Part shown: positions 1 to 64,000 of the stretch, piece after piece
Position numbering within the stretch: the first letter of the stretch is position 1
Layout of the letters: each line of letters opens with the position of its first letter
Assembly (NCBI GenBank): GCA_025769875.1
Contig: JAGFNK010000103.1
Span: forward strand, 1 to 64,000
Length of the DNA: 64,000 nt
Source of the DNA: Russula earlei
Lineage: Eukaryota; Basidiomycota; Agaricomycetes; Russulales; Russulaceae
Direction: 5' to 3'
Made by a program: the position numbers and the translations under genes
Notes under the pieces: generated by a model
The model's database searches: none
What the model was told of the DNA's origin: nothing
What the model saw: only the letters and a program-made list of their open reading frames with translations

Positions 1-140
1 CTGTGGAGGTTATTGAAGAAGACACTGTCATCAAACTGGTGAAGACAGCAAAAGCACTCTCTGTACAAGACAGAGAAGCCTTCATCAAAGCTCTGATGGG
101 AGATGAGGAGAATGAGAATGAGGATTTTTTGGATGCTTGA
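1..140 (+). CDS. C-terminal end of a Gypsy Gag protein (partial)
   Basis: The frame entered at base 3 is open to a TGA at 138-140 and gives an acidic, glutamate-rich tail. It ends as the protease/pol frame begins one frame back, which is the usual gag-pol order of chromodomain Gypsy elements. No Gag domain is visible because the 5' part lies outside the window. The assignment rests on position only. Confidence 0.5.
   Translation, partial: VEVIEEDTVIKLVKTAKALSVQDREAFIKALMGDEENENEDFLDA
125..131 (+). promoter_or_regulatory. Candidate -1 ribosomal frameshift site between gag and pol
   Basis: The heptamer T TTT TTG sits in the gag frame seven bases before the gag stop codon at 138-140. It fits the X XXY YYZ slippery pattern, and a -1 slip there moves ribosomes exactly into the pol frame. 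A downstream pseudoknot was not established. The function is inferred from position and pattern. Confidence 0.5.
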
Positions 141-3100
141 GCATAATGGCGATTGCTCGAGCTTTAGGTATTGACTCCATGTACAAATCTCAGAGAAAGT
201 CAATATCAGTGATGACTACTATTTACATTGGATTGAACAAAGCCAAAAAGAAAGCTCTGATAGACAGTGGAGCCATGGAATGCATCATGTCTCCCAAACT
301 GACAAAAGAACTACATCCACAAACCAGAAAATTATCCCCAGCCAGAAATGTCAAGAATGTCAACGGAACACTTAACCGCTCAGGAAAGATCATTCAAGCG
401 GTTGACTTGGAGTTGAAACTGCTGGGACAGAAAAACACACATCAATTCCTAATTGTGGATATAGGACAAGATGACATGATTCTAGGATACCCATTCCTAG
501 AATCAGTCAACCCGAAAATAAACTGGTCAAAAGGGACAATGATGGGAAGAATCATCCTATCAGGAAACCAAGAGACACCAGCATGGATAAAGGCCTTAAC
601 GGACTGGGAGGAAGACGATGAACTATGGCTACAAACTCAAATACGCAAAACTACCATAGATCAACAATTAGCTGAATCTCAAATGGAGGACAAACCCCAG
701 ACTTGGCAAGAAATGGTCCCTCAACAATATCACAAATATGGACAAGTATTCATGGAACAAAAATTGGAAAGATTTCCTGGACCAAGAAAATGGGACCATG
801 CCATTGATCTAAAATCAGATGCCCTGACAACAATCAACTGCAGAGTATACCCCCTCTCACCAAAAGAAAAAGAAGAACAGGGAAAGTTCCTCAAACAAAA
901 TTTACAACTCAAACGAATAAGAAGATCCAATTCACCATATGCTAGTGGATTCTTCCTTATAAAAAAGAAAGATGGTAAATTCCGACCAGTGCAAGACTAC
1001 AGAAACCTGAACAAGTGAATGATACCTAATGTATATCCACTACCCCTAATCCCAGAACTCATCCACACTTTGGCAGGAAAAGAACTTTTCACCAAATTTG
1101 ATGTCAGATGGGGCTACAATAACATCTGAATCAAAGAAGGAGATGAATGGAAAGCAGCCTTCAAAACCAGTGACAGGTTATTCAAACCAACTGTAATGTT
1201 CTTTGGATTAACAAACTCCCTGGCCACCTTTCAAACTATGATGGATGACATTTTTCAAGAGGAACTTGCACAAGGATGGTTGAAGATCTACATGGATGAC
1301 ATCATCATTGCCACAAAAAATGATGAAGCAGAACATACGCTAAAGGTCAATCATATACTATCCAAACTGAAACAACATGACCTCTACCTTAAACCAGAAA
1401 AGTGCCAATTCCACAAAAGAAAGGTTGAATACCTCAGGGTAATTATAGGAGAAGGAAAGATAACCATGGACCCCATCAAAGTCAAAGGCATCAAAGACTG
1501 GCCAACCCTGACAACATTGAAAGAAGTTAGAAGTTTTTTGGGATTTTGTAATTTCTACAGGAACTTTATACCTAACTTCTCTATAAAAGCCAGGCCATTA
1601 AACAACTTAACGAAGAAAAACAAACAATGGGAATGGACAACAAGAGAAGAACAGGCCTTTCAAATCTTAAAAGAAACCTGTGTATCCTACCCAGTGCTTT
1701 GCACCCCAGATTGGACAAAAGAATTCATCATGGACACTGATGCATCAGGTTTTGCCATTGGAGCAGTCATATCCCAAGAACACAAAGATGGCCTACACCC
1801 AATAGCATATTACTCCAGAACATTGTTAGATGCAGAAAGAAACTACGATGCACATGATAAAGAATTGGCAGTGGTAATTTTTGGACTAAAAAGTGGACAA
1901 CCATTCTTTCTAGGAGCCAACAAACCAATTAGAATAAGGACGGACCACAAAAACCTCACCTACTTCAAAGAACCACAAAAATTAACAAGACAACAAGCCA
2001 GATGGATGCAATACATGCAAGATTTTAGCATCACCATGGAACATGTTCCTGGACACACCCACACTATTGCTGACACACTTTCTTGTCACAAAGACCTTAA
2101 CAAGGGGGTAGAAGAACAAAAAACTACACTACTCCCACCTGAGATCTTTGCAAGAAAGACTTACCTACCAGACAAACCTGACGAACGACGAGAAATCCTG
2201 AGACAATTTCACAACACCCCCTTTGCAGGACACCCAGAAATAGCCAACACCTGGGACTTAATCAAACAACACTATGAAGGACCTAGACTACGACAATTCA
2301 TAGAACAATATGTCAAAGGCTGCGCCAAGTGTCAAGAATCTAAAACCAATATACCAAGAAAGAAAGCCATGACTTTCCCACTTAACACACATGTCAAACA
2401 AGGCCCCTTTCAATATGTATCAACGGATCTCATCACTGACCTACCTAAATCAGAAGGATTTGACAGTGTCCTCACCATCGTCGATCAAGGATGTTCCAAA
2501 GCAACAAAATTCATCCCATGCAACAAGACAATCAATGGAACAGGCATCGCACACGAATATCTGAAACACCTTGTGCTTTGGTTCGGGGTCCTCACAAGAA
2601 TCATCTCTGACAGGGACCCTCAATTCACATCAAATTTCTCTAATGACATATGTAAAAATCTAGGCATCAAACAAAACATGTCCACCACATTCCACCCCCA
2701 AACCGATGGACAAACAGAATGAATGAATGCATGGCTAGAACAATATCTAAGACCCTGGACCACAACTCATCCTCATTCCTGGGCAAAAATGCTTCCTTTA
2801 GCAGAATATGCACACAACTCATGGAAACATGAAACATCATGAAAGTCACCACACAAACTCCTCATGGGATTCAAACCCCAAATTAACATCAATCTAGAAG
2901 ACAACAACGTGCCCTCATCCATCAATTGCCTCAAATGATTAGAAGAGGCAAGACAAGATGCACAACAACTTCTAGAACGTAAACAACAACCCCTAAGACC
3001 TGATATTGCAGAAATGAAAGAAGGAACCCTTGTATGGTTAGAAGCAAAAAATCTCAAAACACGAGGAACATGCAAGTTAATACCTAAAAGATACAGCCCC

Positions 3101-3446
3101 TTTCCCATAACAAAAAGAATCTCCAAGGTTGCCTATCAATTACAACTTCCACCATCAATGAAAATACACAACGTCTTCCACATTAACCTACTCCTTCCTT
3201 ATACAGAAATGGAAGAGTATGGCACGCCATTTACTCGCCCCCCTCTGATCATCGAAAACGAGGAGGAATATGAAATTGAAACAATTCTAGACACTAGAAG
3301 ATTTGGGTGAACACATAAACTTCAATACCTATGCATTGGAAGGGCTACCCTGCATCAGATGACTCTTGGGTCGATCACCACGACCTCAACGCCCCAGAAC
3401 TTCTAAAAGAATACTACTCCACTTCAGCTGGACAACCTAAGATATA
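128..3446 (+). pseudogene. Gypsy/Ty3 chromovirus Pol polyprotein, decayed
   Basis: Domain order is protease (LIDSGA), reverse transcriptase with YMDD, RNase H (DTDASGFAIGAV), integrase with HHCC finger and SDRDPQF core, and a C-terminal chromodomain (HWKGYPASDDSWV). This identifies a chromodomain Gypsy element. The frame is broken by TGA at 1016, 1127, 2720, 2840, 2936 and 3308, all in the same frame; no TAA or TAG occurs. Several fall where an arginine is conserved, for example after GQTE and in RRFG-THK, as expected for CGA to TGA. A single-base deletion near 3334 also shifts the chromodomain. The element is immobile by itself. Confidence 0.93.
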
Positions 3447-3510
3447 AAAAAGGACCTCATCCACAAATGACTATTCCTCACTGCTCTACCCTCCTACACT
3501 ACTGTACAAC

Positions 3511-5613
3511 ATGTCTTCCACACAAAACTCTCCCACTGCCTCCACTGCCACTCTCATGCCTACTCCTCCTTACTCTCCTATGCTCATCCATTTGCCGTTA
3601 TCCAGAGAACCATCCCCCTTGACAGCAGCAACCATCAACACTAGACTACTCATCCGACATGCAGCACAACATGCAGCAATGATCATGCAAGCACGTGAAC
3701 TATTGGAAGATGACTCTCTCACCACCATATTATGTGCCTTCAGTAACCGCTCCCCTACATGAGGGACCAACTCCCCCATAAGAACTTGCGGTCCCTCCTA
3801 TCATGTTCACACCCCATCACCTGACCCTATCCCAATTCCCCCACGCACAACCACTCCTATCATTGGACAAGTGGAGAATGTCATCCTTCTCAATGAGAAC
3901 TTTGCCCCTATAAACCTTGAAAGGACACCACCTCCTGTCTATGAACCGCCCACCAACCAACTCACAGAGCTAGAGGAACTCAGAGAAGGCTGGGAAGAAG
4001 GAGACTTAGGGCTGGACTTACTCATTCCAGACCCAGGAAACCAAGATGACACGCTCCCCCCTCGCTTCATCCTCCCTGACCTCACAAACGGTTTCCCCTC
4101 CTTACTAGCCACTTACAGTCCCAGGTGTCCCACTCACTGTATGCCCATCCAAGCACGAGCTCATCCCTACCCTCATCCTCTCTACACACAAAAAGACACC
4201 TTCTTGTTCAGAGATGGTCTCAGACACACCTTGGTGATAACCAAGGCACTCAGATTCAAACAAGACTTGTCTCTGGAAGCTGAAGTATGTCGCTACCAAT
4301 TTGCCATAAAAAAGACACAACAAATGGCAAACCACCTCATCACCGCTCGAGAAAGATATAACGACACGGTCTGGGAGATTAGGGACTCAGAAGTCAGGCT
4401 ATCCAGAGCCCATGCCAAGGCATGCCTCAAACCAAGGGTCTTATTCAAGTCCATGCCCCGTCTCACCGACCAAGAACATAAGGATGCCAAGGAAGCCATT
4501 ATGGATCCATGGTATCAATTTCCCCCTTGAGTTTCTGACAAGTGCACTTGGTGTCACGATGGAGGGCATGAAACCTTCAAATGCCCCAAGACCACCATTG
4601 TCCAGACTCACTGTTGAACAATCCAGTTCAAGAGTGAGGGGTTAGTTCAGAGACAAGTTGATAGATGTCTAGGACAGCGTGGGCAAGGAGTAAGGTCCAG
4701 AGCAGTAACAAATACCAAAGGGGTATGGTTACTGGTAAAGTCAAGCGAGCACACAGAGAGGAGGCCAGGATAGTCACAAGGGGACGGTCCTTAAATGAGT
4801 ATCCCAGGAATGGAGAGTGCCGTAAACAAATGGACTGTCTGAGGACTGTCTGCTACTTTATTGAGCGCTTATATACTACAAGAGAACTGCTAAATAGGGA
4901 ACAAGTCATAACCTTGTTATCAAGCACAATAGAGTGATGAGTAAGGAGTCAGAGTGCGCTTACTGAGCATGCTTAGTCATGCTCAGTAAGCTGCTGAGTA
5001 AGAAGGCTTCTCTTGATGAGTAAGAGCCTTCACTGTCCACATGTTCACTGCTTTAGTACACATGCAAGCACCTGATTCATCTTTCGTTAGTTAGTTTAGG
5101 GCCAGTCATTTGAGGACTTGTAGTTTGTTTCAGGGAATAGTGTTATCTTATAAGGCCCCTTATATAGTTCTTATAGTTCGTTCTATAGTTATTAGAGTTA
5201 GTCTAATAACACATTGTAGGGTCTTTGATACTGTGTCAGCGCTTATTGTAGGGCACCTAGACTCATCCTAAAGGGTCCTTGGGAAGGCCCTAATACTGTC
5301 CTTTATTGCTAAAAGGGTTGCCATTAAGTGGGGCTTGCTGTATGTCAATTGTGCCGAGAATCACTCATGTGACAATGCATGTGCAATATTGTGGACACCT
5401 CTACTCACCCCTTTTGCTCATGTGAACAGGGTGACACCATAGAGGCTGGGTTTCCTCTCATAAGGAAGGGTCCTTCAAGGGCCCTCTCCAGAGAATGGTT
5501 CATGACAGCCATCTGTGTTCTCTGCAATCACATTGACGATGCAAGGTCAACAAGATGTGTCGAGTTCCTTGCGATCAGTTACACTTTCATACTCATTGTT
5601 GTCATTCCACCAT
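3511..5613 (+). pseudogene. Extra ORF of the Gypsy element with zinc knuckles, split by a solo LTR
   Basis: An ORF begins with ATG at 3511, downstream of pol, and stays in one frame to 4598 apart from TGA codons at 3760 and 4528. It has a proline-rich N-terminus, a helical middle, and a CCHC knuckle (CTWCHDGGHETFKC) just after the 4528 stop. Removing the solo LTR at 4599-5507 and one target copy joins the frame to CVLCNHIDDA at about 5511-5550, a probable second knuckle. The 3' LTR lies beyond. The position suggests a third, nucleic-acid-binding protein rather than an envelope. The function is not known. Confidence 0.6.
4599..5507 (-). mobile_element. Solo LTR, family A, copy 1
   Basis: Reverse-oriented copy of the roughly 0.95-kb LTR that also occurs at 5619, 37510 and 44174. 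It has TG...CA ends and near-matching 5-bp flanks (accat / gccat). On the minus strand it carries a TATA box and an AATAAA-like signal. It interrupts the zinc-knuckle ORF of the Gypsy element. Many CpGs present in copy 2 are TpG/CpA here, so this copy looks older or more heavily deaminated. Confidence 0.88.
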
Positions 5614-5618
5614 CATCC

Positions 5619-6579
5619 TGTCATGAACCATTCCCCGGAGAGGGCCCTTGAAGGACCCTTCCTTATAGGAGGAAACCCAGCCTCTATGGTGTCACCCTGT
5701 TCACACGAGCAAAAGGGGTGAGTAGAGGTGTCCACAATATCGCGCGCGCATTGTTGCGCGAGCGATTCTCGGCACAATCGACATACAGCAAGCCCCACTT
5801 TAAGGCAACCCTTCTAGCAACTAAAGACAGTATTAGGGCCTTCCTAAGGACCCTTTGGAACGACCCTAGAAACTCTACAATAGGTACTAACCTAGTATCA
5901 AAGGCCCTACAACGCGTTATTAGACCAACTCTAATAACTATAGAACAAACTATAAGGCAACACTAAGGACCGTAATAGAACTATTAGGGTCGACTCTAAG
6001 GACCCTAATAGAACTATATAAGGGCCTTATAAAATAACACTATTCCCTAGCCAAACTACAAGTCCTCAAAAGACCGGCCCTAAACTAACTAACAGGAAAT
6101 GGATCAGGTGCTTGCACGTGCACTAAAGCAGTAAACATGTGGACAATGGAAGCTCTTACTCATCAAGAGGAGCTTCTTACTCAGCAGCTTACTGAGCATG
6201 ATGGAGCATGCTCAGTAAGCGTCCTCCGACTTCTTACTCATCACTCTATTATGCTTGATAACAAGGTTATGACTTGTCCCCTATTTAGCAGTTCTCTTGT
6301 AGTATATAAGCGTTCAATAAAGTAGCGGACAGTCCTCAGACTGTCCATTTGTTTACGGCACTCTCCACTCCTGGGATACTCCTTTAAGGACCATCCCCTT
6401 GTGACTATCCTGGCCTCTTCCCTGCGTGATTGTTCTACTCTCACAGTGACAATACCTCTCTGGTATTTGTTGCTCCTCTGGACTCTACTCCTTGCCCACG
6501 CGGTCTTGGACGTCTATTGACTCGTCTTCGAGCTTATCCCTCGCTCTTGAACTGGATAGTTCAACAGTGAGTCTTGACA
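5619..6579 (+). mobile_element. Solo LTR, family A, copy 2
   Basis: Starts TGTCATGAACC, ends GAGTCTTGACA, and is flanked by exact 5-bp target duplications catcc (5614-5618 and 6580-6584). A TATA box (gtatataag) at about 6302 is followed by aataaa, as expected for U3/R. This copy keeps the most CpGs of the family, for example a run of CG dinucleotides near 5742-5765. With copy 1 it forms a roughly 0.9-kb inverted pair separated by 111 bp. Confidence 0.92.
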
Positions 6580-6614
6580 CATCCCCTATGTTGCTTAGAC
6601 GTTAACAAGGGTAA

Positions 6615-7106
6615 TGTCACAACTACCAGTACTTTGGACTGGACCGGCAACCGGACAAGCCTACCTGGACAAGCCTCAAATTTCCCACACGTCTCTATGA
6701 CTCACTTTGCCTCGCATGTACCATCAGTTTCCAGCGTGTTCCAGTACGATCGCCTCACCTCTGCCTCATGCATACTATTTGATATAGTAGTACTTGTCTA
6801 TATAAGCCTGTCAATTGAAGAGAGCAAGCCTTAAGCTTGTTCTCCTGTGAAATATCACTGGTTTCAGCTTCAGGACTGTAGGCTTGCAGGGAATCAAGCA
6901 AACACCCCAGAAAGACTCTCATATCTCTAAGCCTTCAAACACGGAGACTTATCATCTGAATTTCCTCTCCACGGTAGACAATTGACTCAGCATTGTTGTC
7001 ACCAAGTCCCCTGACCTTCACAAGAATCCTCATTCTTGCTCAACTCTGTGCGCACATCTCACGCATTGAAATGATTTGTCAGTGACACTGCCCCCAGTCA
7101 GTGACA
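6615..7106 (+). mobile_element. 3' LTR of the chromodomain Gypsy element (family G)
   Basis: It starts TGTCACAACTACC after a short purine-rich stretch (aacaagggtaa), contains a TATA box (ctatataagcc) near 6800, and ends with duplicated GTCAGTGACA blocks. A related sequence at 40368-40860 has both ends defined by an exact 5-bp duplication, which fixes the LTR limits here. Assignment to the Gypsy element upstream rests on order and orientation. The 5' LTR is outside the window. Confidence 0.75.
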
Positions 7107-7411
7107 ATAAAGGTAAAATATTCCAAGTGCTGAATAGGCTCTGTTGTGGCCACAAATTATATTACATAAGTAATGGCTTTAGTAGAGCACGAAAAATGTG
7201 ACAAAAAAGGTTAAATAAGGACAGTCTACTCATTCTGGCACAACTTTTAGCCTAGCCTGGCTAAAAGTTGTGCTGGAATGAGTAGACTCTCCATATTTAA
7301 CCTTTTTTGTCACATTTTTCGTGCTCTACTAAAGCCATTACTTATGTAATATAATTTGTGGCCACAACAGACCCTACTCAGCACTTGGAATATTTTACTT
7401 TTATTGTCCAC
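7101..7411. repeat. Near-perfect 311-bp palindrome (foldback MITE)
   Basis: Two arms of about 150 bp (7101-7252 and 7259-7411) are nearly exact inverted copies around a 6-bp loop; the innermost stem is cttttagcc/ggctaaaag. No coding capacity is present. A diverged relative of the right end and its flank occurs near 26800-26870, so this is a dispersed family. A transcript would form a long hairpin. Confidence 0.85.
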
Positions 7412-7421
7412 TGAGTTGACT

Positions 7422-7497
7422 ATAAGCAGACTCAACTTATCCCTTCCTGCCCATTGTGATAAGCAGAGTCAACTTATCCCTTCCTGCCCATCATGTG
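7422..7497. repeat. Two-copy tandem repeat of about 37 bp
   Basis: The unit, starting ataagcag and containing tcaacttatcccttcctgcc, occurs twice back to back (7422-7458 and 7459-7497). A single diverged copy lies at about 26850. The rest of 7498-7667 has no recognisable gene. Confidence 0.7.
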
Positions 7498-7736
7498 ATG
7501 TCTTTGGTTGCCTGTGAGATGGGTGTCATTATACACATTGCAAGAGAATCAACAATTACACAGATGACTCCAAAGCCTGAAAATTTGTGAAAATACAAAT
7601 GGGGAGGTAAATATCGGGAAAAGGGAGGGTTCCTGAAACTGACAAGGCCCAACAAGAGTGGTGGAGGAAGACATTACTGTCGTTTTCATGTGACCTTGCA
7701 CTTGCCATTTTTGGATGTCATTTCAAGTGCAAAATT

Positions 7737-8335
7737 AAAACTGCTATATCTCAACAGTTTCTCAACAGATTGCCTTGAAACTTTGACAGTAGAACCTTAG
7801 ACACCGTATCTAGGTGCAGATAAAATATGGGAGCCTAATATTCAGTTCTTGACATGTCAATTTTTGGGTGCTGACATGAGTGCAAAACTTTGAACTGCCA
7901 TATCTCAACTGTTTCTCAATCAATTTACTTGAAACTTCGACAGTGGGATCTCATGTACTGTATCTAGGTGCAGCCCAAGAGTTGGGGTCTGATTCCAAGT
8001 TCTTGAAGTTTCAACTTTTGTGTGCAATCTGAGTGTGAAATTTCAAACTGCCATATCTCAAATGTTTCTCAATAGATCACCTTGAAACTTGGACAGTAGA
8101 GCCTTATATACTGTATCTAGGTGCAACTAAAATATGGGAGCCTAATATTCAGTTCTTGAAGTTTCAATTTTTGGGTGCCAATCTGCATGCAAAATTTCAA
8201 ACTGCCATATCTCAACCATTTCTCAATGGATTGCCTTGAAACTTGGACAGTAGAACCTTGTGTACTGTATCTGGACGCAGCCAAATTATGGGTTTCACTT
8301 GTTTGAATTTGGGGTGCTGACCCCAAGCATGACAA
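7737..8335. repeat. Four-unit subterminal tandem repeat, period about 152 bp (left arm)
   Basis: The motif 'actgccatatctcaa' recurs near 7740, 7895, 8047 and 8198, each followed by a cctTGAAActt block and a 'gtaTCTaGGtGCaG' block. The mirrored set is at about 11640-12230. Subterminal repeats of this kind often serve as transposase binding sites; that role is inferred here. Confidence 0.8.
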
Positions 8336-8485
8336 AATTACATTATTGCTACAGCCCAACACATGACACAGAGGTATTCTTTTGATTACAATGCAGGTAG
8401 AAGACTGCACAACATATTGCCCATGACTGAGGACTCAGATGTCCCTGACTGATGATTGCTACCCAGGCAGGATAGATTGTGCCAA

Positions 8486-9150
8486 TCAACCCACAGCCTG
8501 TGTCCTCCCCAGTCTCATGTTCGTAGCCATGGGCTGACTGCTTCGCAGGGTGTGCAAGATCCGCAAGGTGTGCCTTGTGCATGCACAGCAACAGCTGTGT
8601 CAAGAAGGCCAGGGTGACAACGTTGTCCCTGGCACTGACCCCACTCATGGCAGCTAACGCCTGAACCCAGACTCGGGGGCAGCATCGGAGTAGTGCTCCC
8701 ACAGTGTGTAGAGTGAGAGGATCTCCTGCAATCATTGCACAACAGTGGGAAGCGACATGCACAGGCCGACTATGAAGCCAACAAAGTCCTGCTGCAGCAC
8801 AAGCGTGGGCTTTTGATGCATGCTGCCAATGTTTGTGTGCGAGGAGCAGCAGGGGAGGGGGCGTGTGCGCCACAGATTGTGCTTGGATTGCGTCGTGCAT
8901 CTTGTCATTCAGCACAAGTGTGAGGTAGATCACGGTGATGGCAATCATGTGTGGTGGGTAGAGGAGGCAGAGCTTGGAGCAGTACATGTTGTTGATGATG
9001 AACCAGGTCAAAGTTCGAAACATGCCATGTTCGGCCAGTTTTCTTTTGCAGTTTAGAGAGTGGGGGGGAGGGAGGAGTAGGAGATGATGACGTGCCATGC
9101 TGTTTGTAGGGACCCTTCCCCGAGCTCGAAGTCTTCCCTTGCTGGTGCCC
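8486..9150 (-). pseudogene. Inverted duplicate of the 3' half of cyclin C
   Basis: Minus-strand copy of 10827-11482. It shows the cyclin block LCLLYPPHMIAITVIYL, the intron-like pyrimidine stretch upstream of it, and the same frameshift before the SLYTLWEHY block. Because it shares the lesions of the plus copy, the arm was duplicated after or together with decay, or gene conversion keeps the arms equal. Confidence 0.8.
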
Positions 9151-9209
9151 ATCCGAGTTGAGCACTGCAGCATCGTCATCCTAGTCAAGGCTTTCTGCGC
9201 CAAGCTCCA

Positions 9210-11482
9210 ATGGCGACTGACTTCTGGGCAAGCTCACACAAGTAAGCTCTGTCCTCAATGCCCTATATTCTGATCCTATTCAAACCTTTCTCGTCGATGC
9301 AAACGCTGGATAGTGGATCGTGCCACACTCAAGCAAGCATTGAATCTAGAAAATTGATAGTCAGGTAACCCTGAGCATATTAATATTTGATGGATCGTAC
9401 CCCATGTGGTAGAAGATCTGAAAACAGAGCGTCATTATAAATCATCGAAGCCAGGACAATATCACTCACAGCATGGAGGTAGTCCTGACCCTGATATGCA
9501 TCAGGTAGATGACCATCTGGGGTCACATCCTTGGCAAAGCCATCGATGCAACTGGGACACCACAGGATCTTAGGGCCACCCATTTCCTGCTTGGAGATGA
9601 GCTATCTCAATCCACCAGTAACCACCTGGATGGCAGCAACACCTGTGAGAGTCCAAAGATTACTGTAGCTAATCCACTCCATTATAACACAAGTGATTGG
9701 AAGACCATTGTTAGCATTCAGGGGTGAAATGCATGGTGGCATAGTTGCTATTCTCATGTATGTATCAGACATGACACAGATACATGGTTAGGACTGCACC
9801 CTGCCACCAGTCTTAGTTTCATTATCATAGGTGCCAGCACTGTGCCACACGAGACGGAGGAGGACAGGACCAAAACAGCCATCTGGTTGAAATTAATGAG
9901 CGAGGGGGTGGTGTATAAAGATATGGATATGTGGCAAGAAGTACCATCATAATCGCCAGCATTGTCAAATTTTTGCGCAATTTTGTTATACACCTGTAAG
10001 CAGAGCTTGAGTCCCAAGATTTGTCATAGACTGGCAACAAGATGGTCACTTTCTGATAATTCACTTGTGTTGGGGTGAATTTAAGAGCAGACTTGGCTGA
10101 CTGCATACCAGACTTCACAGTAGTCGCAGCAGTGTCCGAGGAACTGTATACATGATAGCTGAGGCCTCCTATGAGAGTGAGACCAACAGTTGCATAGAGG
10201 GCAGTATTTGAGGACTCTTGAGGGGTCTCTGTGGAGTATTTTCAAAAGGAGGAATGGAAAGAGGGAGCATGGACCTTCAATATGTCAAGTCCGCAGAGTT
10301 CCCACACATTTTCCATTTCAGCAGCTTATGCCATGCCTTCCCCCCCACCAGTCATCATGATGTTAGGGTTAGGCAAACACTTGACACTGTGTCAGCGTGT
10401 GATCACCACCACCATGGCCTTTTTCAGGTGGTTCTACATCAAAAACTTGTGCTGCTGAGACGGACCCCTTCATGGTGATAGCTGCATGCTGCTACATTGC
10501 CACAAAGACAGAAGAATCTCCTGTCCATATCAAGAATATTGTCTCCAAATCGTGCCTCATGTTCAGCCATACATAGTGGGTTTTTAGATTGACTTCATTT
10601 TGCCAACCAATCATCACTCAATCATGTGACCAGAGGAGGTGTATGGAATCAAGAACTGCATCTCAGACAACTCGAAGCTTGAATCTCATGAGTGACCTTG
10701 AATGTGCCTCATCATGCTCCATCCATACTGCACCCTCCTCACTTTATGAGGGAGAGAAGTGGCACACACAGTCGTCTCTGAAGCTGGAGAGGTTGGGATT
10801 GGTATCAACAACAGCCCATGATACTGGGGCACCAGCAAGGGAAGACTCGAGCTCGGGGAAGGGTCCCTACAAACAGCATGGCACGTCATCATCTCCTACT
10901 CCTCCCTCCCCCCCACTCTCTAAACTGCAAAAGAAAACTGGCCGAACATGGCATGTTTGAACTTTGACTGGTTCATCATCAACAACATGTACTGCTCCAA
11001 GCTCTGCCTCCTCTACCCACCACACATGATTGCCATCACCGTGATCTACCTCACACTTGTGCTGAATGACAAGAGGCACGACGCAATCCAAGCACAATCT
11101 GTGGCGCACACGCCCCCTCCCCGCTGCTCCTCGCACACAAACATTGGCAGCATGCACCAAAAGCCCACGCTTGTGCTGCAGCAGGACTTTGTTGGCTTCA
11201 TAGTCGGCCTGTGCATGTCGCTTCCCACTGTTGTGATGATTGCAGGAGATCCTCTCACTCTACACACTGTGGGAGCACTACTCCGATGCTGCCCCCGAGT
11301 CTGGGTTCAGCGTTAGCGCCATGAGTGGGGTCAGTGCCAGGGACAACGTTGTCACCCTGGCCTTCTTGACACAGCTGTTGCTGTGCATGCACAAGGCACA
11401 CCTTGCGGATCTTGCACACCCTGCAAGCAGTCAGCCCATGGCTACGAACATGAGACTGGGGAGGACACAGGCTGTGGGTTGA
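9210..11482 (+). pseudogene. SSN8: Captured, decayed cyclin C gene (SSN8/srb11-like)
   Basis: The Mediator kinase-module cyclin can be followed in order. MATDFWASSH is at 9210, then RWIVDRATLKQAL after an intron whose acceptor reads aa instead of ag. LCQRVITTTMAFF and MVIAACCYIATKTEESPVH lie at about 10385-10540, FIINNMYCSKLCLLYPPH at about 10970, DFVGFIVGLCMSLPTV at about 11190, SLYTLWEHY at about 11250, and the C-terminus ends in TGA at 11480. Introns are kept, so the copy came from DNA and not from mRNA. Lesions are in-frame stops, a broken acceptor and a base missing near 11243. A cytochrome c peroxidase fragment interrupts it at about 9376-10260. An active copy presumably lies elsewhere. 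Confidence 0.85.
9376..10260 (-). pseudogene. CCP1: Captured antisense fragment of cytochrome c peroxidase
   Basis: Read on the minus strand: a mitochondrial N-terminal segment with a hydrophobic stretch (TVGLTLIGGLSYHVYSS), then FTPTQVNYQK, VYNKIAQKFDNAGDYDG, and the distal haem-pocket motif [16 protein letters not shown] with catalytic Arg, Trp and His. NLWTLTGVAA, MGGPKI and the start of IFYHMGYD follow. At least three introns of normal size with GT and AG ends remain. The C-terminal half with the proximal His is absent, and several stops are present. The fragment lies inside and antisense to the cyclin C copy, so two host loci were joined in one element. Confidence 0.83.
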
Positions 11483-12292
11483 TTGGCACAATCTATCCTG
11501 CCTGGGTAGCAATCATCAGTCAGGGACATCTGAGTCCTCAGTCATGGGCAATATGTTGTGCAGTCTTCTACCTGCATTGTAATCAAAAGAATACCTCTGT
11601 GTCATGTGTTGGGCTGTAGCAATAATGTAATTTTGTCATGCTTGGGGTCAGCACCCCAAATTCAAACAAGTGAAACCCATAATTTGGCTGCGTCCAGATA
11701 CAGTACACAAGGTTCTACTGTCCAAGTTTCAAGGCAATCCATTGAGAAATGGTTGAGATATGGCAGTTTGAAATTTTGCATGCAGATTGGCACCCAAAAA
11801 TTGAAACTTCAAGAACTGAATATTAGGCTCCCATATTTTAGTTGCACCTAGATACAGTATATAAGGCTCTACTGTCCAAGTTTCAAGGTGATCTATTGAG
11901 AAACATTTGAGATATGGCAGTTTGAAATTTCACACTCAGATTGCACACAAAAGTTGAAACTTCAAGAACTTGGAATCAGACCCCAACTCTTGGGCTGCAC
12001 CTAGATATAGTACATGAGATCCCACTGTCGAAGTTTCAAGTGAATTGATTGAGAAACAGTTGAGATATGGCAGTTCAAAGTTTTGCACTCATGTCAGCAC
12101 CCAAAAATTGACATGTCAAGAACTGAATATTAGGCTCCCATATTGTATCTGCACCTAGATACGGTGTCTAAGGTTCTACTGTCAAAGTTTCAAGGCAATC
12201 TGTTGAGAAACTGTTGAGATATAGCAGTTTTAATTTTGCACTTGAAATGACATCCAAAAATGGCAAGTGCAAGGTCACGTGAAAACGACAGT
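10827..12292. repeat. Right inverted arm of the foldback element
   Basis: Inverted copy of 7676-9150. Its inner part is the continuous 3' portion of the cyclin C copy; its outer part (about 11640-12230) holds the mirrored four-unit 152-bp tandem repeat. Confidence 0.88.
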
Positions 12293-12300
12293 AAGACATT

Positions 12301-12450
12301 CACCGCCGGGCCGAGCCACTTTGTGAGTATATCATCACCATTCTTGGATTTAGGATTAAGGACGTCGAGGACAGCATCGGGAGAATCACAGGCTTTAAGG
12401 CTGGAAAGCAGCGGATGGCAAGCGTTTTATACTGGTCTCGAGCAGGAGGA
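12301..12450 (-). pseudogene. Fragment of a fungal STAND (NACHT-type) protein N-terminus
   Basis: The minus strand reads DSPDAVLDVLNP and LTKWLGPAVNV. These match, from memory of the family, the N-terminal region of fungal NACHT/NWD proteins linked to heterokaryon incompatibility. The frame runs straight into the foldback element at its target site, and I could not find the continuation convincingly on the other side. It is too short to say more. Confidence 0.42.
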
Positions 12451-12972
12451 CGTACCGATGGTCGGGCACGGGTAGACCCAACTCGAGGATACCGGGGCCT
12501 GTGCTTGTCTGGCGCAGCGCTCTGATCCTGGTCCTGTGTAAATCGATAGAACTTGTTGTGTGCCATATCATGGACCCATGGATTGGACCGCCACGCTCCC
12601 AACCACTCCAACCATCGTATCGCCTCACCCCCTTCACTGCGGCGAGCCGACGTCTTATCAAGTCTCTTTCCCCTTTCCAAATCTTTACATCTTATTCTTC
12701 GAAACGAGGCCGCGTGACCCTGCGCGAGGGAGCCAAACTCTGAGTCTAATGGCCCCAAGCCGACGGCCACCATGATAGATCCAACTGCTTTCTGTCCTGC
12801 CTTTATAACCATTCAAGTTGGCCACCTTAAAGAATCAGCATTGCATGCGGCAAGTATACATAGCATTTCGGCAGCCGTCGTGACTCTGCAAATCTGAGAA
12901 CAGCCGAGACTTTTAGTAAATGTCATTGATCTGCTAGCTATGCACAAAATATCAAAACGCTCAAACCCCAGG
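12451..12972. other. Spacer downstream of PCT1
   Basis: GC content rises to gene-island level. A 170-codon minus-strand frame covers most of it but shows no domain, and its composition looks like chance. It may contain more decayed STAND gene sequence and the PCT1 3' UTR. Confidence 0.4.
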
Positions 12973-14408
12973 CTACCGCGAATGCTGTCCATCTTGGCCG
13001 GGACCATCAATTTCACCTTTGTCCTCATAATCAGACCCTTGTGCTATCAACTCCGCAAGTCCCATTTTCTCGAGCTTCTTGTCGAAGTCGCGCTTCCGGT
13101 AGCTCTTAACTATTCGTTCAAGAATTGAGCTTGTTGAGATACCTGGCGTCCGACGCGTCGGTATGAATTTGCCTGATGACCGATGAGGTGCTCAAACGCA
13201 TACGAGCGGAGAGCAGACAAACCTATTGACTTGACAAAGGCATACACGTCCTGGTGTCCTGCGCTCACGTATGGTTCATCGTCATGCGCCACATAGTCGA
13301 TGTTGTATTTCTGTATAAACGCAGCGTCGATGACCCAGGGTGCATCAGGGACGACCTCATCAACCCAACGACAATGGCGGACAGCTTCGCAACGCTCCGG
13401 GTATTCCATAACACATTTGAATTTATACTGTTTCACTAGTTCGTCGTTGTTCACACCAACAAGAAGGAATACGTTGGGAAAGGATAGCTTTGCTTGACGA
13501 AGTTGCAGTGCATGGCTGAGAAAATCCTGCGTGAACACCCTGTTTCGGACAGAGAAACTTGTCAAGGCCTACCCATAGTGAAAGAGGTCATATACGCCTT
13601 GAGAAAGAAGCCAGGTTGGCAAGACAGGCGTCTCAATCGGAAGACATACGCACCATCGGCATATATGCGCACAGGCCGCCCAACTGGGGGTTCGTTGATC
13701 CTGTACTTACGATGTAGTTCACCTCCAATTGCGCTCCGCACGAAGGCTTGTATGTCTTCCGGAGAGGGTGTGGATGGACTGAACGCCAGATTTGTATCGT
13801 GGACAGGCGCGGACACCAGGGTAGCCTGTGTATGCGTATTATGTACCATCACACGCCCGGGTTCAATCTCTGCGTCAGAGGACCAGCCAGTTGATGGGGG
13901 CTGGATAATTGCAGCAGCAGCAGGGAGATTTTGGAAGACCGGTGCGGGAGAAGGGAGTGTAGAGGTCACAGCGGAATGTGATTGGACAGGGGAAGGGTCG
14001 CGATCGCGGCCAATTGTAGTACTGCTTTCGATGTCTCCATCATAGGTTGGAGAGTCGACTCCATCGTCAGATAGCATGGAAGGGGACAAGGTGTGCTTCA
14101 AACGAGACCGTGACGCGGGTGATGATGGACGTGCGGGCAGAGCACCTGGACCGCGATGTTGGGGGACAACGGTTTGGCGTAAGGACGATGTAATGGAGAG
14201 AGAAGAAGAGCCGTCATCGGTGAATGGGTCGTTGTCTTCCTCTGAGCTGAAGGACGAGGACGGTGAATGAAACTTTCGAGAAAGGAGGCGAAAAGGAAGT
14301 CACGGACGCATCATAGGCTGGAGAATCAATGTTGTGCCCAGGCGGTTTGGCGAAGGACCGCTTGCTGAGAAGGATACGCTTATGATGATTTGTTTCTGGG
14401 AACTCCAT
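12973..14408 (-). CDS. PCT1: Choline-phosphate cytidylyltransferase
   Basis: Rate-limiting enzyme of the Kennedy pathway, making CDP-choline from CTP and phosphocholine. After splicing, the nucleotidyltransferase core reads RIYADGVYDLFHYGHALQL; HYGH is the HxGH CTP-binding signature, and the exon carrying it is only 25 bp. VFLLVGVNNDELV, ERCEAVRHCRWVDEVVPDAPW, YVAHDDEPY and the exon KFIPTRRTPGISTSSI follow, ending in TAG at 12975-12973. Three introns of about 50-60 bp are supported. The N-terminus is serine/proline rich, and its frame shifts by one base near 14275, so the start at 14408 is tentative. It is divergent from the amidohydrolase gene. Confidence 0.88.
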
Positions 14409-14556
14409 TGATGTTGGCACGGCTGAGGACTGGCAAGAGGCGAGCGGTGCGAGTGAGCGAACGCGGGTTTCTTCAGGGATCGCAAATTGCCGTCATTGAT
14501 CTTTCTTATCTTATCCTATCGTGACCCTCGTGTATAATAACCATCATCTGATAATC
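14409..14556. promoter_or_regulatory. Divergent promoter between PCT1 and the amidohydrolase gene
   Basis: Only about 150 bp separates the two start codons. The stretch is pyrimidine rich on the plus strand (tcttatcttatcctatc). No TATA box is evident. Shared regulation is possible but not shown. Confidence 0.4.
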
Positions 14557-17139
14557 ATGGCCGCCAACTCACACTCGAAGGCGTACGCGATATCCACTCC
14601 TCCAGGGAGCGTCTACATCGTCGACGAGGGAGATTCCACCGCAGATTGCATTTTGATAGAAAATGGAACCATCCTCTCCGTAGGGAATGTCGGTATGCTC
14701 CCCATTTTCAACTCGTTGATATTCCCCGGCACACTGTCGGTCCTTCAGAACAAATTCGCAAATTTTGGAGCGATCATAACCCAAGCATGTCCTTAAAGAT
14801 GTTCCAGACGCCGCCAGGCTCTATCATCGTTCCGGGCTTGGCCGGTATGACATTATGAGTCCGCTTTTCTATAACATGGATCCTCTCAAGACGTCCACGT
14901 CTCTCAGATGCCCATGGCCACATTCTCGCTTGGGGCACTAAAGAGCGGCTCCCCCTCGAAGGTTGCGCGTCGATTGATGGTAATCCATAACCGTATGCTC
15001 TCTTCACGTCTGGGTGTGGCCTGATCTGCTTCCGCAGACGTACTTCTAAAGATAAAACTGTATCTTCTTGGTCACCCGGATATACTTCACGATCACGCTC
15101 GCTGGATCATAGGCATGGGTTGGGATCAAACCAAATGGCCAGGTGGAAAATTTCCTACTGCAGTAGGTCCAATCATTCTGCTGTATTCTCAGCATTTGCA
15201 TTCTGGCTTTGCGTGTTTTCCGTAAAGGACGACCTTGACCGTGAACCGCTTCTCTGCGGGCGACTTGTCCTGCTCACCCGCGTGGACGGGCATGCCTGTT
15301 GTGTTTCCAATGCAGTCCTTTCGAAACTTCCAAAACTTCCGGACACCGTTTACGGTGGTCTAATAGTGCGCAACAAGGCTGGAAATCCCACTGGTCTGTC
15401 CGGTCCCCCCTCTCGTTTCTCGCAGCATATCGCCCATCCCTCAGAACAGGCGTGTTCGTGGACAATGCCATGGATCTCATCGACAGGCCTGCACCAACTG
15501 AGTCTGAGACTCTTGAGAATTTCAACTTGGCGATGCACGACGCGCTGCGTGTCGGATTGACCAGCATACATGATGCCGACTCCTCAGCAAGTGATATCGC
15601 GTTCTTCAAGCGGCATGTCCTTCTGCGCTTCCACGGTTACTTCATGACGTTCGCTGACACTACATAGAATGGCTGACGAGGGGCGCCTTCCCGTGAGTCC
15701 CGTCACATCGATGGCGCTTACTTAGATTTTACACACTTTGCTGCAGATCAAGATCTACTTGATGGGAAACGTCCCGTCCGATGACTATTGGGGGCCTCAA
15801 ATCCCTCGTCTCATTAATTATGGCCTCCACAAACGCCTCACTGTTCGCAGTGTGAAACTCTATGCAGATGGCGCTCTTGGATCTTGGGGTGCTGCACTCA
15901 TCGCCCCTTACAGTGACAAACCAGATACGCGGGGACTTCTCCGCACTCCTCCCGAGACATTGCATAGACTAGTCGAGCAATTTTACGAGGATGACTTTCA
16001 AGTGGTGCGCTTCCTTCCAGCGTTCGTATTCCATTTATGGTTACTCTCGTCCGAATAGAATATTCATGCCATCGGTGACCGCGCAAACGAGGTTGTGCTT
16101 GACATCTTCGAAGACATTCTAAACAAGCCAGGAGCCGACGTGAATAAATGGCGACCGCGTGTCGAACACGCGCAGGTCATCCAGCGAAGCGACCTCGAGC
16201 GTATCGGAAGGCTTGGAGGTGGTTCTCGCCTTTTTTTAATATCGGTTGTTACTCACGAGAGCCGCGTCTTATAGTCATTGCGAGCGTACAGCCGACGCAT
16301 GCGTACATCCGTGTACCTTACTCCCGCGGCCTGCGAGTGACGAGATTAATTTTTGCTGTAGCACTAGCGATATGAACTACGCTGAAACGCGCCTGGTACT
16401 TCGACCCTCCTTTCCCCTGCTCGCGCACCTCTGACACGGTGACACCGCCTTTGTCATTCCAGGGTCCGCACCGCGTCAAAGGCGCATACGCATATCAGAC
16501 ACTCCTCCAGTACTACCTGTCACTTTTCCTTTGGTCCATGGCAACCTGGCTGACAACGATACCACCCCCTTGCTGGCAGGGCCTCTCCAGGGAAACGCCT
16601 CCCGCTCGGCTCTGACTTTCCTATCGAGGGTATCAACCCGCTACTTGGTTTCTACGCGGCCGTCACGCGACGTAGCCCTCAAGGCACATCGCCTCATGGA
16701 CCAGGCGGGTGGTGCGTTGTCTCCTTTCCTTCTCGCTCCCACGTCATCAGTCGCCACCGTCTTCATCGCGGACCTACTTTCGACTGCACGGTCGCCTTTC
16801 TCTCGTTCATTCACGGTGCGCGCGACGCTTCGTCGTTCCGAACCATGACGGTTTCCGTGCTCTTATTTTAAATCCTTTTTTGACTATCTTGTGGGCGTCA
16901 TCATCTCGAACAGGTTCCCCGCGGAGACGTTGACGCGCACCCAGGCTCTGAAGGGCATGACGAGCGACACGGCGTACGCGGCGTTCTCGGAGGATTCGCT
17001 TGGACGGCTCGCGCCCGGGTTCGCGGCGGATTTTGTCGTGCTGGACCGCGACATCCTACGCATTCCATCGAAGGAGATATTGGACACGAGGGTGCTTGCG
17101 ACCGTTGTGGACGGGCAGGTCGCGTATGGAAGCCTCTAG
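14557..17139 (+). CDS. Amidohydrolase family 3 protein (YtcJ-like), multi-exon
   Basis: A chain of about twelve exons joined by short introns gives a metal-dependent hydrolase: PPGSIIVPGLADVH, WIIGMGWDQTKWPG, LVLLTRVDGHACCVSNAV, MDLIDRPAP, GLTSIHDAD, VKLYADGALGSWGAAL, NIHAIGDRAN, RVEHAQVI, LGSDFPIEGINPLLGFYAAV, and the C-terminal ADFVVLDRDI ending in TAG at 17137-17139. Substrate is unknown; relatives act on amides or cyclic ureas. The usual HxH metal pair after GLAD reads HVS, so one ligand seems missing. One intron (15613-15667) begins GC rather than GT. A roughly 200-bp intron precedes the last exon. Confidence 0.85.
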
Positions 17140-17580
17140 GGGTATGTGTGTGTCGGTAAATAATAATAATGTGTCTGAACATCGTCTTGAGCGTTATGTT
17201 CGGTATTGTACTTCCGAGTTCGAGTCCACGTCCGACTCGACTAGTGTTCCATTGCCATTTAAAAAACAAACAAACAAACAAACAAACCATCGAAACGTTT
17301 CTGACTGAAACTGGTGTGGCGGGAAATAGCTCCAACGCCTAATTCACCCAGCAAATTTGCTTCGGCATCTGGCGAGATCTATTTCGCCGGTGTAATTTTC
17401 GGCTAATTTGCCCGGTCTGATTTGCATCGCAAAATAGCTATTTTACATCTATTTTGAGGCAAATTTGCGCTAATTAGCAGATCAACAATTACATAACACA
17501 CGTTTGCACAGCATTAAGACCACATCAGCAGAAACACAAGATAATTTATGGCTTTTTTGACTTGTTAGCTTTATAGGGAG
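17140..17580. other. Gene-to-repeat transition
   Basis: 3' flank of the amidohydrolase gene with an (AAAC)n tract at about 17261-17288. Beyond 17340 it becomes AT rich with inverted gcaaatttgc motifs at about 17351 and 17460, possibly a small MITE. No coding sequence seen. Confidence 0.4.
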
Positions 17581-17582
17581 TA

Positions 17583-18622
17583 CTGTACCAATTAAATCAA
17601 TTCATCGGTCACAGGTCACAGGCCTACCTGATTTGACAAAATGTCACAAATGTCACAGGTCCCAGAGCCAAGTGATGAAACCATATTTTGGTCACAAAAA
17701 TGCTTTCAAAAAGTCCTAAAAATGTTAAAAATTGCTCAAGGGCATTTTCTGATGATGAAAGTCTCTGTTGGAATAGATAGTTCTATTTTATCATCATTCC
17801 ATGTCCAATCCATCAGCATAATCATGGCAACAGATGTGCGAGGATTACAGTATTGCAGGCCACAGAACCACGTGCAGAAACGTGATGCAACACGACGTGA
17901 AGCCTCCTCTCCTTTGCCTCAGCTTGCTCACCCCTTGCCACCAACCACATGTGCAAGCCACCTCCCTCGTGCCCAACATCAAGCCCTCTCCACCAACCAC
18001 GCTATGCCACATGCCCACAAGACTCGATTCCAGGCCATTTGCCACCGACCACACACCGACAACCTCGCACCCGACATAAAGACCTCAACCATATTGCCCT
18101 GTCCTCACCACTGACCACGCGCGCATGCCATGCCCCAGCACATTCAATGTGTTCGTGTCTCAAAGCCTTTCATGACCGCCTCCACCGCCTTGACCAGTCT
18201 CAATTCCCTTTCATGGCTCTCCCTCCCTTTCATGGTCCTCTGATATTCTCCTTTGTACTGTCCTATACATAAACACCCTAGCTACTCTGTAGTAGCACAG
18301 TGAATAAGAATCCCTCTTTGCGACCCAATCACCCCTGCCTGAGAAAAGCAAGAAGCCTCAATAGTCACATGAACCACTTGCTCCTCCTCCCCCCCCTTCT
18401 CTCCTCTTTCCACTTGGACCAGTCAGCATCACGATTCACGCATTCCTGGACTCGCTACAGTACAGCTTTGTGACCACATTGAAATTATGCAAAATTCTAA
18501 ATTTTGTAACCCTGATGAAATTTTTTTGCAGGTCACAACAAAATACCCAACCTGACGAAAGCATTATTTCATCAGGGAGGTCACAGGTCACACGGGGTGA
18601 CGAATTGATTTAATTGGTACAG
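17583..18622. mobile_element. Tc1/mariner-like MITE split by a solo LTR
   Basis: Ends are inverted copies starting CTGTACCAATTAAATCAATTC, flanked by TA on both sides (17581-17582 and 18623-18624), the TA target duplication of Tc1/mariner elements. No transposase is present. The middle (about 17835-18459) is a family B LTR, so the MITE itself is about 415 bp. Repeated ggtcacaggtcac motifs lie inside both ends. Confidence 0.72.
17835..18459 (+). mobile_element. Solo LTR, family B, long variant inside the MITE
   Basis: It aligns by eye with 20510-21003: the acCACGTGc block, the cttgaccagtctcaatt block, a TATA box (ctatacataaacac) followed by ctagctactctgtagtag, and a ggactcgctaca end. The ends are less certain than in the other copies and no clear duplication was found. 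Confidence 0.55.
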
Positions 18623-18624
18623 TA

Positions 18625-19060
18625 TTTCTAAAGTTGAAAGTGTGTAAAGTAGTAAAGCACCATTCAAGCCTCCATAAAGCCAGAAAAGGTTATAAAGTTT
18701 GTAAAGTCTGTTAAAGTCCCTAGTACTGAATAGGGATTGGCATGGGCCAGGTATTTTTTTGATACCCAGCATCATTAGCACCCCTTATCCACCCTGCAAG
18801 CAGTCACTTTATCAGGAAAACTATATCCTACTAGAAACACCTAGAACAGACTAGAGTGTACTAGAAATGACCTAATATAGTATTTCTAGTCACTTCTAGT
18901 CACTTCTAGTAGTGACAGTTTTGCTGATGAGGCTGAGTTTGGTGACGGTGACTTGCAGCAGCAGTGAGGGGTGCTGTGTTGTTGTAGCCTGGTATGTTGC
19001 TGGTAGTTGTCCCTGCACTCATCTTCAGTAGTTGTTTGTGTGCTCATCTCACCTGAGGTC
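18625..19060. other. AT-rich spacer with unidentified repeat pieces
   Basis: The motif ggcatgggccaggtattttttt (about 18738) resembles one near 35465. A short direct repeat 'cacttctagt' occurs at about 18890-18910. No gene recognised. Confidence 0.35.
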
Positions 19061-19445
19061 TGTTGAACCGGAACCTGAACGGATCAAAGAAGGCGAAGAC
19101 CTTCATACAAGGTTTAAGATCCTCTTATAGATGTTACGTGTTAGACAGAACTTTAGTATATGCGCTTATGGCAATAGGGTTACGCATACTACGCTATCTA
19201 TCACAAGATGCAGCCTTATGCTGCGTCTAGAACGTTTCCACATCACGCGTCACTCAATGCGCGATATAATGGACACCTGTAGTCACCTCTTTTGGACTTA
19301 GGAACAGCCCTGGGTCATAGAGGTATAAATACCATACTTGTAGACGAGTATACATATTGCTCTACACCCCAATATCACTTGAGCATTAGCACAACCTCTA
19401 AGGTGGGTTGCTTGGCCTGTTAGCTGCGCTCTATGCTGCGCAACA
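19061..19445 (+). mobile_element. Solo LTR of the Copia-1 family
   Basis: 385 bp, TGTTGAACCGG...CTGCGCAACA, flanked by exact aggtc duplications (19056-19060 and 19446-19450). It is the reverse complement of the LTRs at 49261 and 55335. It keeps many CpGs (acgcatactacgctatc) where those copies have TpG/CpA, so it is closer to the ancestral sequence. Confidence 0.92.
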
Positions 19446-19950
19446 AGGTCATGGCCCAGTAATAACACCCACCACCACCACTGTGAGCCAGTGCTCACAT
19501 GGTGGAAGGGGGGGTGCTAGGTCAAGCCTTGCCTGTCATTGGAGAGAGGGGCTAGGATGTGGTTCCTGCCCTCCATCATGATGGTCCTCACTGTCTTGTT
19601 GTCATCCTTCCCCCCTGTTGCCATTAGCACTCTCCCCCCCCACAAGCAGTGGCTCACAATGGCAGGGGTGGGCACTGGGCTGTGGTCTTGTTGTCATCCC
19701 TCTCCTCCCCCCCTCCCATTGTCATGCCCCTTCTGTTGTTGTTGGTGTTGTCTGGTCCTGGTCCTTGCTCTCATTGTTCTTGTCCTTCCCCTCCTCATCA
19801 TCCTCACATTGTTGGTGTTGTCCAGTCATCATCATTTCCCTGTCTTCATCTCATCCCTTGTCTCCCATCTCCTGTCCCCTTGCTGTTTCCACCCTGTGAG
19901 CAGTTGCTCATGGCTGTGGTTGGGGGTGCTGTGGTGTTGGTCATGGTTGG

Positions 19951-20010
<60 letters not shown>

Positions 20011-20016
20011 GTTGTT
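19951..20016. repeat. (GTT)n microsatellite
   Basis: About 20 uninterrupted gtt units. It creates long runs of Val, Leu or Asn in the different frames, none of them credible coding. Confidence 0.95.
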
Positions 20017-20078
20017 TTGGCATCCTCATTTGATCATCATGGTTTTGGCATTGTGGTGTCATTATACCATAGATAGAA

Positions 20079-20164
20079 CCTAAATGAAAAAAAGTGTCAG
20101 TTTAAACAAAACAACAAAGAACATTAAAAAAAAAACTTAAACTGACCTCACATCCCATTTAGGG
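20079..20164. repeat. Small A-rich hairpin (MITE-like)
   Basis: ccctaaatg-type ends (cctaaatg / catttaggg) and an inner gtcagtttaa / ttaaactgac pair form an 86-bp inverted repeat with an A-rich loop. No target duplication was established. Confidence 0.5.
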
Positions 20165-20509
20165 ATTGAACAGCATGCAGACTCACCCACCCAGGTATAG
20201 TGGTCAACCAAGTCCTTTGACATTTGCAAAAGAGATGTAGCCATCAATGGTATGTAGCCTGGCAGAGGCACCCCATGCATCAAAAGCCAGTGGTGTTGGA
20301 GGTGGCATTACTTGTTGTCTCTGCCAGTGGGATTGTGGCTGTGACTGTTGGGTTTGATGAGGTGGATCAGTAATCGCACAGCTGTCATAGGTGCATATGG
20401 TTCTGAGTGCAATCCTGTGTAGTTGCCATGTGCAACAATGATTCTGGGAGGATACTGTAGGATGGCAGTGAAGGTGATGGTGAGGGCATCAAGGGTTGGT
20501 GGTTAGGAG

Positions 20510-21003
20510 TGTAAGGTGAGCCATATCACTGGCCTCGGAACCACGTGCGGACCGCGCGCGATGCGTGACGCTCGGCCTCCTCCCACACCTTGCCTCCTTC
20601 CTCGCATCGCATCGCCCAGTCCTCGCCACCGACCACGTGCACACGCCACGCCTCGGCACACGCAACGCGTTCGTCTCAGGCCTTTCACCATGGCCTCGAC
20701 CATCTTGACCAGTCTCAATTCTCTTTCATGCCTATCTCCCTTTCATGCCTTTCATCCTTAGTACTTCTCTCCTGTATATAAAACACCTAGCTACTCTGTA
20801 GTAGAAAGAGGAAGAGGAATACAGTCTTCTTGAGTTCCCCTTACCTTCAGTCAGAAACAACTGCGCGCGAGTGATCTTGCTCTCCTCTCCTCTCCTTCTC
20901 TTCTCCCTTCCTCCTCATTCCTCTTGCTCTTGGGTCAAGACAACCGTCTTTGGATCGCCGTCCAGCCCCACGAACTCTGCGCGCCCTGGTTTGGCTCGCT
21001 TCA
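20510..21003 (+). mobile_element. Solo LTR, family B
   Basis: Begins TGTAAGGTGAGCC and ends GGCTCGCTTCA, with ggag on both sides (20506-20509 and 21004-21007). A TATA box (gtatataaaac) is at about 20775, followed by the conserved ctagctactctgtagtag. It is CpG rich compared with the copies at 27754 and 48482. Confidence 0.75.
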
Positions 21004-21037
21004 GGAGTAGGAGAAGGAAGGGATGATGACTAGTGGA

Positions 21038-22895
21038 TAGTGTTCTTCTGGCCTGGCTTGGCCTGAAAGCCCCAGCTTTGGCCTGGCTTGAGGCAGCTTT
21101 GGCTTTCTCAAATCCCAAGCCAGGCCAAAGCCATCAAATCTGGCCAGCTTTGGCTTGGCTTGGCCTAGGCCACGGCTTTATGTGTAAAATATGCTTAGTC
21201 ATAGAATGAGATAGGGGAGCAATGTTGTGTCAAGGGAAGCTACTATGCTATTCAGACCAATTCATAGTCTCCTCATCTTCATCCTCAATCAGTAGCTCAT
21301 CCCAAGAAAACCCTTCAACATCTGACTCCTCAGCATTGTTCAAATCCCCTCTACCCACATCTGCTAAACCTTCATCGCGTTCCTCCAATTCCAATGTTGA
21401 TGATGGTGTGGGTTCTTGGAAGAGCAAGTCATGCCGGATTGCACATTTGATGCACTGGAGGGCCTCCACAATGTCGCCCTTGAGATGACTGTGGCATTTT
21501 GATATTGTGATCCCCCCCTGCAAGAATGCACACTCACTCAAGGCTGATGATGACATAATTTCAAGATAGTCCCACATGAGTGAACCCTATGCAGGATGAT
21601 AGTGTTGTGCATTGTACTATGAGATGTTGTTAGACACAGGTCATCAGAGTGTTCAGTTTGAAATACTCACACCCCACCACTGGACTGCCATCCAGCCTTC
21701 CAGCACTTGCTCAGGAACATCCATATAGGCTTGGTAGTCATGAAGCCATGGCCGTTGAGAATCATCTGGCACATCCACCCCTATATCAGCTGTGTGGTCT
21801 TCTTCATCATCATCAAGTTCTCAATGCAGAGCTTGCAGGCCCTTGCTCTTCGTTGATAGTACCAGTCATGTTGTTACGGGACCACTACACAACCATAGCC
21901 ACCATTCTTTGAACTAAATGTACTGAGCAAACAAAATGGAAGAGAGGGACATGGACATACCTTGGCAAGATTGCACAGGTGGCGTTGGATCATGGTTATA
22001 GTAGCCCTGGGACTGGCCCTGCAACAGAGAAAGATGTACCCAATTCCCATCACTAACTGTAGGACCCCATGGCAGATTCCCCAACACAGTGGCATTATCT
22101 ACAGGATACAGGTTAGGGGTGCTCATGATGCAGGGTTGCAGGCTCACTCTCCACACCATGACACAATGGCCTTTCTCCAGTGCATGGAATGTTCGGCAGC
22201 AGTGAAGCCACAAACGACTGATGGCCTGTATTAGAAATGCCCACTAAGCCATGTGACGGTGTTGTGGGGACTGTTAGTGAGATCAGAGAGTTCTGTGAAG
22301 GGATCTCTAGAACATCACAGTACTTGGCAACAGAACATTGCACACACAATGTAAGTGACTTATGCCCAAGTGATACTGGTGTCAAAGGGTCCAAATATCA
22401 CCTTCCATTGTATTCATAACTGACCAGATTTTATCATCTTTGGATCCTCTGGGCACAGCATCCAACAAAGAGCTTGAGAGAACACTGATCTTCTTGACAA
22501 GTTGTTTGACTGTTTTGGGAGTGGACATTTTGGATGCAGAAGGGGGAGGAGTGCAAGTTGATGCAAAGGTGAGCATTCAGCACATCATCATATAGGCCAC
22601 CAAGGCTTACATTGAACATGTACTTGAGCAAAAAAGAAGGATGAGAGGGAAGCGCAGATACAACAATGAAAAACAACAGGCAACAACGGTGTGTCCATGC
22701 AAAGTCAACAAATTAAAGTTTGATGATTACCCCAATTGACAGCCTGTTGGGGCTTGACGGCCCAGCTCTGGCTTTTCAAATCTTAGGCCAGGCCAAAGCC
22801 ATCAAGAAGCCGTCACTTTGGCCTGGCTCGGCCCAGCCTATTTCAGCCTGGCTTGGCCTGGCTCACGGCCTGAGGCCAGGCTGGGCAAAACACTA
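21038..22895 (-). mobile_element. hAT transposon, internally deleted
   Basis: Ends TAGTGTT...AACACTA with GGCCTGGC-rich subterminal repeats, flanked by an exact 8-bp duplication ctagtgga (21030-21037 and 22896-22903). It is 1,858 bp. Only the C-terminal transposase part is recognisable, on the minus strand. It is probably non-autonomous. Confidence 0.88.
21248..21577 (-). pseudogene. hAT transposase C-terminal (dimerisation) fragment
   Basis: The minus strand encodes QGGITISKCHSHLKGD followed by IVEALQCIKCAIRHDLLF, the typical hAT C-terminal dimerisation segment, with an acidic tail. The motif upstream of QGG (normally a serine/valine-rich ERxFS block) is altered. The catalytic DDE region is missing or unrecognisable in the rest of the element. 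Confidence 0.8.
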
Positions 22896-22903
22896 CTAGT
22901 GGA

Positions 22904-24309
22904 AGATAGGTCAGCATGCTGTATGATAGTATCCCAGAAATGGATAGAAGGGAGGTATCAAGGGATGATAGTAGGATAGAGTGACAGAAATGATGGCAGG
23001 GAGGGCATGCCCACACATATACATGGTGGAAGCTAATTGGATACTTACCTCAGTGGAACTCCATGTTGACTCACAGTCTGCCTGGTAATCACACTTTTGT
23101 CCAGTGGCTGTACTGCAAAGATAGCTCTCAAAGGGGTTTTGGGGCACTGCATTGCAGTATGAGGAATTGATGTGGCAAAGGGGTACAATAGGCAATTTCT
23201 CTATAAGACCAGACTCCATGATGGATAAGAGACTGCATGTTGGCAGAACTGGTAGAGGGGTGTTGGGAACAGTGGCATGGGTTGCTGTTGGTGGCTGTCA
23301 GTGCAGGCTGTTCATCTTTCCTGTAAATGCACATGTTTGGCAACATTTGGTCCAGTGACCCATCATACCCACCATACTGTATGGCACCATTTGTGGTCAA
23401 CCTTGCTAAGCCATTCCTCAAGTATTTAGAGGAATCCCTTGTTGAATATGGCTGTCCATGTGGGCTTGTTGCAATCATCCTTGTTGTGGTAAGTCCTGTG
23501 TTTATTCTGGCTCTCCCTCAGACTTAACAATCCAGTTGGAGTGTGCATTCCAAGCATTTGAAACCAGAGAATTTCAAGTCCCAGGGCCATTTAATTCTAA
23601 CCACAAGGCCCTCCTTACCAAATACCTCAAAAGCATGAACATGTTCAACAAATGGGATGACTTTTACATACCATGCAACTTTGATCAAAAACTGTGTGGT
23701 GAAAGTCTAGCTGCAGATATGTCACAAACCAACATTGGATGGAGGGCTCTTAACTTTAGCAGTAGCCCCATTAGAGCATAAATTGGTTGATAGCACTAAG
23801 GCTGGCTGATGTGACTTTCCAACTTTTGAGAACTTTACAGAACTTAGGCAGCTTTCTCAACTTTCTTGGCTACATAGTTGATATTTGGGTCATGACTTTC
23901 TAGAATTAGGGTCAGTCCAAGCAACCATTGACTTATCAACTTTTTTGACTCTATAAAGACTTTATAAAGCTGAAAAAGATTTATGTGTTTTTCCTGATGC
24001 ATTGCCCCCACTCTTCATCCACAGGTTCAAAATCACCAGCCTCCTTATTCCCAAAGCTATTTCCTGAGCTTGATGACTGCTACATATTTCCACTAGGTGT
24101 TGTTGTGCCATTGGAGATGCTATCTGCCAAGATCTGGATATAACAGGAGATATCAAACTCAGCTGCAAGATCAAAGTAATGATGCTCAAATACAGACAAG
24201 TCCAGAAGACTGTCATCCAGCCACTTTAGGGGATCTGCTTCTGGGTCAACATGTGCAGGGATCTCACTCTCATCACAACAATCATCATCATTCTGATCTC
24301 CATCCACAG
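22904..24309. other. Repeat-block DNA with unidentified coding relics
   Basis: A plus-strand stretch at about 23385-23780 (PCGLVAIILV, then ECAFQAFETREFQVPGPF after a possible gtaagt...cag intron) and a minus-strand acidic frame at about 24080-24352 look like pieces of real proteins. I do not recognise them. An uncertain resemblance of the first to DUF6532-type fungal proteins was noted. Confidence 0.3.
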
Positions 24310-24891
24310 TGTTAAGGCTCCAAAGGGCCTTAAATAAGATCAATGGTTGCATCTATAAATGTGTCCTACCAATGCAGATATGCTTGAGTCAAGCAAGGAA
24401 TACTCATGGAGGGGAAGGAGTGCTAGATCCTTCTGGAGTATGTCAACAAGATGAGAGGGGCTCTGCAGATGGGGTAGAAGTTAACTGTTTGGGATTGGCA
24501 AACTAAGTTGAGCTTAAGGCTCAACTGCTATGAACTGGGGGCTTTATATAGCCCTCAGGGATGAGGTTCTATCACATTGCTTCTGTTCCAGATGTTCCTG
24601 TACTGCTATATATGTCATTTCCTGATTAGGAAAGTACTTATGACACCAAGATTGCTAATATGGAAGCACTTGATGCTTCCAGCACCAAGATCATTTTACA
24701 GTAGAAGCAACTATTGCTTCTATGAGCTGACTTTGCTTCTTTAACACATCTTCAGAAAGATACAATCAATGCATTCTGAATGCAATATCAAAGAACATAA
24801 ATGGTCAAGATCTGATGCATGCATGATGCAAATGATGCAATCCATAGTTCAGGTGTCCAGCATCTTCCAGACCCCAAACCACTTGGTAACA
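24310..24891 (+). mobile_element. Solo LTR, family C, copy 1
   Basis: Starts TGTTAAGGCTCC, ends CTTGGTAACA, and is homologous along its length to 42458-43095. A TATA box (tttatatagcc) is near 24540. The flanking pentamers (cacag / ccaat) do not match, so it may be a recombined or older insertion. Confidence 0.8.
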
Positions 24892-24982
24892 CCAATGTAC
24901 AAAGCACAAGGATGCAAGAGTATGTGAAAGGACGCACATGCAAATGTATTTGGTGTCCTGGTACACCATGTGTCAAATGATA

Positions 24983-25985
24983 TGTCCACTACCAACTTGT
25001 CTTGAACATGCTCAGACAGCTGCTGAGTACATTCAAAACAACTTGGGAACTATGCCAGGTCATTCAGGATGCTATCATTGGTGAGGATTGGCATTACATT
25101 TAAGTTCATTGTTTGACAATTGGAACAGCTCATATGGAAGCATATGACAAAGCAAAAATTTTACATCAGGATGTGAGCACAGGAAACATTCTGATCACCC
25201 CAGATGGATCAGGCTTATTGATTAATTGGGACTTATCCAAGAAGGTGGATGTGAATTTGCCAAGGCAACAATCCAGAACTGTATGATCTGTTTATCCCCT
25301 ATGTGTGGCAAATTGAATTACTTTGTGTTCAGGGTACCTGGCAGTTCATATCAACAGCACTTTTACTACACCCTGCCACTCAATCCCATGGACTTTCAGA
25401 TGACCTCAAGTCATTCTTCTGGGTCGTTCTTTATATGGTCATGAAATACCAACATCCTAAGTTCAAGGTACATTTCACAACATATGCAAGATGTATTTGA
25501 TGGATACAGATACATGGGTCATAATTGCATTGCCCAGGGCAGTAAAGGAAAGCTATTGTTCCTAGATGCAAGAGTGTTGACACAACTTTTATCAAGAAGA
25601 AAATCAAGTCATTACCATGCAGCAAGATTATTGAAGAGTTGTGCACCATTTTTCAACACTTTTATCTTGGTTTTAATGTAGATTTGGAGCCATGCAAACC
25701 TCGATAGGAGAAGGAGCCTGATAAGAAGACCATGGACACTCATGAGAAATTTAGTTCTTCCAAATGGGTCTTGGAACTCATAGAATGGAAACTGAAATCT
25801 GACAATTGGCCCAAAGATGATGGCAGCCAATACAAGAGCATCCTTAGTCATGATCCAATGAGGAGCAGCCACAAGTGCAAGGCTCAAGATAGCAATGCAG
25901 CAAAGGAACCTGAAACATCGAACAAAATGCATAAAGGACTATTTCCACCTTCTGGACCTTCATCTTCCAGGTGTATTGTTTCGGC
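24983..25985 (+). pseudogene. FunK1 fungal protein kinase, C-terminal part
   Basis: FunK1 kinases are a basidiomycete-expanded eukaryotic-kinase-like family. Visible blocks are YQLVLNMLRQLLSTF, AYDKAKILHQDVSTGNILIT (catalytic loop), LINWDLSKKVDV, GTWQFISTALLLHP, SDDLKSFFWVVLYMV and a C-terminal DLEPCKP region. Two introns are exact: 25081-25128 and 25281-25332. The usual HRD is HQD, and the metal-binding Asp of the DWDLS motif (DFG equivalent) is Asn at 25224. With the N-terminal lobe missing, it is probably inactive. It lies directly after a family C LTR. Confidence 0.75.
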
Positions 25986-26852
25986 TTGCTCACAAGGCTG
26001 TCCAGAGTAAGTTTTCAGTACATTGTCACACAGTGTCCTGCATACTTTTCTCTGTTGTAGCTAGCTCAACTCAGGGGGTATATTAGATGATTGTATTCTG
26101 TCTTCTAAGGCTTGCATTTGGCTAAGTATCTAGGCTGAGACTTTCTTGTTGTAGTTTGGATTCATATGAACTGGTTGCACATCCAATTCCTTTTGATTTT
26201 CTGTGACAAGGGCATCAGACATCCACAGCCAGTCACCTTCAACACAGACTTGGTTCTTAGTGAGAAGATACAAACAAGATTTAATTATAAGCATGAAAAA
26301 TGACGGCTGACTACATTATTTGGCTCAAGTAAAATTGTAATAAAATGTAAAGCCCAGATCTTCACATTGAGTTTAATCTGTGTGGTCAGTCTCTGTCATT
26401 GGGGCAATTGATCCCCATTGGGTGCAATTGATCCTCATCAGCTGATTATTGCCATGTAATGAGTAGACCTTTCTTATTTAAAATTTGGTGTCATATTTGT
26501 GGACGCACTTTATGTCCAATATAAATCCATGTATTAACATATGCCATTGTGTTTAGTGTATCCAAGTCTGCTAAGGCTAAATTGATCAGGTGAATAAAGT
26601 GTATATAATCCCACTGGTGATTCAGGGCAACTCATGTTGCATCTTAGGTTACATAACTTGGGAACTGAGTTGCCCTCTCTTAAGCATTTGACTAATTTGG
26701 GTGGACATATTTACAATAATGCAATGCATGAGGAGAGGGCAACAAATCAATCAATTGTTTTAAAATAATTTGTAATCTGAGCTAAGTCAATTCAGTGGTC
26801 AATATATTTCACCTTTATTGACCACTGAGTTGAGTTTTAGTGTGGACTGGAC
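25986..26852. other. AT-rich spacer with MITE remnants
   Basis: Segments near 26455-26560 and 26790-26870 resemble one arm and the right flank of the 7101-7411 palindrome (atgagtagac, ttattgaccactgagttga). No gene recognised. Confidence 0.4.
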
Positions 26853-27435
26853 TTATCCATTCCTGTCTGTCACGTATCCCAAAAGATAAGACCACATCCT
26901 TCGAGGAAGAGGAGGAGGAGGAGGAGGAGGAGGAGGAGGAGGAGGAGGAGGAGAAGGAGGAGGAGAAGGAGGAGGAGGATCCATCGACCGCCCCAGGTTG
27001 TTAGATAACGCATGGTTCCACCCTACACCCTCTTGCGGCGTCAGCCCCTCCAAATTTTCCCTTGTCCATCTCGGCCGTCTTTTCGACTCCTCCCTCGCGT
27101 CGTCCACCTGCGCCTGGTCCGTCAAGTCCACCGACGCCTGTTCCTTTCCCTTTTTATTCTGTCTCCTCTTCCCCCCTGCCCGTGTCCCGTCCTCCTGCCC
27201 CCGGATTCTGAGCAGATTTTCCGCTGTCGATTTCGGCTGCTCTCCTACTACCGTACTCGAGCCCGATAATGACGAGGGCGCCCCCTTGGGTTTGGGATTC
27301 TTATCTCTGCAATGTAAAGTCCACTTCAGGGGATAAAGAGAACGTGAAGAGGTGGGCGTACTCCACAGGAAGCGCGAACGATGGAGCGAAGCCGACCGCG
27401 ATGCAGAATATGGCAAAGAGGGAGGAAGTTAGCAT
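26853..27435 (-). CDS. Small secreted proline-rich protein
   Basis: Start ATG is at 27435-27433. Exon 1 encodes a clear signal peptide (MLTSSLFAIFCIAVGFAPSF, cut after Ala), and a 55-bp GT-AG intron at 27307-27361 joins it in frame to KNPKPKGAPSS. The mature protein of about 155 residues is basic and hydrophilic, then has a run of prolines with two interposed serines encoded by a (GGA)n tract, and ends LGYVTDRNG before the stop at 26853. No cysteines are seen in the mature part and no known domain. A TATA box lies about 180 bp upstream. It sits alone between repeat blocks, as effector-like genes often do. The function is unknown. Confidence 0.6.
26904..26980. repeat. (GGA)n tract coding for polyproline on the minus strand
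   Basis: About 25 gga/aga units. Read on the minus strand they give the proline run of the secreted protein, so repeat-length changes would alter that run without breaking the frame. Confidence 0.9.
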
Positions 27436-27610
27436 TGTTACTTTGTTGCTTTATGCCGGAGATATGTATTTTTGAAAAACGAAAGTTGTCGGAGTTGTCC
27501 AGGTATGAACAAGAGCACCCGCGGGTGTAGAAAGATGATTGTCGGTAACCAGTACCTGTTAGTAGGAAGTGAATGAGAGGACAGTTGGATAGGATTGTGA
27601 CTGTGGGTGC

Positions 27611-27619
27611 TTTATACTG
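27611..27619 (-). promoter_or_regulatory. Candidate TATA box of the secreted protein gene
   Basis: The minus strand reads cagtataaag about 180 bp before the start codon, just inside the MITE boundary at about 27634. Confidence 0.4.
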
Positions 27620-27633
27620 TGGCGGGACCATCT

Positions 27634-28152
27634 CCCCCCCTCTGTCTGCAAAGTTTTCAGATCAGGATCAGGCTATACATATGTTGCACATCATGATTCA
27701 GTGTTGATGCATTGATGTTGGATGCAGCACAACTGAATCATGATGTGTGACAGCATAAGGTATGTGATCCTGATCCGGCTGAGCACGAAATCACGTGCGC
27801 TGAAGTGACACCCGCGACGCATCCATCGTATTCGAGTTATTCCTTATGCACTCTCTCTTTCATTCATTATAGCTTGATCTCACCCAGTCTAGATTCCTCT
27901 TTCATGATGCCTCATGCCTCTCAGTATATAAACTTCTCAGCTACTCTTATGAGAATAGACTTTCTTTCTGTTTCTCACACTTGCCTGCAAAACCGAGAAG
28001 CCAAATGACCATGCACAAAGTGCTTACACTGTGTCCCTTCCAGTTCATACCCGCCCTTGGATCATAGCTACACAAACTCAATGTGCCCATGGTGGTGTGC
28101 TACAGACAGACATGTAGCCTGATCCTGATCTGAACTTTGCAGACAGAGGGGA
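27634..28152. mobile_element. Palindromic MITE split by a family B solo LTR
   Basis: The ends are inverted copies (cccctctgtctgcaaagtt / aactttgcagacagagggg), and an inner pair catcatgattcag / ctgaatcatgatg makes the element a folded structure of about 160 bp once the LTR at 27754-28104 is removed. No transposase. No clear target duplication for the MITE itself. Confidence 0.7.
27754..28104 (+). mobile_element. Solo LTR, family B, short variant
   Basis: 351 bp, ending GGTGTGCTACA, flanked by exact gacag on both sides (27749-27753 and 28105-28109). A TATA box (gtatataaact) is near 27925. It is homologous to 48482-48813. Its first bases are CATAAGG where the others have TGTAAGG. Confidence 0.82.
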
Positions 28153-30537
28153 TGATTGAGGCTAGCGACTTCTCTTGAATGCAAGTAGTTCCCAGTTGCC
28201 TTCTCCTAGACTGCCTCAAGTCCATTTGCTTGCTTGCGGCCTCTGGGCCCTCATCCAGTCTCACAAATTCCAGTGTACCAATCTGGCATACTACATCCTC
28301 CTTTCCTTTCACTGTGTTCTCTCAATTCCCTTCCTTCTTGCCCCTTGTCAATCGCCTCCATTCCTTGCCATCATCATACTGCTATGCATGGTGCACTCAC
28401 CTCTGTCACAGTCATCATCTCTTGTTAGATGTGAGGGCCACCTCACATCATCCTTTGCTTAATTGGGTCCAGTGATGAGTGTATGTGACAGCCCTAAACT
28501 CGGTCTCTTCTTCAATCCAGCCTTCTCTTTTTTTCTCCCCACCAGAAAACATCACCAAACATTTGATAGATATTGATACATTAGAGGATGATCATTGATC
28601 ATCTCTCATGAGGTCTCATGCCATGAAGGGTGGCAGAACTCGGGACATCATCCGGTCCCCAGTGGGTCGGTCATGGGAGCATCATCAGATCCTGGTCTGG
28701 TAGTACCGTCCCCCGTTTTGGCCCGCCCACCTTGCGATGGACGCTCGCTCCAAAGAAGCCCCCGCCTCGCCCTGCCCTCCCCGCACCGTGTCGACTATGG
28801 CGAACGACCGTCTCTCTCAGGACAGATCTCGGTCTCCGGCGTAAAAAAAAAAAAGAAAAAGAAAAAAGAAAGTACCAGTACAACACAATCCGAAAAAAAA
28901 AGAAAGCCCGAGAGTTCCCACCAACAGAAAAAAAAACTCATGAGGCCCGTGGCTCTGCCCGTCTCCGTCTCCCGTCTGCAGGACGTCCGATGTAGAAGTC
29001 AAAGCCGCTGGTGCCTTGTTCGGCTGATGCTCCCCCCCCCCCGTTTTATTTCTAAGGCTTTTCTTTCTATGTGGAGAGAGCAGAGCGGAAAGAGGTTTGG
29101 GCTCACAGCACGAACGATCGGAGCGCTTTGACAGTTACCCAACCCCCCCCAAGTCAACCGCGATCATCAGGACCCGGACGGATCTTGGGGCCGCTCCATT
29201 TATCGAGTCGAGTGGGGGATGAGGTAAAGCACCCTCCGGGGGTTGAATGGAACCCTCATGGATGCATGAGGAAGGGGGGGGGGGGGGGGTATGCATTCCA
29301 TGCATGCATCATAATCATCGATATCGCCGGTCGCCGGTCACGCGCAGACCCGGTCTACGGCGGACGGCCTCCGTCACGGGAAATAATTATCTGATGATCG
29401 AATGATTGACGACGCAGGGAAGGCCCTGCTGTGCGGTGCAAATTAAGACGGAGCTAAGGGGGGGAGGGGAGGGGGAGGGGGAGGGGGAGGGGAAGCTTCA
29501 CTGCAGTACAGCAGCCGCTGACGCTGTAGGGAAAAACCCGCCACCACAAAACGCCCCCGAAAATTTATCGCCAGGTCCGAATTTGGTAGCGAGTGCTGAC
29601 AGCCCTGACAGAGGTCGACGGCGGAAATGCGCACGCATCACCGTCGCGAGTCGGAAGCTTTCATGTAAGTAAGTTTTCATACACATCAGACTGGCGGTCG
29701 GCTCAATGTGCGCCTCGGCCGTGAGATTGCGTTTGTTTCCCTTCCCCAAAACCGAGGAAGAAAAAGAAGAAAAAGGCGTGGTCTAAGAATCTGTACATTC
29801 CAAGAGCTAACTAGAGAGCTATGACACATGGGAGGGGAGCAATTGACGGGGTTAAGAAAGCAAAACAAAACACCGGGAGAAAAAAATAAAGGCTCGCATT
29901 GTTAGGTGGCGAGCGCAAAATTCTTTGGAGGAAATTGAAGGATGGAAACCCGGAATTGGGGGGGGACTAGGACGGGGACTGTAATTGAGCTTGGGATTGG
30001 CATCGGAATTGGATTCAGAATTGGAGCGGGGTAAAAGCAGGGGTCCAAAGCAAGTGATATACAGCAAAAAAAAATGTGATGGCGATCCATGACTCGTCAA
30101 AAATTTGAGGGTGGGGGGAATCGTAAGCAGATTGTGTGTGTGCAAAGGTATCAGCCTTTTCACTAAGGGACTGTTGTGAGAGATACGTTCGTTGAAAAAA
30201 AAAAAAATCACAAAGTGTCTTGAAAGAGAGAGAGAGAGCGAGAGAGTTTCTATTTCTTTCAACTGCCCGTCAACACACGGTTCCAAGATGCTTGCTCTAA
30301 GCTCGGCCGCGCCACAAAGCGAATTGGGCAAGGCGGATGATGACAGCGTAGAGCGGAAGGATAGGTATGCACGACGCGAAGCAGAGCAGCCGGCGCAACG
30401 ACAGCCTGAGCGTTATGAACGCGGATCAACGCCCGTGCGTTTGACGATTCCGGCTCTGGATCTGGCTCCGTGGACGGCGACGTCTCCACTGGTTCCAGCT
30501 CCAACTCACCCATCGGCTCCGGCGGGTCCACATGCAG
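28153..30537. other. Low-complexity spacer before the BCS1-like gene
   Basis: It holds A-rich tracts (28843-28940), C and G runs (29031-29042, 29274-29289), a G-quadruplex-prone tract and a GA repeat (30225-30245). A minus-strand frame at about 28165-28300 (GTLEFVRLDEGPEAASKQMD) looks protein-like, but I could not identify it. The right part is presumably 3' UTR of the minus-strand BCS1-like gene. Confidence 0.4.
29458..29492 (+). repeat. G-quadruplex-prone tract
   Basis: Six consecutive runs of four or five G separated by single A residues. This satisfies the G3+N1-7 pattern several times over. Confidence 0.85.
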
Positions 30538-33153
30538 TCAGCTGCTCTCTACCTCTCCTTCTGCGCAAGTTTCGGTAACAACCTTGACCCATGCGACGCC
30601 TGCGTCTGAGGGTGTATCAGTGCCTTTGCTGTCGCTGGCATCCCCAGCGTCGCCCGTGGAGGCCTCATTTCCGGTACCGTCGGAGGCGTCCGCGGATACC
30701 GGCGCAGCATTCTCATCGTTGACAGGCTCTACTATGGAATCATCCGTCGTCTTGGCCTTCTCTTTCTCTGTCTCTGCTGCTTTGTTTTCCTCTTCCTCTC
30801 GTTCCTTCTCCTATAGACATGGGTCAGCTCTCGATATCTTGGTCAGCGATTCTTAAAAGACGCACCTCCTTTTCCAGTTCACGCTCCTTCGCCTCACGCT
30901 CCTTCTTGAGCTTTTCGCGTAACTCTCGCTCGGCTATGACCCAAGCCGCCGCACCTTCGGCTGCCGCTTCCGGCCGCGACTTGTTCTTCAAAAGGTCTGG
31001 AGTGCGAGCATGTTGGTCAGCGATTGTTATGGTCCCACCACGCACCACATAGCACGTAAAGCCCGAGCCGTTAAGTAAGTAGTACCGTAAGGGAGGGGCG
31101 TGATCACTGGCCAGTAATCAAACCACATTCGAAATATTTTAGATACTCACAGCCTTGCAGCGCAGCAACGCTGAAGCCCTCGTCCGGGATCGTGTCGGCA
31201 AACTGCTTTGCAAGCTGTCCTAGGCGCGCGGCACTGAGAGGCGGCACGACGTGGGCGCATGCGGCAACATGCTCTTCTACCGCCGAGGATATCTCCGAAA
31301 TTTCACTCTTGGCGCCTGCACGCGAGCAGACGCTTTCGCTGCGAGTGTGGGTGCCACCCGTCGGAGTTGGTGACGATAAGGGGGAGAGCGATCCGGACCG
31401 TGAGGATGTAGAGGATAGACCGGAGAGTGCGTCAGAGAAGAGAGAGCTAAGTTGGCTTGTCGCTGGCGATGCGGGAGCAGGCATCTCGAGTGCCTCTAAT
31501 TCGGCATCCGAGTCGAGAACCGATGGCGGGTCCGAATCTGATGACGGGAAGAAGTTGCGGAACAGGTGTTCAGCCTGGAATTTCGACGCGTTCTTGAATT
31601 CGATCCAGACGTCCATGCGGCCGGGACGACAGAGCGCAGGGTCAAGTTGCTCGAGGTGATTCGTTGTGCTGAGACAACGAAGAAGAATCAGCATTGGTGG
31701 GCAGGAAAATCGATGATCGCGAGCACATACGCGAAGAGAATGCGACCCTCGGCTGCGGCAACACCAGTCGAGGGCGTTGAGCAGGCCGCTCAGCGTGAGG
31801 GTGTTGACGTCCGAGAGACTCTCCTTATTTCTGTTCCGCCTGCTTCGGCTGCTCGAGCTGGTGGACGACTCGTCCTCGTTATCGGACTTGGATTCAGACT
31901 TTTTCTTGTCCTTCTCTTTCTCCTTGTCCTTGGCGCGCGAGACGGAGCGGGTGAACGCTGCGTCAAGGTCCTCGAGGAGGACGATGCAGCGTGAGGGAAC
32001 ACGGCCCATGAGGGTTGTAAGAGTCGAGTCGTTTATCCATGAAGACGATAAAGAGACGACGTAGATATCGAGCATGAGCTCTCCGGCGAGGGCGTGGATG
32101 AGCGAAGACTTTCCAGAACCAGGAACGCCATAGAGGAGATAGCCCCGACGGAACGGGATGCCGCGATCCGCATACCACTGTTTTCAGTTACATCATATGT
32201 CAGCCGACAGGCCACTTGAAACGCAAGGACGGGCCGACCTTTTCGGATTTAAGAAAATCTTTCGCATCAGCCACGAGCATCTCCTTAACGCCGGGATTCA
32301 AGACAATAGAGGAGAGGGGGCGCTTATGGCGAGAGTCGGTGTAACGCCAGGAGCCATAGGAATCGGCAAAGTATATTTGGATGCGGTGGACGGCCTCTGC
32401 TTCGTAATCCTTTTTCGCCTGGAGGACGAGCTGCTTGAGGATCGAGTTGTTACGTGCGACGACACTGCACGTTCGGCAAGCCGGGGTTGAATCGTATGAA
32501 ATGAGCTAAGGATGACAGGCAGGGTGGGAGTGCCACGTGTTCGGCGCGCGTACCTTATGGACAACATTTCATAGCCGTTGCTCTTCCTGCCGCGCCTCAC
32601 CCGCAACCAGTGCCCGCGGTAGAAGATGGTGTGGGTGGTGTCCATCGTCGGCTGAAAGACGACGCGCATTCGCGTCTTGCCCGACATCTCCTCGTCCTCT
32701 CCATCTTCTTCGGGGAACGCGCTGTCCGACTCGCGGTAGCCATAGTACCCGGGCGATGACGAGTTGGTCGTCGTCTCGAATTCTCTCGAGCGCTGCCACT
32801 CGGGCCGACGGGACAGCCACAGCATGAGCCACTCGTACGGGTAGTCTTCCTCGGAGAAATGTGCCGTCAGGAAGAACGCTGGTGGCGGTGCACGTTAAGC
32901 GGACACATCGGATGACAAGGGAAAAAGACCCGTGACGGTTGACTCACAGTTGACGAATGAGGACCTGTGGTGGGGGGACGCGTCATCGGAGAAAGGAGAA
33001 TGAGTGGATGAGAGGGACTGACCATGCCGAGCTGGACATTCGTCTTGCCGTCTCGACCGTGCCCCCGAGGACGACGAGCTTCATACCGTCGACGACGGAA
33101 TTGCCGGCGACGTTGCCGACGAGCGGCTGAACTAGACTCTTGAGGGCCTCCAT
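30538..33153 (-). CDS. BCS1-like mitochondrial AAA ATPase
   Basis: BCS1 folds and inserts the Rieske protein of complex III from the matrix side of the inner membrane; fungi also have paralogues of unknown role. Start ATG is at 33153 (MEALKSLVQPLVG). Spliced exons give the BCS1 N-terminal domain (FFLTAHFSEEDYPYEWLMLW, VVFQPTMDTTHTIFY), GYLLYGVPGSGKSSL (Walker A), CIVLLEDLDAAF (Walker B) with an acidic serine-rich insert, TTNHLEQLDPALCRPGRMDV, and a coiled-coil tail ending before 30538. About seven introns of 50-90 bp, except one longer near the C-terminus. One extra base at 31766 shifts the frame between Walker B and sensor 1. The tail and inserts make it longer than typical BCS1. Confidence 0.85.
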
Positions 33154-33544
33154 TTGTTGAAAGAAAAGGTTGGAGGGCAGTGGTGGTGTAGAGGGAAAGG
33201 GAGGGAGGGAAGGAGGAGACTTATAAGGGAACGGTGGGGGTTATTAGGATGCTGTGATGCGGAAGCGCGCGAGTCGATGACTCTTCTAAGGAGAAGGGCA
33301 GAGAGATGAGTCGGACGGTGGGGGGGTTGAAAACGTCCACGAGGTCAACCGCCCGCCCTTTTAATCCCCCTGGCGCTTATACGAACCAAGAGATGGGCTA
33401 GCGGCGCTTGGGGTTGATGGGCATCTCTCTCTCTCTCACGACTGGACAGCCCGAACCTAACGCCGCGTCAAACACCGTCAATGTGTGACAACGCGGTCAT
33501 CTCATATACTACCATACACACTCTCTTTTCGTTACAGCGCCGCT
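33154..33544. other. Promoter region of the BCS1-like gene
   Basis: GC-rich spacer with a (ct)n tract at 33425-33438 between two minus-strand genes. No TATA box evident on the minus strand close to the start. Confidence 0.4.
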
Positions 33545-34800
33545 CTACCCGCCACCCAGATATAGCCCTTCAACGGCGACATTCGCCTGCCAAATTCCCA
33601 GTCGTCGGACGAGCCTCAGCATGACCGGCGCGGGCACGATAAGTAAGAGCGAGACGGGAACGAGCACAACCAGGAGCAACGAGAGCAGTATCGTAATTCC
33701 CGGTTTGATGACGAGGAAATAAAACAGGGCTTGATATGATGTCGGATCCGTGAACTGGGAGAGTCATCAGAGATCCCACGTGGCCGAGCCGCAGTGCAGG
33801 GGACCGGTCCCACTCACCATGGAGAACGAGTTACGATAGAACGACCGTTCGTGCCGAGATCCCAACCCCGCCTCGACTTCTTCCGGCGTCGCCCTCCGAA
33901 GACGCGTGAATATGGGGTATACATGACCCTCAAGTGGGTATGCTAGCGGGCCATGGAAGGTGCTCTGCAGAGCCACCTGCGAGTGGCCACGAGACAAGAA
34001 GCATCGAGCCGGACGATTGGTAAAACGATAATGATAATTAAACGAAAGGAGCAGAGCTCTCACCTCACCGCGGGCGAGTGCCCTCGCGCCAAGGAGATCG
34101 AAAAAGCACAGTACTGCGCCAAGCGGGAGTGCGACGAGGAGGACGGTGCCCAGCTGCGGCGCAGCGTACGAAGCTCATGAGCATTCCTCTCCACGGACGG
34201 CACAGCTGATTCACTGCTCACCAAGGTAAACACGAAGAGATAGATCCATGCGAGAAGGGCATAAGGGAAATTGAAAACCAGAAGGTGAAGCAGCGCGGAC
34301 CAATACGCCAAGCGACGGACTGGCCGGAAGTATTTCCTCAAACGAGCGCGGAAACCCCGTGGCCGGCGTCGAGTGATGGCGGACGGATGGGCGAGGGGTT
34401 GATCGTCGGGGAGAGTAGGGTGGCCGTTCGCGGGAGGACGGTGGCTTGCGTCCTCCGGATCGTCGTCCACGTCCGAGTCGAGATCGATCCGGAAGGCGGA
34501 GACGACGGTCTGCGCTAGGCTCGGTGAAATGCTGGCCGAGCTCGAGAGCGACATTGTACGAGCGCGGCGCGTGATGGGCGAGGACACTCCGAGCAACGGA
34601 GCGGTTTCGTCAGGATAAGGGTAAGCATGCGCTGCTGAGCCGGGGAAAGCAAGGTCGTCGGATTCCGCGCTGCTTATCTCTACTGTCGGACGTCTCCGTC
34701 TGTGCCGACGATCGCGAGAAGGATACGGGGGAGGGGGCTCGTTTGGGACGCTTGGAGCGTGTTCAACCGATAGGATTGCCACCGGTGGTTCTGGTGACAT
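33545..34800 (-). CDS. Multi-pass membrane protein with sensor-like domain
   Basis: Start ATG is at 34800. A long serine/proline-rich cytosolic N-terminus with a PPPYP motif and APLL motif is followed by hydrophobic segments (LLHLLVFNFPYALLAWIYLF, then LGAVLCFFDLLG after an intron), a loop TFHGPLAYP...PIFTRLRRATPEEVE, FTDPTSYQALFYFLVIKPG, a long hydrophobic stretch, and the C-terminus LGIWQANVAVEGLYLGGG with TAG at 33547-33545. The loop and C-terminal blocks recur in uncharacterised fungal membrane proteins related to a putative sensor domain. The splice joining the exon ending near 34064 to that starting at about 33975 needs a one-base adjustment I could not resolve. Confidence 0.7.
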
Positions 34801-36252
34801 GGCTCGGGATTGGCTGTGAGCTGGAGGCCGGTAAAAGGCAAAGCTAGGGTAGATGGTGGCGCTTGTATGGAAGGGCCACGGCCGGTTATACTGTACGGGT
34901 GAGATGAAGGTTATGGTGAAACGATAAAGAGGACGACGCCTGTTACCCTTACGGCATCGAAGGTTGGTCGATTCAGTCGGACATCGTCACTCACTCAGCC
35001 GCGGTGTCGTGTGCGCCATTCATCGCGCGCCTCTCGCTGCATTGTGGCCCAGTTGTCTGGCTGGCCAGCTCCAAAGTTTTGCTAGAAGCTCAGCACATCA
35101 AACATCTTATGACACCGTGGTTGTCAATATTGACGTGGCAGACCAGGCTTGGAACAGTGCTTGTCCCCTTTTGGGGGGGCCGAGTAAGCTATTGTAGTTA
35201 GCCCAGATACCAGACAGCAAGCCAGAAGTCAGACAGAACTTGTGAGTGTACTAACAATAAAGATTGAAACCTGGGGGTAAAAGGACTGATCAGCCATATT
35301 TTTTTTGTGTCAAAAGACCCTCATTAATGTTGGAGAGAGAGGATGTCTTGGTACTTCAAATCAGCATCCTGGGCTGATCACATGTCTTTCAATGTGTTCT
35401 CAACATGATGCCCACTGCCTACAATGCAAGGCATAAATAAATCCCTGCCCTCTTTATGGCAATTGGCATGGGTAATCCCTGGGTATTTTTTCAATATCCA
35501 TACCCCTACCCTTCAATAAGGGTATGGGTTACCCACAAATATGGATTGCATATAGTATCAGTACTAAAAGTAACAAGATGGAGAACCTAAGTTTGTGGAA
35601 GAAGAACTGAGGTATGAGTTGATAGTAACTTGAAGTGTCATACACTATATAAAGTATTAGAACAAAGGCAGAGTGGCATGAAAGAAAAGCCACATTATCT
35701 AAATGTGCATATGTGTGAGCCTTGGAACTTGGAGCTTGGACTTCTGAGCAGGAGTTGTTGTTGTGCTGTGGCTGCAACTCCAATACTATCATGTGTTGTG
35801 GGTTGCAAAATACCAGAGAGTTTCAAAATGCAGTTTTATAAGAGATTGCCACCACAAATTAGCTGATCCTTGCTGGATATATCACCAATATACTACCAAA
35901 TTATGGATCACAAAAGAAATAAAGAAATATCATTGTGCTTGCTTTGCAATCTTGCTGATATTACAGGGGAAGACTCAAAATTTGATTACAACAGCTCTGG
36001 ATATAAGTATTTCTCAACACAACATCGTAAAATGTTCAATAATTGATCTTTGCATATCATAAAAGCCTCGTGTAAAATTATAGAGAATTCAGAGGAGCAG
36101 GAGGGGAGATACAGACAAAATGGTGAAACTGCATGACAGTGTGTACTCTGATGCCCATCGGGTTTCAAAGTCCACCATGCTTGGCTATGTGTTGTGTCCG
36201 AGTCGCGTTTTCAAGTTACAGTCCTTGGCCTACAGTACTGTAAAGCCCTCCC
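34801..36252. other. Promoter region, then repeat-block DNA
   Basis: 34801-35000 is GC-rich upstream DNA of the membrane protein gene. From about 35200 the sequence is AT rich; 35465-35540 has atacccctaccc / agggtatgggttaccc inverted motifs. No gene recognised. Confidence 0.45.
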
Positions 36253-36861
36253 GTGGTGCAGGGAGCATGTCTCCTAGAGGTCCTATTATCCATGACATTT
36301 AAAAACTCATTAAAGAGGCATGCACCCAGCTTAGTGCCCAAAGGCTTGAGGCTTGCAGAAGAACAGGAGGCATTGCGGGTGGCTGAAGAGCAGAGGAAGT
36401 GTGAAGTGAGAGAACAGCAAGTGGCAAAGGAGGCAGAAAGGGATGAACAACAATGGCAGAGGGATCTGAACGCACCATTCACAGGCACACTAACCTTGAA
36501 AACAAAGGCCGACCTTCAAGACATTGTGCAGGTCTTGGGACTCACCACAGATGGCCAGAAGAAGGATATTTTGGCACAGATAACTGCTCATTTCGATGCC
36601 AACCCCATCTTGCATGATGATTCACGCTTTGAAGGCATATTCAACCGGACAAGGAGATGGCCTATTGTGCAAACTAAAGAGGAGACCTCAAACACAAGAG
36701 CCACCTCTGCTGGACCCTCATCTGTACCATTGTCCCTCCCTCCTCCACCGACCCTGCTCTCTTCAAACATTGTAAATATTTTCCCTTGGTATCTGATGCA
36801 CCCACCACTACCATACCACCATCCTACCAGCTCTTATTCTCACCATAATATGCAGAACTGA
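36253..36861 (+). pseudogene. Protein relic with charged helix and SAP-like motif
   Basis: 202 codons: a charged helical stretch (EEQEALRVAEEQRKCEVREQ), then LKTKADLQDIVQVLGLTTDG and KKDILAQITAHFD, which has the helix-extended-helix look of a SAP DNA-binding motif, then a proline-rich tail. Similar proteins occur in many copies in mushroom genomes near repeats, as I recall. The upstream part is not visible, and it sits in an AT-rich repeat block. It may be a domesticated or transposon-linked DNA-binding protein. The identity is uncertain. Confidence 0.4.
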
Positions 36862-37194
36862 TTCTCATTAAATTGCTTCCTGATGCTTATACATAAATGT
36901 ACATAGTTCATCTATACTAACTGGATCTCGTTGTGTTTGAATGCGGCAACAGACACTGCCATAGTGGAGATGCAACCGGTTGTATGAGTCAGCGTGACAA
37001 TCCGTGATGAAAGTTTTGAAACTCCCAATTTTTTGGACTTGCACAATCAGCTTCCTTCCGACACAACCAACCATCCATCTTATACTAAAGTGATGCTTCA
37101 GGGGGCTAGTTCATATATTATCACATTGATTCCAAAAGATCGATCATAAAAATATGTTGTTGATCCATTTCTATTTGTGATTTAGTAAAAGTTT
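36862..37194. other. AT-rich spacer
   Basis: Contains two copies of aaagttttgaaactccc at 37010 and 37188, about 178 bp apart, possibly the edge of the Copia-2 LTR region. Nothing else recognised. Confidence 0.35.
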
Positions 37195-37509
37195 TGAAAC
37201 TCCCTATACGTGATAGTATGCCCCCTCAGCCTGCATGGCATGAACCCATTTCCTTTGAAAACTTGTCATGTTTCTCATGGGCAAGGCCTTTTGTCAGGAC
37301 ATCAGCAACTTTGTCCCTTGGAGGTATCAGAATGTGTGGTCAAGTGTGCACTGGAGCTCAGTGCCTGGGTTTTCTGCATGTCACCCAAGGGCTGCAACTG
37401 TATATGCAAAATCAGGGCATGTACCAAGCATCTGATACATGAGTGTGCTGATGGTGCTCTGGTATGACTTAATGTTGATTTCAGGTGAGGTGAGTTGTTC
37501 ATTTGCAAG

Positions 37510-38473
37510 TGTCATGAACCATTCTCTGGAGAGGGCCCTTGAAGGACCCTTCCTTATAGGAGGAAACCCAGCCTCTATGGTGTCACCCTGTTCACACGAG
37601 CAAAAGGGGTGAGTAGAGGTGTCCACAATATCATGCGCGCATTGTTGCGCGAGCAATTCTTGGCACAATCGACATACAACAAGCCCCACTTAAGGGCAAC
37701 CCTTCTAGCATTAAAGGACAGTACTAGGGCCTTCCTAAGGACCCTTTAGAACGACCCTAAGTGCTCTACAATAGACACTAACCTAGTATCAAAGGCCCTA
37801 CAACGTGTTATTAGACTAACCCTAATAACTATAGAACGAACTATAAGGTGATACTAGGGACCTTAATAGAAACATTAGGGTCGACTTTAAGGACCCTAAT
37901 AGAACTATATAAGGGGCCTTATAGAATAACACTATTCCCCGAACCAGACTACAAGTCCTCAAATGACCGGCCCTAAACTAACTAACAAGAAATGAATCAG
38001 GTGCTTGCACATGTACTAAAGCAGTGAACACGTGGACAGTGAAGGCTCTTACTCATCAAGAGAAGCCTTCTTACTCAGCAGCTTACTGAGCATGACTGAG
38101 CATGCTCAGTAAGCATACTCCGGCTTCTTACTCATCACTCTATTGTGCTTGATAACAAGGTTATGACTTGTTCCCTATTTAGCAGTTCTCTTGTAGTATA
38201 TAAGCACTCAATAAAGTAGCGGACAGTCCTCAGACTGTCCATTTGTTTACGGCACTCTCCATTCCTGGGATACTCCTTTAAGGACCATCCCCTTGTGACT
38301 ATCCTGGCCTCCTCTCCGCGTGACTGCTCAACTCTCACAGTGACAGTACCTCTCTGGTATTTGTTACTACTCTGGACTCTACTTCTTGCCCACGCCGTCT
38401 TGGACGTCTATCGACTCGTCTCTGAGCTTACCCCTCGCTCTTGAACTGGATAGTTCAACAGTGAGTCTTGACA
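37510..38473 (+). mobile_element. Solo LTR, family A, copy 3
   Basis: TGTCATGAACC...GAGTCTTGACA with exact gcaag duplications (37505-37509 and 38474-38478). It splits the RT region of Copia-2. CpG content is intermediate between copies 2 and 4. Confidence 0.93.
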
Positions 38474-38699
38474 GCAAGTGTCAGTGTGCTGATAGGACAT
38501 CTATCAGACTTTCTGTGCTTCTCTAGGATTTCATTTATGTACTTTTCCTGGAAGAGAGCAATCCAGTCAGCATTGTGGTCTCATATAATGTGTATGCCTG
38601 GGGTCCAGGTGATTTCCCACTCTGCTGCATCCTGTCTGGCCATAACCTGAGCATTGGTGCATGGCTCATCAATTGTCATGGTAACTAGCCATGTCAGTT

Positions 38700-40367
38700 C
38701 TCAAGCCTGAAGTTGAAGTTGGTAGTTGAAGTGTGTTCAGGTGAACAGGCTGGTTCCCATTGTAAAGAGTAAGGATCCCTGCAGCAGTTGAAGTGTTTTA
38801 TGCTAAGCAGGTTATGGCCAATGGACCCTTCCTAGTATGACTTGGTCTGTTGAGAAGCTAGGTAAGTTTGTAATGGGATAGACTAGGGCTGGTTCCACTA
38901 GCTATATGTGTTCAAGTCTGTCTTAGACCTTGAACACACAGAGAGAAGAGGAAGGTAGGTCTTTAAGGAGGAGAGCTCTTCACTCTAGAGTGAAGAGAGA
39001 CTCTTAGGGGAGGAAGGGATAGGGGGAGAGTAGATGGTAGATGGTGTGTGCATGTGTGTGTGTGAAGAGTTGATGAAATGGAGAGGTGGATGTGGTTTGA
39101 GGATTGGGAGTGGAGTGGGTTGCAGGTGAATATGTTTGAACAAGAGTAGGTTGGATTCTACAAGAGACCAAGCTTAGGGCTTTGGTCACAAAATACTGAG
39201 CTTATATATACAGGAGAAGTGCAGCAGTAGCTGTGCTTTGACTGTGCTACTGGTATAGTAGGAGTCATAAGAATGAGGCCATGAATGAGTCAGAACCAAG
39301 TAACTGTGCTGCACAGTAAATGCACAGCATTGCACAGTCGAAGCTAAGAAACAAATATAAATGGGAAGAGAACCAAACAAAGGGAAAGTAACAGCAATCC
39401 AGTGTTACCTGGACCTGTATGGATCACATGATAACACAGAAGGGATCACAAGACATAAAAGATCATGAGATCAGTAAGTAAGGGGACATATGAGAGCAAG
39501 CAGTCCATAGCACAAAAGTAAGACATAAACGTAAGAGGAAAATGTTGTAACATCAATAGTAGCAGTGTGGGCTATGTTAGCATTTTCAGCTGTGTGCTTT
39601 TGTGGGTCATACAAGGTCATGGAATAGCATCATCACAGATTGGTGTGTGGACTGTATGCTTAGGACAAGAGGTGGCTGGTTTAGGTGAAGCTGGCAGTTG
39701 AGAGGATGTGAGTGAGTTTTTGACTTCGATCTCATTTTCTGATGCTTTGGACACAGGAGCTTTAGTGAGTGGTGTGTCTATGGGCACATTCACCATTTCT
39801 GCATTGTCAGATTGGATAATTACACCTTCAAACATTTGAGCTGGGCCCCCTTCATTGAAGATGACATTGTGGGACTCCATGAAGCAGTGTGAAAGGTGAT
39901 GGTTAATTGGTTCAGGTGTGGAAGGCAGATGTGAGGTGAGTGTATTCTCTACCATGGTCTCACTTTTGCTTCTGATTGAGGTTCAGATGGGGACACCCTA
40001 GGAAATGCAGTGTCTATGGACATATTCATCATTTCTGCATTGTCATGTTGGGTGTTTTTTTTTTTTTTTTAATTCATTCTTGTATACCCCTTTATAAACT
40101 GTTACATGGGTGGTCCCTACATGCCTAAGAGCAGGCTTATCATGCATTGAGCCTGGCCCCATAAATGCTAAAAGTAACCTATGACCTCTTTACTGTACTG
40201 TGTATATAGGTGTATGAAGTGGGTTTTGTGCTCAAGTGAGAAGGGGCAGAGAGGGGGGGGCAGAGCATGAGGATCCAGCTCAGATTGAAGGGGGCAGGGG
40301 GTTGGAGTTATAAGTTGGTGGCAAAAAATCATGCAAAAAGCCTGTGGTGTTTACTAGTAGTGTTGAG
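38700..40367. other. Degenerate retroelement DNA
   Basis: A minus-strand TATA-like site (tatatataag) near 39205, followed in that strand by agccctaagcttggtctc, marks an LTR relic at roughly 38849-39552. A ggttatggcc motif at 38810 resembles a half initiator-tRNA primer site. 39773-39830 and 40010-40055 carry a direct repeat (gtgtctatgg...cattgtca). A T16 tract lies at 40056. The Copia-2 linker lies at 39560-39960. Confidence 0.4.
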
Positions 40368-40860
40368 TGTCACTGACTGGGGGTGGTGTCACTGACAAAT
40401 CATTTCACATGCAGGTTGTATGCACTGAGTCAAGTGAGAACAAAGGTTCTTGCAGAGGTCAGGGATCTCAGTGACAACAATGCCAAGGTGATTGTGTACC
40501 ATGGAAGGGAAATATAGCTGAAGAGTCTTCACGCTCGAAGACTTAGAGGTTTGGAAGGGTTTCTGAGATGATTGCTTGATTTCCTGCAAGCCTGCAGATC
40601 CGAAGCAAATTCCAGTGATATTTCACAAGAGAACAAGCTTAGGGCTTACTTTCATCAGAGAAGGGTTTATATACATAGAGACTTCCTATATCAAATAGGG
40701 TCCTTAAGGGAACAGCAAGGTGATTGAGAGGGAACATGCTGGAACATAGTGGTAAACATGAGTCAGAGTGAAGAGTAATTAGTCGTGAGTCAAACATGAG
40801 TCTTGTCCAGGTAGGTTAGCCCAGTTACCGGTCTGGTCTGAAGTACCAGCACTTGTGACA
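40368..40860 (-). mobile_element. Solo LTR of the Gypsy chromovirus family (family G)
   Basis: Minus-strand TGTCACAAGTGC...GTCAGTGACA, 493 bp, flanked by exact ttgag duplications (40363-40367 and 40861-40865). It matches 6615-7106 over its length, including the TATA box and the aagcttgttctc...gtgaaatatcactgg block. It is inserted in the LINE fragment. Confidence 0.9.
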
Positions 40861-42065
40861 TTGAGGGGGTGGAGCATTGCTCACTTGTCTGTTGGTGGAG
40901 GGTTTGACTGTGTCTCCAGCACAGATGCATGTTTCTAGGGCATGGGGGGCAGGTGGTTGTCTGCTGAGTGGAAGCAAGGGAATGCCAGCTAGAGTCAGTG
41001 GGGCAATGGGATTGGGGGGTGGGGTGTTGCACCAGTGGTACATGGGGTGGGAGTAGTGTTGGTGTGTGTGGGAGTTAGATGTTTTGGGGCAGTGGATTTC
41101 TTGGTGGTGGGTTGCTTTTCCAGCACTTTATGGTTGCCACATGCCCAAGCATGTGTAGGGTGCATGAGTGGAGGAGTGCCTGGGCTTTAGTGCTGTCTGG
41201 GTCTTCAAATAAGACTGAGAGGGAGGAGTGCATGCCTAGGGCATAAATTAGTGGGGACCTGACACACAATGGGGGCTGGGTGATGGTGAGGGTGGCATAG
41301 GTGGGGTTCTCAGCCAGGAGTGCCTGATGGGATTCCTGTGGAGTGTAAGCTTCTCTTATGTCAGTTTGCCAGTTGGAGCAGTGTTAATCATGAGTTTGGA
41401 CCATTTAACATTGGGTCTTACTGGCAGTGGTTCTTGGGGGGCAGTAGTAGAGTTAACTGAGAGGGAGGCTTGCAGGGCCTCAGAGATGGTGAGGAGGGAA
41501 GCTATGAGGTTGTGTGCTGATGTGTTTGGACCACCCCAAATCACTAGGTTACCCTTTTGTGTCCTCCTTGCAGCTGAAAGATGGACTTGGTTGTTGCTGG
41601 CTGAATGTAAGGTGGAGTTGATGGTGGTGCAGATGTCCACAGGGTTAGGGCAAAGGGAGGCTGGCCAGGTGTAGGCACATGTCTTCATGACCATTTGGGT
41701 AGGGCTTTGATTTTCTTTCTCATGTTGACTGAGGCCTGGGTGAGGTTGATGAGCATTGTCTCCAGGCTGATGAGGTGGTTCTGGAGTGACATAGGTTCTT
41801 TGGCAGGGGCATTGGAGTGGGGGTGATGCCCTAAGGGAAGGGCAGTGACTAGAGTATCATTTAAGAAGAGCTTCAGGAGGTGTGTAGAGGCCCTCATTGA
41901 CTCATCTGGTTGGGTGAGCTTAGTGGGATGCGGATGCTTTAGATAGGCATGGGCAAGCCCAAGTATACTAGCCAGAGAATCATGATTGGGAGGCAGGAGG
42001 TTTCTAAGTTGTTCCCCTGGGGAGGGGAGGAATGCTGGGAGTAGGATTGTTTGCCCTGTGGGCAT
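40861..42065 (-). pseudogene. LINE (Tad-like) ORF1 Gag-like fragment
   Basis: Minus-strand frames give ARRTQKGNLVIWGG, LPVRPNVKWSKLMINTAPTG and a segment with LSVLFEDPDSTKAQALL, blocks typical of the first ORF of basidiomycete Tad-type non-LTR elements. The N-terminal part (LAHAYLKHPHPTKLTQ) is low complexity. No reverse transcriptase is visible, so this is a truncated or recombined copy. It interrupts Copia-2 and is itself cut by the family G LTR. Confidence 0.55.
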
Positions 42066-42457
42066 GATGGTGGTATGAAGTTAAGAACTGATGATGTTGG
42101 ATGATGATGCATGCAAAAGAGTTGGTTGGGCCCCCTTCATCAAAAATGATATCATGGGACTCCAGGAAGTGGTGGGATGGTTGATGACCTAGGCAGCAAT
42201 GCCAAGTTTTGGCAATGGTCTCTGAGGCTGTCCTGTGAGTGATAAGGGTGGTCTTGCATGTGGGTCATGCTTTGTTGCCTTTGTCTGGTAATGTGTTGAT
42301 CTGGGCAATGTGGGCAGTTTCTGGGGTGGTTGTTCTCATGTTAATCATGAAGAGGTTGCCTCAGAGGTGACCATTACAGGTGAGATATCCCTGTTTGTTG
42401 TATATCTGACAGTCATTCCCAAGGAAATGGATGTTAGCACTATGCCAAGTGAGGTGG

Positions 42458-43095
42458 TGTTAAGGCTCCAAAGGGCCTTAAGGGAGTTCAATGGTTGCAT
42501 CTGTAAACATGTCCTACCAATGTAGATATACTTAAGTCAAGAAAGCAATACTCATGGAGGGGAAGGAGTGTTAAGTCCTTCAAGAGTATGTCAACAAGAT
42601 GAGAGGGGCTCTGCAGATGAGGTAGGAGTCAACTGTTTGGGATTGGCAAACTAAGTCAAGCTTAAGGCTCAATTGCTACAAACTGGGGGCTTTATATAGC
42701 TGTCAGGGATAAGGTTCTTGCTGCTGTAAGTACCAATAAGTAGTGTAGATAGTGAGGGTGGCATCTAAAAGCAATAAGTTGCTTTCACTGTAAACAATCC
42801 TGGTGTTGGAAGCAATAATTATAAGTGCTTCCATGGTAAACAACTCAGTGTCAAAGGAAGTAATAAACATTTCTTTAATCAGGAAATCAACATCCACAAC
42901 AGTACAGGAACATCTGGAACAAAAGCAATGTGATTCATTGCTTCCACAATACATCTTCAGGAAGATACAATCAATGCACTCCAAACACAATATCAATGAA
43001 CATAAACAATCAAGATCTGACACACACATGATGGAACAATCCAGTCAATAGTTTAGGCATCCAGCAACCTCCAGACCCCAAACCACTCTGTAACA
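42458..43095 (+). mobile_element. Solo LTR, family C, copy 2
   Basis: TGTTAAGGCTCC...CTGTAACA, 638 bp, with exact ggtgg duplications (42453-42457 and 43096-43100). It lies between the protease and preintegrase pieces of Copia-2. A TATA box (tttatatagc) is near 42692. Confidence 0.92.
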
Positions 43096-45147
43096 GGTGG
43101 GTGACCAATAGCAGGATTCTGTTCAAGTCTGGGATGAAGAGAATGTCTTGGAGGATGGCATTGGTCCATTTTTCATTGGCATGCATGTGGATGTTGTGGG
43201 GATATGTCTGACACTGGTGGCATGGATGATGCTGTCATCTCCCAGGGTGATGCAGGTAGGACGTGTGAGGACAGAGAATGAGGAGAACCAGCTGCAATTG
43301 CAGCTCATGATATGTGATGTGCCAGAATCAACTATCCAGCAGTACTGACTAGACTGATTGTGGTGCACTTAAAGCAAATGTAGTGGTGTTGCATGGTGGT
43401 GGATCAATGGCCACTGTGCTGAAAAGCTGCACCATATTCTCATTGGGGTTGACAGCTGCAATGTTTGCAGATGTGGATGACTTTGCACCTGTGGGTGTTG
43501 CCCCCTTTGCCTCCTGCTCCTTCTTTAGCTTTTGGCACTCCTCTATATTGTGACTGCAGATATTGCAGTGTGTGCAAAATGTTTCTTAGACTTTTTTCCT
43601 TGCTTATTCTTTCCATTTGCTTCTTGGCTGCCTTAGTGAGGAAGACAGTGGCACAAAGCCTCAATGTGCACATGAGGCACTGCTCCTCACCAAGAATTTG
43701 AGATGTGACAATATTGGTCAATATCTCATCAGTTTTGATAGAGTATAGGATTGTCTTGAGGGTTGACATGGATTTGGGAAGAGTGAGTATGATAACATAT
43801 GCAAGGAATTTGTTGTTGATGGGGATGCCAAGATTTGCAAGGGTGCAGGCAGCATGAATTAGCTTGTTGATTTGAGGATCAAGTGGTTCATCTTTGGAGA
43901 GTGTGGTCTAAAGTAGTCATAAGGTGAGCCATGCACTGTTCACCATTTCCTTCATAGTGGGCTGATAATTTGTCCCAACAGTCCTTAGCAGTGTTGGTCC
44001 TGAGAACAGTGTTAAACAGCTCATCTGACAATGTGAGGGCGATTTGAGTTCATGCCTCCCAGTCTCTATAGGACCAGTCTACCAAAGCTGCAGGATCTGA
44101 GCTTTGGTCAGGTTCAGTGTAGGTGCCATCAACTACTGTCCAGAGCTCTTGGAATTTGAGATGTGATACTTTCTGTCATGAATCATTTCCTGGAGAGGGC
44201 CCTTGAAGGACCCTTCCTTATTAGAAGAAACCCAGCCTCTATGATGCCACCCTGTTCACATGGACAAAAGGGGTGAGTGGAGGTGTCCACAATATCATGC
44301 ACACATTGTCATGCAATTGATTCTAGGCACAATTGACATACAACAAGCCCTACTTAGTGGCAACCCTTCTAGCAGTATAAGACAGTATTATAGGCTCCCT
44401 AAAGACCCTTTAGGATGACCCAAAGTGCCCTACAATAGACACTAAAAAAGATACTATAGGCCCTATAATATGTTATTAGACTAACTCTAATAACCTTAGA
44501 ACAAACTATCAGGCAATACTAAGGCCCCATTTACCAACTGAGAATTCTTGAATCTTGAACTTGAACTTGAATTTTGGTCTTTTCCGGGGGTGACAGGAGT
44601 CACAGGTGTGATGAACAATAACTTGATTAACTAATACGAGTTTCTTTAATTATAATTTCTTTAATTATAATTATGAGCTCTTTCCCACCAGATTTGCAAA
44701 TTTGCTTGTTGTGATTGCATATTCATGTGTGTGCATATTTGCGTGAGGTAACACATGATTTGTAAAAAAAATATTTCTACATCGTGTCAGCCAGATGGCG
44801 ATGTGGCGATGTGGAGGGTGGTTTTGTACATACATGAAATTCTATGCTAGTCAACATGTGCCCTTCAAATTCTCATTCTCACATATTGCTCCCACATGTC
44901 ACCAGCAATTCTGTCTCACCTGTGATTTGCTTGCTCCCTCTCACGCTGTGTCCACTGGGCCTTCAGCAAGTTCACCAGCCTCCTCCTCATCTTGAGAGCC
45001 CATGTGGAGCTCAGCCACATCATCAAAGGCGGAAATCTCCCTAGGATCATACTCATGAATAAAATTGTGCAGTGCTGCAAGCGCAGCTGGGATGCACGCC
45101 TGAATTGACATGTTATAGTTAAGGGGACAATCGAGTAATTAGAACTG

Positions 45148-46133
45148 TCACTTGAGGATTCCAAAGATGCGTTCTACAACATTGCGAGCTTGAGCATGAC
45201 ACAGATTGAACAACTCCTCACGTGTGCGTGGCCTGGTACAAATGTCAGTGAGAAAACTCAGGAGACAAGAAACATTACCTTGTATTAGCATGACCCCATT
45301 TGGCAAGATGGTACCACACACCTCAATAAGGGGTGAGAAGTACATCTGATGAGGCAAAGCCTCCATTGCTGAGATAATACTTTCCGCTTGGGATAAAAAA
45401 ATCAGAAAGTCGTGCGTCAAGGAAGAGTGTCGCATCAGCAGTGGAACCCTCCCAACCAGTCAGGAGATAGGTGAAGCGGAGGTCGAAAGAACATGCCACA
45501 AGGCAAGTTCTGTGTGATTACTCCTTTGTGGTTCCTCGCCATGTCATGCTCATCAGCAGTGGCAGAACACTTGATATGTGTGCCATCGACAGTGCCTAGG
45601 GCATCCTTGAGATATGGATAGAGCTTGGGGTTACTTTGGATAAAGGGGTGAGGGGGCAAATTGGCATCAGGGAGCTGCACAAATGTGGTATAGAAGGGGG
45701 GGGCATGAGAGAACTCCAAGAATTTTTTTAAAATACCTAACTGCCTGTCAGAACAAGTGTGAAGAAACCCAAGTGATATGTACTTTGAAATGGTGCAGGG
45801 TGACCGCTAGAAACGCTCTCCGACATGAGTTGATGACAGCCCTGTAACAGCAGTATAGAGGAAGATGGCGATTTGTTCTTCAATTAGGACATGTTGTGAT
45901 GAGGCAACACTGAGGTTTCAGATGGTCTGCTGGAGGGTGTCAAAGACATGTTTATGTACTCCAAGCTCACTCCAAATGCACTCTGGATGGCCAGTGAGTA
46001 GTTCATGAACCCACGCAGCCCCAATTAATGCTGATGTGTGGTATGGAATATGATGAGGACAGACGGCTTGGAGGAGTTGTATATATGCTTCACAGCAAAG
46101 CAAGACAAGAGTCGACATATGCAAGAGGACCAC
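45148..46133 (-). pseudogene. Harbinger DDE transposase (HARBI1-like)
   Basis: Pieces in order: a helix-turn-helix-like N-terminal part (EEQIAIFLYTAVTGLSSTHV), ALGTVDGTHIKC with the first catalytic Asp, NHKGVITQN, then in another frame TYLLTGWEGSTADA with the second Asp, and AQARNVVERIFGILK with the Glu. The DDE triad can be traced, but several TGA stops and frameshifts separate the pieces. An active relative would be needed for mobility. Confidence 0.82.
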
Positions 46134-46808
46134 AAGTCATTGGCATTGCTTTTGCTTCTTTACCAGTCGTTGATTGGGCATTGGGGGGGGAAATGATGGG
46201 ACGGACAACACAACACTTTGAAAGTTTTTTCTTGCCACCAAGCAGACTGAGTCAGCAAAGATGGACTCAGTCCACCCTGTGACCGCATGATACCATCAAT
46301 GACAATTACATACACATAACACATGACAACATGACATTTGAAATTACAATTACAATTTGGTTTGTGCTAACATATTATATATGTATTGACATGCAAGATC
46401 GCACAATTCTGGATCCTTATCTAATTGAAGTGTGAGGGTAACTATCAACATCTGCAATATTGCCATTGGAGAGGAGGCTGAGTGCTGGGACAATGTCACC
46501 TGTTGGCAGCCAGTGACCATCCTTAATATCAGTGGCAAGGTTTTTGACTCCAGCAACCAACATGCATGCTCAGGAACCATCATAAGCACAGGTACAACAG
46601 CACCCATAGATGCATTCCCAAGTTGTTCATCAAGTGAGGGTGCAGCTTCAAGGGTGGGCTCAGGCTCGGCTCGTTGAGAGCTTGCACAGTCAAGTCAAAG
46701 GACTCAATGACCCTGTTCATGACTGCTGACATACCAACAACAGTGGATGCTGCAGTGTCAGTCCTTTGTCTTTTGCTTGATGTTTCACTTGCAGAGACGT
46801 GATCGGAT

Positions 46809-47451
46809 CTATGCTTCCGAACTGAGAAGCAGGGTGAGAGGAGAGGCATTTGACAGTGAAGTTGATGAGAAATGCACCACCATCAAATTGAGATCCAAAT
46901 GAGTTGGGGGACAGATGAGAAGGTGACTGGGATGGAGGATCTGAATCTGCATGAAGTGTTTGCTGTGTACCCCAATAGGCACTTTTGCCTTTGGATTTTG
47001 ATCCAATGAGAGACTCCATAGCCTTGCAATGTGACCGGCCCTTGTTGCAGTACTTCTTGGTGCTTGGTTTTTTCTGCTAAGGTCAGATGTTGTTAAAGAA
47101 GCAGGAGTTATACACACGCCTTTGACTAAATCAGCCCACTGCCCCTCCATTTCTAACCCTACATCCACTCCTTTCTCATCATCCCAGGGAAACCCAGACT
47201 GTAACTTGAGGAAGGTGATGATACTGTATTTGGTCTTCAACTGTTGAATGGTGTCAGCATTGAGGGAAGGGATGCAGAGGACAATACAGCACCCTGTTCC
47301 ATTTTGTTTTGCATGTGCTCCCAGTCTTGACACCACCCTTCTCACAAAAGGGGTTGATCTGAGAGGCTGTGTCATTGAAGATGTGGTCCTTGAACATAGA
47401 GTTGGAGGTCATTTTGTCCCTATGCTCCAAAAGAAAATCTAAAAAGGCCAC
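46809..47451 (-). pseudogene. Harbinger Myb/SANT-like DNA-binding protein
   Basis: The minus strand starts MAFLDFLLEHRDKMTSNSMF at about 47451, followed by INPFCEKGG and TCKTKWNRV; after a frame change LKTKYSIITFLKLQSGFPWD and EMEGQWADLVKG follow. This is the trihelix/SANT fold that brings Harbinger transposase to the terminal repeats. A further serine-rich part runs toward 46580. The frame is broken at least once. Confidence 0.72.
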
Positions 47452-47760
47452 TTCATCCTTAGTTGTTCACATGGCATTACCATCTGCTTGACTTTCTCCC
47501 ACAGAAGAATCAGAGGCTGAGCGGGTCTGCATGTATGATGGGGGTACTGAACAAAGGAGGTATGGAGGGAGGAGGGGATTAAAAAAAAGAAGGCGAGAGA
47601 AAAACACATGCATACATGGAAAAAGATGACAGAGGGAAAGTCCCAAACAAAGCTGAGTACCGACTCCCAAGTCAACTCTGAGTATGCAGACATCTAACTT
47701 CACACACATGAATATGCAATCACAACAAGCAAATTTGCAAATCTGGTAGGAAAGAGCTCA

Positions 47761-47839
47761 TAATTATAATTAAAGAAATTATAATTAAAGAAATTATAAT
47801 TAAAGAAATTATAATTAAAGAAATTATAATTAAAGAAAC
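47761..47839. repeat. 15-bp tandem repeat inside the right Harbinger end
   Basis: About five copies of aaagaaattataatt. The left end has only two, so the inverted repeats differ in length by tandem expansion. Confidence 0.88.
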
Positions 47840-48481
47840 TTGTATTAGTTAATCAAATTATTGTTCATCACGCCTGTGACTCCTGTCACCCCTGGAAAAT
47901 ACCAAAATCTGAGTTCAAGTTCAAGATTCGAGAATTCTTGGTTGGTAAATGGGGCCTAAGGACCTTAATAGAAGTATTAGGGTCGACTCTAAGGACCCTA
48001 ATAGAACTATATAAGGGGCCTTATGGACAACTCTATTCCCTGAACCAAACTACAAATCCTCAGATGACCAGCCCTAAACTAACCAACAGTAAAGGGATCA
48101 GGTGCTTTGCACAAGTACTAAGCAATAAACACATGGACAACTAAAGGCTCTTACTCATCAAAGGAGTCTTCTTACTCAGCAGCTTACTGAGCATGACTGA
48201 GCATGCTCAGTAAGCATACTCCGACTTCTTACTCATCCAACAAGTGTGCTTGATAACAAGGTTATCACTTGTTCCCTATTTAGCAGTTCCCTTGTAGTAT
48301 ATAAGCACTCAATAAAGTAGCAGACAGTCTTCAGACTGTCCATTTGATTATGGTACTCTATTAGCAGGGGTACTTCTTTAGGATTGCCCTATCTAGCACA
48401 CTCTGGCTCTCTCTTTCCATGATCACCTCTCACAACCCATACCAGTTCCTCTCTGGTACTTGTTACTTGTTTGGACTGTGC

Positions 48482-48813
48482 TGTAAGGTATGTGATCTGG
48501 CTGAGCACAAAATCACATGCACTGTAAGTGGCACCTGCGACATGTTGTCTTCAAGTTATTCCCTATGCCCCCTTTCTTTCATCATCTCTTAGTCTAGATT
48601 CCTTTCATCATGCCTCCTGCCTCACTGTATATAAACTGTCCTTCTACCCTCAGCAATAGAAGATTCTCTTTTGTACCTCTCACACCTGCCTGCAAAAGCC
48701 AAGAAGCCAAACAACCGCATGTGAGGTGCTTACTCCCCTCTGTTCTTCTCTGTCCGTACCCACCCTTAGATCAAGCCCACTGAACTCCACGTGCCCCAAC
48801 CTGGTGTGCTACA
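48482..48813 (+). mobile_element. Solo LTR, family B, inside LTR A copy 4
   Basis: 332 bp, TGTAAGGTATG...GGTGTGCTACA, with gtgc on both sides (48478-48481 and 48814-48817). A TATA box (gtatataaactg) is near 48627. Removing it restores the family A consensus. Confidence 0.85.
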
Positions 48814-49260
48814 GTGCTCTTTGCCAACTTCGTCCTTGAACTCAGTTGACTCATCTCCGAGTTCTTACCTCAGTCTTGAACAGGATTGTTCAACAGTGAG
48901 TCTTGACACATTCAGAAAGTGAACTTGACCCTGTCATTGTTGAGAAAGGGAACATCATAGTGGCACATGGTGGCTTTTAGGCCCTTTTTCATGGCTCCTG
49001 AGGAGGAAGTGTTTCTGCCTTGTGGTGAGGATGTGTTGGAGCCCATTGCTATGGTGTGAGATTTCAAGGTTCTGGGTGCATATAGTTATTGGCTTGCTTA
49101 GATTCCCACACCCAGGGATTGAGTACTTCCATCATCAAAAGTGGAAGGGAGAATGGATCAAGCAAGTGGAGACTTTGGTCTGAGAGGAGTACACCATGAA
49201 GTACAAGACAGTGACTGATGAACTGAATATGGCACTCAAGAACAATTCAAAAGTGGACAA

Positions 49261-49646
49261 TGTTTGCACAGCATAGAGCACAGCTAACAGGCCAAGCAAC
49301 CCACCTTAGAGGTTGTGCTAATGCTCAAGTGATATTGGGGTGTAGAGTGATGTGTATACTTGTCTACATGTATGGTATTTATACCTCTATGACCCAGGGC
49401 TGTTCCTAAGTCCAAAAGAGGTGACTACAGGTGTCCACTATATTGCGCACATAGTGACATGTGATGTGGAAATGTTCTAGACACAGCATAAGGCTGCATC
49501 TTGTGATAGATAGCATAGTATGTGTAACCCTATTGCCATAAGCACATATGCTAAAGTTCTGTCTAACCCGTAACATCTATGATCAGATCTTGAACCTTGT
49601 ATGAAGGTCTTTGCCTTCTTTGATACATTTGGGTTCCAGTTCAACA
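49261..49646 (-). repeat. 3' LTR of Copia-1
   Basis: In element orientation it starts TGTTGAACTGG and ends GCAAACA. It contains TATA-like ggtataaataccat on the minus strand. Most CpGs seen in the solo copy at 19061 are TpG/CpA here. Confidence 0.93.
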
Positions 49647-49657
49647 CTCCCCCTTGC
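49647..49657 (-). promoter_or_regulatory. Polypurine tract of Copia-1
   Basis: The minus strand reads gcaagggggag immediately before the 3' LTR, the expected plus-strand primer for reverse transcription. Confidence 0.75.
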
Positions 49658-49689
49658 TAAGTGCATCAGTAGATGCAGTGAGCATTTTC

Positions 49690-52600
49690 CCACATTCAGG
49701 GGTAGAACGTTAGTCCTATCTGCTCCCTGAATTTGAAGAACTTGACTTGACCAAGGTTCTTGGTGAACATGTCAGCTGGGTTGTTAGCCCCTTCAATAAA
49801 GAATAGCTCCACCTGTTTGTTTTGTATGACTTCATGAATGAAGTGATAGCACAAATCAATGTGTTTGATGTGCTTCTCTTGCACAGGGTTGGAGGCTAAG
49901 AATATTGAGCCTTGATTATCACCAAACAGTGGGATGGGAGCAAGATTGATGCCAAGTTCTGTTAGTAAGGATTTAATCCAACCAACTGTCTGCTCGTGTC
50001 AGAGAGCAACATGTACTCAGCTTCTGTGGAGGAGAGTGTGACTGTTTTCTGCGCTCATGAGTTCCACAAAAATATTGCTTGAGCCAGGTTCACCATATAG
50101 CCTGTAGTGGACTTCCAATTAGTCGGATCAGAAGCCCAGTCAGAGTTGGCATATGCCATTAGGCCGCCATTAGATGGTCCATCATAGACCAAGGCATAAT
50201 CAGCAGTTCCCAAGAGGTATCGGCAAATATAGAATGCACAATTTAAATGGTCCTCTGAGGGATTGGCAGCATGTTGCAACAACTTAGTGACCGCAAAGGC
50301 TATGTCTGGATGCATTCCAAGCATTATGTATAGGAGTGATCCTATAACTTGCTGGAATTTTGACCACAAGGCTGGGTCAGCAGCAGAAGTGTTGGGAGAG
50401 GGGTGATAGCCCTCTGGTAGTGGAGTAGGAGCAGGGTTTGCATTAAGCAAGTCAAAATGCTGCAGCACTTTCCTTAGATATTCAGTCTGGTCCAGATGTA
50501 TCTGGCCAGACTTGCGTTGAATGTGCATGCATTGAAATTCTTGGGCATCGCCCAGATCTCAACATTCCCAGAGCTTCATGAAGTCGCTCCTTTGTTTTAT
50601 TGATTTGTTTTTTGTCTGCTCCAAAGAAGAGCACATCATCAACATAGACGATGGCTATGATGCTCTTGTCTTTACTAACAAAGAGCCCAGAGTCAGACAT
50701 AAGGCGAATAAGGCCAAGCGAGGCCATGGACTTGTCAAGGGCTTTCCACCATGCGAGTGCCGCTTGCTTGAGTCCATATATTGCGCGTTTAAGGCGCATG
50801 ACTTTACACTCTTGGCCTTTTATTTGAAGCCCTCAGGCTGCTCCATATAGAGCTCTTCATTGAGCTCACCATAGAGAAAGGCAGTCTTGATGTCTAGTCC
50901 ACTAATGTGCCAGTTTTTAAGCACTGCAAGCACAATCATCAGGTGGACTGTCTCAAACTGTACCATGGGTGAGAATATTTCATCATAGTCAATGCCTTCT
51001 ACTTGGGAGAAGCCTTTGGTGACTAGTCTGGCTTTTTTATGACCATCAGACTTAAGGTTGAATACCCATCTATTTTTGATTATTTTGCAATCCTTGGGAG
51101 GATCGACTAGTTTGAAGACTTTGTGTCTGTGGAGGGATTCCAACCTCCTCGCAACAAGCATCTTTCCACTCCTTTTGGAGTTCACTTGGCATTCACAGAA
51201 TGTACCTAAAGGTCCATTCGCGAATCTTTTGTTAAGATTCTCTTGTTCTCCGACTGTCATCTGTTTTTGTTGACTCATCTGTGATTACTCATATGTCTGC
51301 TTATTGATCTGGCTTAGTGGTTGCTTACTGATTGCTTACTGATCCTGTCTGGCTTAGTGATTGCTTACTCCTGATCAGTAAGAGCTTACTCACTGCTTAT
51401 TGATTCATGACTGATACTAGGAAAGAATGACTCACGTGAGTCATTTCTAACATTCTTAATTGCGCTTTTCTGTATTTGGATACTACTGGTTCTCAGCTAT
51501 GTGCACCCTGAGTTTCGTACGAATCGGATCAGCAGTTATCGAGATATCGTATAAATAGTCTGTGGTACCAAGAAGTCGAGCCTTAGCTCGACTTACACTT
51601 TTTTAACAAGACAATCATCTTGTCTACCAAATCTCAAAAACATTGTAGTGCAGACTCTAACTGAAAGAGGCCCCTTCTCTTTTCTACATCCAATCTTCCT
51701 GAGATAATATCAAAGGGTTCAAGTCTAGTGCTTGAACTATATCAAGCAACTCTTTCACTAAAGAGTCAGTACTAAGATCTCATGGATCTTAACATCTTTG
51801 CAGTATTGGGTGCTTCAAACCTTAGTGGAAACTGCTTGGGGCAAGCAGATAGTCAGAAATTTTACTCCCCCTTCCCTTGCAAGATGTAGAAGGTCTTCTA
51901 CCTCATCCTCAGAGGCTTGGGCGGTTGATCATCAAAGGAGGACAGGAGGGTAGGGGCCTGGTGTGGCCGTCCTGATGTACTAGCCTCACTGGAGCTACCG
52001 GGTTGGTTTTCTGTCTTGTTCCTCCATTTGCATGTGTGACAAATGTTTTCCACTTCTGTGGGGTTGTCTGCATTCACCATAGATGTTGCCAGGATGGTAG
52101 GTACACTTCCTCAACATGCTGAGAAACTTCGAAAGAGGTATAGGCTCTTAATGGGAGGAGGGAACAGTGTAGGAGGGATGAGGCATTGCTCACGATTCCT
52201 CTTCCTTCTGGTGCCTGTATAGGCTGCTCATCATCCTCACTTTTAGGCATAGGGAATGGGTCGTCAACACCAGGAATGGTGTCTTTGACAGGTTGTTGCA
52301 GTAGTTCCTCACATGGTTCATTAATCCGCATGGTACCTTTAGTGCACACTTTGTCGCATTTGGGGTACAGGGTCTCATCATAGAGGGTGGAAGCATTAGT
52401 GTAAAGCATGTTATTAGGGAGCCTCATAAAGAGTGAGGCTTTGATCCCCTCAGTGTGACCAAGGTAGATCATTAGTTTGCTCTTAGGCGAAAGCTTATTG
52501 ACTCGATGCTTTTCTGGTATGTGCACATATGCACCACAACCAAATACTCTGAGGTGTGAAATATCAGGGACCTCGTTCTTTAGGACTTCATAGGGTGTAC

Positions 52601-55160
52601 GCCATTGAAGGCATTGGGCAGGCATCCTATTGTAACAGTGTGTCCCAAGATTCACTTCAAATTCCCACCAGGAGGTAGACAAGCTTCAAGGTGCATTGCC
52701 TGAGCTTTGTCCATTACAGTGCTGGCATAAAGCACTCTGTGTCATCCATTTGTTGTGGATGTAAGATGGGCACTTGCAGGATTTTAATGTCCTTCATCTT
52801 TTAGGACCTTATCAATCAAGGCCGCAGATTTGTACTCCTCCAAACAGCAATCGGACATCCACTCTTTGATTCCTGCTTTGTATTGGTTCTTGACCATAGC
52901 AAGGAATTGCTTGATGGCCATTATGGGTTGACTTTTTATTTATTAAGAGTGTGATCCATGCATAGGAGGAATAATCGTCAATGAAACTGATGAATATTTG
53001 TAGCTTATGATACAACTTCACAGGGGAAACTCTTAAGGTCTTGAGTGAATAGAATACGCTTGAAATGGTGCAGAAGCAACGAATGGTTTCAGACAGGAGG
53101 TAGGTGGCGCAGGATGCAGGCATCTTGCCTTGTGCGCAGCCAGGACTACTACCAACCGGCTGTTTCCTGAGGGAAAAAGGATTTTAAAAAGGTCTTCAGG
53201 GAGACCCTTGGTATGTGTCTTTGCACTGTATGACATCTTAGATTGGGTGGCCAAGGTGTTGGTGATACATCATAATCTACCAGTAGATAAGAGAAGGCAC
53301 TTTGCGCGCTTTCAATTGATGTGATCTCACCAATCGTTTCAACCAGGAATAAGGGGTAAGAAGGACAGGATTCTATGTCCAACATCCTCTTCATAAGGGA
53401 AATATGTTATTGTTCCTAATGCATGCATCCCTTGTTGTAAAAACTCCCCTAATAGATAATATCCGAGTGTTAATTTTGGAATATAGAGGCACAGGAGAAA
53501 TGCACATGACAACCATTTCTTAGAGTTGACAGTGTGCCAAAGCAACACAGCACCTTTGCCTTCCACATAAATTGTGTTATTGGCAGTTTTCACAGGGGAT
53601 CTTTGGTGCGGCAAAGCGGCATATACTCTATAAAGTTTTTTATTTTGAAGGTGAAGTGTGCAGATGCTGCCAGAGTCTAGGAGCCATAAGGATCCCATTT
53701 TACTCAAGTCATGCTTTCCTCTGCATCTCGAACAGTTTTTGTTACATTCACTTTGAAGGGAAGTAGTCCCTTCGCTAATTTGTACATTATATGATACAAG
53801 CGAACACTCTTTAGACTATCTAGCCCGCTTTTGGGGCTGGGGAGATGCTAAAAGGTTCTTTAGCGAGTGAAAGGAGAGAGGGAGGTGCATGCCTGCTTCG
53901 TTATCTTTGGGGTTCGCTGCCCCAATCAAGTGCTTCATCCAACGGAGTCGGAGCACACTCAGGGGTGGCAGCACCTTCTGGGATACCATCATATATGTCG
54001 AATAAATCCAATGTGTTTGTTTGTGTGAAGTCACCATCGTCCTGGTCCATAGGCTCAGGGACAGGTGACGGTAATTTGACTGCACTTGATGAGCAGCGGG
54101 ATTGAGTTGAGATCTGCTGCTCAAGGGTCTTGACTGTCTGTATAGTGGGAGTTACCCCAAGATCATCAGCAAGATCAAGCACTTTGTTTTAGGCCTTGTA
54201 AGGGCCATGAGTGCATTTGCAAGGGTCAGTTGCAGTTGGGATGGTATGTTGTTGGATCCCTGAGGGACCCAGATGGGCAATAGTGGTAATGGTCAGGAGT
54301 GGGAGCATGGCAAAGTCTGCAATGTGGGAGTGTCCAGGGACCATGGCTGTGATCGGCTTTCTCCTTGCCTTTCCCTTTTCCTTTGCTGCTGCACTTACTG
54401 CACTGGCGCTTGTCCTTATCTTCATCATGCTTGGGCTTATTGCCCTGCTGCTGATTAGAGAAGAGGGGTCACCATGCTTGCGCTTGACAGCTGAGAGCTT
54501 CTGCATGCTGTGCTTTTGGTTGTGCCATGATTCATCTCAGTTTGGTATTGTGAGACCATAGACTCTCGCACATCCTTTGGGCTAAGATCTGGCTAGATCA
54601 TAGTTCTGAGTGACGATGTGGACCAACATTTCTCATTTCGGGGGAATGGCAGCAAGCATAATGAGCGCCTGTAAGGCATCAGGAATAATGAGGGAGGATG
54701 TAGGTGAGATGCTTGGAATGCAGCATGTATCCAATCCATCTGTGGGCCAGGATGCTGGCTTGGGTTAATGCGGATGGAAATGGCTTCTTTGAAGTCCTTA
54801 TAGATGCTAGTTGTGGTCACCATGCCATAGAGTGTTTCTAGGCGATTCCAGATTGTTTCAGCATTATCCAAGGATGTAAGATCTTGTTGGATTGTGATGC
54901 TAGATCTAAGGACCATATGACCAACTGCCATATCATTCCCTTTGTTCCATTCTTTCACAGCTGCCTGAGTGACAGCCTGGGCAGCAATCTCTCAGGAAGA
55001 GGCACCTGGGAAGGGCAGGGACAATTGGCAGGTCAAATGTGCCATTGCAATAACCCCACAGTCCAATGGACATGAGGTAGGCTTTCATAGCCTTTGACCC
55101 AAATACCATAGTTAGTGCCATCAAGGATGGGGACAACAGGGGCAGAGGGTTGAGATGATG
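49690..55160 (-). pseudogene. Copia-1 Gag-Pol
   Basis: From high to low coordinates on the minus strand: Gag (GHMVLRSSITIQQDL, ETIWNRLETLYGM), protease with WLLDSG at about 53690, integrase (FISFIDDYSSYAWITLL at about 52980, then PYEVLKNEVPDISHLRVFG), a linker, reverse transcriptase (KARLVTKGFSQVEGIDYDE, DIKTAFLYGELNEELYMEQP, AIVYVDDVLFFG) and RNase H (AYANSDWASD, NPADMFTKNL). The order PR-IN-RT-RH is that of Copia. Several frame breaks and TGA codons occur, and about 0.56 kb is inserted before RT at 51270-51830. Confidence 0.92.
51270..51830 (+). mobile_element. LTR-like insertion inside Copia-1
   Basis: The Copia frame stops after AREGGVKFL (about 51850) and resumes before REWTFRYIL (about 51215). 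The DNA between has a TATA box (cgtataaatagtc, 51548), a 9-bp hairpin stem aagtcgagc/gctcgactt at 51581-51602, and gactcacgtgagtc at 51430, as in a plus-oriented LTR. I could not fix its ends or a target duplication. Confidence 0.5.
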
Positions 55161-55322
55161 ACATAATAGCTGTTAGAAGAAGGCTTAGAGGTCGTCAGTA
55201 AGAGTATTGTGTTCAAACAAGCTGACATAGTCTCCCCTTAGGGTAGACTAGCTTGCCATAGCATGCAGGCTTCCAGGGATGCTTCTGCCATTGTTGCAGC
55301 CAATGAAGGCACATGGCTTGCA

Positions 55323-55334
55323 CAGCCCATAACC
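55323..55334 (-). promoter_or_regulatory. Copia-1 primer binding site (half initiator tRNA)
   Basis: Directly after the 5' LTR the minus strand reads ggttatgggctg. This is complementary to the anticodon arm of initiator tRNA-Met (gcccataacc), the half-tRNA priming known for copia and Ty5, not to a tRNA 3' end. Confidence 0.65.
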
Positions 55335-55721
55335 TGTTGTGCAGCATAGAGCACAGCTAACAGGCCAAGCAACCCACCTTAGAGGTTGTGCTAATGCTCA
55401 AGTGATATTAGGGGTGTAGAGCGATGTGTATACTTGTCTACATGTATGGTATTTATACCTCTATGACCCAGGGCTGTTCCTAAGTCCAAAAGAGGTGACT
55501 ACAGGTGTCCACTATATTGCGCACATAGTGACTGCATGATGTGGAAATGTTCTAGACACAGCATAAGGCTGCATCTTGTGATAGATAGCATAGTATGTGT
55601 AACCCTATTGCCATAAGCACATATGCTAAAGTTCTGTCTAACATGTAACATCTATGAGCAGATCTTGAACCTTGTATGAAGGTCTTCACCTTCTTTGATC
55701 CATTCAGGTTCCGGTTCAACA
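55335..55721 (-). repeat. 5' LTR of Copia-1
   Basis: 387 bp, in element orientation TGTTGAACCGG...CTGCACAACA. Differences from the 3' LTR are scattered single bases and one-base indels. Confidence 0.93.
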
Positions 55722-56100
55722 GACAACAATAGGATTTGCAACCTTTGGCAAACTTTCTGTCACCACCTGTCCTTGTGCAAGTGAAATACAGGAATACCTC
55801 AGCCTCCCTGTTAAGAACATGCAGGATCCCTTGGAGTGGTGGACAGCTCACAAATATGTATATCCAAACCTCCATCACATGGCTCTTGACTATCTGAGCA
55901 TTCCTGGTAAATCATGCCCTCTTGTTCAATAAACAAAGTTGACCTGATGTTTTGTGTAGTGACTTCTACTGCTGTTGAATGAGTGTTCACACAAGGTTGT
56001 CATCTTCTCCCATTCACTTGCAGCTGCCTCTCACCTTCCTCAATCTAAGCCTTTCTCTGCTTTGGGTCATGGACATGGTGTGGTCTTGTAGTATTTGATG

Positions 56101-56662
56101 ACATGGTAGCTGCTGTGTCTGTGAAGAGCAGATAGGGACTTATATTTTGTAGTGCCATTTTGTTATACCTAGTAGTTGTCTCCCTTGGCTAAATGAATGC
56201 AAAACCCACAGGTGATTATGCATACCCATGGTTTTCACCATTTACCTGCCATTCCCATGGGTGAACCTGTACCCTTACCCTTACAGATACAATGTTCATC
56301 AGGTATGGGTTTAGGAAAAAGAACCCAAGGGTTACCTGTGTCATAGCCTACTGAGGTGGTGGCTTCCTTTTGGTGGGTGGGTGGTGGTCAGACATGGCTC
56401 TTCTGGCTGTTCCTGGTGCTCTCAGAGTAGCATTTTGCTTTCCAGTCTTTGAAGAGACTGCTGTTGACAGGCTTCAATGGGGTCACAGGCAGATGGGTTC
56501 CTCTGGTGTGAGGATAGTGAAGGATTTAAGGTAGTGCCAAGTGAAAGCCAAGAGCAACCTGGTAATTGAAACATTTTGGGGTGACAGAGCGTGACTGTCC
56601 GAATCAGGGTCCAGGTAGGGATAGTACAATCCGCCACCGGTCCGTCACTCCCGTACTTATAC
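56101..56662. other. Repeat edge and SRAP gene promoter
   Basis: 56190-56335 has tacccatggt / ccatgggt and acccttaccc motifs like those at 35465. From about 56560 GC content rises into the gene island. No TATA box was assigned. Confidence 0.4.
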
Positions 56663-58314
56663 ATGTGCGGCAGATTCGCACTCGCCCTTCAAGTGAGTCC
56701 GTTCACTTCTTTCCCAAAGAATAAACATAATAATAATAATTAAAGGCAGACGATGTCGAGCAACTCGATGGCGGTTATCCCGCGCTTCACATCGACCAAT
56801 GGGTGCACAGAGACCGCTACGTACCCCGCTACAACGTCGCGCCGCGCACTCACGCCCCCCGTAATCCGTCGCGCCCGGTCAGAGGAACCCGCGCTCGTGA
56901 TGCACTCCATGAGGTGGGGCCTTGTCCCCCACTGGAGCAAGGCCGAGCCGCCGACGCTGAACACGATCAACGCACGCGCCGAGAACCTCGAGGAAGGCGG
57001 CGGGATGTGGGGCGGCATCAAGGGACGGAAACGCTGCGTTGTCGTCGCGCAAGGGTGCGCACACTACCGAAAGCAAAAGGAGGTAATGGAATTGAACGAC
57101 GCGTGCTCAGGTATTACGAGTGGCTCAAGAAGGGAAACACAACGCATCCCGCATTTCACGCGGCGCGAGGACAGACGACTCATGCTCTTCGCCGGTCTAT
57201 ACGACTCGGCGGCCCTCGACGGTGAGTTCCAGCGGTGAGCGTGGCGAGCGCCGGGCGGTTTGTTAGGGTGATCGTCATGATGTGTGTTTTCCGTTGCTTG
57301 TCGACGATTGCAGGTCTGTCCGAGCCGCTCTGGACGTTCACGATCGTCACAACGGCGGCGAACAGCAGCTCCGCATGGCTCCACGACCGACAACCCGTCA
57401 TGCTCACGTCTCAAGAAGCGCTCGACCGCTGGCTCGACACCTCCACGCAGGCCTGGGACCCCAAACTGAGCCGTCTGCTCGACCCATACAGCGACGCAGA
57501 CGGTCCGCTCGAATGGTGCGTGCATGCAGCCGCCCCGCCACAACTCCTTCATGATGGTCGGCGGTTCCTTTTGGGTATAGCTATGCCGTGCCCACCGAAG
57601 TGGGCAAAGTGGGCGTCGAGTCGCCGACGTTCATCGAGCCGGTGCAAGCGCGCAAGGACGGCATCGAGGCGATGTTCACGCGTCAGGCGGCCAAAGCCAC
57701 GCAGAAGCAAGCCGCAGCTGCCGTCGCGGCAGAGCGCGCCTCAACGACGAGACGCTCCTTCCCCTGTAACCGCCGCGGAGGGGGGCGGCAAGAGGAAGCG
57801 CGAGACATCGCCTGCCGAGGGGGACGCGCTGGGGTTGGCGACCGCGACCCCTCCGCGTACGCCCTTGCCCTCTCCCTCCCGGAAGCCACGCGTTAAGGCC
57901 CAGTGCGATCCGGTCCAGTCGGAGCCAGAGCTCGTGGACGACGTGGAGGATACTGACGCGGGCACACGCGCCTCTGCGGAGAGAAACGCTGGCGACGACG
58001 TTGAAATCGTCTCGGGGCCTTCACGGTCGGTTCGTCACCAAACACACACTCTTTTTTTATTCCATCGACTCGTTTTTTTTTTTTTTTTTTTTTTTTTGGC
58101 ACGCGACGCCAGAACGCGTCACGTCGATCAAAACTTCGAAAGGATGCCAAGCCAAAGACGGAGGAGGAAGGGAAAGTCGACATCCCCGCCTCCCCTTCTT
58201 CGCCTTTGGGTTCGCGGCGGCAGGAGCAACAACAACGCGAACCGCGAACAAGTGAGTCACACACGGCCCACCCGCCCTTTTACATACAAAAGCCGTCCCT
58301 TCCACCGTCCGCTT
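56663..58314 (+). CDS. SRAP domain protein (HMCES/YedK family)
   Basis: SRAP proteins crosslink through Cys2 to abasic sites in single-stranded DNA and protect them. The first exon encodes MCGRFALAL with the catalytic Cys2, then a 53-bp intron. Next come RYVPRYNVAPRT, MRWGLVPHWSK, TINARAENL (Asn/Glu), CVVVAQGYYEWLKKG, MLFAGLYDSAALDG, TIVTTAANSSSAWLHDRQPV (catalytic His) and CYAVPTEVGKVG. A basic, serine/proline-rich tail follows. Three apparent one-base insertions break the frame: in a C6 run at 56855-56860, near 57148, and near 57745. An intron near 58030-58110 contains a run of about 24 T. The stop at about 58314 is tentative. Confidence 0.82.
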
Positions 58315-59248
58315 AAAAAAAAAAAAATTTGCTACTCTGACCACCTTTATCTCTCCTCTCTCTCTCTCCTCTCGTTCTTCCCCCCACCCACCGCCATGAC
58401 AGCCCTTTTCCGAATCGACTTCTCCGAGGAAAAAGCTAAACGTGCGTCCCCTCGTCTCGCCATCGTCACCCCGCGCCCATCGTCTCCCATCCAACCCTTC
58501 CGCTGCCCTCGTTTTTTCGCCTTCCGGTCACTGACGACTAGACGGCACGCACGCGCGGCATGCCCGTCCGTCCGTCCGTCCGTCCCGTTTCTATACAGCA
58601 GCCCGTCTCGTTGGTGCCGCGCAGGAAACAGGAAAAATCAGGGACGACACCGAAGATCACTTCTTTTTTTCGCCGCCAAGACGGCGGGATGGAATGATTG
58701 ATATGCTCCAGGCTTCTCGCCCCTTCGTTGACCGTCTCACACGCTGCTACCGTTTATCATTTTCTTTTTTTTTTCCTTTTCTTTCTTTGTCCATGTAATT
58801 GTGTGCTCAGGTCGAACCCTTCGCACTTCGCCCCAGTATGTTTACCTAGCTGTCCTCCGAGTTTCCTTCGCAACGACGAAGAGTGCCATGTCCTCCCTTC
58901 CACATCCGCCTTTGCGCACCTTCCGCACGCACACGCAACACCCGAATTGTGACTGCCGCGGCTGCACCAAGACTCGATTCTGCACAGAGTGTCGACGATT
59001 AACGTACAAGATGAGTGGACAGAGATGTATGAGAGAGCATGAGAGACGAATGACAAACGGGAATCAAAAAAAGAGACGAAATGAAACGAAACGAGACATG
59101 GGAAGCTCGAGCGCGAGCGCGAAAACAGCACAAGTGCGTTCGACAAAAAAGACGAGGAGCGAAAGAGTGAACAGAGCGGTGGTAATACTGACAACGGTTA
59201 TTTCGCCTCGAATGCACAGCGAGAGGGGTGGGCGAATGCGACGCACGC
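58315..59248. other. Spacer between SRAP and DEF1-like genes (tail to tail)
   Basis: A ct-rich stretch (58350-58380) precedes a short ATG frame at 58396 (TALFRIDFSEEKAK), which could be an extra exon, but no continuation was found. The rest is presumably 3' UTR of both genes. A (ccgt)n-like run lies at 58562-58587. Confidence 0.4.
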
Positions 59249-60003
59249 TCACTGCCAGTACCCCTGTCTTCCTTGCTGCGCCGCAGCGGGCCCGTAAGCC
59301 GAGTAGAATGCGCCTTCAGATGCGCCCTGCGGGTACCCTAGGTGACCTTGCGGTCCACCCTGAGCTTGCTGAGTCTGTCCCGGTCCACCCGTCTGGGCTT
59401 GCGCACCTGGACCCGCAAACCGGCCCGCGGCTGCACCGTAGAAACCGCCGGCCTGCGCGGGCGCACCTCCGCGACTTTGCGGTCCTCCCGAGGTGCCTGA
59501 GCCCACTCCACCGACGTCTTTAGTACCGGCGCCTTGAGCGTACGGTTTGAATGCCGTCTCAGGCGACGCGGCGGCGCCCCGTGTGCTGAGCCCTTGCTGA
59601 TGCGCGTACAATGCCTTGCCGTAGTCCGCGGGCAAGACACCACCGAGACTTGCGCTCAGCTGGTGCGAATGGTTGGCATGCGGATGATAACCCAACTGTG
59701 GTTCGTCGTATGCCTGCTGGTGCTGCTGACCATACAAACTCTGTCCTTGGCCCTGGCCGTATGACTGAGGTTGTTTGCCAGGAGGACCCGCAGGGCTCGG
59801 CGCAGAGCCGGGACCGGGGGGGAACACAGGATATTTGACAAATGGTTGTGGGACGCTATATGCATAATTGTAGGGCGATCCGTAAAACTGGATTTTGAGG
59901 ATATGGCTGGTAGTAACCCATGGGGGGCGGATAGCCCTGTCCGCCCTGCTGCGCGCTGCCTGGAGGGGGTGCAGGTCCCCCTTGCTGCTGTTGTTGGGGC
60001 TGT

Positions 60004-60045
<42 letters not shown>

Positions 60046-62395
60046 GCTGTTGCTGGAGCCCAGGTAAACCCTTGACGTCGTCATGCAATCCGCCGCGTGC
60101 ACCAAATGCGCCAGTCTGCTGTTGGCTATATGAGTCATAAAAGTTCTAGAAGCAGAGCTACAGATTCTCCGCAAGCACCACTGCAAGCGGAACGACTTAC
60201 CCGTTGCTGACCTGTCGCCGTAGCCATAGTCGGCTCCTCCGCCGAACGCGCCGAGTTGCGAAACTGGGCCCTGCTGATTCAGTTGACCGAACGCCGTATA
60301 TGGACTGTCCTGTGCTTGAGAAGTAGGTGGTGTTCCAGCACCAGCGTGGAAATAAGGTCCCTGCGCATCTGGCTGGCGATAGAAAGATGTAGGTACTTGC
60401 TGTTGGGGAGGGGGTGACTGGTGTTGTGCTTGCGCGGGGTCAAGATGAGTCGGAAGCCCATGCTGGGCGTACTGTTGTTGTAGTGAATGGTGAGGGGGTT
60501 GTTGGTGGGACGGCGGTGACACTTGCTGCTGCTGTGATGGTGGTGGTGGTGGTGGTGGTGGTTGTAGTGGTTGCTGTTGCGACTGGTGGGGGTAACCAGA
60601 TATCTGGGAAGAGACCTGAGGAACAGCCGATGGACTGGTAAGAGCTGGCTGTGATACAGATGTTTGAAGATGGGCGGACGCGGGTTGTGAGGGGACCGAC
60701 GCCTGCGCCTGCTGCGGAATTGTTTGTGGCTGCGTTGATTGTGTGAAGCTCGGTGCTGAGTTGAGAGAGGGAGTGATGGAAGAAGAGGTGACGGGAAGTT
60801 CTGGCTGCGGGGGTGGGGGCGCTGAGGGGAGTTGCTGCGACTCAGGTGCTGCAGGGGATTCACTTGACAGCTTTGCGACCGGTTCAGGGGCGGATGGGCT
60901 TACGGGTTCACTAAATGAAGAGTTATAGGTTCACCAGTCGATTACTAGGTGAAAAAGTTACTCACGGTTTGGGATCGACAATCTCATCGCCGCCAATACT
61001 GAGGCTACCGAATTGCATACCGACTTTCTCAAGGCCGGGGCCAAAGTTATTCGGGAGTGTGACCGCCTGATCTGTTTTGAATCGTGCGCTGTGTCTATGC
61101 GCTGCGCTGCTCGGTCTCGCCTGAACAGGTGTTACGTGTTTCGGGATTGCCTCACCAAGACCGACTACGGGTTCTGGGGCAGGCAGCGATACAGCGATAG
61201 GCGCGGGAACCGGTTCAGGTGCCGGTGCCGGTTCAGGAGAGGGTGGCGTCGCCTGATCAAAGACTTTACTTTCTTCAGCGGGAGTCGCATCCCAAGATTC
61301 TGCAGCAGAGGCAGGAGGTTTAGGTTGCGGCTCATCTTCCCAGGGGGGACTCTTGGCGGTTGTAGGTTCTTCCCAGCCACTCTGCGCTTCAGACGACAGT
61401 TCATCATCCTGCGTGGGTGCGGGGGGAGGTGTAGGTTCGCGGGGGGGTTCGAGGGGAGCGGAAGGCAGCGGAAGAGGTGGTACAGGCTGGGAAATGTTCG
61501 AAGCGGCAGCAGTAAGTGGCTTCTCTGGGGCGCTGTGAATCAAAGTAAGAAATTAAGATGGGTCGAGGAAGCGGCGAATTCATACCGGGCAATTTGCGCC
61601 CAAGAGAGCTTAGAGGTTGCAGGAGTCTTGACATTAGGCCGAGTGGGTAGGATAGGCTGCGTCTTGACAGAAGGAGAGGCAGCGGCGGAGCCATTAGCTG
61701 TTGAGGGCGCACCCCAGGTCGATTCCGTGTTGGTCCCCCATGCTCCGGCTTGGGTCTCTGAAGTGGTATTGGCCCAGCCCGCGTAGGTATCGGCGCTAGC
61801 GCCTGCAGTTGTGTCTCCCCAGGAATCGGTGGAAAGGGGAGCGTCACCGTTGGCAGCTGGTGATGCAGGAGCGCCACCATGAGGGTGAGAATGATTACGG
61901 TGGGAGTCGCGATGGCCACCACGGGCACCAAGAGCGCGACCGCCAACAGCGCCACCACGACCAGGGCCGCCACGACCGCCACGACCACCTCTGGCTCCGC
62001 GGGACTGCGTATCACGGGTGGATGAAGAGTCCTTTGTTGGCCCTTGATGAGGTGAGGCTTTTTTGTCCTTTTTGCGTGTGACCCATTGCTCCGTGCGGCC
62101 TAATATAGACGAATGAAGGGGGGGGGGAAAGAAGACAAGGGAAAGAGAGATACCGTCGGAGATACGTGTAGCAGCGAGTGAAACGTCTCCGCCTGCTTCG
62201 ATCAAGGTCGAAAGGAGGTCTAGGGAGCGGGAAGGTAAACAAGGACTGGCAGCTCAATGTGAAGGATGACGGACCGTCGATGGTCCAGGCTGGAAAGAGT
62301 TCCTGCAGCTGCGGTATCTGAGTGCGATACTGATCAGGGATTTTTTGTTGGTGTGTGCGCTTGGGGTCGAAGGATGGCTTGAGAGTGGAGGACAT
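59249..62395 (-). CDS. DEF1: DEF1-like protein: N-terminal CUE domain, glutamine-rich tail
   Basis: DEF1 promotes ubiquitylation and removal of stalled RNA polymerase II. Start ATG is at 62395; QIPQLQELFPAWTIDDLLST and EAGGDVSLAATRISDG, joined across an intron, form a CUE ubiquitin-binding domain, followed by TEQWVTRKKDKK and an RGG-rich part. A long low-complexity region rich in Pro, Gln, Ser and Gly with WG/WEEP motifs follows, then polyproline, polyglutamine and a Tyr/Gly/Gln C-terminus (GQGQSLYGQQHQQAY). At least five short introns. Around 59890-60055 the polyQ segment is read in a different frame from the one that looks native, with compensating shifts. It is divergent from the phosphatase gene. 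Confidence 0.72.
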
Positions 62396-62555
62396 TGGTT
62401 TGGAGCGAGGCGAGGTGTGGACGAGGGACGAGCGTGACGGTAAATTGACGGAGTCTGAATGTCAAGTGGTTGTCGGACACAGATTACATAACTGTAAGTG
62501 GTTATCGCACATACATTACATAATTGTACACCGACCACAACTCACCCGCACCCGA
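62396..62555. promoter_or_regulatory. Divergent promoter with 32-bp tandem repeat
   Basis: 160 bp between the DEF1-like and phosphatase start codons. 62464-62495 and 62496-62527 are two copies of a 32-bp unit (27 of 32 identical), each with aagtggtt and attacataa. These may be binding sites for a factor acting on both genes. Confidence 0.5.
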
Positions 62556-64000
62556 ATGCCCGTTGCGCCGCCCGTTGCACATCTCGAGCTCTTCATGAAC
62601 AGCCCCGCCGCCCGTTCCTCCATCACCGTTCAAGCAAAACGTGCCCGTCCTCCCAATCTCGCCCTCTCTCCCCCGCCAAAGAGATCGGCTACCGCCCCTT
62701 CCGTCCTCGACTTGGACACTCCCATCGACGACATTGATAATCACCCCGTCCATCACAAATTCACGCCCCCAACATCTCCCCTATATGCTACCCCACTCTC
62801 CGCGGCCTTCTCCCCGTGCAGTCACTCGGAAACCGATTCCGACCATCTAAAGTCTCCAGAAGACATTTCCAATCAACTCGCCGTCCTCGAACAGCTTCGT
62901 CGCAGCGTGCAGAAAAACCTCCGCCTTCGCCCTATCTCCCTAACACCTTCACCGCCTCGTTCCCCTACACACCCCCTTTCTTCCGCCTCCATTTGGTCCA
63001 CCCAGGCCCCGTCTTCCAGTCCAGCATCTACTATCGCTTCCCCCAGCATCTACTATACCCCCATTTCTGATCCCAAATCTCCCCTTACCGCACACTTTAT
63101 CGGGCCCTCCGCATTCGACCGTCCTGCACAAGAGTTACCACGAAGCCCCGCGCGCTCCATTGACCCCGCCTCCCTCGCCGCCCGCCTTGAAAATTCCCCT
63201 CGCCGCCCGCTCCTCATCGATACCCGTCCGGCTGCTGCTTTTCTCGGGTGTCACATCAAATCGAGCATCAATTTCGCCATTCCCTCTCTTATTCTCAAGC
63301 GCTCTCGGAAACCTGGTGCTGGTTTTGGCTCCATTGATGCCCTCCGTCAATTCATCACGACAGATCCGTGCAGAATCGTTTGGGACTCCCTCATGGCCCC
63401 AGGTGGTTCCTGGGACGGTGGTGTGATAGTATATGACGAGGAAATGAACCCACAAGACAGACTGAATGCACAGGTCATCGCCTGGGCTCTCCTCCCGATT
63501 ATATCTCCCCTCCTCGTCCGCGGCAGGGCTGATTATCTCGAAGGCGGCATGCTCGCTGCTTGCTCCCATCCTGACTTAAAGAAATTTATCGCGTCACCAC
63601 ACGATTCCTCCCTTGAGACGCTGGATCAGATGCAAGAGGGTGAACATCACGTTCTTGCCTCACCACCACCTCCACCCAAGCTCTCTTTCCCATTCAAGCC
63701 AAAGAAAAATGGTAGCGGAGGACTCTTTCAGCTCGATACGGCCACAGCTGCTCGTTCGAGAACTCTTCCAGAAATTGAATTCAGTGCCGGTGCCTCACCC
63801 GTCCAAATGCTTGCCAACATTTTACCAGGCAATACAGAGACCTCTCCCTGGAACATTGCCGATGCTTCACCTTCCCCTCCCCCCTCCCAGTCTGTCTTTC
63901 CACGTCCCCCATCACGGAAAGCGTCCCTCACTGCACTTCGTAAGCTTGATACAAAGTCGGCCGAGCGTCTTGGCCCGCCAAAACTTCACGTGCGCACTGT
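62556..64000 (+). CDS. MAP-kinase phosphatase (dual-specificity), partial, with rhodanese domain
   Basis: Start ATG is at 62556, and one frame is open to the window end (about 481 codons, 3' end missing). The N-terminus has KRARPPNLALSPPPKR, a basic patch plus hydrophobics as in MAPK docking sites. Residues about 215-340 form a rhodanese/CDC25-like domain (PLLIDTRPAAAF, IKSSINFAIPSLILKR, GGVIVYDEEM) as found in MAP-kinase phosphatases. The HCxxGxSR catalytic domain should lie beyond 64000. Serine/proline-rich linkers offer many phosphorylation sites. Assignment rests on the domain type and docking motif, so another rhodanese protein remains possible. Confidence 0.68.
   Translation, partial: MPVAPPVAHLELFMNSPAARSSITVQAKRARPPNLALSPPPKRSATAPSVLDLDTPIDDIDNHPVHHKFTPPTSPLYATPLSAAFSPCSHSETDSDHLKSPEDISNQLAVLEQLRRSVQKNLRLRPISLTPSPPRSPTHPLSSASIWSTQAPSSSPASTIASPSIYYTPISDPKSPLTAHFIGPSAFDRPAQELPRSPARSIDPASLAARLENSPRRPLLIDTRPAAAFLGCHIKSSINFAIPSLILKRSRKPGAGFGSIDALRQFITTDPCRIVWDSLMAPGGSWDGGVIVYDEEMNPQDRLNAQVIAWALLPIISPLLVRGRADYLEGGMLAACSHPDLKKFIASPHDSSLETLDQMQEGEHHVLASPPPPPKLSFPFKPKKNGSGGLFQLDTATAARSRTLPEIEFSAGASPVQMLANILPGNTETSPWNIADASPSPPPSQSVFPRPPSRKASLTALRKLDTKSAERLGPPKLHVRT

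Follow-up and report, generated by a model that had tools for sequence, protein, structure and literature searches.

DNA transposons that carry host genes include the Pack-TIRs of animals, which hold copied host sequence between two TIR ends. TcMariner is among the two commonest superfamilies of these elements (115/370), their breakpoints show short microhomology for which template switching has been proposed, and multi-copy Pack-TIRs such as the FB element Ssk-FB4 arise by transposition after capture (PMC8277862). Among fungi, a hAT element of Pseudocercospora fijiensis with a 20-bp TIR and an 8-bp duplication captured histone H3 as an intronless copy that has undergone CpA-type decay (PMC6710886). 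The Tc1-mariner elements described from Sclerotinia sclerotiorum are 1.8-2.3 kb long with TIRs of 36-70 bp (PMC4188875). Tetris, a Drosophila foldback, has long TIRs with sub-repeats around a non-coding middle, with signs of TIR homogenisation in two of three complete copies; it makes 8-10-bp duplications and belongs to Mutator, as do most foldbacks, with exceptions (PMC4079207).

Here we describe a foldback family of the fungus Russula earlei through one copy, at 7676-12292 of a 64,000-nt stretch of genomic DNA (hereafter the window). Like animal Pack-TIRs as reported in that survey, it has TIR ends around copied host sequence, and it differs in coming from a fungus, in having one gene piece nested in another captured gene, and in forming palindromes from a gene-bearing half (PMC8277862). 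The family resembles the P. fijiensis hAT in being a fungal DNA transposon that has multiplied a housekeeping gene with C-to-T type decay (PMC6710886), but it is most likely of Tc1/mariner type, with TIRs longer than 600 bp, a TA duplication, introns kept and decay of the CpG type. A DDE transposase and a TA target duplication are common to it and the S. sclerotiorum elements (PMC4188875), whereas 64 of the 69 tip pairs that we listed span 3.2-6.6 kb, and the family has longer TIRs, carries host genes and targets TTAA. With Tetris it has in common long, sub-repeated TIRs, signs of their homogenisation and a non-coding middle, and TA duplication with Tc1/mariner affinity stands against 8-10 bp and Mutator (PMC4079207). 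The hAT with histone H3 shows that TIR transposons of fungi can capture genes, and a foldback family of Tc1/mariner type that does so would be a new form of this; the part of the open PMC library that we searched yielded no fungal Tc1/mariner foldback with captured genes.

Results

The window element belongs to a repeat family. The genome held its 39-bp tip at least 389 times with up to three mismatches, compared with no occurrence of the reversed control. Among 309 of these tips, listed by hand, neighbours less than 12 kb apart faced each other in 69 pairs, compared with 10 pairs in other orientations. In 64 of the 69 the pair size was 3.2-6.6 kb. We took 64 of the pairs as complete elements; left out were the wide pairs C392, C24, C18 and C264 as well as C727, whose left tip lies 42 bp from a contig end. 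Excluding the window copy, 61 complete elements have distinct flanks. In three cases (L111/112, L113/114 and L119/120) the flanks of an element copy are identical on either side, so block duplication or the presence of two haplotypes also occurs.

Table 1. Features of the window element and its immediate flanks.
Feature	Position	Strand	Basis or comment
Left 8-bp repeat AAGACATT	7668-7675		Exact; not the family's target duplication (1/64)
Left target half-site TTA	7674-7676		TA duplication copy at 7675-7676; flank count over 64 elements
Left palindrome arm	7676-9150	+	98.98% to 10827-12292 over 1477 alignment positions
Family TIR, left end	7676-8300	+	Repeated internally: 284-nt copies at a spacing of 307, 79% identical; sub-units of ~150 bp
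Inverted second copy of captured cyclin C 3' part	8384-9150	-	Alignments to L088 (8505-9150) and L090 (8384-9150)
Captured cyclin C 5' end	9210-9337	+	9290-9339 is 96% identical to donor; start and intron by eye
Class I (cytochrome c type) peroxidase fragment, with introns	9338-10264	-	86.6% to donor L087
Remaining captured cyclin C gene, introns kept	10264-11584	+	Runs into right arm; L088 and L090 alignments
Right palindrome arm	10827-12292	-	Inverted match to left arm
Family TIR, right end	11668-12292	-	Arm and TIR alignments
Right target half-site TAA	12292-12294		Other TA copy at 12292-12293; flank count and sibling empty sites
Right 8-bp repeat AAGACATT	12293-12300		Exact; not the family's target duplication (1/64)

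The interior holds host gene fragments. Captured cyclin C aligned with the putative donor L088 at 81.9% over 1192 positions (10305-11463), across introns, and with the genomic locus L090 at 80.8% (10309-11584); its arm segments of about 0.65-0.77 kb are about 79-84% identical to genomic genes. Several cyclin C loci could have been the source, and "donor" is used here in that putative sense. We take the ATG at 9210 as the start of the gene and 9242 as the beginning of its first intron, reading both by eye with the usual cyclin C N-terminus as a guide. The peroxidase piece sits within the captured cyclin C gene and aligned with its own putative donor over 977 positions, again across introns. By eye, the sequences joined at the peroxidase/cyclin junctions share about 2 bp, and 1-2 bp have been lost there. 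The cargo, which shows strong CpG decay, is common to five copies (C103, C174, C223, C630 and C635); positions 615-679 of the cargo query are missing from both C174 and C223.

We took gene identity from the donors. A Pfam scan of the window interior in six frames gave no cyclin or peroxidase call, a cyclin fragment reaching only scores below the cut-offs, with TFIIB at E 0.025 and Cyclin_N at E 0.038, and a PDB search with two decayed pieces returned no match. The donor loci carry Cyclin_N (cyclin C) and PF00141 (peroxidase) above cut-offs. Among solved structures, the cyclin donor L088 matches cyclin C. The peroxidase donor matches class I peroxidases, with its best hits to ascorbate peroxidases (E 8e-18), followed by cytochrome c peroxidases (E 1.5e-14).

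A preliminary description of the window, made from its letters, had reported a gene-capturing foldback of the Pack type, with intron-bearing copies of cyclin C and cytochrome c peroxidase inside the arms and no transposase. In favour of the gene-capturing foldback stand several hundred tips, cargo of two identified kinds, the likely donors and the empty sites of sibling elements; the cyclin C copy is upheld by its donor alignment across introns and the cyclin C structures. For the second gene, a class I peroxidase with introns stands; "cytochrome c peroxidase" is a label for the fungal class I enzyme, and the structure matches leave that type unsettled. Cyclin C does run into the arms, and the peroxidase is confined to the centre. 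Six frames of 8350-11620 held no transposase domain at E values up to 0.1, in agreement with the earlier reading. The element thus has the makeup of a Pack-TIR: host gene fragments between TIRs, likely donor loci and no transposase, with movement after capture, as seen from the cargo common to the five copies. Two other classes of interior, L061/L062/L068 and L066/L067, contain no convincing Pfam domain (L067, L061 and part of L062 searched).

The arms of roughly 1.47 kb with matching tips, also reported earlier, hold up on alignment (Table 1), and their outer ends are fully complementary over 870 nt. Two such arms within 4.6 kb, together with internal repeats, make the element a foldback. Elements of other subfamilies (L061, the right end of L062, L064, L065, L066, L067 and L068) match the left TIR at about 87-91%; the family TIR is about 0.6-0.85 kb long, and about 0.5 kb or more in the elements compared. 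L064 carries, in both directions, the half of a C889-like element that holds acetyl-CoA synthetase, and it gave no transposase match. Palindromes of this kind were probably formed by copying one gene-bearing half over the other half. We saw no relative of the window subfamily that lacks the palindrome. C630, considered as such an ancestor of the window copy, was rejected; both of its arms are present and its left tip is missing.

Over the outer 1.4 kb, the two arms of a copy are 99.57% identical in the window, 98.64% in C174 and 97.56% in C223, above the 94.2-96.8% found between these three copies. Long, closely spaced inverted repeats can convert each other, and it is a distinct possibility that the likeness of the arms comes from gene conversion long after insertion and not from copying during transposition. 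The higher identity within copies fits both equally.

Decayed pieces of a Tc1/mariner transposase and pieces of acetyl-CoA synthetase occur in longer elements that have these ends, the synthetase being recognised by eye in C111, C220 and C889. DDE_3 (PF13358) scored 28.9-29.9 bits in the C12, C200 and C111 elements (cut-off 28.6) and HTH_Tnp_Tc3_2 (PF01498) 15.5-22.9 bits, below its cut-off of 31.5. These scans covered C12 in six frames and C200 and the L079 part of C111 in the three forward frames, and the transposase domains in these stretches were of Tc1/mariner type only. A protein database search with the transposase returned five relatives at 23-71% query coverage.

We then compared transposase matches with the tips. 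Inside a listed tip lay 32 of 56 close rows (at least 50% identity, some of them from one and the same copy) and 0 of 57 distant Tc1 relatives (at most 37%), with about 2.6% expected by chance. These rows were picked among 151 transposase matches, omitting additional partial matches to those copies, intermediate identities and the tail of the list. Near the other 24 of the 56 we had no tip on our list, which is incomplete, and some of these rows lie close to contig ends. Two of six extended transposase-bearing loci (C220 and C241) showed a single tip in about 7.8 kb. Between C12 and C889 the transposase block is 84.8% and the acetyl-CoA synthetase half 75.6% identical, in the same order, and the order and orientation of the transposase gene are kept across diverged subfamilies. 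A Tc1 element nested in C12 with private ends was considered and rejected; no clear inner inverted repeat frames the gene (one weak 29-nt pair, 72%).

As every transposase copy that we read is decayed, we infer movement by a Tc1/mariner enzyme from the shared ends. The superfamily is most likely Tc1/mariner, judging from the TA duplication inside TTAA and the DDE_3 (PF13358) transposase remnants between the same ends, with the HTH below its cut-off. The preliminary description had left the superfamily open.

The target site was read from the flanks. TA adjoins both ends in 64/64 complete elements, inside TTAA in 62/64. T precedes the tip at 128/128 ends, with TT on the left in 63/64 and AA on the right in 63/64; an earlier sample of 57 distinct flanks had TT at 57/57 and 56/57. 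The A of the flanking TA belongs to the searched tip pattern, and the outer letters lie outside it. Paralogous empty sites with a single TTAA were found for 13/61 elements, compared with 2/362 shuffled controls (up to two mismatches in 24; window copy excluded, two copies with identical flanks dropped). A looser count (3+3 mismatches) gave 24/64 against 49/628, one of the 24 being a self-match of the window copy; the search covered part of the assembly. Insertion into a single TTAA thus duplicates TA, as in Tc1/mariner. Two targets depart from TTAA, CTAA and TTAG, the former with an exact empty site; these point to TA as the core, and TTAA itself is unduplicated. Both flanks of the window copy are unique in the assembly, where its own empty site was not found; if TA insertion holds for this copy, the empty allele would read GGAGGAAGACATTAAGACATTCACC, with one TTAA.

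A TTAA-specific mover of the piggyBac or Kolobok type, with the Tc1/mariner gene as a passenger in some copies, would account for a target narrower than the simple TA that is commonly described for Tc1/mariner. We consider this unlikely. Such elements duplicate TTAA, whereas here TT and AA flank the element, empty sites hold a single TTAA, and the CTAA and TTAG targets leave TA as the core; moreover, the scanned stretches of C12, C200 and C111 show no other type of transposase domain, and the Tc1/mariner gene keeps its place and direction in diverged subfamilies, with no clear ends of its own in C12.

The exact 8-bp duplication of the preliminary description is present as a repeat in both flanks of the window copy, but it is not the target duplication of the family: an exact 8-bp repeat occurs in 1/64 complete elements, this one. 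The variable gene content that the same description expected of a Pack-type family was found, and a common 8-bp duplication was not. If the 8-bp target duplication of the preliminary description were genuine, an element of the Pack-MULE or hAT type would explain AAGACATT on either side, and a fungal hAT with a captured host gene is known (PMC6710886); with the duplication of 8 bp or more that defines these groups lacking from 63/64 same-tip elements, including L063 (= C174) and C223 with the same cargo, and with empty sites that point to insertion into one TTAA, this reading is refuted for the family and has next to no chance for the window copy. We regard the repeat as an unexplained coincidence, expected about once in 10^4-10^5 elements by our own estimate. 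A duplication outside TT..AA was rejected as well; one to four letters are common to both sides in 17/64 elements and none in 47/64, the length being variable. Local rearrangement or segmental duplication without any transposon, for which the three copies with identical flanks could speak, is practically dismissed by the 389 tips, by the distinct flanks of 61 complete elements besides the window copy, and by the empty sites. The preliminary description had said that arms present here alone, with no empty site, would mean such a rearrangement; the ends are in many places, and empty sites were found for sibling elements, though not for this copy.

Discussion

The earlier observation is confirmed, with the qualifications given above, and its interpretation partly supported. 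We think it highly probable that the window element is a non-autonomous Tc1/mariner-type member with very long TIRs, mobilised in trans, that acquired its genes and palindrome by template switching. What we observed are the family's tips, the TA within TTAA at the ends, the empty sites at paralogous loci, cargo of two kinds, likely donors and same-ended relatives with decayed transposase; transposition in trans, template switching into genes, copying between ends and homogenisation of arms are steps we infer. Briefly, a Tc1/mariner-type transposase supplied in trans would cut and paste the element, and breaks inside it would be repaired by DNA synthesis that switches to host genes as its template, in this lineage to cyclin C, where the peroxidase lies within it, and in another to acetyl-CoA synthetase. 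A switch between the two inverted ends could then let the gene-bearing half overwrite the transposase half, producing a palindrome whose arms may be kept alike by mutual copying at or after transposition.

With this family, foldback elements, described as mostly Mutator (PMC4079207), gain a case of Tc1/mariner type, as does fungal gene capture. The family offers a natural multi-copy series of how DNA transposons capture genes and become palindromes, from the long transposase-bearing C12, C111 and C200 through the shorter C889 and L065 to L064, a palindrome of their gene half, and to the palindromes with other cargo (window, C174 and C223). As arms are more alike within than between the copies compared, each palindrome might serve as its own insertion clock, comparable to LTRs.

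It is also conceivable, though we rate it as quite improbable, that read-through of the palindromic copies yields long hairpin RNAs, with cyclin C arms that enter RNA silencing or the machinery of methylation. Gene capture together with arm copying would then make the transposon a trans-acting silencer of a housekeeping gene or a trigger of its methylation. The footprint would be the strong CpG decay seen in the cargo, and homogenisation of the arms would keep the hairpin near perfect.

A TTAA-targeting family with Tc1/mariner-like transposase genes

The element at window positions 7676-12292 (the window copy) belongs to a repeat family. The outermost 155 bp of its terminal inverted repeat (the tip) matched at least 40 places over nearly its full length with ≥95% identity, and a 39-bp tip pattern, allowing up to 3 mismatches, occurred at 389 places, compared with 0 for the reversed control. 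Among 309 tips listed by hand (versus those 389 places), 69 neighboring pairs faced each other less than 12 kb apart, versus 10 pairs in other orientations; 64 of the 69 measured 3.2-6.6 kb and the others 7.2-11.5 kb, and lengths clustered around 3.6 and 3.87 kb.

We analyzed the target site in the 64 complete elements with both flanks. TT preceded the tip in 63 and AA followed the right end in 63, the two exceptions reading CT...AA and TT...AG. T stood at position -1 (A after the right end) at 128 of 128 ends; the A opening the tip was given by the search pattern. Unfilled paralogous sites, with no more than 2 mismatches in 24 at the junction, were found for 13 of 61 elements and 2 of 362 shuffled partners; this comparison was made among the retrieved sequences, excluding the window copy and dropping two identical-flank copies. 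The element on contig C889 has an empty-site counterpart in locus L023, and the window itself holds unfilled TTAA targets for the C30 and C33 elements (near 50,445, minus strand) and the C1039 element (near 26,535, minus strand). An exact empty copy exists for the CTAA target too, and another element, L062, occupies the TTAA of a repeat. The flanking letters and empty sites, CTAA included, thus place the elements in T-TA-A with TA doubled: the family inserts at T-TA-A and duplicates TA.

The preliminary description had proposed a gene-capturing foldback transposon with an 8-bp target duplication. The element is real, its inverted arms are as described, and AAGACATT adjoins it on both sides (7668-7675 and 12293-12300). 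Most of that interpretation stands, including gene capture and the foldback form, but the class assignment does not: an exact direct repeat of 2-14 bp beside the A...T ends was present in 1 of the 64 complete elements, the window copy. The doubled AAGACATT is most simply chance or a pre-existing repeat around its TTAA. It is a very unlikely coincidence for one member of a TA-duplicating family to be framed by two identical 8-bp sequences.

The repeat occupied by L062 is very abundant and also lies in the window near 5974-6270, 37865-38114 and 47967-48265. Its target stretch, GAGTCRACCCTAATA...TATATTAA, matches 1003 forward and 937 reverse places in the assembly (up to 3 mismatches), and tip-family members occupy its TTAA.

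An open frame in L065, a locus on C253, encodes the N-terminal part of a Tc1/mariner-like transposase, with HTH-type matches below Pfam cut-offs, and has 151 matches in the genome. Several elements contain both tips and a transposase gene (table); on C220 and C241 the gene lies with one tip, and a second was not found within about 7.8 kb. C12, C200 and C111 exceeded the cut-off for PF13358 (DDE_3) in frames interrupted by stops and shifts (forward frames alone were scanned for C200 and the L079 part of C111). Close transposase matches lay on the inner side of a listed tip, at most 5.5 kb away, in 32 of 56 rows, against about 2.6% expected, and distant Tc1 relatives (identity ≤37%) in 0 of 57. 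No clear inverted repeat frames the transposase gene alone in C12. C12 and C889 differ by ~13% at their ends and agree at 84.8% in the transposase block and 75.6% in the other half. Because these blocks are common to both, in identical order, the transposase gene was probably present before the two diverged.

Features of the window copy and of transposase-bearing relatives
Feature	Window position	Length	Remarks
Inverted arms	7676-9150 and 10827-12292		inverted; 98.98% over 1477 aligned positions
Peroxidase fragment	9338-10264		inside cyclin C gene; cyclin donor positions 3-52 precede, 54 onward follow
C200 element		5572 bp	both tips and transposase gene
C111 element		6580 bp	both tips and transposase gene
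C12 element		5757 bp	both tips and transposase gene
C889 element		4518 bp	both tips and transposase gene

Captured host genes

We identified two cargo lineages. Acetyl-CoA synthetase (PF00501) scored above cut-off in C12 and below it in loci L064 and L065; the L065 piece matches solved acetyl-CoA synthetases, C200 aligns with C12 at 91% through this part, and the gene was recognized by eye in C111, C220 and C889. Cyclin C plus peroxidase is carried by the window copy and the C174, C223, C630 and C635 elements. The likely peroxidase donor is on C124 (L087; 86.6% to the window piece, PF00141), with a second locus on C1010. Among solved structures, this donor's best matches are ascorbate peroxidases, followed by cytochrome c peroxidases, so the gene is class I and "cytochrome c", the name originally proposed, only a label; the cyclin C assignment holds. 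The likely cyclin C donor is on C1 (L088; Cyclin_N, solved cyclin C among its best matches), with a second locus on C573 and further cyclin C-like loci on C4, C170, C317 and others. A shorter comparison gave 83% for C317 and C4 and 79% for C1, a longer one 81.9% for C1 and 80.8% for C4; the C1/C4 ranking flips with the stretch compared, so any of these candidates may have been the donor. The near-equal scores of C1/C573, C124/C1010 and C4/C170 hint at two haplotypes or recent duplicates in the assembly.

Introns are kept in the cargo, which indicates that the host genes were captured from DNA. The joints between peroxidase and cyclin C, read by eye, share ~2 letters apiece. No intact cyclin C or peroxidase frame was seen in the window copy, and the interiors of L061, L062 and L068 (the about 3.87-kb class) and of L066 and L067 gave no convincing Pfam domain.

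Origin and joint evolution of the arms

In L064 the acetyl-CoA synthetase half of a C889-like element occupies the left 2.7 kb in reverse orientation; the outer 1.8 kb of this half then recurs, forward and with a gap, in the right part, and no transposase match is left. The window copy is built in the same way, the cyclin C end being present on either side, and ~150-bp sub-repeats make up the outer 0.6 kb of either arm. Such a palindrome could arise during break repair by a template switch between inverted ends, in agreement with the model proposed in PMC8277862, and the same switching could also import host genes.

Over the outer 1.4 kb, the two arms differ at 6 positions in the window copy, 19 in C174 and 34 in C223, compared with 45-81 between these copies. 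Without arm-to-arm copying, left-right differences would date at least from palindrome formation and would therefore be at least as many as left-left differences between copies. This pattern suggests that, once the palindrome has formed, the arms of one copy evolve together. L061 and L068 show a like tendency (95.6 and 97.3% within a copy versus 93.5-94.5% between).

Gene-capturing TIR elements and foldbacks are known kinds. Judged against open PMC papers, what is new is that a foldback family of Tc1/mariner type, in what is probably a fungus, carries one captured gene nested in another and has arms that apparently evolve in concert.

CpG decay and a neighboring hairpin

Treating the donor loci as ancestral, we counted C-to-T type changes at 39 of 108 CpG sites versus 12 of 348 other C/G in the peroxidase piece (against L087), and at 102 of 274 versus 21 of 438 in the cyclin C piece (window 10305-11463 against L088). 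This decay, concentrated about eight- to tenfold at CpG, is the pattern expected if CpG is methylated and suggests CpG methylation of these elements.

Beside the window copy lies a near-perfect hairpin (7103-7252 and 7259-7408; 150-nt arms, 95% complementary, 6-nt spacer), perhaps another miniature transposon.
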